DNA of 64,000 bases from contig NZ_VSWH01000001.1 of assembly GCF_009602705.1 (NCBI RefSeq), positions 930,001 through 994,000 on the forward strand. The letters run 5' to 3'. Made by a program: the position numbers and the translations under genes. The stretch is from Chryseobacterium vaccae. Its GTDB lineage: Bacteria > Bacteroidota > Bacteroidia > Flavobacteriales > Weeksellaceae. The notes under the pieces are model-generated. The model was not told where the DNA came from, did no database searches, and worked only from the letters and a program-made list of their open reading frames with translations. Positions 1 through 64,000 of this stretch are shown here, piece after piece (the stretch's first letter is position 1; every line of letters begins with the position of its first letter).

Positions 1-75
1 TTATATCATCAGGATTCTTACCCTACCATGGTTTTCGCCAGTTTTGATGGAGAAAAATTTGAAGTCTTTCAATAA
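1..75 (+). CDS. 3' end of an unidentified gene (partial)
   Basis: An open frame enters the window at base 1 and stops at TAA 73-75. It encodes 24 residues that end FDGEKFEVFQ. Too little is present to recognise a family. It is followed by about 100 bp of AT-rich DNA without a clear hairpin terminator, then by a small gene on the same strand. It could be a chance open frame, but the residue composition looks like a normal protein C-terminus. Confidence 0.45.
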   Translation, partial: LYHQDSYPTMVFASFDGEKFEVFQ

Positions 76-178
76 TTTTAACATTATTTTATAATTTCAT
101 TTAATTTTTTGGCACGTATTTTACATGATTACTAATAACAAATTTTAATAGTTTAACAACCTTAAAAAAATAGAAATC

Positions 179-415
179 ATGGGAAATAAAACAAAAGGCT
201 TATTGGCTTTACTAGGAATTGGTGCTTTAGCATATTGGAAATACAAGAACTCTACTCCTGAAGAACAACAGGCTGTAAAGGACAAAATTAATAATGCTAA
301 AGACAATCTTAACAAATGGGGAAATGATCTTAAGAATAAAGCAAATGATGTAGCCTCACAAGTTCAGAGCAAAGTAGATGAAGCTAAAACAAAGGCCGAA
401 GATTCTTTAAGCTAA
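179..415 (+). CDS. small membrane-anchored YtxH-like protein
   Basis: This 78-residue protein has one hydrophobic segment near the N-terminus (about residues 7-20, GLLALLGIGALAYW). A long, charged, Ala/Lys/Asn-rich amphipathic helix follows (about 25-78) and is likely to form a coiled coil. The arrangement resembles YtxH-type and LEA-like small stress proteins, with a membrane anchor and a cytoplasmic helix, but no specific function can be read. The ATG follows an A-rich stretch without a Shine-Dalgarno motif, which is usual in this phylum. A strong hairpin terminator at 449-484 closes a monocistronic unit. The family call is tentative; the gene itself is well supported by its composition and terminator. 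Confidence 0.75.
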   Translation: MGNKTKGLLALLGIGALAYWKYKNSTPEEQQAVKDKINNAKDNLNKWGNDLKNKANDVASQVQSKVDEAKTKAEDSLS

Positions 416-448
416 AAGCAAATTAGTTTTTTTAACATTCATATATAG

Positions 449-484
449 AAAAAGTCACTGTAATATCTTACGGTGACTTTTTTT
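449..484 (+). terminator. rho-independent terminator of the small YtxH-like gene
   Basis: The inverted repeat AAAGTCACTGTAA / TTACGGTGACTTT contains one G-T wobble, has a short loop and runs into a T tract. Confidence 0.85.
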
Positions 485-512
485 GCTCGTGATATTTTCG
501 AACTATTTGGAG

Positions 513-561
513 AAACCTTATAGGTTTAATAATACGTATGCTTTAAAAACCTATAAGGTTT
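513..561. repeat. paired short palindromes in an intergenic region
   Basis: Two 15-bp near-palindromes, AAACCTTATAGGTTT (513-527) and AAACCTATAAGGTTT (547-561), lie 19 bp apart. They differ only in the central trinucleotide. Each can form a hairpin, and the pair can also fold on itself into one longer stem. They sit between two genes pointing toward each other, so they may act as a transcription end for the methyltransferase gene on the minus strand. Confidence 0.7.
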
Positions 562-612
562 GAGTGGTATTTAAGAAAGGTATTGCTCCGGAAATTAATA
601 TTTCAACAGCTA

Positions 613-1404
613 TTATTTTTTCTCGGCTGCTAATGCATACACGATCGGTATTTTGTTTCCGAACTGGGGAATTCTCCACTTTCCTTTTTCAAACTCATCT
701 ACGTGTCTGAAGCTTGGATACGGAGACCAATCGAATTCCCGGAAGGTTTTCAGTTCAATACCGCTTTGAAGTAAACTCTGCAGAACTTCTGCCAGTGAAT
801 GATTCCACATCACATATTCCTGCACAATATCCGCAGACTGGTCTGCATAAGTTCCTTCATAGGTTTCTACGATAGGCTTTTCATTAAAATAGTTATAAGT
901 TACTTTGGTAAAATCATCATCAAACATCCACACTACCGGATGAAATTCTGCCATGATGAATTTGCCGCCCGGCTTCAGGAAATGATTGATTACTCCTGCC
1001 CATTTATCCAGGTCCGGAAGCCAGCCTATTGTTCCGTAGCTGGTGTAAACAATATCAAATTTCTGATCAAGGACATTGGGAAGGTCATAAACATCGGAGC
1101 AGATAAATGCTGTATCAGTATTGCATTTCTGCGCCAGATCTTTTGCTGTTTCAATGGCTTTATCCGAAAGGTCAATTCCCGTAACTTTTGCTCCCATTCT
1201 GGAAAGCGAAATGGAATCCTGTCCAAAATGGCACTGCAAATGCAGGATTGTTTTGCCTTCCACATCTCCAAGAAGATCCAGTTCTATGGAGTTTAATGAA
1301 GTTCTTCCTTCTAAGAACTCATCTACAAAGTAAAAATCCGATTTCAGATGCGGTTCTACTTTGGCATTCCATGATTCTTTGTTAATTTCTAAATAATTTT
1401 CCAT
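613..1404 (-). CDS. class I SAM-dependent methyltransferase
   Basis: This 263-residue protein is predicted to transfer a methyl group from S-adenosylmethionine to an unknown small substrate in the cytoplasm. A Rossmann-type methyltransferase core occupies the first two thirds. Motif I is atypical (LHLQCHFGQDSISLSRMG, about residues 54-71), with the acidic residue of motif II following (VTGIDLS). The FDIVYTSYGTIGWL segment corresponds to motif IV, and KPGGKFIMAEF to motif V. The HLQCHFGQD form of motif I is typical of a widespread bacterial class I group of unassigned substrate. The gene is followed downstream by the paired palindromes and preceded by a lipoprotein gene on the same strand, only 16 bp away. 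The substrate cannot be inferred. Confidence 0.9.
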   Translation of the reverse strand: MENYLEINKESWNAKVEPHLKSDFYFVDEFLEGRTSLNSIELDLLGDVEGKTILHLQCHFGQDSISLSRMGAKVTGIDLSDKAIETAKDLAQKCNTDTAFICSDVYDLPNVLDQKFDIVYTSYGTIGWLPDLDKWAGVINHFLKPGGKFIMAEFHPVVWMFDDDFTKVTYNYFNEKPIVETYEGTYADQSADIVQEYVMWNHSLAEVLQSLLQSGIELKTFREFDWSPYPSFRHVDEFEKGKWRIPQFGNKIPIVYALAAEKK

Positions 1405-1420
1405 GATAGTTTGTTGTTCA

Positions 1421-1915
1421 TTACAGATTCCTTGGAATTAACGGAAGTCCATCTAAAAGAGCCATATCCGAATCGTATTTTACTTTATGGCAGTCTGATT
1501 TTTCAGGATCTTCATTCACTTTTTTAATACACCTGTTACGATGTAAATAGTAAACAGCACTATAGTCTGCATTCGGACTCCCGGAATCTGTATTATTTTT
1601 AATACTTATTTTCGCTTTAATAAGCTTTTGGTTTTTATAATAGAACTGATTATTATACGTATAATCAATTCCTGTTTTCTTCACTATCTTTATATATTCC
1701 GGATGTTCAGGATCAAAGGCCACACTTACAGTTGAAATTATTCTATCAACTCCCCCGCTGCTGATTCCGGAAACAATAGTATCTTTTTTTAATCCGGCAC
1801 CGGTATCAAGTAGCTGGGATTGATAATCGATTTCTTTTATATAAGCTTCCCTATTCTTCTGACTTGTACAGGAAACAATAAAGCATAGCATTAAAAGTAA
1901 ATGCAATGGCTTCAT
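1421..1915 (-). CDS. predicted lipoprotein of unknown function
   Basis: This 164-residue protein has a type II signal peptide (MKPLHLLLMLCFIVSCTSQ). Its lipobox cysteine is at about residue 16, so it should be lipidated and anchored in the cell envelope. The rest is hydrophilic and contains two cysteines near the C-terminus (CIKK, SDCHK) that could form a disulfide. No family was recognised. The start overlaps the stop of the PH/SHOCT gene upstream by 4 bp in the ATGA manner, so the two genes are translationally coupled. The small overlap makes this start convincing. Confidence 0.8.
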   Translation of the reverse strand: MKPLHLLLMLCFIVSCTSQKNREAYIKEIDYQSQLLDTGAGLKKDTIVSGISSGGVDRIISTVSVAFDPEHPEYIKIVKKTGIDYTYNNQFYYKNQKLIKAKISIKNNTDSGSPNADYSAVYYLHRNRCIKKVNEDPEKSDCHKVKYDSDMALLDGLPLIPRNL

Positions 1916-2439
1916 ATCTGGTTAAGAAGCATTTTCTTCTGTTCCATAAACCCTTCCTCAGTTATCATACCGCTTTCCTTTAATCTTTCCAGTTGTTCCA
2001 GCAATTCAAGAAGCATAGGTTCATATGCAGGAACCTTCGGTCTGGCCATGAAGTCTCTTACTTTTTCACAGAATAATTCTGCTTCGTATTTTCCTACGCC
2101 ATCAATTTCAACGATGTCATCAGCAACATGAATATCTATTGAAGCTAGCATCAATGAGGTTTCATATTGTATGGAACTTATTTTATCGTAGGAAAAATCC
2201 TGCACTTTTAACCCGTACATAAATTCTTTATCTACGAAAATCAGCCTCCGGTCCGTTGCTGCTAAGATGATATGATGGTTTGTTATTTTATTCCGTCCTT
2301 CAACAAGGTAAACAATTTTTTCATCTGCTGAAAGAATGCTTGGAAGCGCACGGATCTCTTTTCTGGCAAAAAAGGTAGGATTGATATCCAGCTTTTCCAG
2401 CTCGTCTTTTATTTCGTCTAATCTTGATTTGTTATCCAT
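1912..2439 (-). CDS. PH-like domain protein with C-terminal SHOCT domain
   Basis: This 175-residue protein starts with a short helix (residues 1-20). A bacterial PH-like fold (YokE/bPH type, about 25-135) follows, with the typical run LAATDRRLIFVDKEF and alternating beta strands. A C-terminal SHOCT segment (about 145-175) reads LEQLERLKESGMITEEGF. SHOCT domains are short oligomerisation or peptide-contact modules, often found with membrane or stress proteins. It is the shortest of three intact paralogs in this window and the only one without the N-terminal cysteine ribbon. Its stop codon overlaps the lipoprotein start. The domain call is confident; the biological role is not known. Confidence 0.85.
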   Translation of the reverse strand: MDNKSRLDEIKDELEKLDINPTFFARKEIRALPSILSADEKIVYLVEGRNKITNHHIILAATDRRLIFVDKEFMYGLKVQDFSYDKISSIQYETSLMLASIDIHVADDIVEIDGVGKYEAELFCEKVRDFMARPKVPAYEPMLLELLEQLERLKESGMITEEGFMEQKKMLLNQI

Positions 2440-2535
2440 GGTTTTATTTTACAGCTAAAATACTATTTCTCTGCAAGAAATGATTTGTTGTTATAAAAAA
2501 TTGCAACGAAAGCTATCTTTCTTTTACATACTTAT

Positions 2536-3630
2536 TTAGAATCCTCTTTTAGCGGGACTATTCAGATGTATTTTAGTGTTGGGCAGCTTTTTTCTTAAAT
2601 TTTCAGCTTCCGTAGAAGAAATTTTGTTTCCCCAAAAAAACAATGCTTTCAGATGAGAAAGTTTCTCAATTCCCGGTGGAAGACTTTCGATCTGGCAGTC
2701 CGAAAGGTCTATCACTTCAAGGTTTGAAGCATTATAGAGGCCTACAAGTGCTGATGGCGCAATCTTAGATTTTGAAGCAAAGAAATATTTCAGATTTTTC
2801 ATCTTTTCCATACCGCCAGGAATATTCTGAATCGTATTATTATTGTAGTTTATTTTCACCAGACTCTCAATACCATACAATGCAGAAGGAAATTCCTTAA
2901 AGCTGTTGTGATCTAAGGTTATTTCTACAAGATTTTTAAGTTTAGACAGGCTCTCAGGAAGGGTTTTCAGCTGATTTTTGGATACATCCAGTCTTTTCAG
3001 ACTCTGTAAATCTCCTATTTCATCCGGCAGAATCTGAAGAAGGCTCTGGCTTACTGAAAGGGTTTCCAGCTTTTTTAAATTCCTGATGCTTTTGGGAATC
3101 ACCAAAGGCTTGAAAATAAAATTTTTCCCATCTACAATCACTTTATCTTTTGTTCTGCAGGCCAGGTTTAGCGTTTTCAGATTCTTCATATCTCCCAGAT
3201 TAGAAGGATATTCTTCCAGAAAAGGACAGAAAAAGCCAAGGCTTTCCAGATTCTTAACCTTGATGATCTGCTGTGGAAATTCTTTGATAAATATGGAATG
3301 AATGGTAATTTCACGCAGCTTATTCAGCCTGGAAAAGGAATTCGGAAACCTGGTAACTCCTGTGCTTCCGCTCATACTGAATACCTCAAGGTTTTCCAGA
3401 CGGTCTATGTCTTTTGGAATTTCCGTAAATTCTCTTTCGCTGATAATACTCAGAACCCTCATCTTCTTCCAGTCAAGAATATGTTTGGGAAACTCTTTTA
3501 ACTCATCTAACGATACCACTTCACTTTCTTTTGTGAGATCCTGCGGCTTAAAGCTGTAAGTTTCTGAATATTGAGCCCTGCACATTAAACCAGCACAGAT
3601 AAAAATTGTGGATATTATTTTTCTGTTCAT
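2536..3630 (-). CDS. secreted leucine-rich-repeat protein
   Basis: This 364-residue protein has an N-terminal signal peptide (MNRKIISTIFICAGLMCRAQ) and should be exported. From about residue 40 to the end it consists of leucine-rich repeats of about 23 residues with the pattern LxxLxxLxLxxNxLxxLPxxI, for example NLKKLETLSVSQSLLQILP. The repeats would form a solenoid for protein or glycan binding. It is clearly paralogous to the 444-residue LRR protein at 7525-8859: the N-terminal cap and the last two repeats (KALFFWGNKIS versus KSLYLWGNKIP) align well. The partner is unknown. The GNAT gene lies 32 bp upstream on the same strand, so co-transcription is possible. Confidence 0.9.
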   Translation of the reverse strand: MNRKIISTIFICAGLMCRAQYSETYSFKPQDLTKESEVVSLDELKEFPKHILDWKKMRVLSIISEREFTEIPKDIDRLENLEVFSMSGSTGVTRFPNSFSRLNKLREITIHSIFIKEFPQQIIKVKNLESLGFFCPFLEEYPSNLGDMKNLKTLNLACRTKDKVIVDGKNFIFKPLVIPKSIRNLKKLETLSVSQSLLQILPDEIGDLQSLKRLDVSKNQLKTLPESLSKLKNLVEITLDHNSFKEFPSALYGIESLVKINYNNNTIQNIPGGMEKMKNLKYFFASKSKIAPSALVGLYNASNLEVIDLSDCQIESLPPGIEKLSHLKALFFWGNKISSTEAENLRKKLPNTKIHLNSPAKRGF

Positions 3631-3662
3631 TGTTTTAAATCTATAAAATTATTCAAGAATCA

Positions 3663-4307
3663 TCAGGTTCCGGGAATAACAACAGACGTATACGGACTGT
3701 ATAGTTTCCATCCTAATGATTCATACAAAGTTTTTCCCTGAGCTGTTGCAACTAAAAAGCTGTTTGAAATCCCATTCAACAAAACTATTTTCTCAAGCTC
3801 ATGCATCAGGAAGGAGGCAAGCCCTTTTCTGCGATGTTCTTCTTCTGTTGCAATTCTGTCATAAATTGCCAGATCATCCACCAGTACAAGATGGCCGGAG
3901 CAGGCCAGGGTTCCGTTTTCAGCGAAAATCTTCAGTGTACTGCTGGCATTATACTTCTCCAGCGTCATGTTGTATTCTTCAGGTATTTTTTTTTCGTTGG
4001 ATATCATTTCTCCTGTGCAGTACATCATATAACCGGGTGGCTGTATTTGCCATTTTCGAGATATACTTTCTTTCACCTCATCGGCAGAAGCTGCTACTTT
4101 AAGATACACCCAAGAGTCATTTATTTCTTTTGAAAGCTGAATAAAGTCTTCTGTAATTTCCGGAAAAACATATCTTGCTTTCTGCTTTTCCTCACCCACT
4201 TCTATTTTAAAACCGGATTTATATTTTTCCGGAAGCGGTAATTTTCTGGATAGCGACCATGCTTTCAGCCATTTTTCTATGATCCCCCGGGATACTGTTC
4301 CGTCCAT
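3663..4307 (-). CDS. GNAT-family N-acetyltransferase
   Basis: This 214-residue protein should move an acetyl group from acetyl-CoA to an amine. The GNAT core is in the C-terminal half. Strand 4 plus motif A, the acetyl-CoA pyrophosphate-binding loop, reads DRIATEEEHRRKGLASFLM (about residues 150-168), and LYESLGWKLY near the end is motif B. The N-terminal half (1-110) is poorly conserved and may define the substrate. It lies between an LRR gene and a PH/SHOCT gene on the same strand with gaps of 32 and 17 bp, which suggests one transcript. The substrate cannot be predicted. Confidence 0.88.
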   Translation of the reverse strand: MDGTVSRGIIEKWLKAWSLSRKLPLPEKYKSGFKIEVGEEKQKARYVFPEITEDFIQLSKEINDSWVYLKVAASADEVKESISRKWQIQPPGYMMYCTGEMISNEKKIPEEYNMTLEKYNASSTLKIFAENGTLACSGHLVLVDDLAIYDRIATEEEHRRKGLASFLMHELEKIVLLNGISNSFLVATAQGKTLYESLGWKLYSPYTSVVIPGT

Positions 4308-4324
4308 TGTTTTATTGTTGCTGT

Positions 4325-5161
4325 TTAGCCAAGAAGCTTTTTCTTCTGCTCTGCAAATTCTTCTTCGGTTAGAATGCCGCTTTCCCTCAATTTCCCTAGT
4401 TTTTCAAGCTGGTCATAAAGGGTTTCAGAAGGAGTCACTTTTTCTTCTATCTTTGGCTGCTCCGGTTGTTCCAGCTGCTTCGGTTGGTTATAGATCTTTT
4501 TAACGAAATTATAAAACCGTTCGGCATCTTCCCTGTCGCGGAAACATTCAAACCGGATTTCCCCGTCTTCTGTGTGCAGGGTTATAAACGGAGTAACACG
4601 ATTCGGCACAAAGCTTATTTCTCTGATGGTTTCATTAGGATATCCGGCTACTTTTACAGCATCAAACATTGATTTTGATACAGACAGCATCCTTGTTGGG
4701 GTCACGAGCAGAATTCCGGCATCTACCGTATTGATGAACTGGGCATCCGTGGCCGCAAGGATCAATTCGTCTTCAGCAAGAATCCGGGGTAGAGCTTTAA
4801 TTTCCCCCCTGGTAAACATCGAAAGATTGGCTCCTACTTTATCGAGCTGGTATTTAATCTCTTTAAGCCTTCTTTTATAAACATCATTGGAAATAAAACT
4901 CTGTGGATCCCGTACCGCAGATACAGGAAAGTCTGTATTTTCTTCAATGGCTTGGTCTGATTCTTCTTTTCTATTTTCAGCAAGACCTTTTACATCTTCA
5001 ATGCTGAATTTTTTAAGATCGTCCAACAGTTCCTGGTTAATACTGCTTACTTTTTCTAAGCATGCGTTGCAGAGAACGCTCCCGTCCGAGAGTTTATTTT
5101 CTCCCAGAAGAGTGTCCATAGAAGTCAGTTCAGCGTTGCATAGTGCACAGTTACTACTCAT
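4325..5161 (-). CDS. four-Cys ribbon (DUF4428-like), PH-like and SHOCT domain protein
   Basis: I place the start at the internal ATG at 5161, giving 278 residues. The protein then begins MSSNCALC, matching the paralog next door (MNTECALC), and the longer open frame would run into the upstream gene. Residues 1-40 carry two CxxC pairs (C5, C8, C31, C34) around SMDTLLGENKLSDG, a DUF4428-like zinc ribbon. A PH-like domain lies at about 95-210. A linker rich in Glu, Pro and Gln precedes a SHOCT domain (EKLGKLRESGILTEEEF, about 248-278). The upstream paralog ends 13 bp before this start, so the two form a tandem duplicate pair. Function is unknown; zinc binding is inferred from the cysteines. Confidence 0.87.
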   Translation of the reverse strand: MSSNCALCNAELTSMDTLLGENKLSDGSVLCNACLEKVSSINQELLDDLKKFSIEDVKGLAENRKEESDQAIEENTDFPVSAVRDPQSFISNDVYKRRLKEIKYQLDKVGANLSMFTRGEIKALPRILAEDELILAATDAQFINTVDAGILLVTPTRMLSVSKSMFDAVKVAGYPNETIREISFVPNRVTPFITLHTEDGEIRFECFRDREDAERFYNFVKKIYNQPKQLEQPEQPKIEEKVTPSETLYDQLEKLGKLRESGILTEEEFAEQKKKLLG

Positions 5162-5174
5162 TTTTTTCTTGTTT

Positions 5175-6047
5175 TTACAGTTTGGCAAGCAGCTTTTTCT
5201 TCTGCTCTGCAAATTCTTGTTCAGTTAATATCCCAGTTTCTCTGAGCTTTCCCAGTTTTTCCAGCTGGTCAAAGATAATTTCAGGAGCCTCTTTTTTAAC
5301 AGGTTCCTGTTGAGGCTGTGGTTTTTCCACAATTTTTTCAGAATGACTTCCGGGACGTATAAGATAAGGTTCTACACTTTCATAAAATTTCTTTGCAGCA
5401 CTTCTACTGTATAGTGTGAATTCCGCGATAAATCCAGAAGTAAAAATTTTTAAACCGGAAGACATCAGATTGGTATCATGCTGCATGAAGGTAATTTTTG
5501 TAAACGGAAATTTATTTTTAAATATCTCTCCAAAAATACTCTTATCTATAAACATAATTTTTTTCTGGGTTGCCAGCAAAATTCCTTTAAGGTTATTATA
5601 TTCATAAGTACCTTCAACAATAGCAACCACTTTTTCATCTTCATCAAGAATATTAGCTAGTTCATTCACTTCACTATCAGTAAGGGCTGTGAGCACTGGG
5701 TTCAATGCAGCAATCTCGTCTTTGATATCATCAAGCCTTGTAGGCTCTTCCGGGCTAAAATCAAACTGCACAGACTGTGATATGGGTGCTACAAGGGGAA
5801 TTTCCTTTTTCAATTCAGTCGTTTTCAGTTCATTATATTTTTCCTCTTCAATATTGCTATTCTGAAATATCTCTTTTATTTGTATTACATTATAATTGAT
5901 GAGGTCATATACCAGATCTTTATTGATATTGGTCACTTTATTCAGGCATTTATTGCAGAGAATACCTCCGTCTGAAAGTTTATTTTCACCTAAAAGCGTA
6001 TCCATAGAGGTAAGAAGAGTTCCACATAAAGCGCATTCAGTATTCAT
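5175..6047 (-). CDS. four-Cys ribbon (DUF4428-like), PH-like and SHOCT domain protein, tandem paralog
   Basis: This 290-residue protein has the same architecture as its downstream neighbour. A four-cysteine ribbon (C5, C8, C31, C34) surrounds the shared SMDTLLGENKLSDG stretch. A variable linker is followed by a PH-like domain (about 105-230, with ILLATQKKIMFIDKS), a Pro/Gln-rich linker (EKPQPQQEPVKKE) and a SHOCT domain ending EEFxxQKKKLLAKL-like. The ribbon and SHOCT ends are far more alike between the two paralogs than the PH cores, which suggests that the ends bind a common partner and the cores have diverged. About 225 bp of AT-rich DNA separates it from the divergent amidinohydrolase gene, and its promoter should lie there. 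Confidence 0.88.
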   Translation of the reverse strand: MNTECALCGTLLTSMDTLLGENKLSDGGILCNKCLNKVTNINKDLVYDLINYNVIQIKEIFQNSNIEEEKYNELKTTELKKEIPLVAPISQSVQFDFSPEEPTRLDDIKDEIAALNPVLTALTDSEVNELANILDEDEKVVAIVEGTYEYNNLKGILLATQKKIMFIDKSIFGEIFKNKFPFTKITFMQHDTNLMSSGLKIFTSGFIAEFTLYSRSAAKKFYESVEPYLIRPGSHSEKIVEKPQPQQEPVKKEAPEIIFDQLEKLGKLRETGILTEQEFAEQKKKLLAKL

Positions 6048-6214
6048 TTTGTTTTTTTATATTTATAGTATCATCTGTAAAAAATAGAATATTTATTTTA
6101 CATTCTTCAATTGAGTTTTAAAATAAATTACCATTTTCCAATCAGATAGATCATCAAATTTCGTCTAAAAATAAGTAATTTTTATAATTTTCCAGACCGT
6201 TATTACTTCAGACA

Positions 6215-6244
6215 TTGACATTCATTAAATTTTAAATACTTTTG
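6215..6244 (+). promoter_or_regulatory. Bacteroidota-type promoter of the amidinohydrolase gene
   Basis: A TTG (6215-6217) lies 19 bp before TACTTTTG (6237-6244). This matches the phylum consensus TTG-N19-TAnnTTTG. The -7 box ends 28 bp before the ATG at 6273. Confidence 0.65.
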
Positions 6245-6272
6245 TTATCATACTCCCCCAAAACTTCCTGTT

Positions 6273-7238
6273 ATGATCTTTGTTGAAAATGAATTTTCGC
6301 CTTTGAAGAAAGTAGTTCTTGCCCAATCTGAATTTGGTTTCCCAAAAGAGCCTAGACCAGAAGACCTGCGTTTTCTGAGTAAAGAAGCGGTAAAAGAAAA
6401 CTTTGAAAATAAAGGAAAGGATTATTCTGAGGTTTTTCCTGAACTTCAGAAACAATGGGAAGGCGAAAGGGAAAATCTGAAAAAAACACTGGAAGAGTAT
6501 GGTGTCGAAGTTCTCCGTCCCCGTAAATTGTCTTCTGTAGAAAAAGAAGCTGTGGGAACTGCCGGATATTCTAACTTTTTTGTGAGAGATCCCTTTTTTA
6601 CAGTGGGGAATTTTATCATTGAATCATCGCTTCGCTTTTTACATCGAAGAAGTGAAATTTTTCCGGTACGGGATCTTTTTCTTCAGGAAATATACCCTGA
6701 GGAATGCATTTATGTGGCAGTACCTCAGCCTGAAATTGCTGATGCGGAAGATTCTACATTGGGGAAAGGTCCGTTTCTGGAAGGAGGAGATGTTCTTGTC
6801 TTAGGCAAACAGGTCTTTGTAGGAAATTCAGGGCTTGCTTCAAATGAGCTTGGAGTTCAATGGTTAAGAAAACTTTTAAAACCACAGGGATATACTGTTG
6901 AACAGGTAAAACTTCATCCTGATATTCTGCATCTGGATTGTGCCCTTGGCCTTGTAAGAGAAGAATTGATGATTATATGTGAAGATACATTTTTAGATGG
7001 AATTCCAGCTGCTCTGAAAGAGTGGAAAAAAATACATGTAACTTTAGATGAAGCCATGAATCTGGCCACCAACGGACTTTCTGTATCTCCGAAAGTTTAT
7101 ATTACAGACCCTTCCTTCAAACATATTGGGAATCAGATTGAGCAGGAAAATATCAGGGTAGAATATATTGATTTCTCAATCAGCAGAAGTTTTGGAGGAT
7201 CCTTCCGATGCAGTACGCAGCCTCTTTTAAGGCATTAA
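6273..7238 (+). CDS. amidinotransferase / dimethylarginine dimethylaminohydrolase-type enzyme
   Basis: This 321-residue enzyme belongs to the guanidine-modifying (pentein) superfamily, which hydrolyses or transfers the amidino group of arginine-like substrates through a cysteine-linked intermediate. The catalytic set is complete: the Asp motif RDPF (105-108), EGGD (170-173), the catalytic His in LHLDCAL (H220) and the nucleophile in FRCSTQPL (C313). Length and motif order fit the amidinotransferase/DDAH branch rather than the longer arginine deiminase ArcA. The exact substrate cannot be read. It stands alone behind its own promoter and is convergent with a decayed SHOCT gene that overlaps its last 12 bp. 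Confidence 0.85.
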   Translation: MIFVENEFSPLKKVVLAQSEFGFPKEPRPEDLRFLSKEAVKENFENKGKDYSEVFPELQKQWEGERENLKKTLEEYGVEVLRPRKLSSVEKEAVGTAGYSNFFVRDPFFTVGNFIIESSLRFLHRRSEIFPVRDLFLQEIYPEECIYVAVPQPEIADAEDSTLGKGPFLEGGDVLVLGKQVFVGNSGLASNELGVQWLRKLLKPQGYTVEQVKLHPDILHLDCALGLVREELMIICEDTFLDGIPAALKEWKKIHVTLDEAMNLATNGLSVSPKVYITDPSFKHIGNQIEQENIRVEYIDFSISRSFGGSFRCSTQPLLRH

Positions 7239-7502
7239 GAAATAAACTTTTGAATGTTTGCAATTTTTCAAGAAGCTTTTTCTTTTGAAATGGAAATCTT
7301 CTTCAGTAAGAATTCCATTCTCTCTTAATTTTCCAAGTTTTTCCAGAAGTTCAAAAACAGATGAACGGCTGTTCCTTCGTAGTCCGTCAACAATATGACC
7401 GATCTCTTCATCTTCCATCAGAAGATCAGGAAGCTCATCAATTTCCTATTCTGCCCGGGATAATAATTCCGGGTTGATATATTGGTTCTGATATTCTAAA
7501 TT
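7227..7502 (-). pseudogene. decayed PH-like/SHOCT paralog
   Basis: Read on the minus strand, an N-terminal remnant (INPELLSRAE, stop, EIDELPDLL, continuing MEDEEIGHIVDGLRRN) aligns with the INPTFFARKEIRALPSIL region of the intact paralog at 1912-2439. An in-frame TAG (7446-7448) interrupts it, and the PH core is missing. After about 35 residues it jumps to a recognisable SHOCT segment (EKLGKLRENGILTEEDF). The last codons are frameshifted: the expected KKLLEKLQ appears only in another frame. No start codon exists upstream of the remnant, because a TAA lies at 7503-7505. The 63-residue open frame starting at 7418 is what remains readable and is probably not functional. Confidence 0.75.
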
Positions 7503-7524
7503 TTACACCAATCAACAATTTTAT

Positions 7525-8859
7525 CTAAATGCGGATATCGGTATCTGGTAACGCTTTTCTCAATGCTTCAATATCTGTTTTGGGAATTTTATTTCCCCAC
7601 AGATAAAGACTCTTCAGATTTCTGAGTTTTTCAATGCCTTTTGGAATTCTATCAATCTGACATTCCGAAAGGTTTAGTGATTCAAGATTCTCCAATTCAT
7701 AGATCTCTTTCATATTATCCTGAGATATTTTATTTTTATCCAGACCTAATTTTTTCAGGTTTTTAAGCTGCTGAATCCCAGAAGGAAGACCTTCAAGCTG
7801 AATGCCACCCATTTCCAATATTTCCAGACCAGAGAGGGCGTACAATTCTTTAACGGATTCGGAATAAAGCGGGTTAGCTCCAATATTCAGAGACTTCAAC
7901 TGCTTCATATTTACTGCTCCGGAAGGAATTTTACTGACTCCACATTCGTATACATTCAGTTCTTCGAGATTGGGAATTAAATACAGTTTTTTAAAGTCGG
8001 AGGATATCTTATTTCCCGCCAGACCTAATGTCTTCAGAGACTTTAGATTTCCTGTTGCAAAAGGAATTTTTTTAATCAGACAAAAATTAAGATTAAGATC
8101 CTCAAGATTTTCCAGTCCGGAGATTGCTTTTGGAAGTTCGGTAAACTGATTCTGTTGAAGATTCAGCTTTCTCAGATTCTTCAGAAGGCCAAAACGTTCA
8201 GGTAAGTCAATTAAACTGTTGTACCCCAGATCCAGATCTCGTAACGAAATCAGACCTCCTATTTCGTCAGGAAGGTTTTTCATCTGATTACTGACGGCAA
8301 TAAATTGTTCCAGCTTTTTCAGATTTCCTATACTTTTGGGCAATATCAGTTCAGGAAGATGGGCAAAATCAGTATCTATCGATCTGAAATAGGACAGATC
8401 CAGTATTTTAAGATTTTCCAGATTCCCTAGATTTTCCGGCCATTTTCCCAGCTTTTTATCTCCATATTTAAGCTCCTGAAGGTTTTTAAGCTTTAAAACA
8501 GGTTGTGGAAACTCACTTCCTCTAAGGCTGATGTTTATTTTTTTTATATTTTGAAGATCTGCAAAACTTTCAGGAAAGGTGATATTTCCCCCAGAATTGA
8601 TCAATTCAAAATCCTCAAGGTTTTTAAGGCTCTTTATTTCTCCGGGAATTTCCCTGAAACTTTCATGAGCCCTTATCTTTAAGATTTTAAGATCTTTGTT
8701 TAAAATTTCTTTAGGAAAGTCTTTGATATTATTTAAAGATATACTCTTTTTTTCTGCATTATAAGCATAAGGATCCGAAGGTCCTAGAGGAAGGGAAATC
8801 TGGGCACTGACGATAATCGCCAATGCCAGCCAGCCCAAACAAAGTACTCTCTTTATCAT
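7525..8859 (-). CDS. secreted leucine-rich-repeat protein, paralog of 2536-3630
   Basis: This 444-residue protein has a signal peptide (MIKRVLCLGWLALAIIVSAQ). About sixteen leucine-rich repeats of roughly 23 residues follow, most with the consensus LxxLxxLxLxxNxLxxLPxxI. It matches the 364-residue paralog over the N-terminal cap and the C-terminal repeats and differs by extra central repeats, as expected from internal repeat gain or loss. It starts 9 bp after the hisS stop, so it may be co-transcribed with hisS. The ligand is unknown. Export and solenoid fold are confident inferences from the sequence. Confidence 0.9.
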   Translation of the reverse strand: MIKRVLCLGWLALAIIVSAQISLPLGPSDPYAYNAEKKSISLNNIKDFPKEILNKDLKILKIRAHESFREIPGEIKSLKNLEDFELINSGGNITFPESFADLQNIKKINISLRGSEFPQPVLKLKNLQELKYGDKKLGKWPENLGNLENLKILDLSYFRSIDTDFAHLPELILPKSIGNLKKLEQFIAVSNQMKNLPDEIGGLISLRDLDLGYNSLIDLPERFGLLKNLRKLNLQQNQFTELPKAISGLENLEDLNLNFCLIKKIPFATGNLKSLKTLGLAGNKISSDFKKLYLIPNLEELNVYECGVSKIPSGAVNMKQLKSLNIGANPLYSESVKELYALSGLEILEMGGIQLEGLPSGIQQLKNLKKLGLDKNKISQDNMKEIYELENLESLNLSECQIDRIPKGIEKLRNLKSLYLWGNKIPKTDIEALRKALPDTDIRI

Positions 8860-8868
8860 GAAATTGTA

Positions 8869-10239
8869 TTACAGATTTAAAAATTCTTCTACAGAAACTG
8901 TTTTCTGTTCTCCCGCTTCAAGATTTTTAAAAGTTACTGTATTGTTTCTGATTTCTTCTTCACCCAGGAAAACAAGATTTTTAATTCCTTTCTTTTCAGC
9001 GTAAGTAAATTGTTTATTAAGCTTTGCATTTTCAGGATAGAGTTCTGCTGAAATTCCTTTTCTTCTCAACTGCATAATCAGTTTTAGTGCTTCTGTTGTT
9101 TCCTCGCCTCCAAAATTGGCGAACAGGTATTCTATTGAGGAAGATGCTTCTTCAGGGAAAAGATTAAGCTCTTCCATTACCAGATAAATTCTGTCCAGCC
9201 CGAAAGAAATTCCGATTCCCGGAATGTTTTTAACACCGAAAACTTCTGTAAGGTTATCATATCTACCGCCACCGCCGATAGATCCCATCGCAGCTTCATC
9301 AGCTTTTACTTCAAAAATAGCCCCAGTATAATAATCTAATCCTCTGGCAAGGGTAATATTGAATACAAGATTTTGCATATCAACTCCAAGATTCAGAGAT
9401 TGGGTAAGAACAAACTCCAGTTCTTCCACTCCTTTTAGCCCTATTTCGTTTCCTGCAAATTTTTCTTTCAGCTGAAGAAGGTTTTCCAGCGCATCATCAG
9501 ACTGCTCAAATAAGAAATCCAGTTTGTCTATAGATTCCTGGGAAATTTCTCTTTCCAGCAATTCTTTAACAACTCCGTCTCTTCCGATTTTATCCAGCTT
9601 ATCTAAAGCTACAGTAAAATCGATCAGTTTATCTGTAATCCCCGCATATTCAGCTAATCCGGAAAGAATTTTCCGGTTGTTCATGTGAATTGTCACGGAA
9701 ACACCCAAATCTGCGAATGATTTTAAATACAGTTGAACCAGTTCTACTTCCTGAAGTAAACTTTCACTTCCTACAACATCTGCATCGCATTGATAAAATT
9801 CTCTAAATCGTCCTTTCTGTGGTCGGTCTGCTCTCCATACCGGCTGGATCTGAGAACGTTTGAATGGAAATGTCAGTTTCCCATGATTCATCGCTACAAA
9901 TCTTGCAAAAGGTACAGTAAGATCATAACGAAGAGCTTTGTCCGTTAAATTTTCCGAACTAAAAGGTTGTTCTAATGCTCTTTGAAAATCATGAAGCATC
10001 TGAGTTTTTTTATCTTCCTTGGCTTCATTAATGCTCGAATTTAAAATTTTAAAGATAAGACGGTCTCCTTCTTCACCATATTTCCCTGTCAATGTAGAAA
10101 GATTTTCAAAACTTGGAGTTTCTAATGGCTGAAATCCAAATAACTCAAAGTTATTCTGTAAAATATTGATAATATATTTTCTTCTGGAAACTTCCTGTGA
10201 CGTAAAATCTCTCGTTCCTTTTGCTAAACCTGGTTTCAT
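8869..10239 (-). CDS. hisS: histidyl-tRNA synthetase
   Basis: This 456-residue class II aminoacyl-tRNA synthetase charges tRNA-His with histidine in the cytoplasm. The N-terminus GTRDF (residues 8-12) is the standard HisRS start. Motif 2 is visible in [13 protein letters not shown], the histidine-specific loop in [14 protein letters not shown], and motif 3 in [12 protein letters not shown]. The C-terminal anticodon-binding domain follows (about 360-456). Length is normal for the family. It is preceded by a terminator at the end of the ssb-HRDC unit and followed after 9 bp by an LRR gene. Confidence 0.97.
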
Positions 10240-10299
10240 TTCTTGTATATCATTTTGATAGACGCAAAAGTACGGAATTGAAAGGAATTTATATAGTAT

Positions 10300-10332
10300 A
10301 AAAAGCCGAAGAAGTAATCTTCTCCAGCTTTT
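10300..10332 (-). terminator. terminator after the ssb-HRDC operon
   Basis: On the minus strand AAAAGC and AGAAG pair with CTTCT and GCTTTT around an ATTA loop. An internal bulge is present, and the 3' arm ends in a short T run. It lies between the HRDC gene and hisS. Confidence 0.5.
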
Positions 10333-10361
10333 GTTGTTAGGGGATCATTAATTCTGAAAAA

Positions 10362-10814
10362 TCAGACGCTTTCAAGAATCTCCAGGATTTCTTCGCCATA
10401 ATTTTCGATCTTATGTTTCCCGAAGCCTTTGATATCAAGCAGTTCTTCTTTTTTTGCAGGCTTATACTTCGCAACCGATACCAGTTCTTTATTACTCGCA
10501 ATAAAATAAGTGGGTAGGTTCTGTTCTCTTGCTTTTTCTGATCTCCAGAGTTTCAGGGCAGTCAGAATCTTCTCTTCATCAGAGCTTAAAATCTCATTAT
10601 CAGCAGAGTATTTTACCACTTTGGATTCTCTTACTATATTTTTCAATGGTTTTATCTCTTCAAAATACAGTATTACAGACCAATAACATTCGTCATTTAC
10701 AAAAGCCGTTTCTACTTTTATAATTTCATTCACATCCAGGAAATCGTCAAGCATTTTTTGATCTTTGTACAAAAATTCTTCCGGAAGCCTGATTTTAAAA
10801 ACTTTTACTTTCAT
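10362..10814 (-). CDS. HRDC-domain protein
   Basis: I use the ATG at 10814 (MKVKVFKIRLPEEF, 150 residues) because the longer frame would overlap ssb. The N-terminal half (1-75) is a small alpha/beta region of unknown fold. The C-terminal half (about 78-150) is an HRDC domain, with LKLWRSEKAREQNLPTYFI followed by the helix-hairpin-like LLDIKGFGKHKIENYG. HRDC domains bind nucleic acid and usually occur in RecQ or RNase D; here the domain occurs without a helicase or nuclease. The gene starts 16 bp after the ssb stop, so a DNA- or RNA-binding role linked to SSB is reasonable but unproven. Confidence 0.85.
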   Translation of the reverse strand: MKVKVFKIRLPEEFLYKDQKMLDDFLDVNEIIKVETAFVNDECYWSVILYFEEIKPLKNIVRESKVVKYSADNEILSSDEEKILTALKLWRSEKAREQNLPTYFIASNKELVSVAKYKPAKKEELLDIKGFGKHKIENYGEEILEILESV

Positions 10815-10830
10815 TACTGTACTTTTAGAA

Positions 10831-11163
10831 TTATTTGCCTCCCAGAAGCAGAATCTCATCTACTCTGATTTCTGTTATATATCGCTTAACACCGTCTTTG
10901 TCATCGTATGATCGATACGTCAGTTTTCCTTCAATAGCTATTTCTTTTCCTTTGGAAACATATTTCTGGAGTATTTCCGCTGTTTTCCCAAAAGCAATCA
11001 GATTGTGCCATTGTGTTTCTTCTACTTTTTCTCCTTTTGCGTTGGTGTAATGATCATTGGTAGCCAAAGATACGTTTGCTTTTAGAGTTCCGTTGTCGAA
11101 GTTTACTATTTCTACTTCTTTTCCTGTGTAACCAATTAATGTTACTTTGTTTCTTAGTGACAT
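10831..11163 (-). CDS. ssb: single-stranded DNA-binding protein, short form
   Basis: This 110-residue protein is essentially one OB fold. It starts SLRNKVTLIGYTGKEVE, has the conserved WHNLIAFGKTAEILQKYVSKG stretch (split here as WHNLIAFGKTAE and ILQKYVSKGKEI) and ends in VDEILLLGGK. It lacks the Gly-rich linker and the acidic DDDIPF-type tail that recruits partner proteins in canonical SSB, so it is probably an accessory SSB rather than the replication SSB. It heads a two-gene unit with the HRDC protein. Its upstream region is the 536-bp intergenic stretch holding the CGTTTGyAAACGG motifs. Confidence 0.9.
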   Translation of the reverse strand: MSLRNKVTLIGYTGKEVEIVNFDNGTLKANVSLATNDHYTNAKGEKVEETQWHNLIAFGKTAEILQKYVSKGKEIAIEGKLTYRSYDDKDGVKRYITEIRVDEILLLGGK

Positions 11164-11290
11164 AACTTTATAATTTTTAAGATTAATAATTCAGATCAGA
11201 GACGTTCACTGCTTTCTCAAATCTCTGTTGCAAAGATTGCCACTTCCCCAAAACACAGTCGGTTATAAACTATTTAAATTCATTTGTAGT

Positions 11291-11308
11291 CGTTTGTAAA
11301 CGGATAAT
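11291..11308 (+). promoter_or_regulatory. operator-like motif, copy 1
   Basis: The 18-mer CGTTTGTAAACGGATAAT differs from copy 2 by one base. CGTTTGTAAACG is a near-palindrome. It lies about 130 bp upstream of the ssb start, on the ssb side of the region. Confidence 0.5.
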
Positions 11309-11654
11309 AAAACAGAGAAAAAGAATTTAAGAATCTGTCAAACCCCATTATTAATCATAGTTTCAGAGTACTATCCTCTTGACCTGAATAGTTCTTTCAC
11401 ATGAATCTAATTTTTTACATTTTCTCAAGAATTTCTTTGTCCGAAAAAAAATAAATAAAAATCTTCAGTCTTAAAAAAACAAAATGTAAAATAGTAAGTT
11501 TTATTCCTGAAGAAAATTGTGTGGTTATTAAAAGTTTCTAGTCTTTAATAATTGGTAAATTATTCATTGTTTATAGGAATAAAATGAATTTAGTATCTCA
11601 TTTTAAAATCCTTCTTTTAAATTATTCTTAAGGAGGCATTCATACTCAATCTAC

Positions 11655-11685
11655 CCGTTTGCAAACGGATAATTCCGTATCTTTG
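11655..11685 (+). promoter_or_regulatory. perfect palindromic operator plus promoter of the arginase-family gene
   Basis: CCGTTTGCAAACGG (11655-11668) is a perfect 14-bp palindrome extended by ATAAT as in copy 1. TATCTTTG (11678-11685) is a perfect TAnnTTTG -7 box 14 bp before the ATG. The TTTG inside the palindrome sits close to the -33 position, so a bound regulator would block the polymerase. Confidence 0.6.
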
Positions 11686-11699
11686 ATGAAATTTCTTTT

Positions 11700-12605
11700 A
11701 TGAAAAGAAGCATCACTATTTTTGAGTTCCCTCTCAATCTGGGACTTAAGAAAAAAGAGCACGAGACAGAACCTGGTGTAAAAAAACTCCCGGACTGGCT
11801 CAGAAAGTTTGGTTTTCATAAAAGAATTGATCCCCAGCATATTTTCAGACTGGAAGCTCCTGAATATTCCATGAATATGGATGAAGAATCAGGGGTACGA
11901 AATGCAGGCAAGATCATTGAATATGCACGGAAACAATCCGAATTTATTCTGAAAAACCATCATCCAGAAAATTTCAATATTATGTTGGGTGGTGATTGCA
12001 GCGTTCTAATCGGAAACGCCCTCGCACTAAAGAAGCTGGGGAATTTCGGACTTTTTTATCTTGACGGCCACACGGATTTTATTCCGCCAACGCTTTCTGA
12101 AACGGGAGCCGCTGCCGGAATGGATCTGGCTATAGTTACAGGATACGGTCATAACAAATTGACGGATATTGACGGCTTTAAACCTTATTTTCAAGAGGAA
12201 AATATTTTCTGTGTCGGAAATGCAGAAACCAATGATGATGAATATACGGCCGAAATCATCCGTTCAAATATTCATTATTTTGACCTTGAACATCTCAGAA
12301 AAAACGGCTTCAAAAAAACTGCGGAAGATTTTCTTACCATGATCAAATATAAAAGTCTTGACGGGTTTTTCATTCATTTTGATGTAGATATTCTGAAAGA
12401 TAAACTTATGCCCGCGGTAGACAGCCGGATGGAAGACGGAATTGATTACAACAACCTTCAGGAAATGCTGAATCCTTTGATCCGGTCACCAAAGTGTTTT
12501 GGAATCCAGATTACCATTCTTGATCCAGACTATGATCCGGAGGGAATTTATACCCAGCCGTTTATTAACAACTTAATTCAAATTATAAAAAATAAAGAAG
12601 AGTAA
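11700..12605 (+). CDS. arginase-family (ureohydrolase) protein
   Basis: This 301-residue protein has the ureohydrolase fold that hydrolyses guanidino or formimino groups at a binuclear manganese centre. Metal motifs are visible as GGDCS (97-101), DGHTD (122-126) and HFDVD (226-230). The canonical GGDH histidine ligand is replaced by Cys100 and the usual DAHxD by DGHTD, so metal binding or specificity may differ from true arginase or agmatinase. The start follows a well-formed promoter by 14 bp. An HPP-family membrane gene begins at the base after its stop codon, so the two are coupled. The substrate could be agmatine, formiminoglutamate or another guanidine; the sequence does not decide. Confidence 0.85.
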   Translation: MKRSITIFEFPLNLGLKKKEHETEPGVKKLPDWLRKFGFHKRIDPQHIFRLEAPEYSMNMDEESGVRNAGKIIEYARKQSEFILKNHHPENFNIMLGGDCSVLIGNALALKKLGNFGLFYLDGHTDFIPPTLSETGAAAGMDLAIVTGYGHNKLTDIDGFKPYFQEENIFCVGNAETNDDEYTAEIIRSNIHYFDLEHLRKNGFKKTAEDFLTMIKYKSLDGFFIHFDVDILKDKLMPAVDSRMEDGIDYNNLQEMLNPLIRSPKCFGIQITILDPDYDPEGIYTQPFINNLIQIIKNKEE

Positions 12606-13199
12606 ATGAAGAAGACGATAAAAAGAACTTTCAGGGTCTCAAAATATGTGATTTATAAGGAAACGCTGGTTGATTACAAGGAGCATTTCTGGTCATTTCT
12701 GGGTGCATTTTTTGGAATCGGAATCATTGCTTTTATTCAATCCCATTCTTTAACGGAGACTGAAAATATATTTCTGATCGGTTCTTTTGGCGCCTCGAGT
12801 GTTTTGATTTACGGAGCCATCCAAAGTCCTCTGGCACAGCCCAGAAACCTGATTGGAGGACATGTTTTTTCAGCTATTGTGGGGGTTACTGTTTACAAGA
12901 TTGTCCCTGATATTATCTGGCTTTCCGCTCCATTGGCAGTGGCTTTTTCTATTGTTCTGATGCAGTACACAAAAACTCTTCACCCTCCTGGCGGAGCAAC
13001 GGCTCTGATCGCAGTAAGTTCTACGGGAAAAATCCCTGAATTGGGGTATTGGTACGTTATCTCCCCTGTTTTATCGGGGTGTATTATCCTGCTGATTGTG
13101 GCTTTATTTTTCAATAATATAACGCCTAACCGAAGCTACCCTTCTCACAGCAGTTTTAAAAGACTGTTAAAGAAAAGACATGGCCACCACTTAAAATAA
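12606..13199 (+). CDS. HPP-family integral membrane protein
   Basis: This 197-residue protein has four or five hydrophobic segments in the inner membrane (about residues 30-45, 55-72, 85-102, 105-122 and 150-168). The family-defining HPP motif is in KTLHPPGGATALIAV, and the conserved SPLAQPRNLIGGH stretch is present. HPP proteins are linked in cyanobacteria to nitrite transport, but most members have no assigned substrate. It starts directly after the TAA of the arginase-family gene with no intergenic base, indicating an operon. A role in moving the substrate or product of that enzyme is possible but only inferred from position. Confidence 0.88.
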   Translation: MKKTIKRTFRVSKYVIYKETLVDYKEHFWSFLGAFFGIGIIAFIQSHSLTETENIFLIGSFGASSVLIYGAIQSPLAQPRNLIGGHVFSAIVGVTVYKIVPDIIWLSAPLAVAFSIVLMQYTKTLHPPGGATALIAVSSTGKIPELGYWYVISPVLSGCIILLIVALFFNNITPNRSYPSHSSFKRLLKKRHGHHLK

Positions 13200-13207
13200 A
13201 CTAAACG

Positions 13208-13552
13208 ATGAACTGTCTGGAATGCGGCGAAAAAATTATCGGAAGGACGGATAAAAAGTTCTGCAACGACTCCTGCCGGAATGCCTACAATAATAAGCAG
13301 AACAAAGATTCTAACAATTTGATGCGGAATGTGAATAACAAACTCCGTAAGAACTATCGCATTCTCGTAGAAATCAATACAGAAGGAAAAGCAAAAGTGG
13401 CAAAATCCAAATTAGACAATTTAGGCTTCGACTTCGATTATTTTACGAATCTGAAGATCTATAAAAATGGCGCTGAATACCGGTTTATTTATGATTACGG
13501 TTATAAATTCCTGGAAGATGATTTTATCCTCATCGTAAAGAATAAAAACTAA
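13208..13552 (+). CDS. small Zn-ribbon protein (DUF2116-like)
   Basis: This 114-residue protein begins with a zinc-ribbon: CxxC at C3/C6 and CxxxC at C19/C23 (MNCLECGEKI, KKFCNDSCRN). A basic, Asn-rich helix follows (NNKQNKDSNNLMRNVNNKL), then a C-terminal alpha/beta stretch of about 70 residues rich in aromatic residues. Such ribbons usually bind nucleic acid or protein. It follows the HPP gene by 8 bp and precedes the epimerase gene by 17 bp, so it belongs to the same run of genes. The specific function is unknown. Confidence 0.85.
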   Translation: MNCLECGEKIIGRTDKKFCNDSCRNAYNNKQNKDSNNLMRNVNNKLRKNYRILVEINTEGKAKVAKSKLDNLGFDFDYFTNLKIYKNGAEYRFIYDYGYKFLEDDFILIVKNKN

Positions 13553-13569
13553 CCCCCTATTCTATAATT

Positions 13570-14487
13570 ATGAAAGAAATTGTTCTGATCACAGGTGCTG
13601 GCGGCATGGTTGCACAGGAACTGTCTAAAAAGATAGGAAAAGAATTTGAAGTAAGGTTTTTAACCAGAAAAAAGAAACATGAACATGAATTTAAATGGGA
13701 TATCCGGAAAAGAATGATTGATGGGGCTGCTTTGGATGGAGTTTCCCACATTATCCACCTCGCAGGAGCCAATATTTCTGAAAAACGCTGGACCAAAGAG
13801 AGAAAAGAAGAGTTGATTTCCAGCCGTGTAGATTCTGCGGAGCTTCTTCTGAAAACGATAAGAGATAAAAAAATGAAACTTAAATCTTTTATTTCGGCTT
13901 CAGGAATTAATTTTTACGGTACGGAAACTACGGAAAACATTTATACGGAAGATGATATGCCGGGGAATGATTTCCTGAGTGAAGTTGTTGTTCTTTGGGA
14001 AAGAGCTGCGGATAACTTTAGGGAACAGATTCTTGCAGAAAGAGTGATAAAAATAAGAACAGCCGTTGTACTCTCGGAAAAAGACGGAGCCTTGAAAAAA
14101 ATGGTTCCAACAATAAAATATGGTATCGGATCTGCTTTAGGCAGCGGAAAGCAATATATGCCCTGGATTCATATTGATGATCTATGCTCAATCTATGAAA
14201 CAGCATTGAAAAATTCAGAAATAAACGGAGCTTATAATGCCGTTGCTCCAGAACATACCACTAATGAAAATTTAACAAAAGAAATTGCCGGAGTTCTTAA
14301 AAAACCTTTATTCATGCCCAATGTTCCGTCATTTGTTTTAAAGCTGATGTTCGGTGAACTGGCAGACGCACTTCTGAAAGGTTCAAGAGCTTCATCCCAA
14401 AAAATACAGAGTACAGGATTCAGGTTCAGATTTCCTGATCTGAAAAAGGCTTTGGAAGATTTATTAATTCAAAACAATACTCAATAA
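13570..14487 (+). CDS. TIGR01777-family NAD(P)-dependent epimerase/dehydratase (YfcH-like)
   Basis: This 305-residue short-chain dehydrogenase-like protein has an N-terminal nucleotide-binding loop GAGGMVAQEL (about 8-17). The family-typical segments SHIIHLAGANISEKRWTKER and SASGINFYG follow, then the MPWIHIDDLCSIYE stretch, with a C-terminal substrate domain ending in a helix (RFPDLKKALEDLL). This is the YfcH/TIGR01777 group, widely present with no proven substrate. It is the fourth gene in a tight plus-strand run from 11700. A 27-bp gap separates it from the NUDIX gene, which may be part of the same transcript. Confidence 0.92.
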   Translation: MKEIVLITGAGGMVAQELSKKIGKEFEVRFLTRKKKHEHEFKWDIRKRMIDGAALDGVSHIIHLAGANISEKRWTKERKEELISSRVDSAELLLKTIRDKKMKLKSFISASGINFYGTETTENIYTEDDMPGNDFLSEVVVLWERAADNFREQILAERVIKIRTAVVLSEKDGALKKMVPTIKYGIGSALGSGKQYMPWIHIDDLCSIYETALKNSEINGAYNAVAPEHTTNENLTKEIAGVLKKPLFMPNVPSFVLKLMFGELADALLKGSRASSQKIQSTGFRFRFPDLKKALEDLLIQNNTQ

Positions 14488-14514
14488 AATAGTATATAAA
14501 CTACTTACCATTAC

Positions 14515-15096
14515 ATGCACACTCCCAACGTAGATATTATTCAAACAGAAATTCTTTCTGACAACTGGTATACTTTAAAAAAAGTAACATATTCTATTTC
14601 TAAAAAAGACGATTCAACCGAGACCCAAAGCAGAGAAGCTTATGACCGGGGAAACGGAGCGGTTATCTTACTTTATCATAAAACTTTAAAATCGGTTATT
14701 TTAACCCGACAGTTCAGGCTCCCTACTTTCATCAACGGAAATCAGGATGGGATGCTTATTGAAGCCTGTGCCGGACTTCTGGATAATGATCATCCCGAAG
14801 AATGTATCAAAAGAGAAACGGAAGAGGAAACCGGATATAAAATTTCCAATGCCGAAAAAATATTTGAAGCATATATGTCTCCCGGTTCTGTTACTGAAAT
14901 CCTGCATTTTTTTATCGCTGAATATTCCCAGGATATGAAAATTGCAGACGGAGGCGGACTGGAAGAGGAAGGTGAACACATTGAAGTGTTGGAACTTCCA
15001 TTTGACAAAGCTCTTAAAATGATTGATGAAGGAGAGATTAAAGATGCGAAAACAATTATGCTGCTGCAGTATCTTAGAATTAAGGGAATCTTATAA
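14515..15096 (+). CDS. NUDIX hydrolase, NudK-like
   Basis: This 193-residue protein carries a complete NUDIX box: G at GLLDNDHPEE, then CIKRETEEETGY (about residues 87-110), matching Gx5Ex7REUxEExGU. The flanking layout (VILTRQFRLPTFINGN before the box, YMSPGSVTEILHFF after it) resembles the GDP-mannose or ADP-ribose pyrophosphatase group NudK/NudF. It should cleave a nucleotide-sugar or similar X-linked diphosphate with magnesium in the cytoplasm. The gene follows the epimerase by 27 bp. The exact substrate is not settled by sequence. Confidence 0.92.
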   Translation: MHTPNVDIIQTEILSDNWYTLKKVTYSISKKDDSTETQSREAYDRGNGAVILLYHKTLKSVILTRQFRLPTFINGNQDGMLIEACAGLLDNDHPEECIKRETEEETGYKISNAEKIFEAYMSPGSVTEILHFFIAEYSQDMKIADGGGLEEEGEHIEVLELPFDKALKMIDEGEIKDAKTIMLLQYLRIKGIL

Positions 15097-15100
15097 TCTG

Positions 15101-15255
15101 TAATTAACCTCTGTTCGGGATAAGAATATCTGATAGATGCAGGTTTGAAGCTGGATAATGGAAGAGAGAAGTTATGAAAATCAATAATAGCAAATGTTGA
15201 TCTGCTTTTATTTAATTTCATTTTCACATAGCTTTCAATATATAACTGAAATTAA
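15101..15255 (-). repeat. dispersed ~150-bp intergenic repeat, copy 1
   Basis: Read on the minus strand this segment matches 36174-36312 and 61952-62095. Shared pieces in order are TTATATATTGAAAG-like, a stretch of AATTAAATAAAA, CAT/TTGTTAT-like, CATAACTTCTCTCTTCCA, CAGCTTCAAACCT and AGAGGTTAATT. It lies between the NUDIX and DUF2750 genes and contains no open frame. Confidence 0.75.
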
Positions 15256-15336
15256 CTTCCTGCTTCCTGCCTTTTACATTTAAACTCCTTAACACCAATT
15301 CACATTAACTAATACAATACTGAAATTTATAAACAT

Positions 15337-15795
15337 ATGCTACAAGACCATATTACGGTAGAAAACCGCCATAAAGATTTTATTACAAAAGTCTGCGAAA
15401 CTGAAATTATTTATGCTTTAAAGGATGAAACAGGTTTTGCAGTCTCCTACTCCAACGAACTGGAATATGAAGACGGTGAACCTGTACAGATCATCTGCTT
15501 CTGGTCTGATCAGGCAAGGGCAAAATCCTGTATTGAAAAGGAATGGGATCACTATAAAGTATCAGAGATTTTTCTGAATGATTTTATCGAAAACTGGTGC
15601 CTGGGAATGAATCGGGACGGAATTGTTGCAGGAACTAATTTTGACAATCATCTGTTCGGATATGAGGCTGAACCTCTGGAACTGATCCTTGATCTTATTG
15701 AAGAACTTAAGAAAACAGGAAAATCCATCAAATTCAAAAAGTTCGAGAGCATTGAGGATCTGGAAACTCAGGTTAAGGAAGTTTTAGAAGATTAG
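15337..15795 (+). CDS. DUF2750-family protein
   Basis: This 152-residue cytoplasmic protein has the DUF2750 pattern: an N-terminal helix (HKDFITKVCETEIIYAL), the WSDQARAKSC segment (about residues 59-68) and a conserved NWCLGMNRDGIVAG stretch (about 88-101). Family members are small acidic proteins often found with immunity-like or stress genes; no biochemical activity is known. It follows dispersed repeat copy 1 and precedes the DUF2306 gene by 18 bp, so those two may share a transcript. The family call is confident, the function unknown. Confidence 0.85.
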   Translation: MLQDHITVENRHKDFITKVCETEIIYALKDETGFAVSYSNELEYEDGEPVQIICFWSDQARAKSCIEKEWDHYKVSEIFLNDFIENWCLGMNRDGIVAGTNFDNHLFGYEAEPLELILDLIEELKKTGKSIKFKKFESIEDLETQVKEVLED

Positions 15796-15813
15796 AATTA
15801 CGGGGTAAAACAG

Positions 15814-16503
15814 ATGGCAAAGTCTATTGGAATAAAGATCGTTAATGCACTGGCTGTACTTTCTGTGATGATATTCAGTATCGTCATGCTGCAGACTATC
15901 TTCCAATATACCGGCCTGGAAAAGAATGTGGGCTTTCTTCAGTTTAAGCAGCAGGTGGTTAACAATCCGTATTGGATGGCTTTTTTCTATATTCATATTT
16001 TTTCGATAACCTTGTGTCTGTTGGCTGGTTTAACGCAGTTTTCGAGCCTGTTTTTACAGGAAAATAAAAAGCTGCACAGGATTATTGGCAAGATTTACAT
16101 TTATAATATCCTGCTCATTAATGTACCAGCCTGTTTCGTATTGGGGCTTTTTTCGAATGGAGGATTAACAGGAATTACCGGATTTTTGCTTCAGGATATA
16201 CTTTGGGCTTATTTTACCACGACTGCTGTTCTTTCCATTAAAAAAGGAAACATTACAGGACATAGAAATGCTATGATCCTGAGCTATGCCGTGACCGTTA
16301 CTGCCATTACCTTCAGAATTATTAAAAATCTCTTCTACCATGAAGAGCTTCATGACTATGAATTGTTTTATGGAATGAATGTGTGGCTGTCACTCATCAT
16401 TAATCTTTCAATTGCCTTTTTCATCATTAAAAGAAACCGGCGGATATCAGCGTCCGAGATTCAGATTGTAGAAAAAAATAAATCCGGCCACAAGCAGCAC
16501 TAA
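15814..16503 (+). CDS. DUF2306-family membrane protein
   Basis: This 229-residue protein has six predicted membrane segments (about residues 10-28, 52-74, 90-112, 118-138, 150-172 and 185-207). The DUF2306 signature is visible as LHRIIGKIYIYNIL after the second segment and GHRNAMILSYAVTVTAITFR later. Histidines in the HR motifs (LHR, GHR) may bind metal or heme, as in related cytochrome-like membrane families, but this is inference. The last 57 bp overlap the end of a convergent 66-residue membrane gene. Confidence 0.87.
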   Translation: MAKSIGIKIVNALAVLSVMIFSIVMLQTIFQYTGLEKNVGFLQFKQQVVNNPYWMAFFYIHIFSITLCLLAGLTQFSSLFLQENKKLHRIIGKIYIYNILLINVPACFVLGLFSNGGLTGITGFLLQDILWAYFTTTAVLSIKKGNITGHRNAMILSYAVTVTAITFRIIKNLFYHEELHDYELFYGMNVWLSLIINLSIAFFIIKRNRRISASEIQIVEKNKSGHKQH

Positions 16504-16647
16504 AGCGAATGAACCGATAAAGATCAATGTATCCCAAATCGTTTCATATCTGCTGTTCCTTGTCCAGCGATTGAAAAAACGCATCATCAGATAAGCAATT
16601 CCGCCAAATATCAGGACAATAAAGATTAGAAATAAATATAGTGTCAC
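16447..16647 (-). CDS. small two-TM membrane protein, GTG start
   Basis: This 66-residue protein starts with GTG at 16647. It has two hydrophobic segments (about 2-21 and 41-60) joined by a basic loop (RFFNRWTRNSRYETIWD), a normal small inner-membrane layout. It overlaps the 3' end of the DUF2306 gene tail to tail by 57 bp. The residue pattern (positive loop between two hydrophobic stretches) is unlike a random shadow, so I accept it, with caution because of the overlap and non-ATG start. Function unknown. Confidence 0.6.
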   Translation of the reverse strand: MTLYLFLIFIVLIFGGIAYLMMRFFNRWTRNSRYETIWDTLIFIGSFALVLLVAGFIFFYNLNLGR

Positions 16648-16726
16648 GTTTAAATGAATTTATATCAAAACTATTATTTTAAAATTGAAAAGCCAATACC
16701 TGAACAATAAATAATTTTTTCAGGCT

Positions 16727-19210
16727 CTATATGTCCATATCATTTTCTTCCCCATACTTTTTCCACTGCTTATATTTTTCAGGGTCTGCAAAATTTGGAT
16801 CTTCTTTGTAATAATAAAGCAATCTTTCCAGGGCATAGAAATAACTCATGTATTCCAGGGCGTCTTCATAATATCTGAGGGCTTTTTTAACATTCTGTTT
16901 TACTCCAAATCCATGATCATAGAGGATTCCGTAATAAATATGGGAGTAAGTACCGTCGTAATCCTGCCTCAGATAGCGCTGTAAATTTGCATAATCCCTT
17001 TTCTGATAATAAATCTCGGAAATATTTTCTCTGTTGAAACAGTATTTCTTTTCTGCTTTTTTATAATAATCAAGAGCCAGATCATAGTTCTGATCCACTT
17101 GTTTTCCATAGAAATAAAGGTCTCCCAGATTGCCGAGTGCCGTACCGTTACCCAAATCTGCTGCTTTTCCGTAACATTCCAGTGCTTTCCGAATATCCTG
17201 GGGGTATCCGATTCCGTTCTGATAATGATATCCCAGGTTATTCCAGGCGTAAGATTGATTCTGTTTTGCTGCTTTTTCGTATAAAGAAAGTCCTTTCTGA
17301 AGATCGTAAAACTCGGGATAGTCTCCGTTGGTCAGGATAAATGCAAGGTCTGTCTGCATAGAGGCATCTCCACGCTCTGCTCCCATCGTGTAAAGCCGAA
17401 CAGCTTCTCTGATATTGCCTTCTTTTTCCATTTCAGCAGCTTTAGATTTCAGGGTTTCATTATTAAAATGGTTTTCATATCCCGGGCCGGTTTTTTCGGT
17501 CCATTTTTTATAAAAGTCAAGGAAATACTTCTGGTCTTTTCCGCGAAGGTTATATCTTTTTTCATACAAAGACCCCATTTCAGAATCTGATACCTTTTGA
17601 AGTTTTCTGTCTGTATTCAATATCAACATTTCAGATCCCCTGAAAAGACATAAAAGCTGCGTATCATAGTTTATCCCTTCACAGATATAATCATAGGTCG
17701 GACTTAAAATTTCTGTCTTCCGGTCATAATAAAACATTCCATTCTGAAGGATAATCCTGCATATTTCCGGTCTGCAAGAATCTATCTTTTGATGTTCTTT
17801 AGAAAACGGAACAAGCCAGCGGTCTTTCGAAGCTTCGTAAAGTCCGGTTCCTTCTGAAGTTGAAACAATAAACACATTCTTCATCTCCTGAATATGTGAA
17901 TCGATCTGGATATTTTCAATTTCGAATCCATTTAGTCTGAACAGCGAACTAATATGATCATAAATCTGCCATTTTTTATCTTTCCTATAGGCAGATACTG
18001 TATAGCCATCCAGGGTAATCAGCTTATCAATTCCTTCATCCAGAAGGCTTCCGTCTGGTTGGATAATGCTGATCTTATGTTGAAATTTATTAGGATTTAC
18101 CCAGTAATATCCGTTAGCCATCTGAGAAAGAGTATCTTCAGGATATTCTCCCATATAAGTTCCTTCCAGATTATAATAAGCCCTCTTTGAAGTTCCAGGA
18201 AGTTTTCTGAAAACAAGGCCCTGGTAATCAAAATCAAACGGGGTTTCGAAATCTCCAGCAACAATTTCTTTATTCAGGTGATTAATCAATCTGAAATATT
18301 CTCCCTTTTTAGCAATGAACAAACCTCTTCGGTTCAGCAGTTCCAGATCATCAAATATATTCGGAACAGACCATTCTCCCGCGTCTATATCCATAACGCC
18401 CCACAGGTCATTATCCTGAAACAATCCATAATTTTTCCCATCTGTAGAAAATGCTTCCAAAACATCCTGATAAAGACATCTTACAAGCAAAGTACCATCA
18501 TCTTTAAGATAGCCGAACTTACCATCTTTCTGAACAACAGCAATTCCTTCATCATTAAAAGCATAAACTTCGTCATACACTGCAGGAATACGTACATTAC
18601 CTTTCCGGTCTTTAAATCCCCACAAGCCGTTTTCTTCAAAAGTTTCGTAGGTATCTTTGTAAGCCTCATCATTCCAGTACCCAAGTCCGTAGTTAATCCA
18701 GTCTGTCTCCAGAATTTCCAGAAATGAATTGTATCCGGATCTTTTCAGTAACTCTTTTTCCAAAACCCGAAGATCCATTTTCTGTACTGCTTTATTATAG
18801 ATGATATACTTATCTTTTATTTCTTCAACCCAGTCTTTGGCCTGATCAGAATGCCTGTCTTCACTCATATTGAAAACGTCCCAGGCGTCCATTTTAAAAG
18901 TATCATAAGGAAGCGCCTCCAGGAATTCAAACATTTTATTTACTGGTTCATAATACACCTTTTTATAATTCAGCTGATAATGGTCCGCCAGCAGCTGATA
19001 AAAGGTCCGCAGTTTTGAAATACCTTCCTGTCTGTCAAAATATAGCAGTTTTCCTTTTGATCTGGGATTTCCAAAAAACAGGGGGAGCAGCAGTACCGGA
19101 ATCTCGTAGTTCCATTCTCCTAAATAATAAGGATACTGCTCATTATTCTTTGCTTCAACATTATATACGTAAATACGGTGCGCCATAATAAATTGTGTGT
19201 ATGTTTCCAT
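16727..19210 (-). CDS. WG-repeat and Sel1-repeat protein
   Basis: This 827-residue cytoplasmic-looking protein has no signal peptide. An N-terminal domain (about 9-150), beginning MAHRIYVYN, resembles the DUF7822-type start found in Bacteroidota WG proteins. WG repeats follow at about 185-400 (GLWGFKDRKGNVRIPAVYDEV and similar 35-residue units), then a degenerate WG-like region to about 560. Sel1/TPR-like repeats occupy about 585-800 (AWNNLGYHYQNGIGYPQDI). Both repeat types are protein-binding scaffolds. The true start may be the ATG at 19186, which matches related N-termini better than the ATG at 19210. The role is unknown; partner binding is inferred. Confidence 0.85.
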   Translation of the reverse strand: METYTQFIMAHRIYVYNVEAKNNEQYPYYLGEWNYEIPVLLLPLFFGNPRSKGKLLYFDRQEGISKLRTFYQLLADHYQLNYKKVYYEPVNKMFEFLEALPYDTFKMDAWDVFNMSEDRHSDQAKDWVEEIKDKYIIYNKAVQKMDLRVLEKELLKRSGYNSFLEILETDWINYGLGYWNDEAYKDTYETFEENGLWGFKDRKGNVRIPAVYDEVYAFNDEGIAVVQKDGKFGYLKDDGTLLVRCLYQDVLEAFSTDGKNYGLFQDNDLWGVMDIDAGEWSVPNIFDDLELLNRRGLFIAKKGEYFRLINHLNKEIVAGDFETPFDFDYQGLVFRKLPGTSKRAYYNLEGTYMGEYPEDTLSQMANGYYWVNPNKFQHKISIIQPDGSLLDEGIDKLITLDGYTVSAYRKDKKWQIYDHISSLFRLNGFEIENIQIDSHIQEMKNVFIVSTSEGTGLYEASKDRWLVPFSKEHQKIDSCRPEICRIILQNGMFYYDRKTEILSPTYDYICEGINYDTQLLCLFRGSEMLILNTDRKLQKVSDSEMGSLYEKRYNLRGKDQKYFLDFYKKWTEKTGPGYENHFNNETLKSKAAEMEKEGNIREAVRLYTMGAERGDASMQTDLAFILTNGDYPEFYDLQKGLSLYEKAAKQNQSYAWNNLGYHYQNGIGYPQDIRKALECYGKAADLGNGTALGNLGDLYFYGKQVDQNYDLALDYYKKAEKKYCFNRENISEIYYQKRDYANLQRYLRQDYDGTYSHIYYGILYDHGFGVKQNVKKALRYYEDALEYMSYFYALERLLYYYKEDPNFADPEKYKQWKKYGEENDMDI

Positions 19211-19426
19211 TAAAAACCAGGTCCTGAGAACAGCTTAATTCCTGATTCATTAATATTTTGCTTTCTGATTATATTCTTAATTTTGTTCTTTCTGAAAACA
19301 GAACTTTCATCAAGTTTCATGCAAAATAATAAAAGGAAATGAAAAACAGGCTGCGACCTGCATTAAATCACAAGAATTTAATCGTTAAAAAGAGCATTAC
19401 ATTTTTCTTTTTTGAATTTAAAACCT

Positions 19427-19434
19427 TAATTTTG
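19427..19434 (+). promoter_or_regulatory. -7 promoter box of the 254-residue secreted protein gene
   Basis: TAATTTTG matches TAnnTTTG and lies 22 bp before the ATG at 19457. No well-spaced -33 TTG is evident. Confidence 0.45.
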
Positions 19435-19456
19435 AGGGCGTAATTTCTCTATCTGT

Positions 19457-20221
19457 ATGAAAAAAATAGTAACCGGGCTTTCGCTGATGATGTCTTTTGC
19501 AATTTGGGGACAGAAAGCTTCCGGTAAAACTCAAAATCTGGTACAGTATGTTTACCAGACTTTCGGCTGTGACAATAAAGGATATTTTAATCCGGCAAAA
19601 TATAAAAAGAGTGAGATCGACGATACGTATAAGCTTTTGTACAAGTTCAGCGGTCTTTATTTTGACAGTCCTATGGTATTCAAACTTTCCGGTCTTGAAG
19701 ACATCCGGAAAAATAAAAACACTTATCTTCAAAAACTGGAACAGCAGTACCAGGAAAAGAAAAAAGAACTGTACACTCTTAAAGTGATTAATCTTCCGGT
19801 ATGGAAAAATCTTCACCAGCAAGCAATGCAGACTTTTGAAAATGAATACCAGCTTACCAAAGAAGACATTACCGCCTTTTCTGATCCTTCCTCGCTGAAA
19901 AACAGTAAATTTTACAATACCTGCAGAGAACAGATTGATGCAATAGCCGCACCTGACAAGGAAAAGATGTATGCTACATGGAAGAATTATGCAGAAGCAA
20001 GCAGCAAAAGAAATTCCAATCCACAAGCGGTTATGGCAAACTTTAATGCGAAGTTCAATGATCCGCAAAAAGATGATTATGCATTAATTGACCTGATCAG
20101 TATTTCATTTCATAATTGCGCCAATAACAGCTTCAGGCCGGCTGTAGATGAAGAAGGAACCATCTATAAAACTTTTGATAAGATATTTACGAAACTGAAG
20201 ATGGATTGTGAGGAACCATAG
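19457..20221 (+). CDS. secreted protein of unknown function
   Basis: This 254-residue protein has a signal peptide (MKKIVTGLSLMMSFAIWGQ). The mature part is mostly helical and charged, with a long coiled-coil-like stretch (KNTYLQKLEQQYQEKKKEL, about 96-114). Four cysteines (YQTFGCDN, NTCREQ, HNCANN, KMDCEE) could form two disulfides in the periplasm. No family was recognised. It is monocistronic, with its own -7 box upstream and a hairpin terminator at 20253-20280. Confidence 0.8.
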   Translation: MKKIVTGLSLMMSFAIWGQKASGKTQNLVQYVYQTFGCDNKGYFNPAKYKKSEIDDTYKLLYKFSGLYFDSPMVFKLSGLEDIRKNKNTYLQKLEQQYQEKKKELYTLKVINLPVWKNLHQQAMQTFENEYQLTKEDITAFSDPSSLKNSKFYNTCREQIDAIAAPDKEKMYATWKNYAEASSKRNSNPQAVMANFNAKFNDPQKDDYALIDLISISFHNCANNSFRPAVDEEGTIYKTFDKIFTKLKMDCEEP

Positions 20222-20252
20222 CCTTTGGTTTAGAAAATTTTAAATAACAGAG

Positions 20253-20280
20253 ACAGTACCTGATCGGGTGCTGTTTTTTT
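20253..20280 (+). terminator. rho-independent terminator
   Basis: ACAGTACC pairs with GGGTGCTGT (one wobble) around a short loop, followed by eight T residues. Confidence 0.85.
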
Positions 20281-20397
20281 ATTAACATCCGAAAAATAAC
20301 AATGAATGTTAATAACACGGTTAAGGAAAGGTTAATGGTAAGTTCTTCTTTTGCAAAGGTGATAATTACCTCTATTTTCGCCGGTAAACAGAACGTT

Positions 20398-21291
20398 ATG
20401 AAATTCTTTTATCTTTTTTTAGCAGCATTGATCAGTATTGGAATAACAGCACAAAATAGCCCGGTTATTATCCCGTTTTCATTGGAAGATCATTCAATCT
20501 ATATCTATTGTAAAGTCAACAAAACCGACAATATAAAGTTTTTATTGGATACCGGTGCCAACGGTTCTGTTATCAATATGCAAGCAAAGAAAAAACCAGA
20601 TCTTATCATTGATGGTAAATCTGTCAATCAGGGTTCTAATGGAACAAACTCTGTTGAACACAGCAGTCATAACACTGTACAATTGGGAGATATGGAAAAA
20701 AAGGATGTTCTGTTCACTCTGATCCCTTATGAAACTGATCATTTTGATGGCGTTTTCGGCACAGACCTGATGAAAGGAAAGATTATTGAAATCGATTACC
20801 ATAAAAAGGAGATCCAGTTTCACGACGAAAACAGCACAACCATTGATTTTACGGGATATGAAAAAATGAAACTTCACATGGTGAATGATTATCCGGCTGT
20901 AGAAAGCAGTTTCACAGTCAACGGCAAAGAATATTCTGGATTATTTGGTCTTGACAGCGGTGCAGATGATGCGCTGACCATTGCTTCCCCTTTTGCCAGG
21001 AAAAATGCTTTGGCAAACATCATGAAAACAATAGGAAAAGCAACCGCTCAAGGCTCGGACGGTTCCGTATATGAAATGCCCGTTGTACTCTGCCCTTCCC
21101 TGAAATTTGCCCAAAAGTTTCTTTATAATATTCCGGTTACTCTTTCAAGCTCTAAAGAAGGTATTGATGCCACAGAGAAAATGGCCGGCTTTTTCGGAAA
21201 TAAATTCCTGAAGAAATTCAATACGATTATTGACTTTAAAAGACAGCTCATTTATTTTAAGATTAATAAACATCTGTATGAGTCTTTTTAA
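20398..21291 (+). CDS. retropepsin-like aspartic protease, secreted
   Basis: I choose the ATG at 20398 because the protein then begins with a clear signal peptide (MKFFYLFLAALISIGITAQ) and has 297 residues; the longer frame adds 32 residues that break that signal. Two aspartic protease-like half sites are visible: FLLDTGANGSVIN (about residues 45-57), the DTG catalytic motif, and LFGLDSGADDALTI (about 181-194), DSG. Single-chain bacterial proteins with two such lobes resemble the gag-type/PerP-related clan AA proteases. It should act in the periplasm. The substrate is unknown. Confidence 0.85.
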   Translation: MKFFYLFLAALISIGITAQNSPVIIPFSLEDHSIYIYCKVNKTDNIKFLLDTGANGSVINMQAKKKPDLIIDGKSVNQGSNGTNSVEHSSHNTVQLGDMEKKDVLFTLIPYETDHFDGVFGTDLMKGKIIEIDYHKKEIQFHDENSTTIDFTGYEKMKLHMVNDYPAVESSFTVNGKEYSGLFGLDSGADDALTIASPFARKNALANIMKTIGKATAQGSDGSVYEMPVVLCPSLKFAQKFLYNIPVTLSSSKEGIDATEKMAGFFGNKFLKKFNTIIDFKRQLIYFKINKHLYESF

Positions 21292-21441
21292 ATCATAAAA
21301 AACGACTTAAATTTTCTTTGAAACATTAAGAGCCTTTAAGTGTTAAGATTCATTAAGGAAAAAATTAAAGATTTTTAATAAGCAGATCTTAATTCGAAAA
21401 TCCATCCTAATTATACTGAAGATTTTAAGTACCCTTAACGA

Positions 21442-21472
21442 TTGTTCTTTCTGAACATTTGGCTTAAATTTG
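21442..21472 (+). promoter_or_regulatory. promoter of the membrane-protein gene at 21490
   Basis: TTG (21442-21444) and TAAATTTG (21465-21472) are 20 bp apart, matching the phylum consensus. The -7 box ends 17 bp before the ATG at 21490, which also rules out the longer frame that begins inside the promoter. Confidence 0.6.
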
Positions 21473-21489
21473 TTAAAAACGAAACCTGT

Positions 21490-22149
21490 ATGAACACTGT
21501 AAAGAGAATTTCTCCTGTTTTATCAGCCTTCTTACTGCTCTATTTTTTATACCAGCTGAAAGATATGCCGGGAGGGGGTTTGTTTTCGGGAATATTTGTT
21601 TCTGTCGTTATACTGGTTATGGTTATAGGGCTGATTTTGTTTCTGTCCTTTATATTGAGCCTTATATTCCGCAAAACTAAATTTATATCAATTGTTTTTT
21701 TAACATCAATTCCTGTTTTAATAGTTTCATGTTATAAACTATATTCCCCAACCTTAAAAATTATTGTTCCCAAAGGATATTCCGGAGAAATCAATCTTGT
21801 GCTTTCAAAACTCAGTAAAAATGAATTAACAGTTGACTCTAACGGAATCGGGTATATTACCCAATGGACTTTTGATAAAACCTATACCCGTCCGGAAGTT
21901 TATGATACAGAAGGTAAAAATCTGGACAACCGTCTTATCAGCTATGATAAAAACAAGTTCTGGGGACAATCCTTCGGTGGAGGAAATACCATTAAAAGCC
22001 TGAGCTTTGAGATCAATAAAGATTCAACAGAATTGCCGCTACGGAGTTTTAAAGTTTCTGATTGGCTGCGAAAAGTCGATATGAATAAAGTTTATCTTGA
22101 ACATCCGGAGCAACCTGTAGAAAATATTCTGGAAGTCAGGAGCAAATAA
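21490..22149 (+). CDS. membrane protein with an extracytoplasmic domain, unknown function
   Basis: With the ATG at 21490 the protein has 219 residues. Three hydrophobic segments lie at about residues 10-25, 32-60 and 68-85. A soluble region of about 130 residues follows (KIIVPKGYSGEINLVLSKL onward), probably beta-rich. I do not recognise a family. The promoter at 21442-21472 fixes the start. It is convergent with the Lrp-type gene 18 bp away. Confidence 0.75.
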   Translation: MNTVKRISPVLSAFLLLYFLYQLKDMPGGGLFSGIFVSVVILVMVIGLILFLSFILSLIFRKTKFISIVFLTSIPVLIVSCYKLYSPTLKIIVPKGYSGEINLVLSKLSKNELTVDSNGIGYITQWTFDKTYTRPEVYDTEGKNLDNRLISYDKNKFWGQSFGGGNTIKSLSFEINKDSTELPLRSFKVSDWLRKVDMNKVYLEHPEQPVENILEVRSK

Positions 22150-22167
22150 TATTGTCCTTTATAATAT

Positions 22168-22629
22168 TTATATGGAAACCCCATGGGTATTTTTTACCTC
22201 CGCCATTACAAAAGTACTGTGTGTGCTTCCGATAGAATCTACCGATCCCAATGTATTGAAGACAAAATCCTGATAATGTTTCATATCCCTTACCTGAACT
22301 TTCAGCAGGAAATCGAAATCGCCGGAGATATTGTAACATTCCGCTACTTCTTCAATATTAAGGATGTCTTTTACAAACTTATTTCCGACAGCTCTGTCAT
22401 GAATTTTCAGCTTAATCTGGCAGAAAACCGTAAAACCCCTGTTCAGCTTTTCAGCTTCCAGAACAGCTGCATAATGCTTGATATAACCTTCCTGTTCTAA
22501 TCTTTTGACCCGTTCAAAAACAGGTGACGGAGACAGGTTAATTTCTTTTGCCAGCTCTTTAACGGTCAGTTTTGCATTCTTTTGCAGGATTCTCAGCAAC
22601 TGAAGATCCTTTTCATCAAGTCTTTCCAC
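22168..22629 (-). CDS. Lrp/AsnC-family transcriptional regulator
   Basis: This 153-residue protein has the standard two-domain layout. An N-terminal helix-turn-helix occupies about 4-50 (LDEKDLQLLRILQKNAKLTV, then INLSPSPVFERVKRLEQEGYI). The C-terminal RAM ligand-binding domain occupies about 65-145 (VAECYNISGDFDFLLKV carries the effector-binding turn). Such proteins bind an amino acid and control its metabolism or transport. It lies divergently upstream of the riboswitch-metE unit, so methionine or another sulfur amino acid is a reasonable guess for the effector, but this is inferred from position only. Confidence 0.93.
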   Translation of the reverse strand: MERLDEKDLQLLRILQKNAKLTVKELAKEINLSPSPVFERVKRLEQEGYIKHYAAVLEAEKLNRGFTVFCQIKLKIHDRAVGNKFVKDILNIEEVAECYNISGDFDFLLKVQVRDMKHYQDFVFNTLGSVDSIGSTHSTFVMAEVKNTHGVSI

Positions 22630-22795
22630 AGGATAATATTCTTTTTACGGTCATTTTTTTCAAAAATACAGAATATTCAGCTTTATAATAAGATCAATTC
22701 AAAATATTATTCTAAATTTTCAAAATACAGCCAATCAATTATCTTAATTCTATATCTTTATCCCCTATTTTGTTCTTTATAATACTTCATCAAAA

Positions 22796-22960
22796 CGGAA
22801 GAGGTTTTACGTAGCGTAGATTAATAGGGAATCGTGTGAAAATCACGAGCTGTCGCGCAACTGTAAGCAGCATACCAAAGGTTTCTGTCCCAGCATATCC
22901 ACTGCCAAAAGCGGGAAGGATGACAGATGCCGCTGCAAGCCAGGAGACCTGCCTGTTCCG
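22796..22960 (+). ncRNA. cobalamin (AdoCbl) riboswitch upstream of metE
   Basis: The B12 box GCAAGCCAGGAGACCTGCC (22935-22953) is present. So are the conserved upstream core (GGGAATCGTGTGAAAATCACGA, written here only in part, about 22828-22849), CTGTCGCGCAACTGTAAGC and CCACTGCC. Outer helix P1 is visible: CGGAA at 22796-22800 pairs with TTCCG at 22956-22960, extended by AGG with CCT. The RNA binds a B12 coenzyme and should turn off the B12-independent methionine synthase when B12 is available. The leader between the aptamer and metE is about 190 nt. Confidence 0.95.
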
Positions 22961-22967
22961 GATTGAC

Positions 22968-23103
22968 AATGCTTCCGCGGTCTGAAGCTTTGGGTCATAC
23001 AGATGATACTTTGAACGTATTCTACCGTTAACAGGAAAATTACGTCCTTTTTGTATCTCTGCGTTTCCTTTATTTTCTTTCCGCGGCGGCATAGCGAAGC
23101 ATT
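22968..23103 (+). promoter_or_regulatory. candidate expression platform of the metE riboswitch
   Basis: AATGCTTC plus CGCGG (22968-22980) can pair with CCGCGG (23081-23086) and GAAGCATT (23096-23103), with a 9-nt bulge on the distal side. The first strand starts just after aptamer P1, so ligand binding could favour or exclude this pairing. The distal strand is 46 nt before the metE ATG. Confidence 0.4.
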
Positions 23104-23149
23104 CAAAAGAGCTTTTAAACCATTGTTTAATTTAAAAGTTTGAAAGAAA

Positions 23150-25489
23150 ATGCAAACACACCTACTTGGCTGCCCGCGTATTGGCAGCAACAGAGAACTC
23201 AAAAAAGCCTGTGAACAATATTGGGCAGGTAAAACATCATTGCAACAATTGCTGGAAACCGGGGAAACCATCAGCCAAGCCAACTGGACAATCCAGCAGG
23301 AAGCAGGCATCGATCTTATTCCGTGTAATGATTTTTCGTATTATGATCAGATATTGGATATGACGCTTACCGTTGGAGCCATTCCGGAACGTTATCAGGC
23401 TATTGCTTCTGAAGAATCTTACTCAGAGCTTGATCTTTACTTTGCTATGGCCAGAGGCTATCAGAAAAACGGTCTGGACATCACTGCCATGGAAATGACC
23501 AAATGGTTTGACACCAATTATCATTATATCGTTCCTGAATTCAGGAAAAACCAGAATTTCAGATTATTTTCCGATAAAATCATCAAAGAATTTATCCGTG
23601 CCAAACAATCCGGGATTAATGCGAAACCTGTCATTATCGGATTGGTTACTTACCTGCTTTTGGGTAAAGAAAAAGAAGAAGATTTCGACAAATTGGATCT
23701 GGCTCAAAATCTTTTGCCTGTTTATATTGAAATTTTAAAAGAGCTAGAACACCACGGTGCAGAATACATTCAGTTTGATGAACCGTTCCTCGGTTTGGAT
23801 TTAAATGAAAAAGCAAAAGAAACGTATCACTATATTTATGGTGAAATCAGAAAACAGTTTCCGGATCTTAAACTGATCATTGCCTCTTATTTTGAAGGAT
23901 TAAAAGACAATCTTTCTCTGGCTTCTTCCCTTCCGACAGATGTTTTGCATATTGATTTAGTGCGCTGTCCTGAGCAGTTGGATGACGTTTTACAGGCAAT
24001 TCCTACCACATTAAGCCTTTCTCTTGGAGTTGTGGACGGAAGAAATATCTGGAAAAACGATTTTGAAAGATCGCTTCACTGGATTAAAAAAGCGGTCAGT
24101 GAAATCGGATCAGAACGGGTCTTTATTGCGCCTTCCTGTTCGCTCCTCCATGTTCCTTTCGATCTTGACTCGGAAACTAATGAAGAAGTTTTGTCTCCTG
24201 AAATTAAACAATGGATGGCTTTTGCCAAACAAAAGATTGGAGAAATCGCTGTTTTGAAAAAGCTAGCTTCAGAAAATCCGGATTATCATACTTTGCAGGT
24301 ATTAGCTGAAAACAGGAAAGCACTGGAAAACCGTAAAGTATCAACGCTTATTCATCATCAGGAAGTTAAAGACCGCATTTCCGTAACCACTGAAGCAGAT
24401 GCACAGAGAAATAATCCGTTCAACATCAGAAAAGAAGTCCAACAGAAAGTCCTTCAACTTCCATTGTTCCCAACAACAACCATTGGCTCGTTTCCTCAGA
24501 CCAAAGAAGTAAGAAGCTGGAGAGCGAAATTCAAAAAAGGGGAACTCACTGCCGGACATTACGATGAACTACTGAAAAAAGAAACGGAAAGAACAATCCG
24601 CTGGCAGGAAAAGACAGGAATTGATGTACTCGTTCACGGAGAATTTGAGCGGAATGATATGGTGGAATATTTCGGAGAACAGCTTTCCGGATTTGCCTTC
24701 ACTCAAAACGGTTGGGTACAAAGCTACGGAAGCCGGTGTGTAAAACCGCCTGTTATTTATGGAGATGTCCACCGACTTCATCCTATGACCGTTTATTGGT
24801 CACAATATGCCCAATCATTAACTACGAAATGGGTAAAAGGAATGCTGACAGGTCCTGTAACCATCCTTCAATGGTCTTTTGTACGGGATGATCAGCCCCG
24901 TTCTCTTACCTGCAAACAAATTGCTCTGGCTATCCGTGATGAGGTAACCGATCTGGAGAAAGCAGGCATCAGGGTTATCCAAATTGATGAACCCGCCATT
25001 CGTGAAGGTCTTCCGTTGAGGAAATCCGACTGGCAAAGTTACCTGAAATGGGCAGTAGAAGCCTTTAGAATTTCTGCCAGCGGCGTGGAAGATGCTACTC
25101 AGATTCATACGCATATGTGCTATTCTGAATTTAATGACATTATCCAGAATATTGCGGATATGGATGCCGATGTAATCACCATAGAATGTTCCAGAAGCCA
25201 GATGGAACTGCTGCATGCCTTTGCTGATTTCAAATATCCGAATGAGATCGGTCCAGGAGTTTATGATATTCATTCTCCAAGAGTTCCGTCCAAAGAAGAA
25301 ATGGTAGAATTGTTGAATAAGGCACAAGCCGTAATTCCGGCACAGCAGCTTTGGGTAAACCCTGACTGTGGTCTGAAAACAAGACACTGGGATGAAACGG
25401 AAAAGGCTCTGATTGCCATGGTGGGGGCTGCAAAGGAAGCGAGTGCGGAGTATGTGGCAAGGGAGAAACTAGGGAATCATTGGTTTTAG
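23150..25489 (+). CDS. metE: cobalamin-independent methionine synthase
   Basis: This 779-residue zinc enzyme makes methionine from homocysteine and 5-methyltetrahydropteroyltriglutamate without vitamin B12. The N-terminus LLGCPRIGSNRELKKA and the C-terminal catalytic barrel are complete. Zinc ligands are visible in IHTHMCYSEF, in ECSRSQ and in WVNPDCGLKTR near the C-terminus, and the FPTTTIGSFPQT start of the second barrel is at about residue 442. Length is normal. It is controlled by the B12 riboswitch in its leader, implying that the genome also has a B12-dependent MetH or a B12 uptake route. It ends before the GGGCTnnAGCCC element. Confidence 0.98.
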   Translation: MQTHLLGCPRIGSNRELKKACEQYWAGKTSLQQLLETGETISQANWTIQQEAGIDLIPCNDFSYYDQILDMTLTVGAIPERYQAIASEESYSELDLYFAMARGYQKNGLDITAMEMTKWFDTNYHYIVPEFRKNQNFRLFSDKIIKEFIRAKQSGINAKPVIIGLVTYLLLGKEKEEDFDKLDLAQNLLPVYIEILKELEHHGAEYIQFDEPFLGLDLNEKAKETYHYIYGEIRKQFPDLKLIIASYFEGLKDNLSLASSLPTDVLHIDLVRCPEQLDDVLQAIPTTLSLSLGVVDGRNIWKNDFERSLHWIKKAVSEIGSERVFIAPSCSLLHVPFDLDSETNEEVLSPEIKQWMAFAKQKIGEIAVLKKLASENPDYHTLQVLAENRKALENRKVSTLIHHQEVKDRISVTTEADAQRNNPFNIRKEVQQKVLQLPLFPTTTIGSFPQTKEVRSWRAKFKKGELTAGHYDELLKKETERTIRWQEKTGIDVLVHGEFERNDMVEYFGEQLSGFAFTQNGWVQSYGSRCVKPPVIYGDVHRLHPMTVYWSQYAQSLTTKWVKGMLTGPVTILQWSFVRDDQPRSLTCKQIALAIRDEVTDLEKAGIRVIQIDEPAIREGLPLRKSDWQSYLKWAVEAFRISASGVEDATQIHTHMCYSEFNDIIQNIADMDADVITIECSRSQMELLHAFADFKYPNEIGPGVYDIHSPRVPSKEEMVELLNKAQAVIPAQQLWVNPDCGLKTRHWDETEKALIAMVGAAKEASAEYVAREKLGNHWF

Positions 25490-25556
25490 GTTTTGGCTAA
25501 AGCCGAAGGATTTTTTGTTTTTTTGGGAGCGGGCTAAAGCCCGCTCCTATTGAATA
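25490..25556 (+). repeat. GGGCTnnAGCCC-TATTGAATAA intergenic element, copy A
   Basis: The element has a first half-palindrome GGCTAAAGCC (25495-25504), then GGATT and a T-rich spacer. A perfect 22-bp palindrome (25526-25547, core GGGCTAAAGCCC) and TATTGAATAAAG follow. The same order occurs at 37370-37433. It directly follows metE and the hairpin and T tract could also terminate its transcript. Confidence 0.7.
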
Positions 25557-25732
25557 AAGTGGGCCTTTATATTGGTTTATCTCGGAATATTATTGATATG
25601 TCAGATTATCAGGAGAATTATTCATTTTAGATAAAATAGAGACCGAACTCTTGTTTTCAATTGATTGGGGTTTAAAAAATTCATCTTGTTTGTAAATAAA
25701 TAAAAAATTATTAGTTTCGTTTTAAAAATCTA

Positions 25733-26746
25733 ATGACTAATTATTTTAATCAAATCTGTGAATTCAGGCAAAATAATCCTATTGTAAAAAGCCAAACCAT
25801 AAAGACCGACAATCCTATTTTAAATAATGTAAAAAAAGCTCTTAATAATTTTAAACTTGAATTAGAAGAAAAATATCAAAATTTTGAGGGTACAAATTTA
25901 ACAATAGAGGTATCTCAAGGTGCAGCAAACTTCCCCCATGTAACCCATGTGTGTATTCTTCCTCCCAACCAAAAAGTATCAGATGGAATATATGTAGCGA
26001 TTTGTTTCGATAAATTTGGAAAAGGCGCTGTAGTAGGTTGCGCAGAATCAAAAACTAATCCTAAAGGTTTAAACATAACTATAAGAAAATCAAAAAGTCT
26101 TTCTCCTAAAATTGATGTCGACGGTGGTAGTGATAGAACTAAATATAACAATGTATTTGAAAATCCTAAGGAATTTTATTATGAATTAAAAGACGACGAT
26201 GCCTTACTTAGTCATATCAATAAGTCTTTAAGCTTATGTCTTTATAATTTAGGGTTAATAAAAGCCTCTGATTATCTACAAACTAACGATTATCTAACTT
26301 CATTTATTAACGAGAAAGAAATTGAACCATTCAATTTTAATAACATAGAAGATGACAGAAAAAGAATGGCTGTTCAAATTTATGCTAGAAGAGGACAAAG
26401 AAAATTCAGAGAAAAACTTCTTGAGATTTATAATCAAAAATGTGCAATCACTCAATGTGAAATTGTTGAAATGTTAGAAGCGGCTCATATCTATTCTTTT
26501 AAAGGAACAGAAACGAATAAGGTTCCTAATGGTATCTTGCTACGATCTGATATTCATACATTGTTTGATTTAGGATTAATTAGTATAAATCCTGAAAATT
26601 ATACGATTCAAGTGAGTAATAAAATTCTCCATGACAAATATTATGCTAAGTTACATCAAACTAAAATTATTTTACCAGGAAAAAAGGAATATTATCCCAA
26701 TATAGATTCACTAAAGAATCATTTTGAAAATATTTTTGAAAAATAA
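25733..26746 (+). CDS. DUF3578 (MrcB_N-like) HNH endonuclease
   Basis: This 337-residue protein has a stretch similar to the MrcB_N/DUF3578 domain in its N-terminal half (about 55-175: GAANFPHVTHVCILPP, VAICFDKFGKGAVVG). A C-terminal HNH nuclease domain (about 220-300) includes C237 and C242, EAAHIYSF (H252), VPNGILLRSDIH (N266, H275) and FDLGLI. The N-terminal domain is a DNA-recognition module found in McrBC-like restriction proteins; together they suggest modification-dependent or sequence-specific DNA cleavage. No methyltransferase gene is next to it, which favours modification-dependent restriction. It is AT-rich compared with its neighbours and sits in the accessory pocket. Confidence 0.8.
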   Translation: MTNYFNQICEFRQNNPIVKSQTIKTDNPILNNVKKALNNFKLELEEKYQNFEGTNLTIEVSQGAANFPHVTHVCILPPNQKVSDGIYVAICFDKFGKGAVVGCAESKTNPKGLNITIRKSKSLSPKIDVDGGSDRTKYNNVFENPKEFYYELKDDDALLSHINKSLSLCLYNLGLIKASDYLQTNDYLTSFINEKEIEPFNFNNIEDDRKRMAVQIYARRGQRKFREKLLEIYNQKCAITQCEIVEMLEAAHIYSFKGTETNKVPNGILLRSDIHTLFDLGLISINPENYTIQVSNKILHDKYYAKLHQTKIILPGKKEYYPNIDSLKNHFENIFEK

Positions 26747-26935
26747 ACAATAAGATATACACCGGCATAGAATGGCACTATAAAAGACTCATCATGACTC
26801 ATAGAAAATAATCTGCTATCTCCATACACGTTAAAATAGTATTATATACTCCTATTGTCTGCATATAAATTTTCAGTTTCTGATTATTAAATAAATTAAT
26901 ACTGAATAAGTTATGATTTTTACAATTTAAAAGCT

Positions 26936-26943
26936 TAATTTTG
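26936..26943 (+). promoter_or_regulatory. -7 promoter box of the J-KTSC gene
   Basis: TAATTTTG matches TAnnTTTG, 25 bp before the ATG at 26969. No clear -33 TTG was found. Confidence 0.45.
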
Positions 26944-26968
26944 CACCCCGAAATAAGGACCATACATT

Positions 26969-27415
26969 ATGAAAAAACTGGGCGAGCACAGAAAGCTTTT
27001 AGGAGTTGATAAAACCGTTACTTTAAAGGAGTTAAAAACTATTTACAGAAATACGATGAAGGATACTCATCCTGATAAATTTATCAATGATGAAGCCGGA
27101 AAATTAGAAGCAGAGGAAAAAAGCAAATCGGTGATTGAAGCCTATCATTTTCTGGTGAGCATCAATCCTGAAACGCAGGAAAAATACAAAGAAGAATATA
27201 CGGAGACCATCACAAAGTCCAATATTCAGGATTTCTTTCTTGAAAAATCGGTTCTGACAGTACAGCATTTGAACGGAAATATGTATGAATACATTGGTGT
27301 TCCGAGAAATACCTACATTAAAATGGTTAATTCTGATTCTCCAAGCCGTTTTGCAAGAAGACATATTTATGGAAGTTTTATCTACAGAAAGTCCGGTGAG
27401 GCTATGGCAGATTAA
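26969..27415 (+). CDS. J-domain plus KTSC-domain protein
   Basis: This 148-residue protein has an N-terminal J-like domain (about 1-75) with the HPD tripeptide at 34-36 (THPDKF), the signature for stimulating an Hsp70 ATPase. The C-terminal KTSC domain (about 88-145) includes YIGVPRNTYIKMVNSDSPSRF and GSFIYRK; such a domain is also found in phage and lysyl-tRNA synthetase-like proteins and may bind RNA or protein. The fusion is known in Bacteroidota without defined function. It has its own promoter box and a strong terminator at 27433-27466. Confidence 0.85.
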   Translation: MKKLGEHRKLLGVDKTVTLKELKTIYRNTMKDTHPDKFINDEAGKLEAEEKSKSVIEAYHFLVSINPETQEKYKEEYTETITKSNIQDFFLEKSVLTVQHLNGNMYEYIGVPRNTYIKMVNSDSPSRFARRHIYGSFIYRKSGEAMAD

Positions 27416-27432
27416 TTTCTATTATAAAAATA

Positions 27433-27466
27433 AAAAAGCTTCCAGTTTTACTGGAAGCTTTTTTTG
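27433..27466 (+). terminator. strong rho-independent terminator
   Basis: AAAAAAGCTTCCAG pairs perfectly with CTGGAAGCTTTTTT around TTTTA, giving a long A/T-flanked hairpin that works in both directions. Confidence 0.95.
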
Positions 27467-28107
27467 TTTAGTTTGTACTATAAAAATTTAGCTTATACTC
27501 CTAACAATTTATAATAAATAAGATAATTAAAAGTGATTTCTAACTCAGAAGAACTATTAAATAGTTCTTTTTTTCAACAATAAATTTAATATCTTTATTA
27601 AAAAAAATTAAGATGGATGAAAAAAATACTTTAGGTTTTATAAAAGACACTCAACAATTACTTACAACAATTTATGGAGATTTAGCTCAACCAGCAGTAA
27701 AAAAAGTAGGAATAGCACTAGAAAGTGTATTGGAATTCTCAACTAGTATATTTCTTCCTTTGAAATTTCAAAATGAAAAATGGAAATTAAATTTTGAAAA
27801 AAGATTATTAGATTATAAAGAAAAACTAAATCAAATACCAGAAGAAGATATAATTGAAGTTAATCCACAAATAGGAGTTCCTATAATTGAGAAACTTAGT
27901 TACACAACAAATGATAACATAGCTGAGATGTTTTTAAATTTATTAATAAAAGGAAGCTCTATTAAAACTGCAAATATTGCTCATCCTAGTTTTATAAGTA
28001 TAATTGAAAGAATTTCTTCAGACGAAGCAAAAATTATTAATTACTTAAAACATAAAGACTATATCCCGTATATTAGTTATAAACTATATCAAAATGGCTC
28101 TAGTTCC

Positions 28108-28114
28108 TATAATA
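28108..28114. repeat. target site duplication, left copy
   Basis: TATAATA abuts the left end of the IS element and is identical to 29319-29325. Confidence 0.9.
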
Positions 28115-29318
28115 TGTAATAGCCACGACTTTATCTGACAGTTAGGGGTTAAAAATAATTGTCAGTTATCCAATATTATCCTTACTTCCAAAAGTAAGGA
28201 TTTTTTGTTCCTCTGCAAGAGTTTCCAATAATTTCTCTTTTGCAATAGTTTTACTATCTAGAAACGTCTGCATCGGTGTTTTACCGTAACAATGTTTTCC
28301 TGTATGCGTTCTTTCATTGTTGTAATACGACAACCAGCTGTTCAGGTCTAATTGCAGTTCTTCAATACTTCTGTAAATTTTCTTTCTGAAAGCTATGGCA
28401 TAAAACTCGTCCTGTATCGTCCTGTGAAAACGTTCACAAATACCATTGGTCTGAGGGCTTTTAGCCTTGGTCTTCGTATGATCGATATCTTCAATGGCCA
28501 AATAGAGCTGGTATTCATGCTGTTCTCTTATTCCACAGTATTCCGTTCCTCGGTCTGTTAAAATTCTGAGTAAACGAAGTTCCTGCTGCTCAAAGAAAGG
28601 GACTACCTGATCATTAAGCATGTCAGCAGCAATAAGAGCATTTTTACGGTCATATAGCTTTGCAAATACTACCTTTGAATATGTATCAATAAAAGTTTGT
28701 TGATAAATATGTCCAACTCCTTTGATATTGCCTACGTAATAAGTGTCTTGAGCTCCTAAATATCCAGGATGATGAGTTTCAATTTCTCCATGAGCTTTTT
28801 TCTCTTCCTTAGCCCTTTCTAGTGCTGAAAGTTGAGATTCAGTAAGGACTACACCATCTTGAGCAGATTTGGCTTCTAGGGCTTTCAATCTTAGTTTAAA
28901 CGTATGTAGATCGTGTCTTAACCAAATACTTCTGACTCCACCTGGTGATACAATGAAACCTTTCTTTTTAAGTTCATTACTTACTCTAAGCTGCCCCAAA
29001 GCAGGGTTTTCAATAGCTATATCAACAACAGCTTTTTCAATGACTTCATCTACACGATTCTTTAATACTGGCTTTCTTCTGGAGATTTCCTGTAATGCTA
29101 ATTCACCTCCTTGCTCATACAATTCTTTAAATCTATAAAAACTGTCTCGGGAATAGCCCATCACCTTACAGGCTTTGGATACGTTTCCTAAATGTTGTGC
29201 TAATTCAAGTACGCCTAACTTGTTTTTGATAATCTTTTGTTGTGTTGTCATAATACTTAATCTGTTTTAAAGTTATTTAATTTGATTATAACTGTCAGAT
29301 TAAGTATTGACTAATTCA
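28115..29318 (-). mobile_element. intact IS481-type insertion sequence, 1204 bp
   Basis: The two ends form 30-bp imperfect inverted repeats (28115-28144 and 29289-29318) with 23 of 30 matching positions. The outer bases are TG, and ATCTGACAGTTA is shared at the inner side. A single transposase gene fills most of the element on the minus strand. Identical 7-bp direct repeats (TATAATA) flank it. The TG ends, gene size and transposase motifs fit the IS481 group. Confidence 0.93.
28166..29251 (-). CDS. IS481-family transposase
   Basis: This 361-residue DDE transposase has an N-terminal helix-turn-helix (about 10-50, ACKVMGYSRDSFYRFKELYE) and an integrase-like second binding region. The rve catalytic core starts at about 160. 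Catalytic acidic residues are visible in YQQTFIDTYSK, LTDRGTEYCG and NGICERFHRTIQDEFY, and YNNERTHTGKHCYGKTP is the usual IS481/IS3-type tail. The gene is complete and undamaged, so the element may still be mobile. It reads opposite to the gene it interrupts. Confidence 0.95.
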   Translation of the reverse strand: MTTQQKIIKNKLGVLELAQHLGNVSKACKVMGYSRDSFYRFKELYEQGGELALQEISRRKPVLKNRVDEVIEKAVVDIAIENPALGQLRVSNELKKKGFIVSPGGVRSIWLRHDLHTFKLRLKALEAKSAQDGVVLTESQLSALERAKEEKKAHGEIETHHPGYLGAQDTYYVGNIKGVGHIYQQTFIDTYSKVVFAKLYDRKNALIAADMLNDQVVPFFEQQELRLLRILTDRGTEYCGIREQHEYQLYLAIEDIDHTKTKAKSPQTNGICERFHRTIQDEFYAIAFRKKIYRSIEELQLDLNSWLSYYNNERTHTGKHCYGKTPMQTFLDSKTIAKEKLLETLAEEQKILTFGSKDNIG

Positions 29319-29325
29319 TATAATA
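29319..29325. repeat. target site duplication, right copy
   Basis: TATAATA follows the right end of the IS element, matching 28108-28114 exactly. Confidence 0.9.
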
Positions 29326-29635
29326 TAATCTTAACCAAAGCCACTTTACTTCCATTTGAATTAGAGTTACTTTTTCCCCAAAATGTTTCTATGTATTTGG
29401 ATAACTTAACAAGTCTTGGAATTTTGTATTATGACGAATCAAAATATAAAAATGATCCTAAAGCTTATGAAAAACTTCTTGAAAAGTATCAATATGAAGA
29501 ATCTCACAATAGTCTCAAATTAGTTTTGGAAGGATTTAACAATCTCGAAATTATTAAATCTTTTTATGAATTAACTGATTATGGTAAATCTTTTATACAG
29601 TCTTGCGTAACTAGCTAGTTTTATTTAACAAATCA

Positions 29636-29667
29636 AAAAAGCGCCCCAGATAATCTGAGACGCTTTT
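29636..29667. terminator. bidirectional terminator between the DUF4393 and efflux genes
   Basis: AAAAAGCG and CCAGAT pair with ATCTGAG and CGCTTTT around a short loop. A and T tracts on both sides allow termination of both convergent transcripts. Confidence 0.75.
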
Positions 29668-29688
29668 GGCTAATTAAAGGTTATTATT

Positions 29689-32600
29689 TTAGTCTAAATG
29701 TTTTGGAGTAAATCCATCTTCACTTAGTTCTCTGTGATCGTATTCAGCTTTCATTTCAGCTTCATAGTCTACTTTTTCATGTTTACCCATTCTTCTCAGG
29801 ATGGAATCAAACAGAGAGTATACTACCGGAACAATGATCAGGGTAAGGAATAGAGACGATGTCAAACCACCGATAACTACCCATGCAAGACCTTTGTTCA
29901 TCTCTGCTCCGGCTCCTGTTGCCAATGCAATCGGAAGCATACCGAAGATCATCGCAATCGTTGTCATCAAAATCGGACGAAGACGTGCGTGGTTGGCCTG
30001 AATCAGAGCGTCATGTGTATTAGCACCTGCTGCTTTTCTGGCATTCGTAAAGTCGACGATCAGAATCGCATTTTTCGCAACAAGACCAATCAACATGATC
30101 ATTCCCAGCATCGTAAAGATGTTCAATGAGTTGGCTGTCAGGGCAAGGATTACCATTACTCCGATCATCGCCAACGGAATGGAGAACAATACCACGAATG
30201 GATACACAAAGCTGTCATATAGAGAAACCATTACTAGGTACACCAATACGATCGCTGCTAATAATGCAATACCTAATGTACCGAAACCTTCCTGCTGGTT
30301 TTCCATATCACCACTCCAGATGTAATCAACTCCTACTGGTTTGTCTTTACTATCCATGAACTTGGCTGCCCATTCATTGGCTACGTCACCTACAGGTCTA
30401 CCTACTGCTTTAGCCCTTACTTTTACAGAAGGTGATTTATCTCTACGTTCAAGCAAACTTGGTCCTGAACCCATTTTCACTTCAGCAAACTGGCTTAAAC
30501 GAACCTGCTGCCCCTGAGGGTTGGTGAACATTAAGTTTTTAACATCATCAATGGATTGTCTGTTGGCATCTCCAAAACGGATATTAATATCATATTCATA
30601 TTCTCCGGCTCTGAATTTCCCATCAGTATTTCCGTTGAATGCGGTCTGCATCGTTTGTCCTACACTTGAAAGATTTAAGCCTAAAGAAGCCATTTTATCT
30701 CTATCGATGTTCACCTGAACTTCCGGATTACCTGTATCCGTTGATAATTCAGCATCTACTGCTCCCGGAACTTTTTTCAGTAATTCCAAGATTCTTGTCG
30801 CTTCTTTTACTGCTGTTGCGTTGTCCGGAGCGGTTACCACCATTTCGATCGGTGCATTTTCAGCTCCCATGATACCGATTGGCGCTGTTTTGAATTCAAC
30901 TCCTGTGAATTTCTCTTCCAGTGCTCTTTTTACTTTTGCCGCTTTAATGTTGGTACTTTCAGAACGTTCAGACTTATCTGTTAAGTTTACCTGAACTTCA
31001 GACTGGTACGTTGTTGCCTGAGCCCCACCAAAACCTGTTGACTGCTGACCTACCGTTGTAATAAGGTCTACAACATCTTTATCATTTCTTAAAAACTTCT
31101 CAACATCTAATGTCAGCTGGTTGGTTTTTTCTACTGTTGCATCTTTCGATAATTCCATCTGAACAAGGAACTGGCCACGGTCAATCGGCGGGAAGAATTC
31201 ACCTCCGATGAATCCGAATGCTACCAGCATAAATGAACTGATCAGGACAACGAATGTAATAATTACGGTTGAAATTCTTCTTAATGTTGTTTTCAAGCAC
31301 CATTCAAGGATATCTGTGATCCAGTGCGTGAATTTTTCAATTAAACCTTCAAACCAAAGGATGAATTTCTCAAACCAGTTTTTACCTGTTAAATGTTCAA
31401 GCTTACCGAATCTTGATGATAGCCACGGAATGATCGTAAATGAAGCCAATAACGATAATAAAGTGGCAATAACTACCGTGACGCAGAACTGGGCAAGGAT
31501 ATTTGCTACAAGACCTGAACTCATCGCAATCGGTAAGAATACCACCACAATTACCAAGGTAATCGCTGCTACGGTAAACCCGATTTCCGAAGCTCCGTCA
31601 TAGGCTGCTCTGATTTTGCTTTTCCCCATCTCCATGTGACGATAAATGTTCTCAAGTACTACGATCGCGTCATCCACAAGGATACCTACCACAAGCGAAA
31701 GTCCCAGTAAGCTCATTAAGTTCAGCGTGTAGCCCATCAGATTCATTCCGATGAACGCTGCCACCAACGAAGCCGGGATGGAAACCATTACAATAAACGC
31801 GTTTCTGATACTGTGAAGGAATAATAACATCACGATCGCCACGAGGATAATTGCCAGGAACAAGTCGAAAATAACGTGGTTGGCAGATTCAAGGGTAAAG
31901 TCTGTGGTATCGTTCACCACTTTTACTTTTATTCCCTGAACTTTATAAGCATTTTCTACCGTTTGAATGGTTTTCTGAACACTTTCAGATACGGCAACCG
32001 CATTGGCATCAGACTGCTTTTTTACCTGCATTAAGATGGTTGGAAACTGGTTAAATCTCGCTACTTTCTCAACATCTTTCTGAGCATCGAAAACTGTAGC
32101 AATATCAGATAAACGTACCTGAGCTCCATTTTTATTGGAAACCACAAGGTTGTTCATTTCCGCAATCGACTTATATTTTCCGGATAATCTAATTGTAGAT
32201 TTTGTGGTTCTCGTTTTCAAGCTTCCCGTCGGGAAGTCAAGGTTTGAGGAAAGAATCGCCTGTTGTACGTCTCCGATTGAAAGTCCGTATCCCTGCAGTT
32301 TTTTCTCATCCAGATTTACCTGGATTTCTCTTTCCTGTCCACCTACAAGGTCAACCTGTGCTACACCGTTTACACGAGAGAAGATGGGTTCAATCTTTTT
32401 ATCTAAAAGGTCATAAAGATCTTTACTGTTCAGTTTATCTGATGAAATACTCATTGTAATGATCGGGAGATCATCCAGGGAGAATTTATTCAGAGACGGT
32501 GCATCTACATCATCCGGAAGGTCTGCCAGGATAGCGTTTACTTTTCTCTGGGCATCATTCAGGGCATAATCTACATCCGCTCCGTCATTCAGCTGAACCA

Positions 32601-32874
32601 TGATTACGGATAAACTTTCATAAGAAGAAGATTCTACTTTCTTCACGTTTTCCAAAGACCCCACAGCATCTTCAATCTTTCGGGTTACGGAGGTTTCCAC
32701 CTCTGCAGGTGAAGCTCCCGGATATACCGTAGAAATGGTTACCATATTGGTTTCAAACTTCGGAATCAATTCGTACCCCATCATGGAGTAACTCAAAATA
32801 CCACCCAGAGTTAATATCGTAAATAATACGATAACCAGGGAAGGCCTTTTAATGGATATTTCTGCTAACTTCAT
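29689..32874 (-). CDS. RND-family efflux pump, inner-membrane permease
   Basis: This 1061-residue HAE1/AcrB-type proton-driven exporter has twelve membrane segments in two repeats with large periplasmic loops. The N-terminus KRPSLVIVLFTILTLGG is typical. Proton-relay residues are visible in TM4 (GILVDDAIVVLENIYR) and TM10 (LIGLVAKNAILIVDF). Porter-domain motifs such as VYPGASPAEVET and FGGAQATTY are present. It forms a trimer that takes drugs or toxic compounds and passes them to the adaptor and TolC channel encoded upstream. The adaptor gene lies 7 bp away, so this is one operon. The substrate is unknown. Confidence 0.96.
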   Translation of the reverse strand: MKLAEISIKRPSLVIVLFTILTLGGILSYSMMGYELIPKFETNMVTISTVYPGASPAEVETSVTRKIEDAVGSLENVKKVESSSYESLSVIMVQLNDGADVDYALNDAQRKVNAILADLPDDVDAPSLNKFSLDDLPIITMSISSDKLNSKDLYDLLDKKIEPIFSRVNGVAQVDLVGGQEREIQVNLDEKKLQGYGLSIGDVQQAILSSNLDFPTGSLKTRTTKSTIRLSGKYKSIAEMNNLVVSNKNGAQVRLSDIATVFDAQKDVEKVARFNQFPTILMQVKKQSDANAVAVSESVQKTIQTVENAYKVQGIKVKVVNDTTDFTLESANHVIFDLFLAIILVAIVMLLFLHSIRNAFIVMVSIPASLVAAFIGMNLMGYTLNLMSLLGLSLVVGILVDDAIVVLENIYRHMEMGKSKIRAAYDGASEIGFTVAAITLVIVVVFLPIAMSSGLVANILAQFCVTVVIATLLSLLASFTIIPWLSSRFGKLEHLTGKNWFEKFILWFEGLIEKFTHWITDILEWCLKTTLRRISTVIITFVVLISSFMLVAFGFIGGEFFPPIDRGQFLVQMELSKDATVEKTNQLTLDVEKFLRNDKDVVDLITTVGQQSTGFGGAQATTYQSEVQVNLTDKSERSESTNIKAAKVKRALEEKFTGVEFKTAPIGIMGAENAPIEMVVTAPDNATAVKEATRILELLKKVPGAVDAELSTDTGNPEVQVNIDRDKMASLGLNLSSVGQTMQTAFNGNTDGKFRAGEYEYDINIRFGDANRQSIDDVKNLMFTNPQGQQVRLSQFAEVKMGSGPSLLERRDKSPSVKVRAKAVGRPVGDVANEWAAKFMDSKDKPVGVDYIWSGDMENQQEGFGTLGIALLAAIVLVYLVMVSLYDSFVYPFVVLFSIPLAMIGVMVILALTANSLNIFTMLGMIMLIGLVAKNAILIVDFTNARKAAGANTHDALIQANHARLRPILMTTIAMIFGMLPIALATGAGAEMNKGLAWVVIGGLTSSLFLTLIIVPVVYSLFDSILRRMGKHEKVDYEAEMKAEYDHRELSEDGFTPKHLD

Positions 32875-32881
32875 CTTTCTT

Positions 32882-33943
32882 CTACTTTACGATATTGATT
32901 TTGGATCCGTTATCAAGATTGATCTGTCCGCTGGTAATTACCTGTTCTCCTCCATTCAGACCACTTAATATCTGAACTTTGTCTCCATATACCTTACCAA
33001 TCGTTACTTTGATCATCTTAGCTGTACCGTTCTGAACGATGAACAGCTGTCCTGAGCTTACTCCGTTTACGAAAGCTTCTGCAGGTACAGTGATCATATT
33101 CTGTGTTTCGGCACCGTTATTGGTTTTAAAGGTAGCAGTTGCATACATCCCCGCCTTCAGGTTTCCTCTGTTCTGAACTTCAATTTCAACCGGGAAATTA
33201 AGGGAAGCATCACTTTTCGGAGCAATGAATGTGATCCTACCTACAAAAGAATCTTCCGGTAATACATTCACTTTAATAGGAACTTCCTGACCTAGCTGGA
33301 TTTTCCCGATCTGGCTTTCATCCACCAAAACAGATAATTTCAGACTGTTGATGTTAACGATCTCAAACATTGCTGTTCCTGGAGAAACCACAGTTCCCGG
33401 CTCAACCATTTTTTTGTTGATGGTACCACTGATCCCTGCACGAATGCTTGTATCATTTACTTTTACACTCTGTGCTCTTACCGCAGCCTGCATATTTTTC
33501 AGCTGTAGTCTTGAATTATCCAGTTGCTGCTTGGTAACTCCTCCTGTTTTATAGGCATTTTCATAACGTTGGTTATCAATAATTGCATTCTGAAGGTTAT
33601 TTTGAGCCTGGGTAACGTCAACTTCGATGGCATCTTTCTTTATGGTTGCCAAAACCTGACCAGCTCCTACTCTAGAACCTTCTTTTACCAAAACACTTAC
33701 GATACGTCCTGAGATCTCTGAAGACTGGTTCATTTCCTGTTTAGGAATGAATGTTCCGTTAGCTGAATAATCTGTATCAATATTTTCTCTTGCAACAGTT
33801 ACCACATTCACATTGATCTTATCGACCTGCTTAGCAACCTCCTTTACTTCCTGGGTCTGTTTTTCTTTGTTTCCTGCAATCTTGTAAGCTGCAAGACCTA
33901 CCAGCACTGCCGCTACGATGATATATATTAAAGTTTTTTTCAT
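32882..33943 (-). CDS. RND efflux periplasmic adaptor (membrane fusion protein)
   Basis: This 353-residue protein has an N-terminal membrane anchor or uncleaved signal (LIYIIVAAVLVGLAAYKIAG). A lipoyl/barrel-sandwich region follows (GRIVSVLVKEGSRVGAGQVLA), then an alpha hairpin (about 105-155), the second lipoyl half (TSIRAGISGTINKKMVEPGT), a beta barrel and a membrane-proximal domain. It links the permease to TolC across the periplasm. The hairpin is short, as expected for a TolC-type partner. It lies between the tolC-like and pump genes with gaps of 9 and 7 bp. Confidence 0.95.
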   Translation of the reverse strand: MKKTLIYIIVAAVLVGLAAYKIAGNKEKQTQEVKEVAKQVDKINVNVVTVARENIDTDYSANGTFIPKQEMNQSSEISGRIVSVLVKEGSRVGAGQVLATIKKDAIEVDVTQAQNNLQNAIIDNQRYENAYKTGGVTKQQLDNSRLQLKNMQAAVRAQSVKVNDTSIRAGISGTINKKMVEPGTVVSPGTAMFEIVNINSLKLSVLVDESQIGKIQLGQEVPIKVNVLPEDSFVGRITFIAPKSDASLNFPVEIEVQNRGNLKAGMYATATFKTNNGAETQNMITVPAEAFVNGVSSGQLFIVQNGTAKMIKVTIGKVYGDKVQILSGLNGGEQVITSGQINLDNGSKINIVK

Positions 33944-33952
33944 TTTAGTTTA

Positions 33953-35305
33953 TTATAAGTTTTGTAATGTGTTGAGTTCGCCTTTAGCTTTAATCAGTTT
34001 GATCTCAGCCTGCTTATAGTCTAATAATGCGTTGGAGTAGTTCTGTTTTGCCTGTGTTAAAGCGTTTTCAGAATCCAATACTTCTGTAAGGGTTGCCAAT
34101 CCGTACTGATAGTTAGACTGGGTATTTTTCTGTACTCTTTCTGCCAGCTCCACATTGTCTTTCATACTCTGGATATTGATAATAGCATTTTCCATATTGG
34201 TAATGGCATTTTTGTAATCCAGATCTAAGCTCAGCTGTGTTTTCTGAATATCCTGATCAATATCCTGAATATCGATTTCTGCCTGCTGAATTTTTGCTTT
34301 TGTAGCTCCACCAGTGAAGATCGGGATATTAACATTCAAGCCTATCGCTGAATAATCGCTCCAAAGTACCCCGTTATTAAGTCCGTTGGTTAAAGGAAAC
34401 TTCTTACCCATTCCAGCCCAGCCGTAGCTTGCAGTAAGGTTTACCGTAGGATACAGATAGGCTTCTGTTGCTTTTTTGTTAAACTGAAGAAGTTCTCTGT
34501 TCTTATTCAGTACTTTAAGCTCTGTACGGTTTTCTAAATTCACATTGCTTGCAATAAGTTCAGGTTTCGGCTCAATTGTTTTTTCTTCAAGCTCGATATC
34601 TGTACCGATCGGAACTCCCATATAAAATTTCAAAGCATTTTTAGAAAGCTCAACAGAGTTGATCAGCTGCTGTTTATTGGAACCGATGTTGGTAAGCTGT
34701 ACGTTGGTACGGTCAAGGTCAATAGATTTAGCTAAACCATTATCCACCAAGCTTTTGATCACGTTTCTTACTCTTTCCGTATTGGCGTAGCTGGCTTCTA
34801 CAGTCTTCAGATTTTCTTCCTGAACAAATACCTGATAGTAGGCGGTTGCTACGTTCTCAATGATCTGTTCATTGGTAAGTTCTGCATTCAGAATATAGAA
34901 TTCTCTGGTAGATTTTGCAGCCTTAAGACCTGTAAAAACTCTCTGGTCAAATAAAGCCTGCTGAAGCTGGACTACTGCACTTGAGCTCCATGGTTGTCCT
35001 AACTGAGCTCTGATTCTTTCGCCACCAAATTCAAGCAAAGATTCCTGAATAATTGGATTGTAGGTAAGTCCTGCTGTAGCACTGATCTGTGGAAGAGCTC
35101 CGGCTCTGGCCTCATCAATTTTATATTCGGCTTTTTTCACCTGTAGTGCAGCTTTTTTAGCTTCTGCCTTATTCTGCAATGCCTGTTTGATTGCTTCTGG
35201 CAAAGAAACCTGCTGCTGTGCAGATACCGATGAAAAACCGAAAATCATAAATGCTGCAGCTATCCCAATTTTTAGCTTTTTAGCAGTTATACGTTTTCTG
35301 TTCAT
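33953..35305 (-). CDS. TolC-family outer-membrane efflux channel
   Basis: This 450-residue protein has a signal peptide (about residues 1-29, ending SSVSAQ). Two repeated outer-membrane efflux domains follow, with long coiled coils (ALQNKAEAKKAALQVKKAEY near the start; YGLATLTEVLDSENALTQA near the end) typical of TolC channels. The trimer spans the outer membrane and periplasm and completes the RND export path. It is the first gene of the efflux operon. A 97-bp gap separates it from the TetR gene on the same strand, so read-through from the regulator gene is likely. Confidence 0.95.
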   Translation of the reverse strand: MNRKRITAKKLKIGIAAAFMIFGFSSVSAQQQVSLPEAIKQALQNKAEAKKAALQVKKAEYKIDEARAGALPQISATAGLTYNPIIQESLLEFGGERIRAQLGQPWSSSAVVQLQQALFDQRVFTGLKAAKSTREFYILNAELTNEQIIENVATAYYQVFVQEENLKTVEASYANTERVRNVIKSLVDNGLAKSIDLDRTNVQLTNIGSNKQQLINSVELSKNALKFYMGVPIGTDIELEEKTIEPKPELIASNVNLENRTELKVLNKNRELLQFNKKATEAYLYPTVNLTASYGWAGMGKKFPLTNGLNNGVLWSDYSAIGLNVNIPIFTGGATKAKIQQAEIDIQDIDQDIQKTQLSLDLDYKNAITNMENAIINIQSMKDNVELAERVQKNTQSNYQYGLATLTEVLDSENALTQAKQNYSNALLDYKQAEIKLIKAKGELNTLQNL

Positions 35306-35402
35306 AATTTTATACTTCGTTTATTTTTTTAATTTGATTTTTCTCTTTCAATGTTTATATTTCTAAAGGACGGATCACTTTTAAAAATACTTTAACATTT
35401 TT

Positions 35403-35996
35403 TTAGTTTTTGAACAACATATTGATAATAATCTCTTTTCTTTCGGAAATGATCTTATCATATTCTTCATCATTAATCATCAGATTCTCCATGAATAAAG
35501 GTCTTATGGCACTCGGAAAAACGAGAAGCGATACCATATTGAGAATGAATTGTACGGGAGCCATTTTCTCAATATTTCCAAGCTCCATCTCTTTTTCAAT
35601 GTCCTTGTATAAAGTCTCCAGAAAATCTTCTTCAATTTCTTTCTGATGACAATTTCCTTTATTGATCTGGGAAACAATATAGGTTTCCAGATACGGATAC
35701 TGAAGGCTTGTAGAAAGACTGCTTTCTATGAATTTGCTCATTTTTTCCTTAAAAGGAAGATCTGAGGTCTGAATGATTTTTGATTTTTCCTGCTCCACTT
35801 TCTGGGCTTCGTCAAAGATGATCTGAATCAGATTATCCCTTGAACGGAAGTAGTAGTTAATAAGCGTCCTGTTTACTCCGGCTTCATCTGCAATCTCCTG
35901 GGTAGTTGCGCCAAATTTTCCTTTCACAAAGAATAAATTCTTCGCGGTCTCCTTGATCAATTCCTGTGTTTGGTCCTTTTTTGCTTGATTTGACAT
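35403..35996 (-). CDS. TetR-family transcriptional repressor of the efflux operon
   Basis: This 197-residue protein has an N-terminal helix-turn-helix (about 25-50, GATTQEIADEAGVNRTLINY) followed by FRSRDNLIQIIFDEA, the usual TetR transition. The C-terminal ligand-binding domain is about 60-197. It lies directly upstream of the tolC-adaptor-pump genes on the same strand, the common arrangement for a local repressor that also controls its own gene. Palindromes ATTGTTAAACAAt/a directly before its start at 35998-36010 and at 36048-36060 are probable binding sites. The inducer is unknown. Confidence 0.93.
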   Translation of the reverse strand: MSNQAKKDQTQELIKETAKNLFFVKGKFGATTQEIADEAGVNRTLINYYFRSRDNLIQIIFDEAQKVEQEKSKIIQTSDLPFKEKMSKFIESSLSTSLQYPYLETYIVSQINKGNCHQKEIEEDFLETLYKDIEKEMELGNIEKMAPVQFILNMVSLLVFPSAIRPLFMENLMINDEEYDKIISERKEIIINMLFKN

Positions 35997-35997
35997 T

Positions 35998-36079
35998 ATT
36001 GTTAAACAATTTTGTGCAAATTTAAATCAAATTCTGTTTTTGACAAAATTGTTAAACAAAATAATTAAACAAAATTGTT
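35998..36079 (-). promoter_or_regulatory. repeated TetR-type operator upstream of the efflux operon
   Basis: ATTGTTAAACAAT (35998-36010) and ATTGTTAAACAAA (36048-36060) are near-identical odd-centred palindromes 50 bp apart. ACAAAATTGTT also occurs at 36043-36053 and 36069-36079, and its inverse AACAATTTTGT at 36005-36015. The first site touches the regulator gene start. Confidence 0.65.
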
Positions 36080-36173
36080 ATGACATGCATCATGTTTTTG
36101 TAATTTTATATACATTCAATTATTAACTAACTTTAACCAGTCAGATTAAGAAAGTTAGGAACAAAAGGCTGGA

Positions 36174-36312
36174 AGTTACTTTTAGTTATAGATAGTAAAA
36201 ACCATTGTAAAATCAAATTAGCTAAAAATAAACACATGTTATTGATGTTCTGCATAACTTCTCTCTTCCAGCTTCAAATCTACATCAAACTCCTAAACTT
36301 AAGTTGATTATA
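36174..36312 (+). repeat. dispersed ~150-bp intergenic repeat, copy 2
   Basis: It shares TTAGTTATAGATA, CATTGTAAA, ATAAACAC-TTGTTAT-like, GCATAACTTCTCTCTTCCAG and CTTCAAA in the same order as copy 3 and, inverted, copy 1. It fills most of the 418-bp region between the TetR gene and the CvfB-like gene; the remainder holds the TetR operators and a terminator. No open frame is present. Confidence 0.75.
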
Positions 36313-36340
36313 AAAAACAAAACAGGTAATCAGACCAAAT

Positions 36341-36367
36341 AAAAAAGACCACCCACTGGGCAGTCTT
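36341..36367 (-). terminator. terminator of the CvfB-like gene
   Basis: On the minus strand AAGAC and CCC pair with GGG and GTCTT around a small loop, followed by TTTTTT. Confidence 0.7.
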
Positions 36368-36414
36368 AATATATTTTAAATGTTATTTTTTCAGATCAGT
36401 CTAAAGAATAAAAA

Positions 36415-37239
36415 TTATAGTAGTCGGATTTTGTCTTCTGAAATATCAATAACTTTATCCTTATACAGTCCGCCAATGGCTTTCTTGAAATTCTTTTTGC
36501 TCATTTGAAGCTCTTCCTTGATCTCTTCTGGTGAGGATTTATCCGAAAGATGGATCAGTCCGTAATTCTCTTCCAGTCTGTCAAGAATCTTCTTTCTGAA
36601 TTCATCAATATTTTCGAAACCTTCCGGCTGCAGGGAAACATCAATTTTCCCATCTTCACGGATCGTTTTAATGTACCCCCCTTCCTCAGACAACGGATAC
36701 AGTTTTTTGAATACATCCGAAGCGTATATCAAACCAATATATTTTTTATTGATGACTACATTCCAGCCCAATTCGCTTTCATTCATCATGATAAGGTCTA
36801 CTTTGTCCCCTTTTTTGAACGGCAGATCCTCATATTGCGGATTTCTTTTGAACTTTGTTGTTCCAGTGATCAGATCCAAATCTTCATCTACATAAATATG
36901 GACCAGATATCTTTTCCCTTCGATGATTTTTGATTTCTGCTGCTTGTATGGGATAAAAAGATCTTTGATGATCCCCCAATCCATAAACGCTCCACTCGGA
37001 AGACTCTGTACACAGCTCATTACTGCAAACTCTCCTACTTCAGCCAATGGAATTTCAGTCGTAGCCTTTAATTTCTGGTCATCCTGATAAACAAATACTT
37101 CTACCTCTTCACCGGTTTCTTTGTCGTCCTGAATGAAGATCTTTGGCAAAAAAGCTTTTTCTCCTGATTCATCCGTGAGGATCCATCCTGAAGTATTTTT
37201 TTCTGAAATTTTTAAAGTCTGGGTTTTTCCGAGTTGCAT
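36415..37239 (-). CDS. CvfB-like S1-type RNA-binding protein
   Basis: This 274-residue protein fits the CvfB (YitL) family: three S1-type OB folds (about 1-60, 65-130, 140-210) and a C-terminal winged helix (about 225-274, with MSKKNFKKAIGGLYKDKVI). Diagnostic stretches are FLPKIFI, GAFMDWGIIKDLFIPY and the YIGLIYASDVF turn of the third S1 domain. CvfB binds RNA and affects virulence-factor expression in Staphylococcus; the role here is unknown. It stands alone with its own terminator. Confidence 0.92.
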   Translation of the reverse strand: MQLGKTQTLKISEKNTSGWILTDESGEKAFLPKIFIQDDKETGEEVEVFVYQDDQKLKATTEIPLAEVGEFAVMSCVQSLPSGAFMDWGIIKDLFIPYKQQKSKIIEGKRYLVHIYVDEDLDLITGTTKFKRNPQYEDLPFKKGDKVDLIMMNESELGWNVVINKKYIGLIYASDVFKKLYPLSEEGGYIKTIREDGKIDVSLQPEGFENIDEFRKKILDRLEENYGLIHLSDKSSPEEIKEELQMSKKNFKKAIGGLYKDKVIDISEDKIRLL

Positions 37240-37369
37240 TGATGATAAAATTAGCTGACAAAGGTACGGAAATTTGAAGATTTTAAACCATCAGATTCCT
37301 TTATGATTTTTTAAAGTTGGCTTTTGGCTTTACATAGGTAGAAAACCCGTGATTATTAATGAACATGGA

Positions 37370-37433
37370 TTGGGGTTAAAGCCAATTGGATTATTATCTT
37401 TTTAATGGGCTTTAGCCCATTTTTATTGAATAA
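37370..37433 (+). repeat. GGGCTnnAGCCC-TATTGAATAA intergenic element, copy B
   Basis: A GGTTAAAGCC half-site is followed by GGATT and a T-rich spacer. An 18-bp perfect palindrome (37404-37421, core GGGCTTTAGCCC) and TATTGAATAAGG follow, the same order as copy A at 25490-25556. It lies between the cvfB-like gene and the DUF4476 gene. Confidence 0.7.
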
Positions 37434-37467
37434 GGAAGTCTATAAAACAAGGATATTGATAAGGTTA

Positions 37468-37500
37468 AAAAAAAGAGAAACCTATGAGGTCTCTCTTTTT
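37468..37500. terminator. terminator of the DUF4476 gene
   Basis: AAAGAGAAACC pairs with GGTCTCTCTTT (one mismatch) around TATGA, with A and T tracts on the two sides. Confidence 0.8.
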
Positions 37501-37504
37501 CTTA

Positions 37505-38356
37505 TTATGATCTTGAAATATATTCCATGAGCTCTTTTTTGCTGTTCTCGAAGTCAAAAGCATCGTATACCAGGAAATATTTGTTTTTATCTGCACAGTT
37601 TCTATACATAGATTTGGCAAGAGACAGCCTGTTTTTATCGAAGCTGATTAACTTCATCAAATCCCGTATTTGTGCAGAGGTAAACAGAGAGTTGTTCATC
37701 TGCTGATTAATCATGGCTATCTTATTGTCATCGAACTTGGCATTTCTCTGAAGCATATCAACAAACTGGCGGAAGGTATTATTATCCATCACATTTCCGG
37801 AGTTATTCCAATTGCCGGGCTGATTTCCGTAAGGATTGTTCCAGATATCATTCCAATCATTGAAGGCATATTGCCCCTGAACCGGATAAGAATCCAATAA
37901 ATATAATCCTTCATTTGTAAAGAAATCCAGTACCATTCTGCTGTTATTTCTAAGCGTCAAAGTAGTTCTGTAGATCAGAAATCCGTTATTATAGACTGAA
38001 ATAAAATTTCTTCCGGACTGAAGATCAAAGAAACGGTATTTTCCTGAACCGTTTGAGATAGTCTGATCTCCGACTTCTACTGTAAAATAGCCCTGTTCAG
38101 GAATTCGCAGGAAAACTTCTGCATAACCGTAATTCCGGTTCCATTGGTAATTTGGGCTTTTAATTCTGTTTTGCTGGCCATTTATATTGCCAGACCTTGA
38201 ATTGTCAAAAGATCTGTTCTTTGTATTGACACTTCCCTGAGCCTTCATTTCTGTTGATGTTGCCTCATTTTTCAAAAGTTCGCCAACTTTTCCTGCTTCC
38301 TGTGCAGATAAACTAAGTCCTGCGAATATGATTAAACTTGTAAAGATATTTTTCAT
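37505..38356 (-). CDS. secreted DUF4476-domain protein
   Basis: This 283-residue protein has a signal peptide (MKNIFTSLIIFAGLSLSAQ). A low-complexity Asn/Ser/Arg-rich region lies at about 40-75. A beta-rich domain follows (about 80-150, YAEVFLRIPEQGYFTVEVG), and a C-terminal DUF4476 helical domain (about 190-283, FRQFVDMLQRNAKFDDNKIA and MKLISFDKNRLSLAKSMY). The family occurs in Bacteroidota and animals without known activity. It is monocistronic, with terminators on both sides (37468-37500 and 38394-38425). Confidence 0.88.
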   Translation of the reverse strand: MKNIFTSLIIFAGLSLSAQEAGKVGELLKNEATSTEMKAQGSVNTKNRSFDNSRSGNINGQQNRIKSPNYQWNRNYGYAEVFLRIPEQGYFTVEVGDQTISNGSGKYRFFDLQSGRNFISVYNNGFLIYRTTLTLRNNSRMVLDFFTNEGLYLLDSYPVQGQYAFNDWNDIWNNPYGNQPGNWNNSGNVMDNNTFRQFVDMLQRNAKFDDNKIAMINQQMNNSLFTSAQIRDLMKLISFDKNRLSLAKSMYRNCADKNKYFLVYDAFDFENSKKELMEYISRS

Positions 38357-38393
38357 AGGTGAAATTTATTATTCTGCACTCCATTTCTGTGCC

Positions 38394-38425
38394 AAAAAAA
38401 AGAGAAACAGAAACTGCTTCTCTTT
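38394..38425 (-). terminator. terminator of lpdA
   Basis: AAAGAGAA and CAG pair with CTG and TTCTCTTT around AAA. On the minus strand the hairpin is followed by a run of T. Confidence 0.85.
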
Positions 38426-38458
38426 AATTATTTAAATATTTTAATTTTTCAATTAAAA

Positions 38459-39862
38459 TTACATATGAATCGGTCTTTTTGCCGTAGCATCCAATGCTGC
38501 TTCTTTAATAGCTTCTGCATAGGTTGGGTGAGCATGAGAACTTCTTGCGATGTCTTCAGCACTTGCACGGAATTCCATAGCAATTACTCCTTCAGCAATA
38601 AGGTCAGCAGCTCTTGCTCCAATGATATGCATACCTAACACCTCATCAGTTTTCTCGTCAGCAATAATCTTCACAAGACCATCAATATCACCACTTGCAC
38701 GGCTTCTACCTAATGCTCTCATTGGGAATGAACCTACTTTGTAAGCTACTCCTTCTTCTTTTAACTGTTCTTCAGTTTTACCAACTCCGGCAACCTCAGG
38801 CCATGTATAAACCACACCAGGAATCAGGTTATAGTTGATGTGAGGTTTTTGTCCTGCTAATGTTTCAGCAACAAAAACTCCTTCTTCTTCAGCTTTGTGA
38901 GCAAGCATTGCTCCTTTGATCACGTCACCAATCGCATAGATGTTGGCAACGTTAGTCTGTAAATGATCGTTTACTTTTACTCTTCCTCTTTCATCAAGTT
39001 CTACTCCTGCTTTTTCAAGGGCAAGTCCGTCTGTGTATGGTTTTCTACCTACAGAAACAAGGCAGTAATCTCCTTCTACCACTACTTCTTCTCCTTTTTT
39101 ATCTTTAGCGGTGATCTTCACAGTATCTCCGTTTCTCTCCACAGCAGAAACCGCCGTAGAAAGCATAAACTTCATTCCCTGTTTTTTAAGAACTTTAGTC
39201 AATTCTTTGCTTAAAGCTCCGTCCATTCCAGGAATGATCTTATCCATAAATTCAACAACTGTTACCTGAGCTCCCAATCTTAAGTATACAGATCCTAATT
39301 CAAGACCAATTACTCCTCCTCCGATTACTACAAGGTGCTTAGGAATTTCTTTAAGGTTTAAAGCTTCCGTGGAAGTAATCACTCTTTCTTTATCTAGTGT
39401 GATGAAAGGTAGAGAAGATGGTTTAGATCCTGATGCAATGATGGTATATTTAGATTCGATTGTTTCAGAAGAACCGTCATTTTTAGTAACCTTGATCTGA
39501 GTAGCAGATTCGAAGCTTCCTACGCCTTCAAAAACAGTAATTTTATTTTTGCTCATCAGGTAGCTGATTCCGTCTGTATTTTGTTTGATTACTTCGTTTT
39601 TACGCTCAATCATTCTTGCAATATCTGCCTGTGGTTCATTGATAATGATCCCATGACCTGCAAAATTGTGTTTTGCATTCTCGAAATGCTCAGAGCTGTC
39701 CAGAAGCGCTTTTGAAGGAATACATCCAACGTTAAGACAAGTTCCGCCTAAAGTTGAATATTTTTCAATAATTGCTGTTTTGAAACCTAATTGAGCTGCA
39801 CGGATAGCAGCTACATAACCACCGGGACCAGAACCTATTACGGTAACATCGAATTGACTCAT
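38459..39862 (-). CDS. lpdA: dihydrolipoyl dehydrogenase
   Basis: This 467-residue flavoprotein is the E3 subunit of pyruvate, 2-oxoglutarate or branched-chain oxo-acid dehydrogenases and reoxidises dihydrolipoamide with NAD. The FAD loop GSGPGGYVAAIRAAQLG is at about 11-27. The redox disulfide is in GGTCLNVGCIPSKAL (about 40-54), the NAD loop in VIGGGVIGLELG (about 180-191), and the catalytic His-Glu pair in HAHPTYAEAIKEA near the C-terminus. Length is normal. No E1/E2 genes are adjacent, so it is a stand-alone E3 shared by several complexes. Its terminator is at 38394-38425. Confidence 0.98.
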   Translation of the reverse strand: MSQFDVTVIGSGPGGYVAAIRAAQLGFKTAIIEKYSTLGGTCLNVGCIPSKALLDSSEHFENAKHNFAGHGIIINEPQADIARMIERKNEVIKQNTDGISYLMSKNKITVFEGVGSFESATQIKVTKNDGSSETIESKYTIIASGSKPSSLPFITLDKERVITSTEALNLKEIPKHLVVIGGGVIGLELGSVYLRLGAQVTVVEFMDKIIPGMDGALSKELTKVLKKQGMKFMLSTAVSAVERNGDTVKITAKDKKGEEVVVEGDYCLVSVGRKPYTDGLALEKAGVELDERGRVKVNDHLQTNVANIYAIGDVIKGAMLAHKAEEEGVFVAETLAGQKPHINYNLIPGVVYTWPEVAGVGKTEEQLKEEGVAYKVGSFPMRALGRSRASGDIDGLVKIIADEKTDEVLGMHIIGARAADLIAEGVIAMEFRASAEDIARSSHAHPTYAEAIKEAALDATAKRPIHM

Positions 39863-39989
39863 GTTATTCTATGAATTTGTTTATTATTATCTTTCTTAAT
39901 TCTCACAAATTTACATATAAATTATCAAGCGCCAAAGTGAGTTTTGTCAATTTTGAAATCAGGAAATTTTAAATATCTTAAGGCACCGG

Positions 39990-40337
39990 CTAATCTACCA
40001 TTACTTTTCCCTTTCCTATTGTCGCCGGACTTTCAAAAAACGGGCCTCCATACACATACCATTCAAGATTTTCCAAATGCTCTACTGCATTTTCCGGCGT
40101 TATCTGTGTCCGATCTTTTTTAGAAACAATTCCTTTGTACCATCTTCCTGAATTGGGAGAATTTTTATTTTCAGTAAAATAATGAATCCATATTCTCTGG
40201 CATAACTTACACTGTTGAATCGTTACTTCTCCATGCCTGCCGTCAGTATGATCTATACCTAATTCTGAACTTCTGTATTCAGTATAGCTGGAAGTAGGTT
40301 TTTCACAAGCACAACCTATTTGGGGGATTTTTGTCAT
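39990..40337 (-). CDS. small CxC/CxxC protein of unknown function
   Basis: This 115-residue protein has two cysteine pairs (C9/C11 and C43/C46, with KLCQRIWIHYF) that could hold zinc, and a C-terminal part rich in aromatic and acidic residues (ENLEWYVYGGPFFES). No family was recognised. It lies alone between lpdA and the glycan operon, with 62 bp before the glycosyltransferase stop. The regular spacing of the cysteines supports a real gene. Confidence 0.75.
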   Translation of the reverse strand: MTKIPQIGCACEKPTSSYTEYRSSELGIDHTDGRHGEVTIQQCKLCQRIWIHYFTENKNSPNSGRWYKGIVSKKDRTQITPENAVEHLENLEWYVYGGPFFESPATIGKGKVMVD

Positions 40338-40399
40338 TAATATCTGTTTTATCAGACCCCAAATCTAAGAAAATAAAAGCCCACAAGGCAATAGGATTA

Positions 40400-41476
40400 T
40401 TACTTCGTTAACTCCTGCAAAACCTTTTCATACTGATCCAAAATAACATTTTTAGAGAATCTTGATCTAATGGAGTTTTTAATAGATTCTTTATCATAAG
40501 TTCTCTGCAATACCTCTATAACCTTCTCAGCAAAGTCAGCCGTATGTTCAATATCCGAAATTTCTCCATTGATCTGATTCTGAATGATCTCATTAATTCC
40601 TCCCGGACAGTTATTGGCTAAAGAATAGGTTCCGCAGGCTCCGGCTTCCAGAAGCACATTGGGGAAGCCTTCATATCTTGAAGAAAGAATAAAAAGATCC
40701 GCAAATTTCAAAAACTGGTAGGGATTTTCCTGTTTTCCATGAAAAATAACGTTTTTTAAACCCAAGTTTTCCTTCATCGCGTACAGCATTTCCTTATCGC
40801 CTCCGTCCCCAAGAATATGGAGCAGGATATTTTCATGGGTCAATTTTGAGAAGACTTTCAACAGGTTATCAAATCCTTTTCTGGAGGATAAATTTCCGAT
40901 GGCCACCACATTTTTATAATCATCTTTAAAGCTTTCAGGTTTTACAGAAATGTCCAGTTTAGCATTGATAAAATCGAAATCAACAGGATTATTGATTTTA
41001 ACAATCTTCTTTTCCTTAATGTTGAAATTTTCTATTAAATCCTTCTTCATATCATCACTTTGCGCGATGATCCTCTGAAAATTATTATAAAAATTATAAA
41101 AAACTTTTATTTCCTTTTTGGTTACATGCTGTGAGACGACATTGGTTTCTCTGGAGATAAACTTGGTCTTTTTTAAAAACGGAATAAACGGGGATATAAA
41201 CGCTGAGATTTCGCCCCAACCGGAAAAGAAAACATCTGGTTTCTCCTTATAAATAATCGGTAAAATTTTAAAAATTGAAAACCTAATTCTTTCTATACCC
41301 AATTCCCGTACTTTGATATTGGGTTTAAGCTGTGAAGTGGGAAAATCTACATTTTTAAAAAGGAAAAGAGTAAAGTCATATTTCTCATCATCCAAATGAT
41401 TGAGCAGGGTAAAAATAATTCTCTCTGCTCCTCCAAAAGTGAGCCCTGGTAAAAGAAAGTAAACTTTTTTTTTCAT
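40400..41476 (-). CDS. GT4-family glycosyltransferase
   Basis: This 358-residue protein should transfer a sugar from a nucleotide donor to a growing surface glycan at the cytoplasmic membrane face. It is a two-domain GT-B fold: PGLTFGGAERIIFTLLNHL at the N-terminus is the acceptor-side loop, VVAIGNLSSRKGFDNLL and HILGDGG are donor-side motifs, and SSRYEGFPNVLLEAGACG carries the EX7E motif. The start overlaps the formyltransferase stop by one base (TAATG), so it is the last gene of the three-gene operon. The sugar is unknown. Confidence 0.92.
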   Translation of the reverse strand: MKKKVYFLLPGLTFGGAERIIFTLLNHLDDEKYDFTLFLFKNVDFPTSQLKPNIKVRELGIERIRFSIFKILPIIYKEKPDVFFSGWGEISAFISPFIPFLKKTKFISRETNVVSQHVTKKEIKVFYNFYNNFQRIIAQSDDMKKDLIENFNIKEKKIVKINNPVDFDFINAKLDISVKPESFKDDYKNVVAIGNLSSRKGFDNLLKVFSKLTHENILLHILGDGGDKEMLYAMKENLGLKNVIFHGKQENPYQFLKFADLFILSSRYEGFPNVLLEAGACGTYSLANNCPGGINEIIQNQINGEISDIEHTADFAEKVIEVLQRTYDKESIKNSIRSRFSKNVILDQYEKVLQELTK

Positions 41477-42258
41477 TATTTCACGCCTCTGAAAATTCTA
41501 TAATATAAATACTGCCAGATGGTAGGATGATACCAAATGAAGTTTTCTTTTGTTCCGCTCATTGTTTTCAGATCATCATTACAAAAATCCTCAACGGCAA
41601 GTTTTAATATCTTACTGCCCTCTGCGGTTTGATATAGCGGATATGTTGTAAAATTATCTGATTTTTCCGGTGAAACTCTTGCCTGATAAATAACGTCGCC
41701 TGTATCTACCGATTGATCTACCAAATGTACGGTAACCCCGCAGTTTTCTCTGTCATTATTTGCCAAAGCCCAATATCCGCCGTGTATACCTCTGTATTTT
41801 GGAGTAATTCCTTCATGGGTATTCATAAAAACCGAATTGGTATTATTCAGAATTTTTTTGGAAATAATTCTACAGCCGTTAACAATCACTAAATCTGGTT
41901 TAAGTTCCTGCAGCAGCTGAAGTGTTTTATTTGAATTTACTGAGTCGGTTCTTGTAAGTACGGTTTCAGGAATCGGAGACAGGTCTATTTTTAGTTTTTC
42001 AATGACTTTTTTTGTCTGATTTTTCGAAAATTTCTTAATAAACGGCAGCAATAAAAGACCAAACATAATTTGTCCACCCACATTTACCCAGCCTAATCTT
42101 TTAGCACGATTTTTCATAATCTGCTTCATAGGTACCGCTTCTTCCTGCAGCACGGCAGAAATATCAAAATCTTGTACTAACGCATTATAAATAATTGCCG
42201 ATGACCGTGTATTTCCGGTGAGCATGACTATTTTTTTACTGTTATTATTTTTTTTCAT
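41476..42258 (-). CDS. formyltransferase-fold protein in a glycan operon
   Basis: This 260-residue protein shows the formyltransferase core used by methionyl-tRNA and sugar-amine formyltransferases. The key stretch NTHEGITPKYRGIHGGYWAL (about residues 143-162) and HLVDQSVDTGDVIYQ (about 174-188) correspond to the folate-binding and catalytic His/Asp region. The N-terminus IVMLTGNTRSSAIIYNAL resembles the usual nucleotide-like fold start. It lies between a deacetylase and a glycosyltransferase, so N-formylation of an amino sugar is more likely than tRNA formylation. It overlaps the upstream gene by 14 bp and the downstream one by 1 bp. Confidence 0.87.
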   Translation of the reverse strand: MKKNNNSKKIVMLTGNTRSSAIIYNALVQDFDISAVLQEEAVPMKQIMKNRAKRLGWVNVGGQIMFGLLLLPFIKKFSKNQTKKVIEKLKIDLSPIPETVLTRTDSVNSNKTLQLLQELKPDLVIVNGCRIISKKILNNTNSVFMNTHEGITPKYRGIHGGYWALANNDRENCGVTVHLVDQSVDTGDVIYQARVSPEKSDNFTTYPLYQTAEGSKILKLAVEDFCNDDLKTMSGTKENFIWYHPTIWQYLYYRIFRGVK

Positions 42259-43225
42259 ATTCTGCTGCTATTTCAGACATGTTTTTGCTTTGGAAATTAT
42301 ACTTTTGATTTAATTTTTTATAGTGCTGAAAGATTTCTTCCAAATACCCGAAGTTGATATCCTGATGAATTCCAATATCATGCGGATGAAACCAAAGGTG
42401 AAAAATTTCGTTATTTTTGGCAGCGTAGGTCATCTGCTGTTTTATTCTTCGAAGCTTGAGCCCATCCAGAAATTTTATTTTCTCTGAATACGGCCTCAAC
42501 CAACGGCTTGCCCGAATGACTGTAAAGCCTGCCTCATGAAGATCAGAAGTTTTCTGGGTATGATGACTTCCCACTTTCACAAAATAATCCAGATACCTGA
42601 AAGCTCTTTTGATTAGGCCTTCTTCTGAACCTTTTGCAGGAGAATGATACCATGCTTTTTCTGTGCCACGGTAAATTAAAATCCCATTATTTTTCAGGAC
42701 TTCCAAATAGCTGTTGTTAATCTGATGCCGAGGGAAGATGAAAGACTTTATTTCAATTTTGTTGGCCGAAGAAACAGCGATAGCAGCTTTGGTATCTGCT
42801 TCAAACTGATCTTTAGTCTGCCCGTCTTCCAAACAATAATAGTGTGAAAAAGTATGGCTTCCGATTTCCTGATGCTCAGCTTTCTGAACCAGTTCCACTA
42901 ATGTCTTTCCATATAAATAAAGACCATCCATTTCCTGTGAAGAAGGAATGAAATGGTGATAAGGGGAAAGATTTTTTTCCTGGTAAGAAGGTGTATTTAC
43001 AGGGCAATATTGTTGTAAATCCTGATGATCTCCGGTCATCATAGCTCCCACTGCTGCCCAGGTACAATGAATATCGTATTGATTGTAGAGTTTCAGGAGC
43101 TTAGGAACGACTTCCCAAACTCCTGCAATATTCTGACCATATTCCTGAATCGTTTTCTTATCCCGGATTCCCCAATAGAGTTCAAAATCCAAGGATACGG
43201 TGAAAATGCCGTTATTTTTTTTCAT
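42245..43225 (-). CDS. polysaccharide deacetylase-family protein
   Basis: I use the ATG at 43225 (MKKNNGIFTVSLDFE); the longer frame starts with TTG beside the promoter -7 box. This 326-residue protein has the NodB-like fold: TVSLDFELYWG carries the first acidic motif, HCTWAAVGAMM is motif-like, and EIGSHTFSHYYC (about 128-139) holds the metal-binding HxxxH. It should remove acetyl or formyl groups from a surface sugar. The promoter TAAATTTG lies at 43238-43245. It leads the three-gene operon and overlaps the formyltransferase by 14 bp. Confidence 0.9.
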   Translation of the reverse strand: MKKNNGIFTVSLDFELYWGIRDKKTIQEYGQNIAGVWEVVPKLLKLYNQYDIHCTWAAVGAMMTGDHQDLQQYCPVNTPSYQEKNLSPYHHFIPSSQEMDGLYLYGKTLVELVQKAEHQEIGSHTFSHYYCLEDGQTKDQFEADTKAAIAVSSANKIEIKSFIFPRHQINNSYLEVLKNNGILIYRGTEKAWYHSPAKGSEEGLIKRAFRYLDYFVKVGSHHTQKTSDLHEAGFTVIRASRWLRPYSEKIKFLDGLKLRRIKQQMTYAAKNNEIFHLWFHPHDIGIHQDINFGYLEEIFQHYKKLNQKYNFQSKNMSEIAAEYEKK

Positions 43226-43237
43226 AAGTGTTGTGTG

Positions 43238-43269
43238 CAAATTTACAGTTTTTTCTGATCTTTCAATCT
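43238..43269 (-). promoter_or_regulatory. promoter of the deacetylase-formyltransferase-glycosyltransferase operon
   Basis: On the minus strand TAAATTTG (43238-43245) follows a TTG by 18-19 bp, matching the phylum consensus. The -7 box ends 12 bp before the ATG at 43225. Confidence 0.6.
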
Positions 43270-43293
43270 GAAACTAAAAAACTGTCATTTTCA

Positions 43294-45498
43294 TCAATTA
43301 GCTACATCGCTTATAAATTTAATTCTCAGCATTCTTACCTCTTCATCTGAAAGTTCATCTCCAAATTCATCCAGAAGCACTTTCATGCTGTCACTTTCGG
43401 ATTCGTTCATGAATTCCATGAAGCCTTCTACGATATCTTCATCGAAATTGTCTTCTATATAATAATCAATATTCAGTTTGGTCCCCTGATAGACAATGCT
43501 TTCCATTTCTTTCAGCAATTCATTCATTGAAAGATTTTTGGCTCTTGCAATATCTTCAAGATCAATCTTTTTATCGGTGCTCTGAATGATGAATACTTTA
43601 TGGCTGGATTTGTTGGCTACCTGCTTCAGGACCATATCCTGAGTACGTTCGATATTGTTATCTTCTACGTAAGTTTTGATGAAATCTGCGAATTCTTTAC
43701 CGTATTTTTTGGCTTTTCCTTCTCCTACTCCATAAATTTTAGCAATCTCCTCCACCGTAATAGGATACTGAACCGTCATATCTTCCAGACTTGGATCCAT
43801 AAAAACAGTATAAGGGGGAATCCCGTGTTTTTTAGCCACTTTTTTACGCAATTCTTTCAACTGTCCGAACAAATTCTGATCGAGGCCTCCGCTTGCCTGC
43901 AACTGTACCTGATCGCTGTCTGCTTTGGTCTGGGTAAGATCAAATTCCCGGTCTTCTGCAATTAAAAACGGTTCTTTCAACTGTCCGCTCAGAATATTTC
44001 TGCCCTTTTCAGACATTTTCAAAACCCCGTAGGTTTCGATATCTTTTTGCAGAATCCCCTGAACGGTAGCCTGTCTTAAAATAGTTTTCCAGTAATTATC
44101 CTTTTCTTCTTTTCCAAATCCGAAATGAGAAGTCTGTTCCAGTTTATAGGACTTTGTAACAGCAGTTTCTTTTCCTGCGATGACAGAGATCAGATCTTTA
44201 GATTTAAACTTTTCTCCGGTATCTTTAATCAGTTCAAGAACTTTTTTCAGATCTTGTGCAGCATCTTTTAATTTGGGAGGATTGGATGAGTTGTCACACA
44301 TCATGGCTCCTTCACCTTTTACAGGATCGAAATTTTCTCCGAAATAATAAAGAATGTATTGTCTTCGGCTCATTGAAGTTTCGGCATAGCCCACCACTTC
44401 ATTTAATAATTGCAGTCCTATTTCTCTTTCTGACACGGGCTTTTGTGCCAGGAATTTTTCAAGCTTCTCTATATCTTTAGGATCGTAGAATGCCAGGCAA
44501 TGTCCTTCACCACCGTCTCTTCCTGCTCTTCCTGTCTCCTGGTAATAGCTTTCCAGTGATTTAGGGAAGTCATAGTGGATTACAAAACGTACATCCGGCT
44601 TATCAATCCCCATTCCGAATGCAATGGTTGCCACAATTACATCTACTTCTTCCATCAGGAATTTGTCCTGATTAGCTACTCTTACTTTCTGGTCAAGACC
44701 TGCATGATAAGGAAGTGCATTAACTCCGTTTACCTGCAGCAGCTGGGCGAATTCTTCAACCTTTCTTCGGCTAAGACAGTAAACAATTCCTGATTTTCCT
44801 TTATGCTGGCTGATGAACTTTACGATCTCCTTATCAACATTAACTTTTGGACATACTTCATAATACAGATTGGGACGGTTGAAGCTTTCTTTAAAGACCA
44901 GCGCATTCGTCATTCCCAAAGTTTTCTGAATATCATCCTGAACTTTAGGGGTTGCTGTAGCCGTTAAAGCGATCACCGGTACGTCGGCAATCTTATCAAT
45001 AATCTGTTTCAGATTCCGGTACTCCGGTCTGAAATCATGTCCCCATTCTGAAATACAGTGCGCCTCATCAATAGCAAAGAAAGAAATCTTCACATCTTTC
45101 AGGAAATCTAAATAATCATCTTTGATTAATGATTCCGGGGCAACATACAAAAGTTTGGTCTTTCCGCTTTTGATATCGTCAAAAACCTGTTTGGTCTGTG
45201 TCTTATTTAATGATGAATTTAATACGTGGGCAACCCCATCGTCTGACGAAAGGCCGTTTACTGCATCTACCTGATTCTTCATCAACGCTATTAAAGGCGA
45301 AACTACAATTGCCGTGCCTTCGGAAATAAGTGCCGGAAGCTGGTAACATAAAGATTTACCACCTCCTGTCGGCATCAAGACAAATATATCTTTCCCATTC
45401 AATAGGTTTTCTATAATCTGTTCCTGCTGGCCTTTAAATGTAGAAAACCCAAAATACTTTTTCAATTCGCCTGATAAATTGGCTTTTTTTGCGCTCAT
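43294..45498 (-). CDS. recQ: ATP-dependent DNA helicase RecQ
   Basis: This 734-residue 3'-5' helicase unwinds recombination and replication intermediates. The order is helicase core, RecQ-C-terminal and HRDC domains. Walker A is [15 protein letters not shown] (about 40-54), the DEAH box [15 protein letters not shown] (about 147-161), motif [15 protein letters not shown], then the zinc-binding/RQC region (about 345-520). HRDC lies at about 545-610 ([19 protein letters not shown]) and is followed by a flavobacterial C-terminal extension rich in acidic residues. The domain set is complete. Confidence 0.97.
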
Positions 45499-45656
45499 CT
45501 AATTTTCTATTGCTAAATTTGCATGTACCTCAAAGTTATAAAAATTCTGCTTAAAATAAAAGCGAACGAATTTATAAAAAATAAAATTTATATTAAATAT
45601 CCTTTTTAAAATATAACGTTTTTTAAGAGATTTTTTGTATACCTCATACTCGTAAA

Positions 45657-46616
45657 ATGGAAAGAACCGACATTATTTCAATTGCTAGAAGCACTTTAGA
45701 GATAGAAATTTCAGAACTTGAAAAATTAAAAAACAGGATTGATGAAGATTTTGCCAGAGCCGTAGAGATCATTCATTCGGCCAAGGGAAAATTAATTGTT
45801 GTGGGAATCGGAAAGTCGGCCCATGTCGGCAACAAGATCGTTGCTACTTTAAACTCTACGGGAACCCCTTCACAGTTCCTTCATGCATCGGAAGCCATCC
45901 ACGGAGATCTGGGGGTGATCCAGAAACAGGATGTTGTTTTGTGTATTTCCAACTCTGGAAATTCCCCGGAAATAGCCAACCTGGTTCCTTATCTAAAGGA
46001 TTATTCTTCCGCCCTTATCGGGATGACCGGAAATAAAACCAGTAAGCTTGCTGAGTTTTCTGAAATTGTCCTGAATACTCATGTAGATGTGGAAGCCTGC
46101 CCTAATAAGCTGGCGCCAACCAGCTCCACGACTATTCAAATGGCACTGGGAGATGCGCTTGCTGTGGCTTTAATGGAACTGAATGATTTTAAAGCGAATG
46201 ACTTTGCTAAGTTCCATCCGGGAGGAAGTCTCGGAAAAAACCTGACTTCAAAAGTAGAACAGTTCCTGTCTTCCCAGAAGCCGCAGGTATCGGAAAATTC
46301 ATCCATCAGAGATGTGATTATATCCATCAGTGCTTCAAGCCACGGAATAACAGTGGTTACGGATGATGAAAAAATTATCGGGGTAATTACAGACGGTGAT
46401 CTGAGAAGAATGCTGATGAAAGGGGAAGACATTACAAAGGCTCTGGCTAAAGATATTATGTCCGGCTATCCGAAAACCATTGAAAAAGATGCTCTGGCTA
46501 AGGAAGCGATGAAGGTTCTTAAAGAAAACAATATTGGACAGCTGGTGGTAACGGAAAACGGAAAATATTTTGGAATTATTGACCTTCATAAACTTCTTGA
46601 TGAAGGAATAAATTAA
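45657..46616 (+). CDS. arabinose-5-phosphate isomerase (KpsF/GutQ family)
   Basis: This 319-residue enzyme interconverts ribulose-5-phosphate and arabinose-5-phosphate, the first step toward Kdo of lipopolysaccharide. An N-terminal SIS domain (about 35-175) holds VVGIGKSAHVGNKIVATLNSTG and HASEAIHGDLGVI. Two CBS domains follow (about 205-320), with GVITDGDLRRML in the first. KdsD or KpsF is the likely symbol. It is divergent from recQ and is followed after 11 bp by a Crp/Fnr gene on the same strand. Confidence 0.95.
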   Translation: MERTDIISIARSTLEIEISELEKLKNRIDEDFARAVEIIHSAKGKLIVVGIGKSAHVGNKIVATLNSTGTPSQFLHASEAIHGDLGVIQKQDVVLCISNSGNSPEIANLVPYLKDYSSALIGMTGNKTSKLAEFSEIVLNTHVDVEACPNKLAPTSSTTIQMALGDALAVALMELNDFKANDFAKFHPGGSLGKNLTSKVEQFLSSQKPQVSENSSIRDVIISISASSHGITVVTDDEKIIGVITDGDLRRMLMKGEDITKALAKDIMSGYPKTIEKDALAKEAMKVLKENNIGQLVVTENGKYFGIIDLHKLLDEGIN

Positions 46617-46627
46617 TTTTCGCCTGT

Positions 46628-47191
46628 ATGAGCCAGTTTCTGAAAGCCCATATTCAGGAAGTCATCAATTTGAACGATGATGATTTTGAAGCAGTCCTGT
46701 CTTTCTTTACCCAAAAGAAATTCAGGAAACGGCAGTTTCTGATCCAGGAAAACCAGCCTGTTCACGAAATTTACCTTATAGAAAAAGGAATTCTGAAAAG
46801 CAGCATCATTGACGGTACCGGAAAAGAGCACATTCTTCAGTTTGCAGCTCCCAACTGGTGGATTTCAGATTTTGCAGCCTTTTTTAAACAGGAAAACTCA
46901 TCATTGGCTGTTGACTGTATTGAAGACACGGAAGTATATGCCATAACCTACGAAAATTTAAACAGCCTCTGTTCAAAATTTCCGACTATGGAACATTTTT
47001 TCAGGGTGAAGTCTAATTTCGGTTATGTGGCCTTACAACAAAGGATACTTTCATTGATCAGCAAACCTGCCAAAGAGCGGTATGAAGATTTTGTGCGGCA
47101 GTATCCAGGTTTTACAGAGCATATTCCTAAACAGTTTATTGCAAGCTACCTGGGTGTTTCAAGAGAGACATTAAGCAGATTATATTCTTAA
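46628..47191 (+). CDS. Crp/Fnr-family regulator
   Basis: This 187-residue protein has a cyclic-nucleotide-binding beta-roll (about 20-125) and a C-terminal winged helix (about 145-187, HIPKQFIASYLGVSRETLSRLYS). The beta-roll keeps a generic form (YLIEKGILKSSIIDGTGKEHILQFAAPNWWISDF) but lacks a clear RxS phosphate-binding motif, so cAMP binding is doubtful. It lies 11 bp after the arabinose-5-phosphate isomerase gene and just before the DJ-1/PfpI gene, a common neighbour of such regulators in related genomes. It has a strong terminator. Confidence 0.92.
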   Translation: MSQFLKAHIQEVINLNDDDFEAVLSFFTQKKFRKRQFLIQENQPVHEIYLIEKGILKSSIIDGTGKEHILQFAAPNWWISDFAAFFKQENSSLAVDCIEDTEVYAITYENLNSLCSKFPTMEHFFRVKSNFGYVALQQRILSLISKPAKERYEDFVRQYPGFTEHIPKQFIASYLGVSRETLSRLYS

Positions 47192-47220
47192 AAGTGTGAT
47201 GAAGGTCACACTTTTTTTTT
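47191..47220 (+). terminator. strong rho-independent terminator
   Basis: AAAGTGTGA pairs with TCACACTTT around TGAAGG and is followed by a T tract. Confidence 0.95.
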
Positions 47221-47308
47221 GAGAAATATCCTTCTTTTCCAGTATTAAAATGTGAAACTTTGTACTCATCAAAACAAATACAAAAAATAACATTTAATCC
47301 CGAATACA

Positions 47309-47995
47309 ATGAAAAAGAAAGCATTAATCGTAGTAACAAGTGTAGAAAAGTATCCTGAAATGGACAGAGCTACCGGCTTATGGCTGGGAGAAGCCGTTCA
47401 TTTTTATGAAAAACTACATGAAAAAGGCTATGAAATAGATTTTGTAAGCCCTAGAGGAGGTTATACTCCGCTCGACCCCGTTTCTCTGCAGATGTTTGTA
47501 CAGCCTGTAGACTGGAAATATTATGCTGATGAAACATTTAGAAATAAGCTGGCAGATACTTTAAAACCTTCTGATATCAATGCAGAAGACTACAGTGTGA
47601 TCTATTATTCCGGAGGGCACGGTGTAGTTTGGGATTTCCCGGAAAATACCGAACTTCAGGAAATCGCCAGCAAAATTTATGAAAACGGAGGTATTGTTTC
47701 TTCTGTCTGCCACGGAGCGGTAGGTTTGTTCAATATTAAACTTTCAGACGGAGAGCTTCTTATTAAAGGAAAAACGCTGACCGGGTTTTCCAACTCTGAG
47801 GAAATTGCCGCGGAACTGGCTGATCATATGCCTTATCTTACTGAAGACGTTTTGAAAAGCAGAGGTGCCCATTATGTAAAAGCAGATCAGGATTTTGTTC
47901 CTTTTGCAGTATCTGACGGACGTTTGGTTACAGGACAAAACCCTCAGTCCGGAGGAGCAGTTGGAGAAAAAGTACTGGAAATTCTGGGGAAATAA
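47309..47995 (+). CDS. DJ-1/PfpI-family protein (class I glutamine amidotransferase-like)
   Basis: This 228-residue cytoplasmic protein has the nucleophile-elbow cysteine in SSVCHGAVGLFN (about residues 130-141). The conserved FVSPRGGYTPLDP stretch (about 47-59) and SGGHGVVWDFPEN (about 97-109) place it in the Hsp31/DJ-1 group, whose members act as glyoxalases, deglycases or chaperones. The C-terminal RLVTGQNPQSGGAVGEKVL is typical. It follows the Crp/Fnr gene terminator by about 90 bp and has a hairpin terminator at 48023-48059. Confidence 0.93.
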   Translation: MKKKALIVVTSVEKYPEMDRATGLWLGEAVHFYEKLHEKGYEIDFVSPRGGYTPLDPVSLQMFVQPVDWKYYADETFRNKLADTLKPSDINAEDYSVIYYSGGHGVVWDFPENTELQEIASKIYENGGIVSSVCHGAVGLFNIKLSDGELLIKGKTLTGFSNSEEIAAELADHMPYLTEDVLKSRGAHYVKADQDFVPFAVSDGRLVTGQNPQSGGAVGEKVLEILGK

Positions 47996-48022
47996 TGTAG
48001 GTTTATCATCTAAAAACCGGAC

Positions 48023-48059
48023 AAGGTCATGCATAGATACGCTCTGCATGACCTTTTTT
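48023..48059 (+). terminator. rho-independent terminator of the DJ-1/PfpI gene
   Basis: AAGGTCATGCA pairs with TGCATGACCTT around a short loop, followed by TTTTTT. Confidence 0.9.
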
Positions 48060-48114
48060 ATATGAAAAATTAATTTTATTTCTTAATTTCGGCAATTCTG
48101 TTAAAAAACTAATC

Positions 48115-48627
48115 ATGATCTTTTTTTCTCTTCTGGCTGTCTTCGCCTATTTTCTTAAAAAATACCTGGATCATCAGGATGATGTAAGAAGATCTGCCCC
48201 ACATTATATTCCTAAGGAAGGGGCTGATGAGTACGGAAGCGATGCTTATTATGATCAATACAGCCATGGGCATTATGATCTTTTAGTAAAGTGCCTGATC
48301 TTCTGTACTTATCATTCCGAACAGTTCAAACTTATTGAAGAGAATCTGTATTTTGGAGATATTGGTGATGATCTGAAAAGCCTTTTTCATGAGAAGCAGA
48401 TGGAAAGTTTATTCAGAAATCAGCTGGTTGAAAGGTCTTTATTACCCCAATTATTGTATTTTAAAGAGGTTACTTCCCAAATTTCAGAATCGGAGTGGCT
48501 TTTCGCAACTGTTGATGTGGATCATGATGAACGATGGAAGGTAATCAACAGGACAGCAGAGGAACTTTTAACAGCAATGAATGTCAAGGAAAGAGGATAT
48601 GATTTCAGTTTGTACAGACCGCAGTAA
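48115..48627 (+). CDS. membrane-anchored protein of unknown function
   Basis: This 170-residue protein has one N-terminal hydrophobic segment (IFFSLLAVFAYFLKKYL, about 2-18) that could anchor it. A soluble part rich in Asp, Tyr and His follows (SDAYYDQYSHGHYD, about 42-55) and might bind metal. No family was recognised. It precedes tatC by about 70 bp on the same strand but has its own upstream region. The gene looks real by composition and position. Confidence 0.75.
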   Translation: MIFFSLLAVFAYFLKKYLDHQDDVRRSAPHYIPKEGADEYGSDAYYDQYSHGHYDLLVKCLIFCTYHSEQFKLIEENLYFGDIGDDLKSLFHEKQMESLFRNQLVERSLLPQLLYFKEVTSQISESEWLFATVDVDHDERWKVINRTAEELLTAMNVKERGYDFSLYRPQ

Positions 48628-48667
48628 TTTTAAGTTTCAAACGTCGGGCTTTTCATCAAATATTTCA

Positions 48668-48675
48668 TAAATTTG
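48668..48675 (+). promoter_or_regulatory. -7 promoter box of tatC
   Basis: TAAATTTG matches TAnnTTTG and lies 21 bp before the GTG at 48697. A TTG-initiated longer frame would start inside this box, which rules it out. Confidence 0.55.
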
Positions 48676-48696
48676 TGCCTTAAAAAAATATATTCT

Positions 48697-49524
48697 GTGA
48701 GTGAAGGTAAAGACATGTCCTTTCTTGGGCATATTGGAGAATTAAGAGGACATCTTATCCGCTCGATTATTGCGATTATAATTGCTGCTTTTGCTGTCGG
48801 TTTCAATATCAACTGGATCATGGACCATATTTTTTTCGGGCCTACAAGAAATGATTTTCCTACGTTTAAAGTGGTGAACCATTTTTCGAGAATGATCCTA
48901 GGAGAAGACAGTATTCACCTTCCTAAGGACTTTCCGGTTCGTGTACAGAGACTTTACCAGCAGTTCAATGTGATGATGGCTGTTTCTATTTTCGGAGGAA
49001 TGGTAGCTGCTTTTCCTTATATTGTATGGGAATTGTGGCGATTCATCAGTCCTGCTCTTCATCCTAAAGAAAGAAAAAATTCAATTTATATCATCAACGC
49101 AGTGTGGATTCTGTTTATGACAGGTGTACTTTGCGGTTATTTTTTAATTCTTCCATTTGCAGTTAACTTCGGGGTTATTTTCAAAATTTCAGATATTATT
49201 GTTCCGTTATATGATCTGAGTGATTATACTACGCTGTTTCTACAGGTTGTTATAGGGATGGGGGTGATATTCCTCTTCCCGATCCTGATTTACTTCCTGA
49301 CAAGCATCGGCATCCTGACTCCAATGTTCATGAAAACATACCGTCGTCATGCTATCGTTTTGATCATGGTGGTTGCTGCAATTATTACTCCTGCTGATGT
49401 TTTAAGTATGCTGATGGCTGCTTTCCCACTGCTGATCCTTTATGAATTCAGTATCATGATGTGTAATATCACCTACAAAAGGGTTCAGAAGGCTAACGGG
49501 AATCTTCCGGCAGTACAGAAATAG
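48697..49524 (+). CDS. tatC: twin-arginine translocase subunit TatC
   Basis: I choose the GTG at 48697 (then SEGKDMSFLGHIGELRGHL, 275 residues) because the longer frame would begin in the promoter. TatC is the membrane receptor for twin-arginine signal peptides. Six membrane segments are visible (about 20-40, 95-115, 130-155, 180-205, 220-240, 245-262). The conserved FLGHIGELRGHLIRS and FIKP-like SPALHPKERK stretches are present. No TatA/B gene is in the window. Its TAG stop contains the first base of the heptanucleotide array. Confidence 0.95.
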   Translation: MSEGKDMSFLGHIGELRGHLIRSIIAIIIAAFAVGFNINWIMDHIFFGPTRNDFPTFKVVNHFSRMILGEDSIHLPKDFPVRVQRLYQQFNVMMAVSIFGGMVAAFPYIVWELWRFISPALHPKERKNSIYIINAVWILFMTGVLCGYFLILPFAVNFGVIFKISDIIVPLYDLSDYTTLFLQVVIGMGVIFLFPILIYFLTSIGILTPMFMKTYRRHAIVLIMVVAAIITPADVLSMLMAAFPLLILYEFSIMMCNITYKRVQKANGNLPAVQK

Positions 49525-49579
49525 CTTATTGCTTATTGCTTATTGCTTATTGCTTATTGCTTATTGCTTATTGCTTATT
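49524..49579 (+). repeat. tandem GCTTATT x8 array
   Basis: Eight perfect head-to-tail copies of the 7-mer GCTTATT start at the G of the tatC stop codon (TAG, 49522-49524) and end at 49579. The array lies between the ends of tatC and the convergent gwsS gene. A unit of 7 is not a multiple of 3, and the array contains no coding sequence beyond the stop codon. Confidence 0.97.
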
Positions 49580-49661
49580 GTCCTAACTCCGGGTATGATG
49601 TTATATTTTGTTTGAATCTTGATTTTTAAGTGAATTATTCAAATTAAAAACAAGTCTTCAT

Positions 49662-50753
49662 TTATTTTATAATTTCTCTCATTCCGTAGTGGTCTATCGC
49701 TCTCTGCTTTAGGGGGTGGATGCTCCAGTCTTCCCATTCACAGGTTTGCGGATCGTAGCCGCATTTAAGGGGTGCTGAATATTGATCTTCCGGATTTTCT
49801 ATGTAGGCTCTGCAGTCGATACAGACATGACGGAATTCACAATCCTTACATTTGGTGATCTGATCTTTGGTGATATTCCAATATCTCTTAAATTCTGAAT
49901 GACTGACAGCTTCTTCTAAAGCTGTATTCCTGATATTTCCAAAAGACGCTTTCATTGCCGGACAATTTTTGATATTGCCATCAGTATCAATGGAAAGCTT
50001 TCGGTTCAGGCAGGAATTGTGATTGATAGACTCTGTGTAAGTAGGAATATTAACATTGAATAATTGGGGACTCATCAACCCACAATGTAAAGGGCTGTTG
50101 ATTTTTTCTGTAACCTTTACGATCATTCCCATCCCTTCGATTTCGCCCTGCAAAACTTTATTATCATCAGCATTGGTTATGATTAAAGTACTTATTTTTT
50201 TATGTGTGTTCACCAGGCTAACTATTGTATCATAGAATTGTATTTCTTCCTTATTTTCAGGCAGTATCACTTCTATTGACTTCATCTGGGTTGGTTTTAT
50301 TTTTTCGAGTAAAAGCTTCAGCTCTTGGGTAGATATTTCATTAAAAAACCGGAACTGGAGATGGTTACAGCAAAGTTTTTCCAGCTGGGCCAGAAAAGAA
50401 TCATCAAAATAATCAAAATTGGAGTACGTATCCAGAACTGCGTGAGAAATATGAGCGGGAAAGAGCCATTCTTCCGGCATTTTGGGAAAGCGGTTAATTT
50501 CTCTTGAAGTGCAGAAAAAACACAATTCATGCTCAACAAGAAATTCAATATAATCATCCAGAACTTTTTGAGATTCCGGGTTTAATTTTTTCCTGATGCT
50601 ATGGATGTTAAAACAGTCTTTTTTATTGAATAATTCAGCTAAAGACAGTGGAATCAGATGAATTTCACCCCTTTGAAGATCGCATATTGATGCTCTTGAT
50701 GCTCCTTGTACCAACACACAATTGCTGTACAGTTTTAACCATTCAGATTCCAT
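49662..50753 (-). CDS. gwsS: grasp-with-spasm system SPASM-domain peptide maturase
   Basis: This 363-residue protein has a C-terminal SPASM domain with eight cysteines (C248, C264, C302, C305, C311, C314, C331, C338), enough for two Fe-S clusters; SCLNRKLSIDTDGNIKNCPA and KCKDCEFRHVCIDC are the clearest stretches. No CxxxCxxC radical-SAM motif is seen in the N-terminal half, which fits the named SPASM partner of an ATP-grasp maturase rather than a full radical SAM enzyme. It overlaps the 78-residue gene by 19 bp and is the last gene of the cluster. The maturation chemistry is not known. Confidence 0.88.
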   Translation of the reverse strand: MESEWLKLYSNCVLVQGASRASICDLQRGEIHLIPLSLAELFNKKDCFNIHSIRKKLNPESQKVLDDYIEFLVEHELCFFCTSREINRFPKMPEEWLFPAHISHAVLDTYSNFDYFDDSFLAQLEKLCCNHLQFRFFNEISTQELKLLLEKIKPTQMKSIEVILPENKEEIQFYDTIVSLVNTHKKISTLIITNADDNKVLQGEIEGMGMIVKVTEKINSPLHCGLMSPQLFNVNIPTYTESINHNSCLNRKLSIDTDGNIKNCPAMKASFGNIRNTALEEAVSHSEFKRYWNITKDQITKCKDCEFRHVCIDCRAYIENPEDQYSAPLKCGYDPQTCEWEDWSIHPLKQRAIDHYGMREIIK

Positions 50754-50971
50754 ATCACCAGTTTTGAATAAGGTTTGTAAAAAGGGACACCTCTTTCCAG
50801 TCTGGCATCATACCTGCCTAATACTTCTAAGAAGCTATCCTGAACATCATCTGTCTGTTTTTTTCGCAATATCCAGACCTCCCAGAAAGCGGAATTCAAT
50901 GGAAGATTATGCCTGTTTTCTTCGGCCCAGCTTATGAAATCTCTCCGGACCTGCTCTCTCTTTTCATTCAT
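50735..50971 (-). CDS. unrecognised 78-residue protein inside the grasp-with-spasm operon
   Basis: This basic-to-neutral 78-residue protein (REQVRRDFISWAEENRHNLP, VLGRYDARLERGVPFYKP) has no signal peptide, no membrane segment and no family I recognise. It starts two bases after the ATP-grasp stop (TAA, CA, ATG) and overlaps the start of gwsS by 19 bp, so it is translated with both. The tight packing suggests an accessory part of the system, such as a leader-binding or scaffold protein, but that is inference. A helical N-terminal half is likely. Confidence 0.75.
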   Translation of the reverse strand: MNEKREQVRRDFISWAEENRHNLPLNSAFWEVWILRKKQTDDVQDSFLEVLGRYDARLERGVPFYKPYSKLVIWNLNG

Positions 50972-50973
50972 TG

Positions 50974-51960
50974 TTATTGGTTTAAAAATCGGGCAATGCT
51001 TCGTTCAATATCATAGTTGCAATTATCCGAAAGCCATTGGAACTGCCCTACAGGATTGGCTTCCAGAAAAACATATTCTTTTTTATCTGTATAAATCATA
51101 TCTATGGAAGCACAGTTAATGTCCAGGCTTTTCATCAGTTTTTTTATTTTTTTGGTTTCTTTTCCCGGCAACAGATAAGGCACACAGCGGTTTGGCCGTT
51201 CTGTATCATAATTTCTGAAATCTACTTTGGTTCTTTCATTAGCCTGAGAAAAAATAGCCATAGAATACAGTTTGTCGTCCAGGTAAAAAATGCGCAGTTC
51301 ATATTCTTTTTCAATATATTCCTGCAGAAAAATATACCCTTGTGATATATTACTTCTAATTTCCTTTAACTGCTGAATATGAGCATCTGTAACAATGGTG
51401 GGAGGAACTTTTACCAATATATCAAACTCTTCATCCCAATTAATCTTTATATCATCAAGCATGACATCTTTAACAATGATTTTCTCATGAGACCTGTAAA
51501 AATCTCCTATCACTGATATATTGGAAGATACCAGTGTTTCAGGAATCAGAAGCCCTGCTTCTTTTGCTTTCTGAAGGACTTTTAATTTATTGATATTATT
51601 ATCGCTTCTTTTATTTAACCGCTGTTTGAACAGTTGGTCATACCAATCAATATACGCTTCATGAATGGCTTTTTCTTCAAAATTATATTGATCATAAACG
51701 TTTAAGAATATGTTTCTGACTGATTGATTATCATATTGATTCAATATAGATCCCGGATGATACCCATGATCTTTTAAGTACCCTCTCCTATACCAATATG
51801 AATTATCATTGATAGGATTTGTGTGATTGGAAATATGCATACTTTCCACTTCAAAATCCTCATTTCTATCACATACCGCAGATGGATATTCAAAATAGAT
51901 CCAGTCCAGAACATCATTGGTGGAATAATCCTGCTGAATGGAGTTAATTTTTATGTTCAT
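50974..51960 (-). CDS. gwsG: grasp-with-spasm system ATP-grasp peptide maturase
   Basis: This 328-residue protein is an ATP-grasp ligase of the kind that forms ester or amide side-chain links in ribosomally made peptides. The C-terminal grasp half has RPNRCVPYLLP (about 255-265) and the metal ligands D287 (ASIDMIYTD) and E300/N302 (EYVFLEANPVGQFQWL). The N-terminal half is helical and should read the leader. Its start follows a strong hairpin (51984-52005) after the second precursor. It begins the run gwsG, 78-residue gene, gwsS. The assignment rests on the pairing with the SPASM protein and the two precursors. Confidence 0.9.
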   Translation of the reverse strand: MNIKINSIQQDYSTNDVLDWIYFEYPSAVCDRNEDFEVESMHISNHTNPINDNSYWYRRGYLKDHGYHPGSILNQYDNQSVRNIFLNVYDQYNFEEKAIHEAYIDWYDQLFKQRLNKRSDNNINKLKVLQKAKEAGLLIPETLVSSNISVIGDFYRSHEKIIVKDVMLDDIKINWDEEFDILVKVPPTIVTDAHIQQLKEIRSNISQGYIFLQEYIEKEYELRIFYLDDKLYSMAIFSQANERTKVDFRNYDTERPNRCVPYLLPGKETKKIKKLMKSLDINCASIDMIYTDKKEYVFLEANPVGQFQWLSDNCNYDIERSIARFLNQ

Positions 51961-51983
51961 ATTTCCCTGAATAAGCAGAAAAT

Positions 51984-52005
51984 GTTCCGCCCTTTAAGAC
52001 GGAAC
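51984..52005 (-). terminator. intra-operon hairpin between precursor and maturase genes
   Basis: On the minus strand GTTCCGTC pairs with GGCGGAAC (one G-U) around a 6-nt loop, followed by only a weak T run (ATTTT). It is a strong stem with a poor tail, so it may partly stop transcription or protect the upstream precursor RNA. Confidence 0.65.
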
Positions 52006-52014
52006 AATTCTTTA

Positions 52015-52254
52015 TTAAAACCTTACAATATGCCATCTGCCGTCAATACAATATTCCCTGCGCATAAGAGTTCCTTCACTGTTAAATTCCTCACGGTCTT
52101 CTGAATAAGTATAGGTACCATCTTTAAGTCCGTCAATACCTTTAGCAATATAACTTCCTCCTCTGGTTGCACATCTTTCACCACCTTTAACTGTTCCGAG
52201 CTGTGGTCTTGTTAAGGTTTTGAATTTGTCTGAGTTTAAATTTTCAAGTTTCAT
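52015..52254 (-). CDS. grasp-with-spasm precursor peptide, copy 2
   Basis: This 79-residue peptide has a leader LENLNSDKFKTLTRPQLG with GG at 24-25 and a 54-residue core. The core keeps DGTYTYSEDR (45-54), NSEG (58-61) and EYCIDGRW (67-74) from its paralog. The abundance of Thr, Ser, Asp and Glu in DGTYTYSED is what ATP-grasp ester or amide forming enzymes use. I count about 60 of 79 identical residues to the paralog at 52345-52584. It lies 54 bp before gwsG with the hairpin in between. Processing after GG is inferred. Confidence 0.82.
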   Translation of the reverse strand: MKLENLNSDKFKTLTRPQLGTVKGGERCATRGGSYIAKGIDGLKDGTYTYSEDREEFNSEGTLMRREYCIDGRWHIVRF

Positions 52255-52344
52255 GATTTCAATATTTTTAGTTAGTACATCCTGCTTTGTTACGTTGGGA
52301 TGCTTTTTAAAAGTTTTTTCAGCCTGTTACTGAACATTTTGTCA

Positions 52345-52584
52345 TCAGGCACGTATGGTATACCATCTGCCGTCAATACAGTACTCCATATGCATGGTTT
52401 GTCCTTCACTATTAAGTTCCTGACGGTCTTCAGAATAGGTATAAGTTCCATCTTTAAGGACATCAAGCCCCTTAGCCGTATAAGTTCCGCTTTTAGTGGC
52501 ACGTCTGTCACCACCTTTCACGGTTCCCAACTGTGGTCTTGTCAGGGTTTTGAATTTGTCTGAGTTTAAATTTTCAAGTTGCAT
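52345..52584 (-). CDS. grasp-with-spasm precursor peptide, copy 1
   Basis: This 79-residue peptide has almost the same 25-residue leader as copy 2 (one substitution, Q2 for K2) and a diverged core (DRRATKSGTYTAKGLDVL, then the shared DGTYTYSEDR, NSEG and EYCIDGRW segments). Leader conservation with core change is the usual mark of a precursor pair served by one set of enzymes. It is first in the cluster after the Crp/Fnr gene and has a leader hairpin upstream (52605-52630). Family assignment is by context and leader type. Confidence 0.82.
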   Translation of the reverse strand: MQLENLNSDKFKTLTRPQLGTVKGGDRRATKSGTYTAKGLDVLKDGTYTYSEDRQELNSEGQTMHMEYCIDGRWYTIRA

Positions 52585-52604
52585 AATTTTGTCATTTTTA
52601 GTTC

Positions 52605-52630
52605 ATACACTCCCTTCCGCCGGAGTGTTT
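52605..52630 (-). promoter_or_regulatory. leader hairpin upstream of the precursor genes
   Basis: On the minus strand ACACTCCGGC pairs with GGGAGTGT (bulged) in the 5' leader of the first precursor, about 20 bp before its ATG, without a T run. It may protect the transcript or sense a factor; a role is not proven. A second palindrome, AGGCCT, lies 50 bp farther upstream. Confidence 0.45.
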
Positions 52631-52706
52631 CAGCGGTTTCTTCTCTTTTCTTAGGCCTTAGAAGAATAGGCCTCAATTCGTAGCTACTGAATATTTTTTA
52701 ATTTTA

Positions 52707-53297
52707 TCAATCCTGTTCATTCGCTGTTATACCCCGTTTCAGGCGGCTAAGCGAAGGATTTTCCATTCCCAGGAACGAAGCGATATAATACTGTGGAATA
52801 TGGGACGGTAGATCCGGAAATTCTTTAAGAAACTGCATATACCGATCCCGGGCACATAAAAAAGAAATGGTTTCCATCCGGTGTAAAAGAGCAAAAAAAG
52901 ATTCTTCGGCAATAATGCGCCCTGCCCTTTCCCATCCTTTGGAAATCTCATATAAATTTTCCAGATCATCTACATTAATCACCCAGATGGATGATTCTAT
53001 AATCGCTTCAATATAATAGGTACACTGAATCTTTTTGGTCATACTCCTCAAAGCCGTAACCAATTCTCCTTTTCCACTCAGGAAAAGAATATGTTCTTTA
53101 GAATGATCATCAATAAAATAGGTTCTGAAAATCCCTTTTTCTATAAAACCCAACTGTAAGCAGATATCTCCACGCTGGTTAAAATAGGAGCCTTTCTCGT
53201 AGGTTACTTTTTTCCATAGGTATTTTGACATTTCAATTTCTTCTTCACTCAGCTTCAGGTTTTCTTTTAAAAATGAAAGTAATGCTTCAGAGTTCAT
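52707..53297 (-). CDS. Crp/Fnr-family regulator adjacent to the grasp-with-spasm cluster
   Basis: This 196-residue protein has a cyclic-nucleotide-binding-like beta-roll (about 25-120, LGFIEKGIFRTYFIDDHSKEH) and a C-terminal winged helix (about 150-196, HIPQYYIASFLGMENPSLSRLKRG). The roll lacks a clear phosphate-binding RxS motif. It is about 120 bp upstream of the first precursor gene and on the same strand, so it may be co-transcribed with or regulate the cluster. It differs clearly from the other Crp/Fnr protein in the window at 46628-47191. Confidence 0.9.
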   Translation of the reverse strand: MNSEALLSFLKENLKLSEEEIEMSKYLWKKVTYEKGSYFNQRGDICLQLGFIEKGIFRTYFIDDHSKEHILFLSGKGELVTALRSMTKKIQCTYYIEAIIESSIWVINVDDLENLYEISKGWERAGRIIAEESFFALLHRMETISFLCARDRYMQFLKEFPDLPSHIPQYYIASFLGMENPSLSRLKRGITANEQD

Positions 53298-53491
53298 AGG
53301 CGTATCCTGTTATCTTTTCAAAGTTGCTTTTCTCAAAAATATTTACATTTTTCATATGTTTCATTAACAAATGTTAACCGAATAAGAAAAAGTTCAATAT
53401 TCTACAAATGAAAATACATTAAAATCAAATATTATTAACAACTCTAATAATCAATCATAAAAAAACATCTTTCAGTTGGTATTAATTTTTC

Positions 53492-53499
53492 TATTTTTG
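53492..53499 (+). promoter_or_regulatory. -7 promoter box of the M1 peptidase gene
   Basis: TATTTTTG matches TAnnTTTG and lies 23 bp before the ATG at 53523. Confidence 0.5.
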
Positions 53500-53522
53500 A
53501 AAGATTATTAATGCAATTCACT

Positions 53523-55154
53523 ATGAAAAAGCTGACGTTCACTCTTCTCTTTATTTCAGGGTTTGCTTTCGGGCAGGTCTTTGAAAAAAACAGAGTTTTC
53601 ACCAAACAGGACACTTTAAGGGGTTCTGACACCCAGTTCCGGAACTTTTGGGATGTAAAAAAATACGACCTTTCTGTAGAACCAGATTTTGAGCAGAAAA
53701 GTATTAAAGGTTACAATAAGATCAGCTTTGAAATCACCAAAGATGTTACAAATCCTGTTTTCCAGATCGATTTGCAGCAGCCTATGAAAGCAGATCAAGT
53801 GGAAGGCAGCTTTCCCATTACCGGTTATAAGCAGGATGGTGATTTTATTTTCGTAACATCTAAAAAGAAATTTAAAAAAGGTGAAAAATACACCATGAAT
53901 GTCACGTACTCCGGAAACCCTGTGATTGCTAAAAAAGCACCCTGGGACGGAGGCTGGATCTTCACCAAGGATGAAAAAGGGAATCCCTGGATGAGTGTTG
54001 CTGATCAGGCAGAAGGCTCGTCACTCTGGCTGCCTACCAAAGATATCTGGAGCGATGAACCGGATAACGGTATTATTATGAAGATCATCACTCCCAATGA
54101 ACTTGCAGGAGTAGGAAACGGAAGACTGATTGATAAAAAAACCGAGGGCAGTAAAACAATATATACATGGGAAGTGAAAAATCCGATCAATGACTATTCT
54201 ATCATTCCGAATATCGGAAAGTATGTCAACTTTAAAGACACTTTTAACGGTGAAAAAGGAAAGCTCGATCTGGATTACTGGGTACTCGATTATAATCTTG
54301 AAAAAGCAAAAAAACAGTTCCAGCAGGTAAAGCCAATGCTCTCAGCGTTTGAATACTGGTTCGGACCTTATCCTTTTTATGAGGACTCCTACAAACTCGT
54401 AGACTCTCCGTATCTCGGCATGGAGCATCAGAGCAATGTGGCCTATGGAAACGGATATCAGAACGGATACCTCGGAAGAGATCTTTCGGGAACCGGAGTT
54501 GGCCTGAACTGGGATTATATCATCATCCACGAAAGCGGCCATGAATGGTTTGCCAACAATATTACAGCGAAAGATATGGCAGATATGTGGATTCATGAAA
54601 GCTTTACCATGTATTCCGAAGTTCTTTTCACTGAAAAATATATGGATAAAAAATCGGCAGATATTTATGCCCAGGGACTTCATAACACGATTATGAATGA
54701 TATCCCGATCATTGGCCATTACGGAGTAAGAAGTGAAGGAAGCGGTGATATGTATCCTAAGGGAGCCAGTATGATCCACACGATAAGACAGGTCATCAAT
54801 AACGATGAAAAGTTCAGACAGATCTTAAGAGGAATGAACAAGGATTTCTATCATAAAACTGTTACCACCAAACAGATTGAGGATTATATTTCAACCAAAG
54901 CAGGAATTGATCTTTCAAGTATTTTTGATCAGTATCTGAGAACGACCAAAATTCCGACCCTGGAATACTCACAGGATAACGAAACTTTAAAATTCCGCTA
55001 TACCAATACGGTAAAAAATCTTAAGCTTCCGATAAGAATTGACGGGGAACAAACCATTAACCCGACAGAGCAATGGCAAACGGTAAAGTTAAAGAAAAAT
55101 ACCCCGGTTGAGTGGAATAAGAACTATTATGTATATTATATAAAAGCTCAGTAA
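53523..55154 (+). CDS. secreted M1-family metallopeptidase
   Basis: I use the ATG at 53523, which gives a signal peptide (MKKLTFTLLFISGFAFGQ) and 543 residues. An N-terminal beta domain (about 30-250) binds the peptide. The catalytic zinc site HESGHEWFANNITA (336-349) with MADMWIHESFTMY supplies the third ligand. The family GxMEN motif appears as GMEHQS (about 299-304), the variant common in Bacteroidota. The C-terminal helical domain is short. It should work in the periplasm or outside the cell as an aminopeptidase. An M61 peptidase gene follows. Confidence 0.95.
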   Translation: MKKLTFTLLFISGFAFGQVFEKNRVFTKQDTLRGSDTQFRNFWDVKKYDLSVEPDFEQKSIKGYNKISFEITKDVTNPVFQIDLQQPMKADQVEGSFPITGYKQDGDFIFVTSKKKFKKGEKYTMNVTYSGNPVIAKKAPWDGGWIFTKDEKGNPWMSVADQAEGSSLWLPTKDIWSDEPDNGIIMKIITPNELAGVGNGRLIDKKTEGSKTIYTWEVKNPINDYSIIPNIGKYVNFKDTFNGEKGKLDLDYWVLDYNLEKAKKQFQQVKPMLSAFEYWFGPYPFYEDSYKLVDSPYLGMEHQSNVAYGNGYQNGYLGRDLSGTGVGLNWDYIIIHESGHEWFANNITAKDMADMWIHESFTMYSEVLFTEKYMDKKSADIYAQGLHNTIMNDIPIIGHYGVRSEGSGDMYPKGASMIHTIRQVINNDEKFRQILRGMNKDFYHKTVTTKQIEDYISTKAGIDLSSIFDQYLRTTKIPTLEYSQDNETLKFRYTNTVKNLKLPIRIDGEQTINPTEQWQTVKLKKNTPVEWNKNYYVYYIKAQ

Positions 55155-55333
55155 ATCATATAAAAGGCAGAATCGTTTCAGGCGAATTTGCCTTTTTGCT
55201 TTCTGGAGCTGTTCAATTTCTCCATCGGGAATTTCGATTTTCTGCCTCAAAAAATTTTAAGAAAAGTTTAAGACCTTACTTCGTAACAAAATGAGAAAAA
55301 CAACAACTACTTAGTTATAAAAATTCAAACTTA

Positions 55334-57190
55334 ATGAAAAAAACCACACTCACTCTCGGGCTTTTTGCCGCTTTAATGGCCAACGCCCAATCTATCAAAA
55401 CAACAATTGATCTTGTTCATGTAAAAGATGACAAAGTAGCTGTTACCATGGAGTTTCCTAAAATGAAATCAGGAGACGTAAAATTCCATTTTCCTAAAAC
55501 AGTTCCGGGTACTTATTCTGAAGATGATTACGGAAGATTTGTAGAAGGGATTAAATTCTATGACAACAAAGGCAAAGAACTTACTTATACTAAAGTAAAT
55601 GACAATACATATTCACTTAAAAATGCCCAAAGCCTGACGAAAGTAACCTACCTGGTGAACGACAGTTTTGATGAAGAAATGGATGCTTCCAAACATAAAG
55701 CAGTATTTTCTCCATCAGGAACCAATATTGAGGAAGGAAAAGTATACCTGATCAATACCCACGGTTTTATCGGCTATATTGATAATATGCAGGATGTTCC
55801 TTATCAGCTGGTGGTTCAGAAGCCTGCAGATTTTTATGGAACGACCGCTCTTGTAGACCAGGATAAATCCGATTCTACAGATACTTACACATTAGCCAAC
55901 TATGCAAAGGTTACAGATTCGCCGTTAATGTACACCAAGCCAGATTATGTTACTTTTAATGCCGGAGGAATGGATCTGGTATTAGGGGTTTATTCTGCAA
56001 CAGGAAAATATAAAGCTGCCGATTTTAAAGATAATATAGAAAAAATGGTGGTTGCCCAAAAGAAATTCTTAGGCGACATGAATACCAATAAGAAATATGC
56101 GATCATGCTTTATCTTTCCGGAGGTAACGGACCAAATATCAAAGGTTTTGGAGCTTTGGAACATCATGAATCCACAAGTGTGGTTCTTCCGGAAGCCATG
56201 CCTAAAAACGCGATCGATAAAACCCTTACCGATGTGGTTTCCCATGAGTTTTTCCATACCGTAAATCCTCTGAAAACCCATTCTGAAGAGATTCATTATT
56301 TTGATTATTCAGACCCGAAAATGTCCCAGCATCTTTGGATGTATGAAGGCGGAACGGAATATTTCGCGAACCTGTTCCAGATTCAGGAAGGCCTGATTAA
56401 TAAAGATGAGTTTCTTGAAAGAATCGGAGAGAAAATCACCAACTCCAAGAATTATGATGATACCATGCCATTCACGGTGATGAGTAAAAATGTTCTGAAG
56501 GAGCCTTATAAAGATCAATACAGAAACGTTTACGAAAAAGGAGCCCTGCTTGCCATGTGCCTGGATATTGAACTGAGAAAATTATCCAACGGAGAAATGG
56601 GCTATCGTGATATGATCAGAAAGTTATCTCAAAGATTCGGAGAAAATAAACCGTTCAAAGATGACAAGCTGATTGATGAACTGGTTGCAGTAACCGGATA
56701 TCCGCAGGTAAAAGATTTCTACAATAAATATATTGCCGGAAACCAGCCAACCCCTTATGCAGAATACCTGAATATGGTAGGTGTAACGGTTAACAAGCAG
56801 GAAATCCCACCTATCTTCTGGTTTATTAAAGATCCGAATCTTACCGGCTATAACGAAAAAAATAAAACCCTTGTTTTTGAAGAAACCGCAGCGTTGTCTA
56901 CCTTCTCAAAAAACATTGGTTTAAAAAGTACCGACGAAATTTTAGCATTGGACGGAAAATCCATTGATATTCAGAAGATGCAGGATTTTGTAGGTTATGC
57001 AAGATCAATCAAAGAAGGTCAGGAAGTTACTGTTACCATTCTTAGAAACAACGCAGGAAAAAGCGAGAAGATGACCCTTAAAGGAAAAGCCGTTCTGGAT
57101 AAGATGAGTATAGAAACTCTTCAGTACAAAGCCAATCCTACACCTGCAGAGCAGAAACTGCAGAATCAGTGGCTGACAGGGAAGAAATAA
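55334..57190 (+). CDS. secreted M61-family (glycyl aminopeptidase-like) metallopeptidase with PDZ domain
   Basis: This 618-residue protein has a signal peptide (MKKTTLTLGLFAALMANAQ). The N-terminal beta domain is followed by the zinc site HEFFHTVNPLK (304-308 HExxH) with MYEGGTEYFANLF for the third ligand. A C-terminal PDZ-like domain lies at about 505-600 (LKSTDEILALDGKSIDIQKM). M61 enzymes cleave N-terminal Gly or Ala. The gap to the M1 gene is about 180 bp, so it has its own promoter. A strong terminator follows at 57211-57237. Confidence 0.95.
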   Translation: MKKTTLTLGLFAALMANAQSIKTTIDLVHVKDDKVAVTMEFPKMKSGDVKFHFPKTVPGTYSEDDYGRFVEGIKFYDNKGKELTYTKVNDNTYSLKNAQSLTKVTYLVNDSFDEEMDASKHKAVFSPSGTNIEEGKVYLINTHGFIGYIDNMQDVPYQLVVQKPADFYGTTALVDQDKSDSTDTYTLANYAKVTDSPLMYTKPDYVTFNAGGMDLVLGVYSATGKYKAADFKDNIEKMVVAQKKFLGDMNTNKKYAIMLYLSGGNGPNIKGFGALEHHESTSVVLPEAMPKNAIDKTLTDVVSHEFFHTVNPLKTHSEEIHYFDYSDPKMSQHLWMYEGGTEYFANLFQIQEGLINKDEFLERIGEKITNSKNYDDTMPFTVMSKNVLKEPYKDQYRNVYEKGALLAMCLDIELRKLSNGEMGYRDMIRKLSQRFGENKPFKDDKLIDELVAVTGYPQVKDFYNKYIAGNQPTPYAEYLNMVGVTVNKQEIPPIFWFIKDPNLTGYNEKNKTLVFEETAALSTFSKNIGLKSTDEILALDGKSIDIQKMQDFVGYARSIKEGQEVTVTILRNNAGKSEKMTLKGKAVLDKMSIETLQYKANPTPAEQKLQNQWLTGKK

Positions 57191-57210
57191 TAAATTTAGT
57201 ATATAACAGT

Positions 57211-57237
57211 AAAGCGGAGTAATTCTCCGCTTTTTTA
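57211..57237 (+). terminator. strong rho-independent terminator
   Basis: AAAGCGGAG pairs with CTCCGCTTT around TAATT, followed by TTTTT. Confidence 0.95.
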
Positions 57238-57267
57238 TTGTTTTAGTTTAGATTTGAATGTAATTGG

Positions 57268-58422
57268 TTAAGCTTTTTTAATAGTAATTCTGAAAGTTGT
57301 TCCCTTACCTACTTCTGTCTGAGAAATTTTAATATCTCCGTTATGGTATTCATGAATCACTCTTCTGGCTAATGAAAGTCCCAGTCCCCAGCCTCTTTTT
57401 TTAGTTGAATATCCCGGTTTGAAAGCATTTCTTGCCTGCTGTTTGGTCATTCCGCTTCCGGTATCTTTTACTTCGACCAGAATATTTTTGTTTCTTTCAA
57501 AAACATACATATCGAGAATGCCTTCGCCTTTCATGGCATCTACTGCATTTTTCACCAGGTTTTCAATTACCCAGCTCATCAGGATCTTGTTGTGTGGCAA
57601 CATAACAGTATAGACAGGAAGATGCAGGCTGAATTTTACTTTTTTCGAAATCCGTGTTTTCAGATAGTCATAATTTTCCAGAATCGTTTCATTGAAATTC
57701 ATATCGTTCAGCTCAGGAACGGAACCGATCTTTGAAAAACGTTCGGAGATTGTCCTCAGTCTTTCAATGTCTTTTTCAATTTCATAAACTCCTTCAGAGT
57801 CCGGGGTTTCCAGCTTCATGATTTCCATCCAGCCAATCATTGAAGATAAAGGAGTTCCGATCTGGTGGGCTGTTTCTTTCGCCAAACCTGCCCAGAGATA
57901 TCCCTCATCCGTCTTTTTAATAGTCCTGAAAAACCAGAATGAAAAACCAAAATACAACAGAATAAACAACCCCAGAATATAAGGTGAATATCGCAGATTA
58001 TTAAGAACACGTGAATTATCATAATAAACAAACTGATTATTCTGATTAGAAAATTTCAGTTCAATAGGAGGATAATTTTTGCCCATTTTTTTGGCCAGCA
58101 TGACAATCTCTTCAGAATCATTTTCAATTTCCTGGGGAATATTTTTATGTTCAACAGGGCGGTCATCCTTATCTAAAATAATAACAGGAATGGTTGTATT
58201 GGAACTATAGATCTGGAGAACCAGCTCCTGGACTTCTAAACTTGGAGTGGTTACTTCCTGCTGGAATTTCAGAGCACTTACTAGAATATCAACCCTTTTA
58301 ATTTCTTCTTTACGCAAGAAATTGATTAATATGGTAGATGATACTACTATGGCAACCACCAAAGCAGTCATTACAACAAAAATAATCCAGTTATTCAATC
58401 TGGCAAATATGGATTTCCTCAC
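57268..58422 (-). CDS. orphan sensor histidine kinase
   Basis: This 384-residue protein has two membrane segments (about 12-34 and 147-165) around a periplasmic sensor domain of about 110 residues. The dimerisation/phosphoacceptor motif is AKETAHQIGTPLSSMIG (H186), and the ATP-binding domain has N-box ENLVKNAVDAM, G1 DTGSGM and G2 GWGLGLSLARRV. No HAMP domain or response-regulator gene is visible nearby, so its partner is elsewhere. Signal and targets are unknown. The gene precedes the dacB-like gene's stop by 7 bp on the same strand. Confidence 0.93.
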   Translation of the reverse strand: MRKSIFARLNNWIIFVVMTALVVAIVVSSTILINFLRKEEIKRVDILVSALKFQQEVTTPSLEVQELVLQIYSSNTTIPVIILDKDDRPVEHKNIPQEIENDSEEIVMLAKKMGKNYPPIELKFSNQNNQFVYYDNSRVLNNLRYSPYILGLFILLYFGFSFWFFRTIKKTDEGYLWAGLAKETAHQIGTPLSSMIGWMEIMKLETPDSEGVYEIEKDIERLRTISERFSKIGSVPELNDMNFNETILENYDYLKTRISKKVKFSLHLPVYTVMLPHNKILMSWVIENLVKNAVDAMKGEGILDMYVFERNKNILVEVKDTGSGMTKQQARNAFKPGYSTKKRGWGLGLSLARRVIHEYHNGDIKISQTEVGKGTTFRITIKKA

Positions 58423-58429
58423 GGTTTGT

Positions 58430-59797
58430 TTATTTTAAAACATTCAGAATTTTCTGCAGTTCTGCGCTTCCGCTTCCCTGATAATTATTAATAATGATTG
58501 AAAATACATATTTTTTGCCGTCTTTGGCCGTATGATAACCTGCAAAAGACTTGGTATCTCTCATGGTTCCGCTTTTCATTTTCATTCCGTTATCCTGTAC
58601 CGGAAAGCCATCATAATAAGCGTCAAACCAGGATTGTTTCTTCGCGTATAAAAGAGCCTGTACTTCGGCTTTGGCAGCGACATAATTCTGAGGAGAAAGT
58701 CCGCTTCCATCCGCAAAATTAATCATATTCGGATTGATTCCTTTTGATTTCCAGAACTCCTTCAGATAAGCAACTCCGCTTTTAAAGCTTGAATTTCCTT
58801 TTTTCTCTTTCCCCAGAGTTTTAATGAGTGTTTCCCCATAAAGATTCACACTTTTTCGTAAAAACCAATAGACAATTTTATCCAAAGTCGGAGACTGGTA
58901 AGTAAGGATTGTCTTTTTAGAAGGCTCTATACTTTTTCCTTCCAGTTCAAGCTGTGAAGAGGTTATTACTTTTCCTGAAAGATCTATCCCTGCCTCCTTT
59001 AGCCATTGTCTGGCTTCTGCTCCCAGCTGTAAAGGCGGATTGGGCACAGAACCTGAAACCGTAACGGTTTTTCCAGCCGGCAAAGTTCCGTTTATTAATG
59101 CAACATCAGAATGTGGAGCGGTAAAGATGAGGCTTTGATCAGAGTTTCCTCCTGCTTTAAGGTCATTCAGCCACTTCACATTTTCCAAAGGATAGGAAAA
59201 CCCTTTAAACTCTGTTCCGTTGATATTGATATCAAATTGGTTTTCACGCCAGTTAACTCCCCAAACTCCGGCTCCGTAATAATTCCCGAGGTCATCCCAG
59301 GGCCAGCCTCCCGGAATCGTCTGATGGTCAAAATAAGAATCATCAATCACCAGATCACCGGATATTTTTGTGATTCCGGAGCTTTTAACGGCTTCAATGA
59401 ATTTCTTTTTAAATGCTTCAGGTTTATAGGCCTCATAACGCCAGCTGCCCAGCGTAGGATCTCCGTTTGAACTGATGAAAAGATTGCCGTTCAGTGTACC
59501 TCCCGACAAATTTCCGGAATACCCGGCTGTTGTTTTAAAGGTATAATCCCTGCCTAGTGTTTCAAGGGCTGCTCCCGCTGTAAATATTTTTTGTGTTGAA
59601 GCTGTAGAAAGTCCTTTATTTCCCTGGTATTCATAAATCAGGTTACCATTTTCATCGGAAACATACAATGACAGGCCAGATGAAACGGCACCTGAAGAAT
59701 CCATAAGATCTTTAGTCGCTTTGTCCAGTTTCTGAGATATATTCTGGGCAAAGAACAGCTGTGTTGAAAGCGTAAAAGCCGCAATCGTTCTTTTCAT
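58430..59797 (-). CDS. dacB: PBP4-type D-alanyl-D-alanine carboxypeptidase/endopeptidase
   Basis: This 455-residue secreted penicillin-binding protein trims and cleaves peptidoglycan peptides in the periplasm. A signal peptide (about 1-18) precedes the catalytic domain. The SxxK motif STQK is at 67-70 (S67, K70), the SxN motif in DGSGLSPQNYV, and the KTG-like motif KSGTM in MKMKSGTMRDTKSFAGY. A large insertion after the first motif places it in the low-molecular-mass class C (PBP4/DacB). It is followed by the histidine kinase gene 7 bp away. Confidence 0.95.
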   Translation of the reverse strand: MKRTIAAFTLSTQLFFAQNISQKLDKATKDLMDSSGAVSSGLSLYVSDENGNLIYEYQGNKGLSTASTQKIFTAGAALETLGRDYTFKTTAGYSGNLSGGTLNGNLFISSNGDPTLGSWRYEAYKPEAFKKKFIEAVKSSGITKISGDLVIDDSYFDHQTIPGGWPWDDLGNYYGAGVWGVNWRENQFDININGTEFKGFSYPLENVKWLNDLKAGGNSDQSLIFTAPHSDVALINGTLPAGKTVTVSGSVPNPPLQLGAEARQWLKEAGIDLSGKVITSSQLELEGKSIEPSKKTILTYQSPTLDKIVYWFLRKSVNLYGETLIKTLGKEKKGNSSFKSGVAYLKEFWKSKGINPNMINFADGSGLSPQNYVAAKAEVQALLYAKKQSWFDAYYDGFPVQDNGMKMKSGTMRDTKSFAGYHTAKDGKKYVFSIIINNYQGSGSAELQKILNVLK

Positions 59798-59880
59798 TCT
59801 GTGGTTGTTTATTCAAATATAATTAAAAAAAATCCCTTTTTAAACCATGGAAATTCAACGAAGTATAGAGAATACTCTCC

Positions 59881-60573
59881 TTACACAGCACTTCCTGCTT
59901 CTATTTCGTAGGGTTCTTTGTCTTTTTCAAAAATTCTTGTCAGTTCACTTCCTTCCACAGTGATCCTCTCATTAATCTTTCTGATCCAGTTTCCTTCTCT
60001 TAGGCCTACGACTTTGATGTCATTCTGAGTCAGAAATTCTTTAATACGGGTTTCTCTGGTTTCTCCATTATGTTTAAGATCAGGATTCGGGTCAAGATAA
60101 TGCGGATTGATATTGAAAGGAACCAGCCCCATACAGTCAAAACTTGGTGGATAAACAATCGGCATATCATTCGTGGTTTTCATATTCTGCCCTCCGATGT
60201 TGCTTCCCGCACTACAGCCTAAATACGCTTTCCCTTTTTCTACATTTTCCTTTAAAACGGACATCAATCCTTCTTCATGTAATGTTTTAACCAGCAAAAA
60301 AGTATTTCCTCCGCCTGTAAAATATCCTTGAGCATGATGTAAAGCTTCTGCCTTATCCTCAAATTCATGCAGTCCTCTCACCTTAATATGAATGGTTTCA
60401 AAAAAAGATTGTGCTTTTGCGGTATACTCATCATGAGAAATCCCACCGGGTCTTGCAAAAGGGACAAACACAATTTCGTCCACTCCTTTATATAACTGAA
60501 TTAATTCTTCTCTTAAGTATTCCAGGTATTCTCCACCGAAAATGGTAGATGTTGAGGCTAATATGATGTTCAT
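59881..60573 (-). CDS. pepE: dipeptidase E (peptidase S51)
   Basis: This 230-residue serine peptidase cleaves Asp-X dipeptides in the cytoplasm. The catalytic Ser is in LGCSAGSNIGGQN (about residues 117-129), the Asp and His in the usual class S51 places; FTGGGNTFLLVKTL and GLREGNWI are other conserved stretches. Length is standard. It stands alone between two AT-rich gaps. Confidence 0.93.
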   Translation of the reverse strand: MNIILASTSTIFGGEYLEYLREELIQLYKGVDEIVFVPFARPGGISHDEYTAKAQSFFETIHIKVRGLHEFEDKAEALHHAQGYFTGGGNTFLLVKTLHEEGLMSVLKENVEKGKAYLGCSAGSNIGGQNMKTTNDMPIVYPPSFDCMGLVPFNINPHYLDPNPDLKHNGETRETRIKEFLTQNDIKVVGLREGNWIRKINERITVEGSELTRIFEKDKEPYEIEAGSAV

Positions 60574-60765
60574 ACAAGAAAATTATATTGATTAAAAAAT
60601 AGTTGAATTACAAAGATAGACCCCAGACTTCAACGAATCAAAAATTAAATTAAAAAAAACAGCAATCCCGTTAATATTTTCTAAAAAAACTTAAAGCTTC
60701 TAAAATCTGAGTTTTTATGGAATTATTATTGAACTTCAACCTTTAGAATTTTTAAATATAAGATT

Positions 60766-61323
60766 ATGAAAATGGTTAAAGTTAATATTAAAAATCTATT
60801 TTTAGGTTTGATACTTGCGGGAAGCGCAAGTCTTGTACATGCTCAAACTACGCAGGCGGATAAAACCAACACCCCCGCTGCAGCCACCACAGCTCAATCA
60901 AATAATCCTGTTATTGAAGGGCTTAAAAAGCAAGTTGAGGCCAATCCAAAAGATGCAGAAACACTGGCAAAACTGGCTAATGCTTACCAGGAAGCGTCCG
61001 ACTGGACCAATGCTGTTGATACGTGGAAAAAAATATCCGCTTTATTACCGGATTGGGCTCCATCCTATTACAGTCAGGCCTATGCTTATCAATCTGCAAA
61101 AGATGATGTAAATGCAAAGCTGGCTTATGAAAAATATATTGCAACGGTAAAGCCTGAGGAAGTAGAGCAAAATAAAAAGAATCTGGCATATGCCTATTTC
61201 TATATTGCCTTTGCGGAACAGAAAAGTGATCCCAATAAAGCAAAAGAACATATTGCTAAATCCATACAATATGATCCTACAAACCAGGATGCTGTAAAGC
61301 TCAGCCAGGCTTTAAATTCATAA
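60766..61323 (+). CDS. secreted tetratricopeptide-repeat protein
   Basis: This 185-residue protein has a signal peptide (about residues 1-26, ending SASLVHAQ). A Thr/Ala-rich linker (about 27-45) is followed by three TPR-like helix pairs (about 50-175: PKDAETLAKLANAYQEASDW, WAPSYYSQAYAYQSAKDD, LAYAYFYIAFAEQKSDPNKA). TPRs bind protein partners in the periplasm. No further domain is seen. A hairpin terminator follows at 61343-61382. Confidence 0.88.
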   Translation: MKMVKVNIKNLFLGLILAGSASLVHAQTTQADKTNTPAAATTAQSNNPVIEGLKKQVEANPKDAETLAKLANAYQEASDWTNAVDTWKKISALLPDWAPSYYSQAYAYQSAKDDVNAKLAYEKYIATVKPEEVEQNKKNLAYAYFYIAFAEQKSDPNKAKEHIAKSIQYDPTNQDAVKLSQALNS

Positions 61324-61342
61324 AAAAAATCCACAATATTAA

Positions 61343-61382
61343 AATGCCCTTAAAAGTCAGATACTTTTAGGGGTATTTTTTT
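61343..61382 (+). terminator. rho-independent terminator
   Basis: ATGCCCTTAAAAGT pairs with ACTTTTAGGGGTAT around CAGAT, followed by a run of T. Confidence 0.9.
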
Positions 61383-61407
61383 GGATAGATAAAATTCAGT
61401 ACTGCTT

Positions 61408-61908
61408 TTAATCCTTCCTTTCTTCAATCTTTTTTCCGAAAAAGTCTGTTTCGCCGTGTAAATGTCTGATAATTTTTTCAATATTCCGTTGAATGCTGGC
61501 TTCAGTTTTCAGATTATTGATATAGCGGATCAGCTCATGCCTTCTGGAAGGAATTAAATTTTCAAAATTTTTAACCGCAACAGAACTTGCCTGTATTGCT
61601 TCTTCTAATTGAGGATGAATGGAAATACTTCTGTTTCTATCATCATATTCTACCCAAACTTCAATAGTTTCTCCAATCCTTTTGGGAGAATTTTTCAACA
61701 TGGTAAGGTTCACATACAGCCTCCATTCACCCAGGTATTTCATCAGATTCTGCTGAAATTCTATTCCATTTACCGTCCCTTTTACCGGAATAGGACTTTT
61801 ATCCTTTCCGGAGGCTTCAAATATTTTATTTAAAACATCTTCAGGAAGGAAAACAAACGGATTGATCCCGATAATTTCCAGTTGGGTAGTAAAGCTGCTC
61901 TTTTTCAT
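61408..61908 (-). CDS. DUF1905-domain protein (YdeI-like)
   Basis: I use the ATG at 61908 (166 residues) because the longer frame starts with TTG inside the promoter -7 box. An N-terminal DUF1905 domain (about 1-85, PIPVKGTVNGIEFQQNLM and GEWRLYVNLTML) is followed by a C-terminal YdeI/OmpD-associated helical part (about 105-160, SSVAVKNFENLIPSRRHELI). Related proteins have been linked to bacteriocin resistance or outer membrane protein assembly; the role here is unknown. It stands alone next to dispersed repeat copy 3. Confidence 0.9.
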   Translation of the reverse strand: MKKSSFTTQLEIIGINPFVFLPEDVLNKIFEASGKDKSPIPVKGTVNGIEFQQNLMKYLGEWRLYVNLTMLKNSPKRIGETIEVWVEYDDRNRSISIHPQLEEAIQASSVAVKNFENLIPSRRHELIRYINNLKTEASIQRNIEKIIRHLHGETDFFGKKIEERKD

Positions 61909-61914
61909 GATGAA

Positions 61915-61922
61915 CAAATGTA
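61915..61922 (-). promoter_or_regulatory. -7 promoter box of the DUF1905 gene
   Basis: On the minus strand TACATTTG matches TAnnTTTG, 6 bp before the ATG at 61908. Confidence 0.45.
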
Positions 61923-61951
61923 CAGTTAAATTTTATTTTAAAGGATGCAAG

Positions 61952-62095
61952 ATACTTTAGTTATAGATATTGAAAGACATTGTAAATTAAATAAAAAAGA
62001 TAAACACTTGTTATGGGTGCCCTTCATAACTTCCCTCTTCCAGCTCCCAGCTTCAAACCTCTATAATTCGAACTGAGGTTAATTCAAATAGTATG
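61952..62095 (+). repeat. dispersed ~150-bp intergenic repeat, copy 3
   Basis: It is the best-preserved copy: TTAGTTATAGATATTGAAAG, CATTGTAAATTAAATAAAAA, GATAAACACTTGTTAT, CATAACTTCCCTCTTCCAGC, CAGCTTCAAACCT and ACTGAGGTTAATT occur in order, matching copies 1 (inverted) and 2. It lies between the divergent DUF1905 and transaldolase genes. Confidence 0.8.
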
Positions 62096-62144
62096 CTTAT
62101 TACAATCAATCTCAATTAAAATTTTACACTCACAAAGGAATCCT

Positions 62145-62152
62145 TATCTTTG
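62145..62152 (+). promoter_or_regulatory. -7 promoter box of the transaldolase gene
   Basis: TATCTTTG matches TAnnTTTG and lies 24 bp before the ATG at 62177. The longer frame starts inside it. Confidence 0.55.
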
Positions 62153-62176
62153 CAGCAAATAAATCGATCAAACAAA

Positions 62177-62830
62177 ATGAAATTTTTTATTGACACAGCC
62201 AATTTAGAGCAGATCAAAGAAGCAAGAGACCTTGGAATTTTAGATGGTGTTACCACGAACCCTTCCCTAATGGCAAAAGAAGGAATCCAGGGATCTGAAG
62301 CGATCAAGAATCATTATAAAGCGATCTGCGAACTTGTAGACGGTGATATTTCTGCTGAAGTACTTTCTACTACTTACGAAGAAATGATCAAAGAAGGTGA
62401 GGAATTAGCGGCTATCCATGAAAATATCGTGGTAAAGATCCCGATGATCAAAGACGGTATTAAAGCATTGAAATATTTCTCTGATAAAGGGATCAAAACG
62501 AACTGTACGTTAATCTTCTCTGCGGGGCAGGCTCTTTTAGCGGCTAAAGCAGGGGCAACTTATGTTTCTCCTTTCCTTGGAAGATTAGATGATATTTCTA
62601 CTGACGGTCTTAACCTTATTCAGGAAATCAGACTGATCTTTGATAACTATATGTATGAAACGGAGATCCTTGCGGCTTCTATCCGTCACTCTATGCACAT
62701 CATAGACTGTGCTAAGATTGGTGCTGATGTAATCACCTCTCCGCTTCCTCCAATCTTGAGCTTATTGAAACACCCATTAACAGACAGCGGACTGGCTCAG
62801 TTCATTGCTGATTCTCAGAAATTAGCTTAA
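62177..62830 (+). CDS. transaldolase, short (FSA/TalC-like) type
   Basis: With the ATG at 62177 the enzyme has 217 residues, the usual size of the compact transaldolase group. It transfers dihydroxyacetone units in the pentose phosphate pathway. Sequence [31 protein letters not shown], the Schiff-base lysine in [16 protein letters not shown] and [13 protein letters not shown] are visible. The C-terminus differs from that of E. coli FSA, so true transaldolase activity is likely. A bidirectional terminator follows. Confidence 0.96.
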
Positions 62831-62851
62831 TACTGAATGTTATTCAGATAT

Positions 62852-62886
62852 AAAACTCCCGAAATCGTTGATTCCGGGAGTTTGTT
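62852..62886. terminator. bidirectional terminator between transaldolase and GLPGLI genes
   Basis: AAACTCCCGGAAT-like arms (AAACTCCCGAAAT with ATTCCGGGAGTTT) pair around CGTTG, with A and T tracts at the sides. Confidence 0.9.
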
Positions 62887-62887
62887 T

Positions 62888-63754
62888 TTATTTCAACAGA
62901 TCAATTTCGAGGATATTGTTCTGCCTTTTTAAATTATCTTTTATTCTTTTTTCCTGATCCCGTCTGACTTTTTCAGGATCTATAATTTTTCCTGTACTGT
63001 CTCTTACTTCCGTAATCACACCATCACCCATCATTTTTCTATGCCCTTTCATTGGATCATTCAGGAAATCTTTAAAAGCCTTTTTATATTTATTTTCATT
63101 TACTATAATCAAAGGATCATAACGTTCTTTGTCTTTGACACTTTGCCATTCATATCCTGCAGGAAGCTTTTTAGCCCCTTTTAGCTCAAATGAATGGGAA
63201 TTTGAAGCATCTTCAAGCTTCACAATCAATCCGGGCAAACCATGAAATTTATACGGGCCGTCCTGAATGGGCAGGTCTGTTGTAAACCATGCCGTCCATT
63301 TTCTTCCGGCAAATTCACAGGTTGCTTTCTGTGTGGAAAATTCCCCTATTTTGGCTTTATTAGGAAGAATTTTCCAGTTCTGCGTTCTCCCGTCCTGAAC
63401 CTGGTATTCATCAGTTGCTAAAATGGTGTAGTAGTTAACGGAATAATCGGGATATGATTTTTCAATACTGTATCTCACTTTTCCTTTGAATTTCATTCCT
63501 GTAAGCTGAAGATCTGTTGTTCCGCTTTTTATCTGCTTTTCAAAATTGGCATTCATAATGGAATCAGACTCAAAATAATCTTTGCTGTAAAATTTTGATC
63601 CTTTGGGAGAAATATCCAAAAACATCATTTCTGCCTCCTGCTTATCTTTAGCGGTAGAATCAATGATAAACTTATACTCATAGGTAAAACGCTGGCTCTG
63701 CCCGTAAAAGAATAGCCCTGATAAGAGACAGAACAAAAAAATACTCTTTTTCAT
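62888..63754 (-). CDS. GLPGLI-family secreted protein
   Basis: This 288-residue protein has a signal peptide (MKKSIFLFCLLSGLFFYGQ). The family name motif is present in YKFHGLPGLIVKLED (about residues 167-181). GLPGLI proteins occur in large numbers in Bacteroidetes and are thought to work at the cell envelope, sometimes with TonB-dependent transport; no activity is proven. The C-terminal part is basic and helical (RRDQEKRIKDNLKRQN). It is followed by the sugar O-acetyltransferase on the same strand. Confidence 0.93.
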   Translation of the reverse strand: MKKSIFLFCLLSGLFFYGQSQRFTYEYKFIIDSTAKDKQEAEMMFLDISPKGSKFYSKDYFESDSIMNANFEKQIKSGTTDLQLTGMKFKGKVRYSIEKSYPDYSVNYYTILATDEYQVQDGRTQNWKILPNKAKIGEFSTQKATCEFAGRKWTAWFTTDLPIQDGPYKFHGLPGLIVKLEDASNSHSFELKGAKKLPAGYEWQSVKDKERYDPLIIVNENKYKKAFKDFLNDPMKGHRKMMGDGVITEVRDSTGKIIDPEKVRRDQEKRIKDNLKRQNNILEIDLLK

Positions 63755-63766
63755 ATTTATGATTTT

Positions 63767-64000
63767 TTAAAATGTGTTGTTTTCTTCAATATTCTTTATA
63801 ACCCTGCACGGATTTCCCACTGCTACAACATGGTGAGGAATATCTTTAGTTATTACACTTCCGGCTCCTATCACAGCATTATTTCCGATAGATACTCCCG
63901 GCAATACCACGACATTTCCACCCAGCCACACATTATTCCCTACAGTAATGGGATGGGCGTACTCCAGACCTTTATTTCTCTGTTCAGCATCTAACGGATG
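63767..64000 (-). CDS. sugar O-acetyltransferase (maltose/galactoside type), 3' part
   Basis: The minus strand carries the last 77 codons of a left-handed beta-helix acetyltransferase. Hexapeptide repeats are visible (GNNVWLGGNVVVLPGVSIG, NNAVIGAGSVITKDIP) followed by HHVVAVGNPCRVIKNI, the usual C-terminus of maltose or galactoside O-acetyltransferases. The start and catalytic residues lie outside the window. It ends 13 bp before the GLPGLI start on the same strand, so the two may form an operon. Confidence 0.9.
   Translation of the reverse strand, partial: HPLDAEQRNKGLEYAHPITVGNNVWLGGNVVVLPGVSIGNNAVIGAGSVITKDIPHHVVAVGNPCRVIKNIEENNTF

Follow-up and report, generated by a model that had tools for sequence, protein, structure and literature searches.

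A grasp-with-spasm graspetide operon in Chryseobacterium vaccae whose SPASM protein is most likely a non-radical partner

The gws locus described here, found in a 64,000-nucleotide stretch of the Chryseobacterium vaccae genome (the window), is a real graspetide operon under selection and ordinary in kind: it belongs to the grasp-with-spasm loci, which have a name in NCBIfam and a published survey. It encodes two 79-residue precursors (A and B), the ATP-grasp enzyme GwsG, a 78-residue LPL protein and the SPASM protein GwsS. In our overall reading, to which we give a probability of roughly 0.58, GwsS, acting with LPL, would present the precursor to GwsG as a non-radical partner, GwsG would close an ester between T30 and D53, and export would be provided remotely. 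More interesting than the operon itself is the class-wide reading of GwsS, which we hold at close to even odds, if slightly short of them: throughout the class, the SPASM protein may be a pseudo-radical-SAM protein (i.e., an RRE and a cluster-less barrel with structural Fe-S clusters) that acts as an obligatory, leader-binding partner of GwsG.

The operon, its class and its setting

The genome comprises 5.1 Mb in two contigs, and the window corresponds to C1:930001-994000. An ORF check placed the operon on the minus strand, running from 52584 to 49662, and confirmed the reading frames where the original prediction had located them (Table 1). The intergenic gaps are 122 nt (Crp-like gene to A), 90 nt (A to B), 54 nt (B to gwsG) and 2 nt (gwsG to LPL), and the LPL and gwsS genes overlap by 19 nt.

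Table 1. Features of the gws locus (positions in the window)
Feature	Position	Strand	Evidence
Crp/Fnr-like regulator gene, cNMP_binding domain	52707..53297	-	PF00027 3.1e-9
Precursor A, 79 aa, leader 1-25 ending GG, core 26-79, predicted ester T30-D53	52345..52584	-	
Precursor B, 79 aa, predicted ester T30-D53	52015..52254	-	Identity to precursor A
Stem-loop, between precursors and gwsG	51980..52009	-	Inverted repeat; fold z -2.6
gwsG, ATP-grasp graspetide synthetase, 328 aa	50974..51960	-	TIGR04192 217.4 bits, cut-off 230
LPL-family small protein, 78 aa, NLPLN and FYKPYSK	50735..50971	-	Motifs; family in available text of PMC8939145
gwsS, 363 aa, RRE, radical-SAM-type barrel and SPASM	49662..50753	-	TIGR04193 322 bits; fold model

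The assignment to the grasp-with-spasm RiPP clusters was borne out: GwsS exceeds the TIGR04193 cut-off (322 bits against 175), and the ATP-grasp and precursor genes stand in order. GwsG matches TIGR04192 along its length (positions 3-318 of 318, E = 2.9e-64) while falling 12.6 bits short of the curated cut-off, which is a naming threshold and not a structural feature; membership thus rests on GwsS and gene order. The enzyme carries the motifs DFR and FLEANPVG and has kin of known structure in AMdnB and CdnC. Among 87 GwsG sequences longer than 270 residues, D[FIWYV]R was found in 83 and an FLExNPxG-type motif in 84; with DFR itself in only 55, we ruled out these motifs as universal. In the available part of their survey, Makarova et al. 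(2022; PMC8939145) assign such an architecture to their branch 5, 190 loci with highly diverse GG precursors, a SPASM protein (there termed a radical SAM enzyme) and an LPL protein encoded directly upstream of it, together with a cluster-23 protein in 'almost all' of the loci and a conserved Cys in many of the precursors.

Full-length GwsS proteins at 51-86% identity were found in eight other genomes, and all eight related loci keep the order precursors, gwsG, LPL, gwsS. No cluster-23 gene occupies its slot in the window or in these loci, and no PCAT-like gene was found in the fetched 14 kb of the eight; the predicted lack of a local exporter is supported. In the wider set of 93 loci, cluster 23 was found in at least 47 (BLAST to two examples), and in 25 a PCAT-like gene begins downstream, no more than 4.5 kb from the start of gwsS. 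Two PCATs are encoded at other sites of this genome (C1:4063237 and C1:4609969), which also has a third C39 match, and a double-glycine peptidase-exporter encoded outside the locus would remove the leader. Neither of its cluster-23-like genes, which were named by position and by BLAST between loci, matches a Pfam family. Should the locus then be taken for a decaying or silent relic? The missing transporter and cluster-23 genes would fit, as would the single precursor left in the ortholog locus of C. indologenes CI_885, but all frames of the operon genes are open, the five genes are under purifying selection (dN/dS 0.05-0.24 against that ortholog locus) and the eight related loci also do without a local exporter. 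We consider a relic very improbable.

The operon is placed between tatC and an M1-type peptidase gene (53511-55154). The latter adjoins the operon, so the statement that no peptidase gene is adjacent needs amending; in all 13 sampled relatives, however, the fetched 6-8 kb before the M1 peptidase gene include tatC, and no gws gene is found at this site. Several of the 13 have gws loci at other genome sites, and five have an ORF of 981-991 aa between the two genes. Because relatives keep the tatC/peptidase pair without gws genes, we regard the position as a variable slot.

Upstream, the Crp/Fnr regulator gene is present as predicted. An ortholog with 95% identity occupies the corresponding position in C. 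indologenes CI_885, and the gene's best match among 58 sampled relatives other than CI_885 reaches 38%. We rejected it as a conserved part of the system, since in six of the eight related loci its place is taken by a response regulator of 242/243 aa that, by eye, is LytTR-like. The stem-loop between the precursors and gwsG was scored against mononucleotide shuffles, as were its counterparts, with z ranging from -0.6 to -5.7 in nine loci (weakest in L072); it is perhaps an attenuator that holds precursor in excess over enzyme. An Rfam scan of 49000-54000 gave no score above the gathering threshold.

Precursors and the predicted ester

The two precursors are paralogous, as originally described, with a conserved leader and a GG site. 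They are 76% identical over 79 residues, with 24 of 25 leader and 36 of 54 core positions identical, and each carries the leader pattern M-x-LExLxSxKF...GG. Neither matches a Pfam or NCBIfam family at cut-off, i.e., the precursor family is not covered by library models at their cut-offs. At E values up to 0.001, a search through 5.8 billion proteins returned one other sequence cluster (90%) in addition to the window's own paralog. A profile of 16 precursors gave 27 matches in 12 of 171 genus genomes. Of these, 24 are strong and confined to the nine genomes that carry this GwsS lineage, and the other three are weak and partial (positions 1-49 of 74), each beside another gws locus. The profile search found no further precursors elsewhere in this genome at E 0.001.

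A Thr five residues past the GG/AG/GA site is present in 22 of 23 clade precursors, and all 23 have an acid in one aligned column; the L051/L071 precursor, which our regular expression missed, has Thr at +5 too. We grouped the cores of nine Chryseobacterium loci, including the window, by eye into eight types represented by one sequence each (mean pairwise core identity 23%). With core shuffles, which ignore common ancestry and thus serve as a guide, Thr at the fixed +5 position was found in seven of the eight types (reached in 0 of 5000 shuffles). The downstream acid column was filled in all eight (the same in 1 of 150 realigned shuffles, and seven or more types in 10 of 150), figures that are likewise a guide, as two alignments pick different acids in types II and VII. 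The original prediction had named the lack of any conserved pattern in homologous clusters as grounds for refutation; both Thr +5 and the acid column proved conserved there, and the finding survived.

The conserved pair corresponds to T30 and D53 in precursor A, and to the same residues in B. The candidates for crosslinking had initially been the residues of DGTYTYSEDR and EYCIDGRW, which are identical in A and B. Part of this proposal stands: the SEDR acid is held across relatives, and several core types share a Y..G.W-like pattern close to the C-terminus. By contrast, DGTYTY is not general across core types, paralogs as similar as these two say little, and the most conserved core residue, Thr +5, had been missed. 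Judging from sequence conservation, we predict a T30-D53 ester made by GwsG. Specifically, GwsG and ATP would join side chains, most likely those of Thr +5 and the SEDR Asp, with a loss of 18 Da, and further rings may form among the T/S and D/E residues of the core.

GwsS and the LPL protein

GwsS had been described as SPASM-only, which is wrong at the level of fold. Its structural model (pLDDT 90.6) comprises an RRE at about residues 4-88 with a PqqD-like winged-helix fold (from the predicted structure and fold matches), a radical-SAM-type barrel at about 95-245 (boundary by eye) without CX3CX2C, and a SPASM domain with eight invariant cysteines (C224-C331). Searches of GwsS against solved structures by sequence gave nothing significant, whether with the single sequence (best E 0.3) or a profile. 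The CX3CX2C SAM-cluster motif was found in none of 94 full-length GwsS proteins, window included, and GwsS would thus not carry out canonical SAM cleavage; the eight SPASM cysteines are kept in all 94. Most likely, GwsS serves GwsG as a partner that binds the leader and does no radical chemistry: to judge by the modelled fold, the RRE at its N-terminus would bind the precursor leader, and GwsS, having lost the SAM-cluster motif, would present the precursor to GwsG together with LPL.

A different role is suggested by the family name 'peptide maturase' and by the available text of Makarova et al. (2022; PMC8939145), namely that GwsS works as a maturase, redox or thioether-forming, whose SPASM clusters perform a second modification, e.g., at the Cys of EYC. 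The invariance of the eight cysteines is consistent with such chemistry, and so are the conserved Cys of many branch 5 precursors and the Cys that both window cores carry in EYCIDGRW (B has a second one). Yet CX3CX2C is absent throughout, Cys is missing from core types I', II, III and IV, and a homolog without the SPASM domain is conserved in the same gene order. We therefore regard a maturase as rather unlikely.

The SPASM-less homolog lies on the second contig of 22.7 kb, which may be a plasmid; a megablast search of PLSDB with 10,700 of the contig's 22,718 bases found no kin. The homolog's gene order matches the gws operon: an ATP-grasp gene (TIGR04192-like, 155.8 bits, below cut-off), then, in the LPL slot, a 76-aa ORF carrying VPLFF, then the GwsS homolog of 256 aa, which stops before SPASM (TIGR04193 positions 2-214 of 342, 52.6 bits, below cut-off). 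Genes for an M50/daptide-type membrane protease and of ketosynthase type lie beside this set. The homolog in C. indologenes CI_885 is 96% identical and also 256 aa long (dN 0.016, dS 0.209), and no SPASM-type Cys pattern occurs in any frame 1.0-1.5 kb downstream of the gene in either genome. Apart from these two genomes, no homolog above 33% identity was found among the 171 genus genomes. Since the homolog is kept in both, what is conserved of the partner can consist of RRE and barrel, and it is mainly because of this protein that we prefer a partner role over metal chemistry. As divergent sequence from two genomes, it would count as support for that role and not as proof. If the class-wide reading is true, this version would be the same machine with the metal domain gone, and a large, unexplored graspetide branch would be partner-dependent. 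We found no statement of a class-wide pseudo-radical-SAM, RRE-bearing partner in searches of open-access text; the NCBI text for TIGR04193 may already state that the radical SAM domain is absent.

The 78-aa protein was originally called unnamed. The small gene is indeed present and matches no Pfam or NCBIfam family at cut-off, but the protein carries NLPLN (as well as FYKPYSK) and therefore belongs to the LPL family, which is named in the available text of PMC8939145. A protein search returned two close relatives. The slot directly upstream of gwsS holds a small ORF in 100 of 100 loci (a set that holds six records twice, by two fetch routes, and includes record L059 as L114). Taking the longest ORF, which was the wrong choice at least in L067, we found an LP-like motif in 55 slot ORFs and a C-terminal [KR].[IYV][SGVTI][KR] motif (FYKPISK kind) within the last 30 residues in 90, compared with 5.1 in shuffles; no mention of the latter was found in the available text of PMC8939145. 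According to a published suggestion, LPL rather than GwsS would be the PqqD-like leader binder, with GwsS as its dependent maturase. The position of LPL genes directly upstream of the SPASM gene (PMC8939145, available text), the invariably filled slot and the C-terminal motif all agree with this. On the other hand, the LPL model has two helices and no RRE fold (pLDDT 73, low confidence), and the published PqqD analogy is weakened because GwsS has an RRE-like domain of its own. We judge an LPL leader binder less likely still than a maturase, and retain GwsS as the leader-binding partner.

Distribution and comparison with known systems

SPASM-partner graspetide loci are common in Chryseobacterium, with GwsS matches in 136 of 173 genomes. 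A GwsS tree of 94 rows (duplicates and fragment L099 dropped, window added) groups the window with C. indologenes CI_885 (100/100), beside a Bacteroidetes locus that contains cluster 23; the seven remaining Chryseobacterium loci branch apart from these, as a clade of their own close to Taibaiella. Given this split, either Chryseobacterium gained or evolved the arrangement on two or more occasions, or losses of cluster 23 occurred repeatedly. A candidate tenth member of the lineage, G027, was rejected: its C-terminal GwsS piece is 56% identical, but it represents another gws locus, which has other precursors and shows matches to gwsG and gwsS in fragments only.

The locus provides a compact set for testing (two precursors, GwsG, GwsS, LPL and one predicted bond, T30-D53), for which the SPASM-less homolog in the same genome is a natural comparison. 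The claim of an undescribed product can hold for the product only, as the class is already in the literature; we found no described product of grasp-with-spasm loci in open-access text. As far as the available text of Carter et al. (2026; PMC13097080) goes, the grasp-with-spasm group is not among the two groups characterised there, and this locus probably falls in their group 14, which we infer to be the same set as branch 5 (PMC8939145).

Like grasp-with-spasm systems in general, the locus has GwsS over the cut-off, an ATP-grasp enzyme, upstream GG precursors and LPL before gwsS, and comes from Bacteroidota; it differs in a GwsG below the cut-off, the lack of a cluster-23 gene and of an exporter in the locus, and precursors that reach no Pfam or NCBIfam cut-off. 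Rosaritide (MirA/B/C; PMC13097080, available text) likewise combines an ATP-grasp synthetase with a co-encoded partner bearing an RRE-like domain, but MirC, from Micromonospora, is SurA/PpiC-like whereas GwsS is radical-SAM/SPASM-like. The microviridin and chryseoviridin ligases share sequence with GwsG (AMdnB 7.7e-16, CdnC 3.3e-13). These systems are not known to have a SPASM partner, and their leaders and cores are of other kinds. Chryseoviridin is a separate Chryseobacterium system (PMC8939145, available text). Finally, the RRE-radical SAM-SPASM maturases CteB, SuiB and TigE have the domain order and predicted fold of GwsS, whose family, unlike them, lacks CX3CX2C.

Surroundings of the operon and a candidate exporter

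Directly after tatC, the window carries a perfect tandem repeat, and a second Crp/Fnr-like gene lies close to the operon (see table); among 13 relatives that lack the operon at that place, 4 have a similar gene close to tatC. Elsewhere on the main contig, L011 combines genes for two small double-glycine (GG) peptides with those for a double-glycine peptidase-exporter (PCAT), its HlyD-like adaptor and a VKOR-thioredoxin protein; this locus is likely a bacteriocin-type export cluster and could serve in trans.

Coordinates and accessions of features (C1, main contig; C2, second contig of source genome G000; G053, C. indologenes CI_885)
Feature	Location	Description
Tandem repeat	window 49524-49580	7-base unit GCTTATT, 8.1 copies
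Crp/Fnr-like gene	window 46628-47191	
L011	C1:4056000-4071000	
L008	C1:4356000-4374000	additional grasp-with-spasm locus
L009	C1:4739000-4756000	additional grasp-with-spasm locus
L010	G000:C2:12000-22718	
L179/L164	G053:C19	counterpart of L010
PLSDB plasmids	NZ_CP016375.1, NZ_CP071549.1, NZ_CP114769.1	GwsS homologs

Related loci and plasmid-borne homologs

L008 and L009 of the source genome each contain a cluster-23-like gene, and their GG precursor differs. The 22.7-kb second contig, on which L010 lies, encodes an ATP-grasp, an ORF in the LPL slot (directly upstream of gwsS in the operon), a GwsS homolog without SPASM, a daptide-like intramembrane protease and fatty-acid-type genes; this SPASM-less homolog is also kept in CI_885, there on a 22.4-kb contig.

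Two further loci, L182 and L183, represent a different gws variant: they retain the GwsS-LPL-GwsG order, their ATP-grasp is shorter, at 247 aa, and a 394-aa ORF that we named glycosyltransferase-like by eye comes next. Finally, since GwsS homologs (28-36%) occur on three PLSDB plasmids, from Elizabethkingia anophelis (n = 2) and Hymenobacter (n = 1), systems of this kind can be plasmid-borne.
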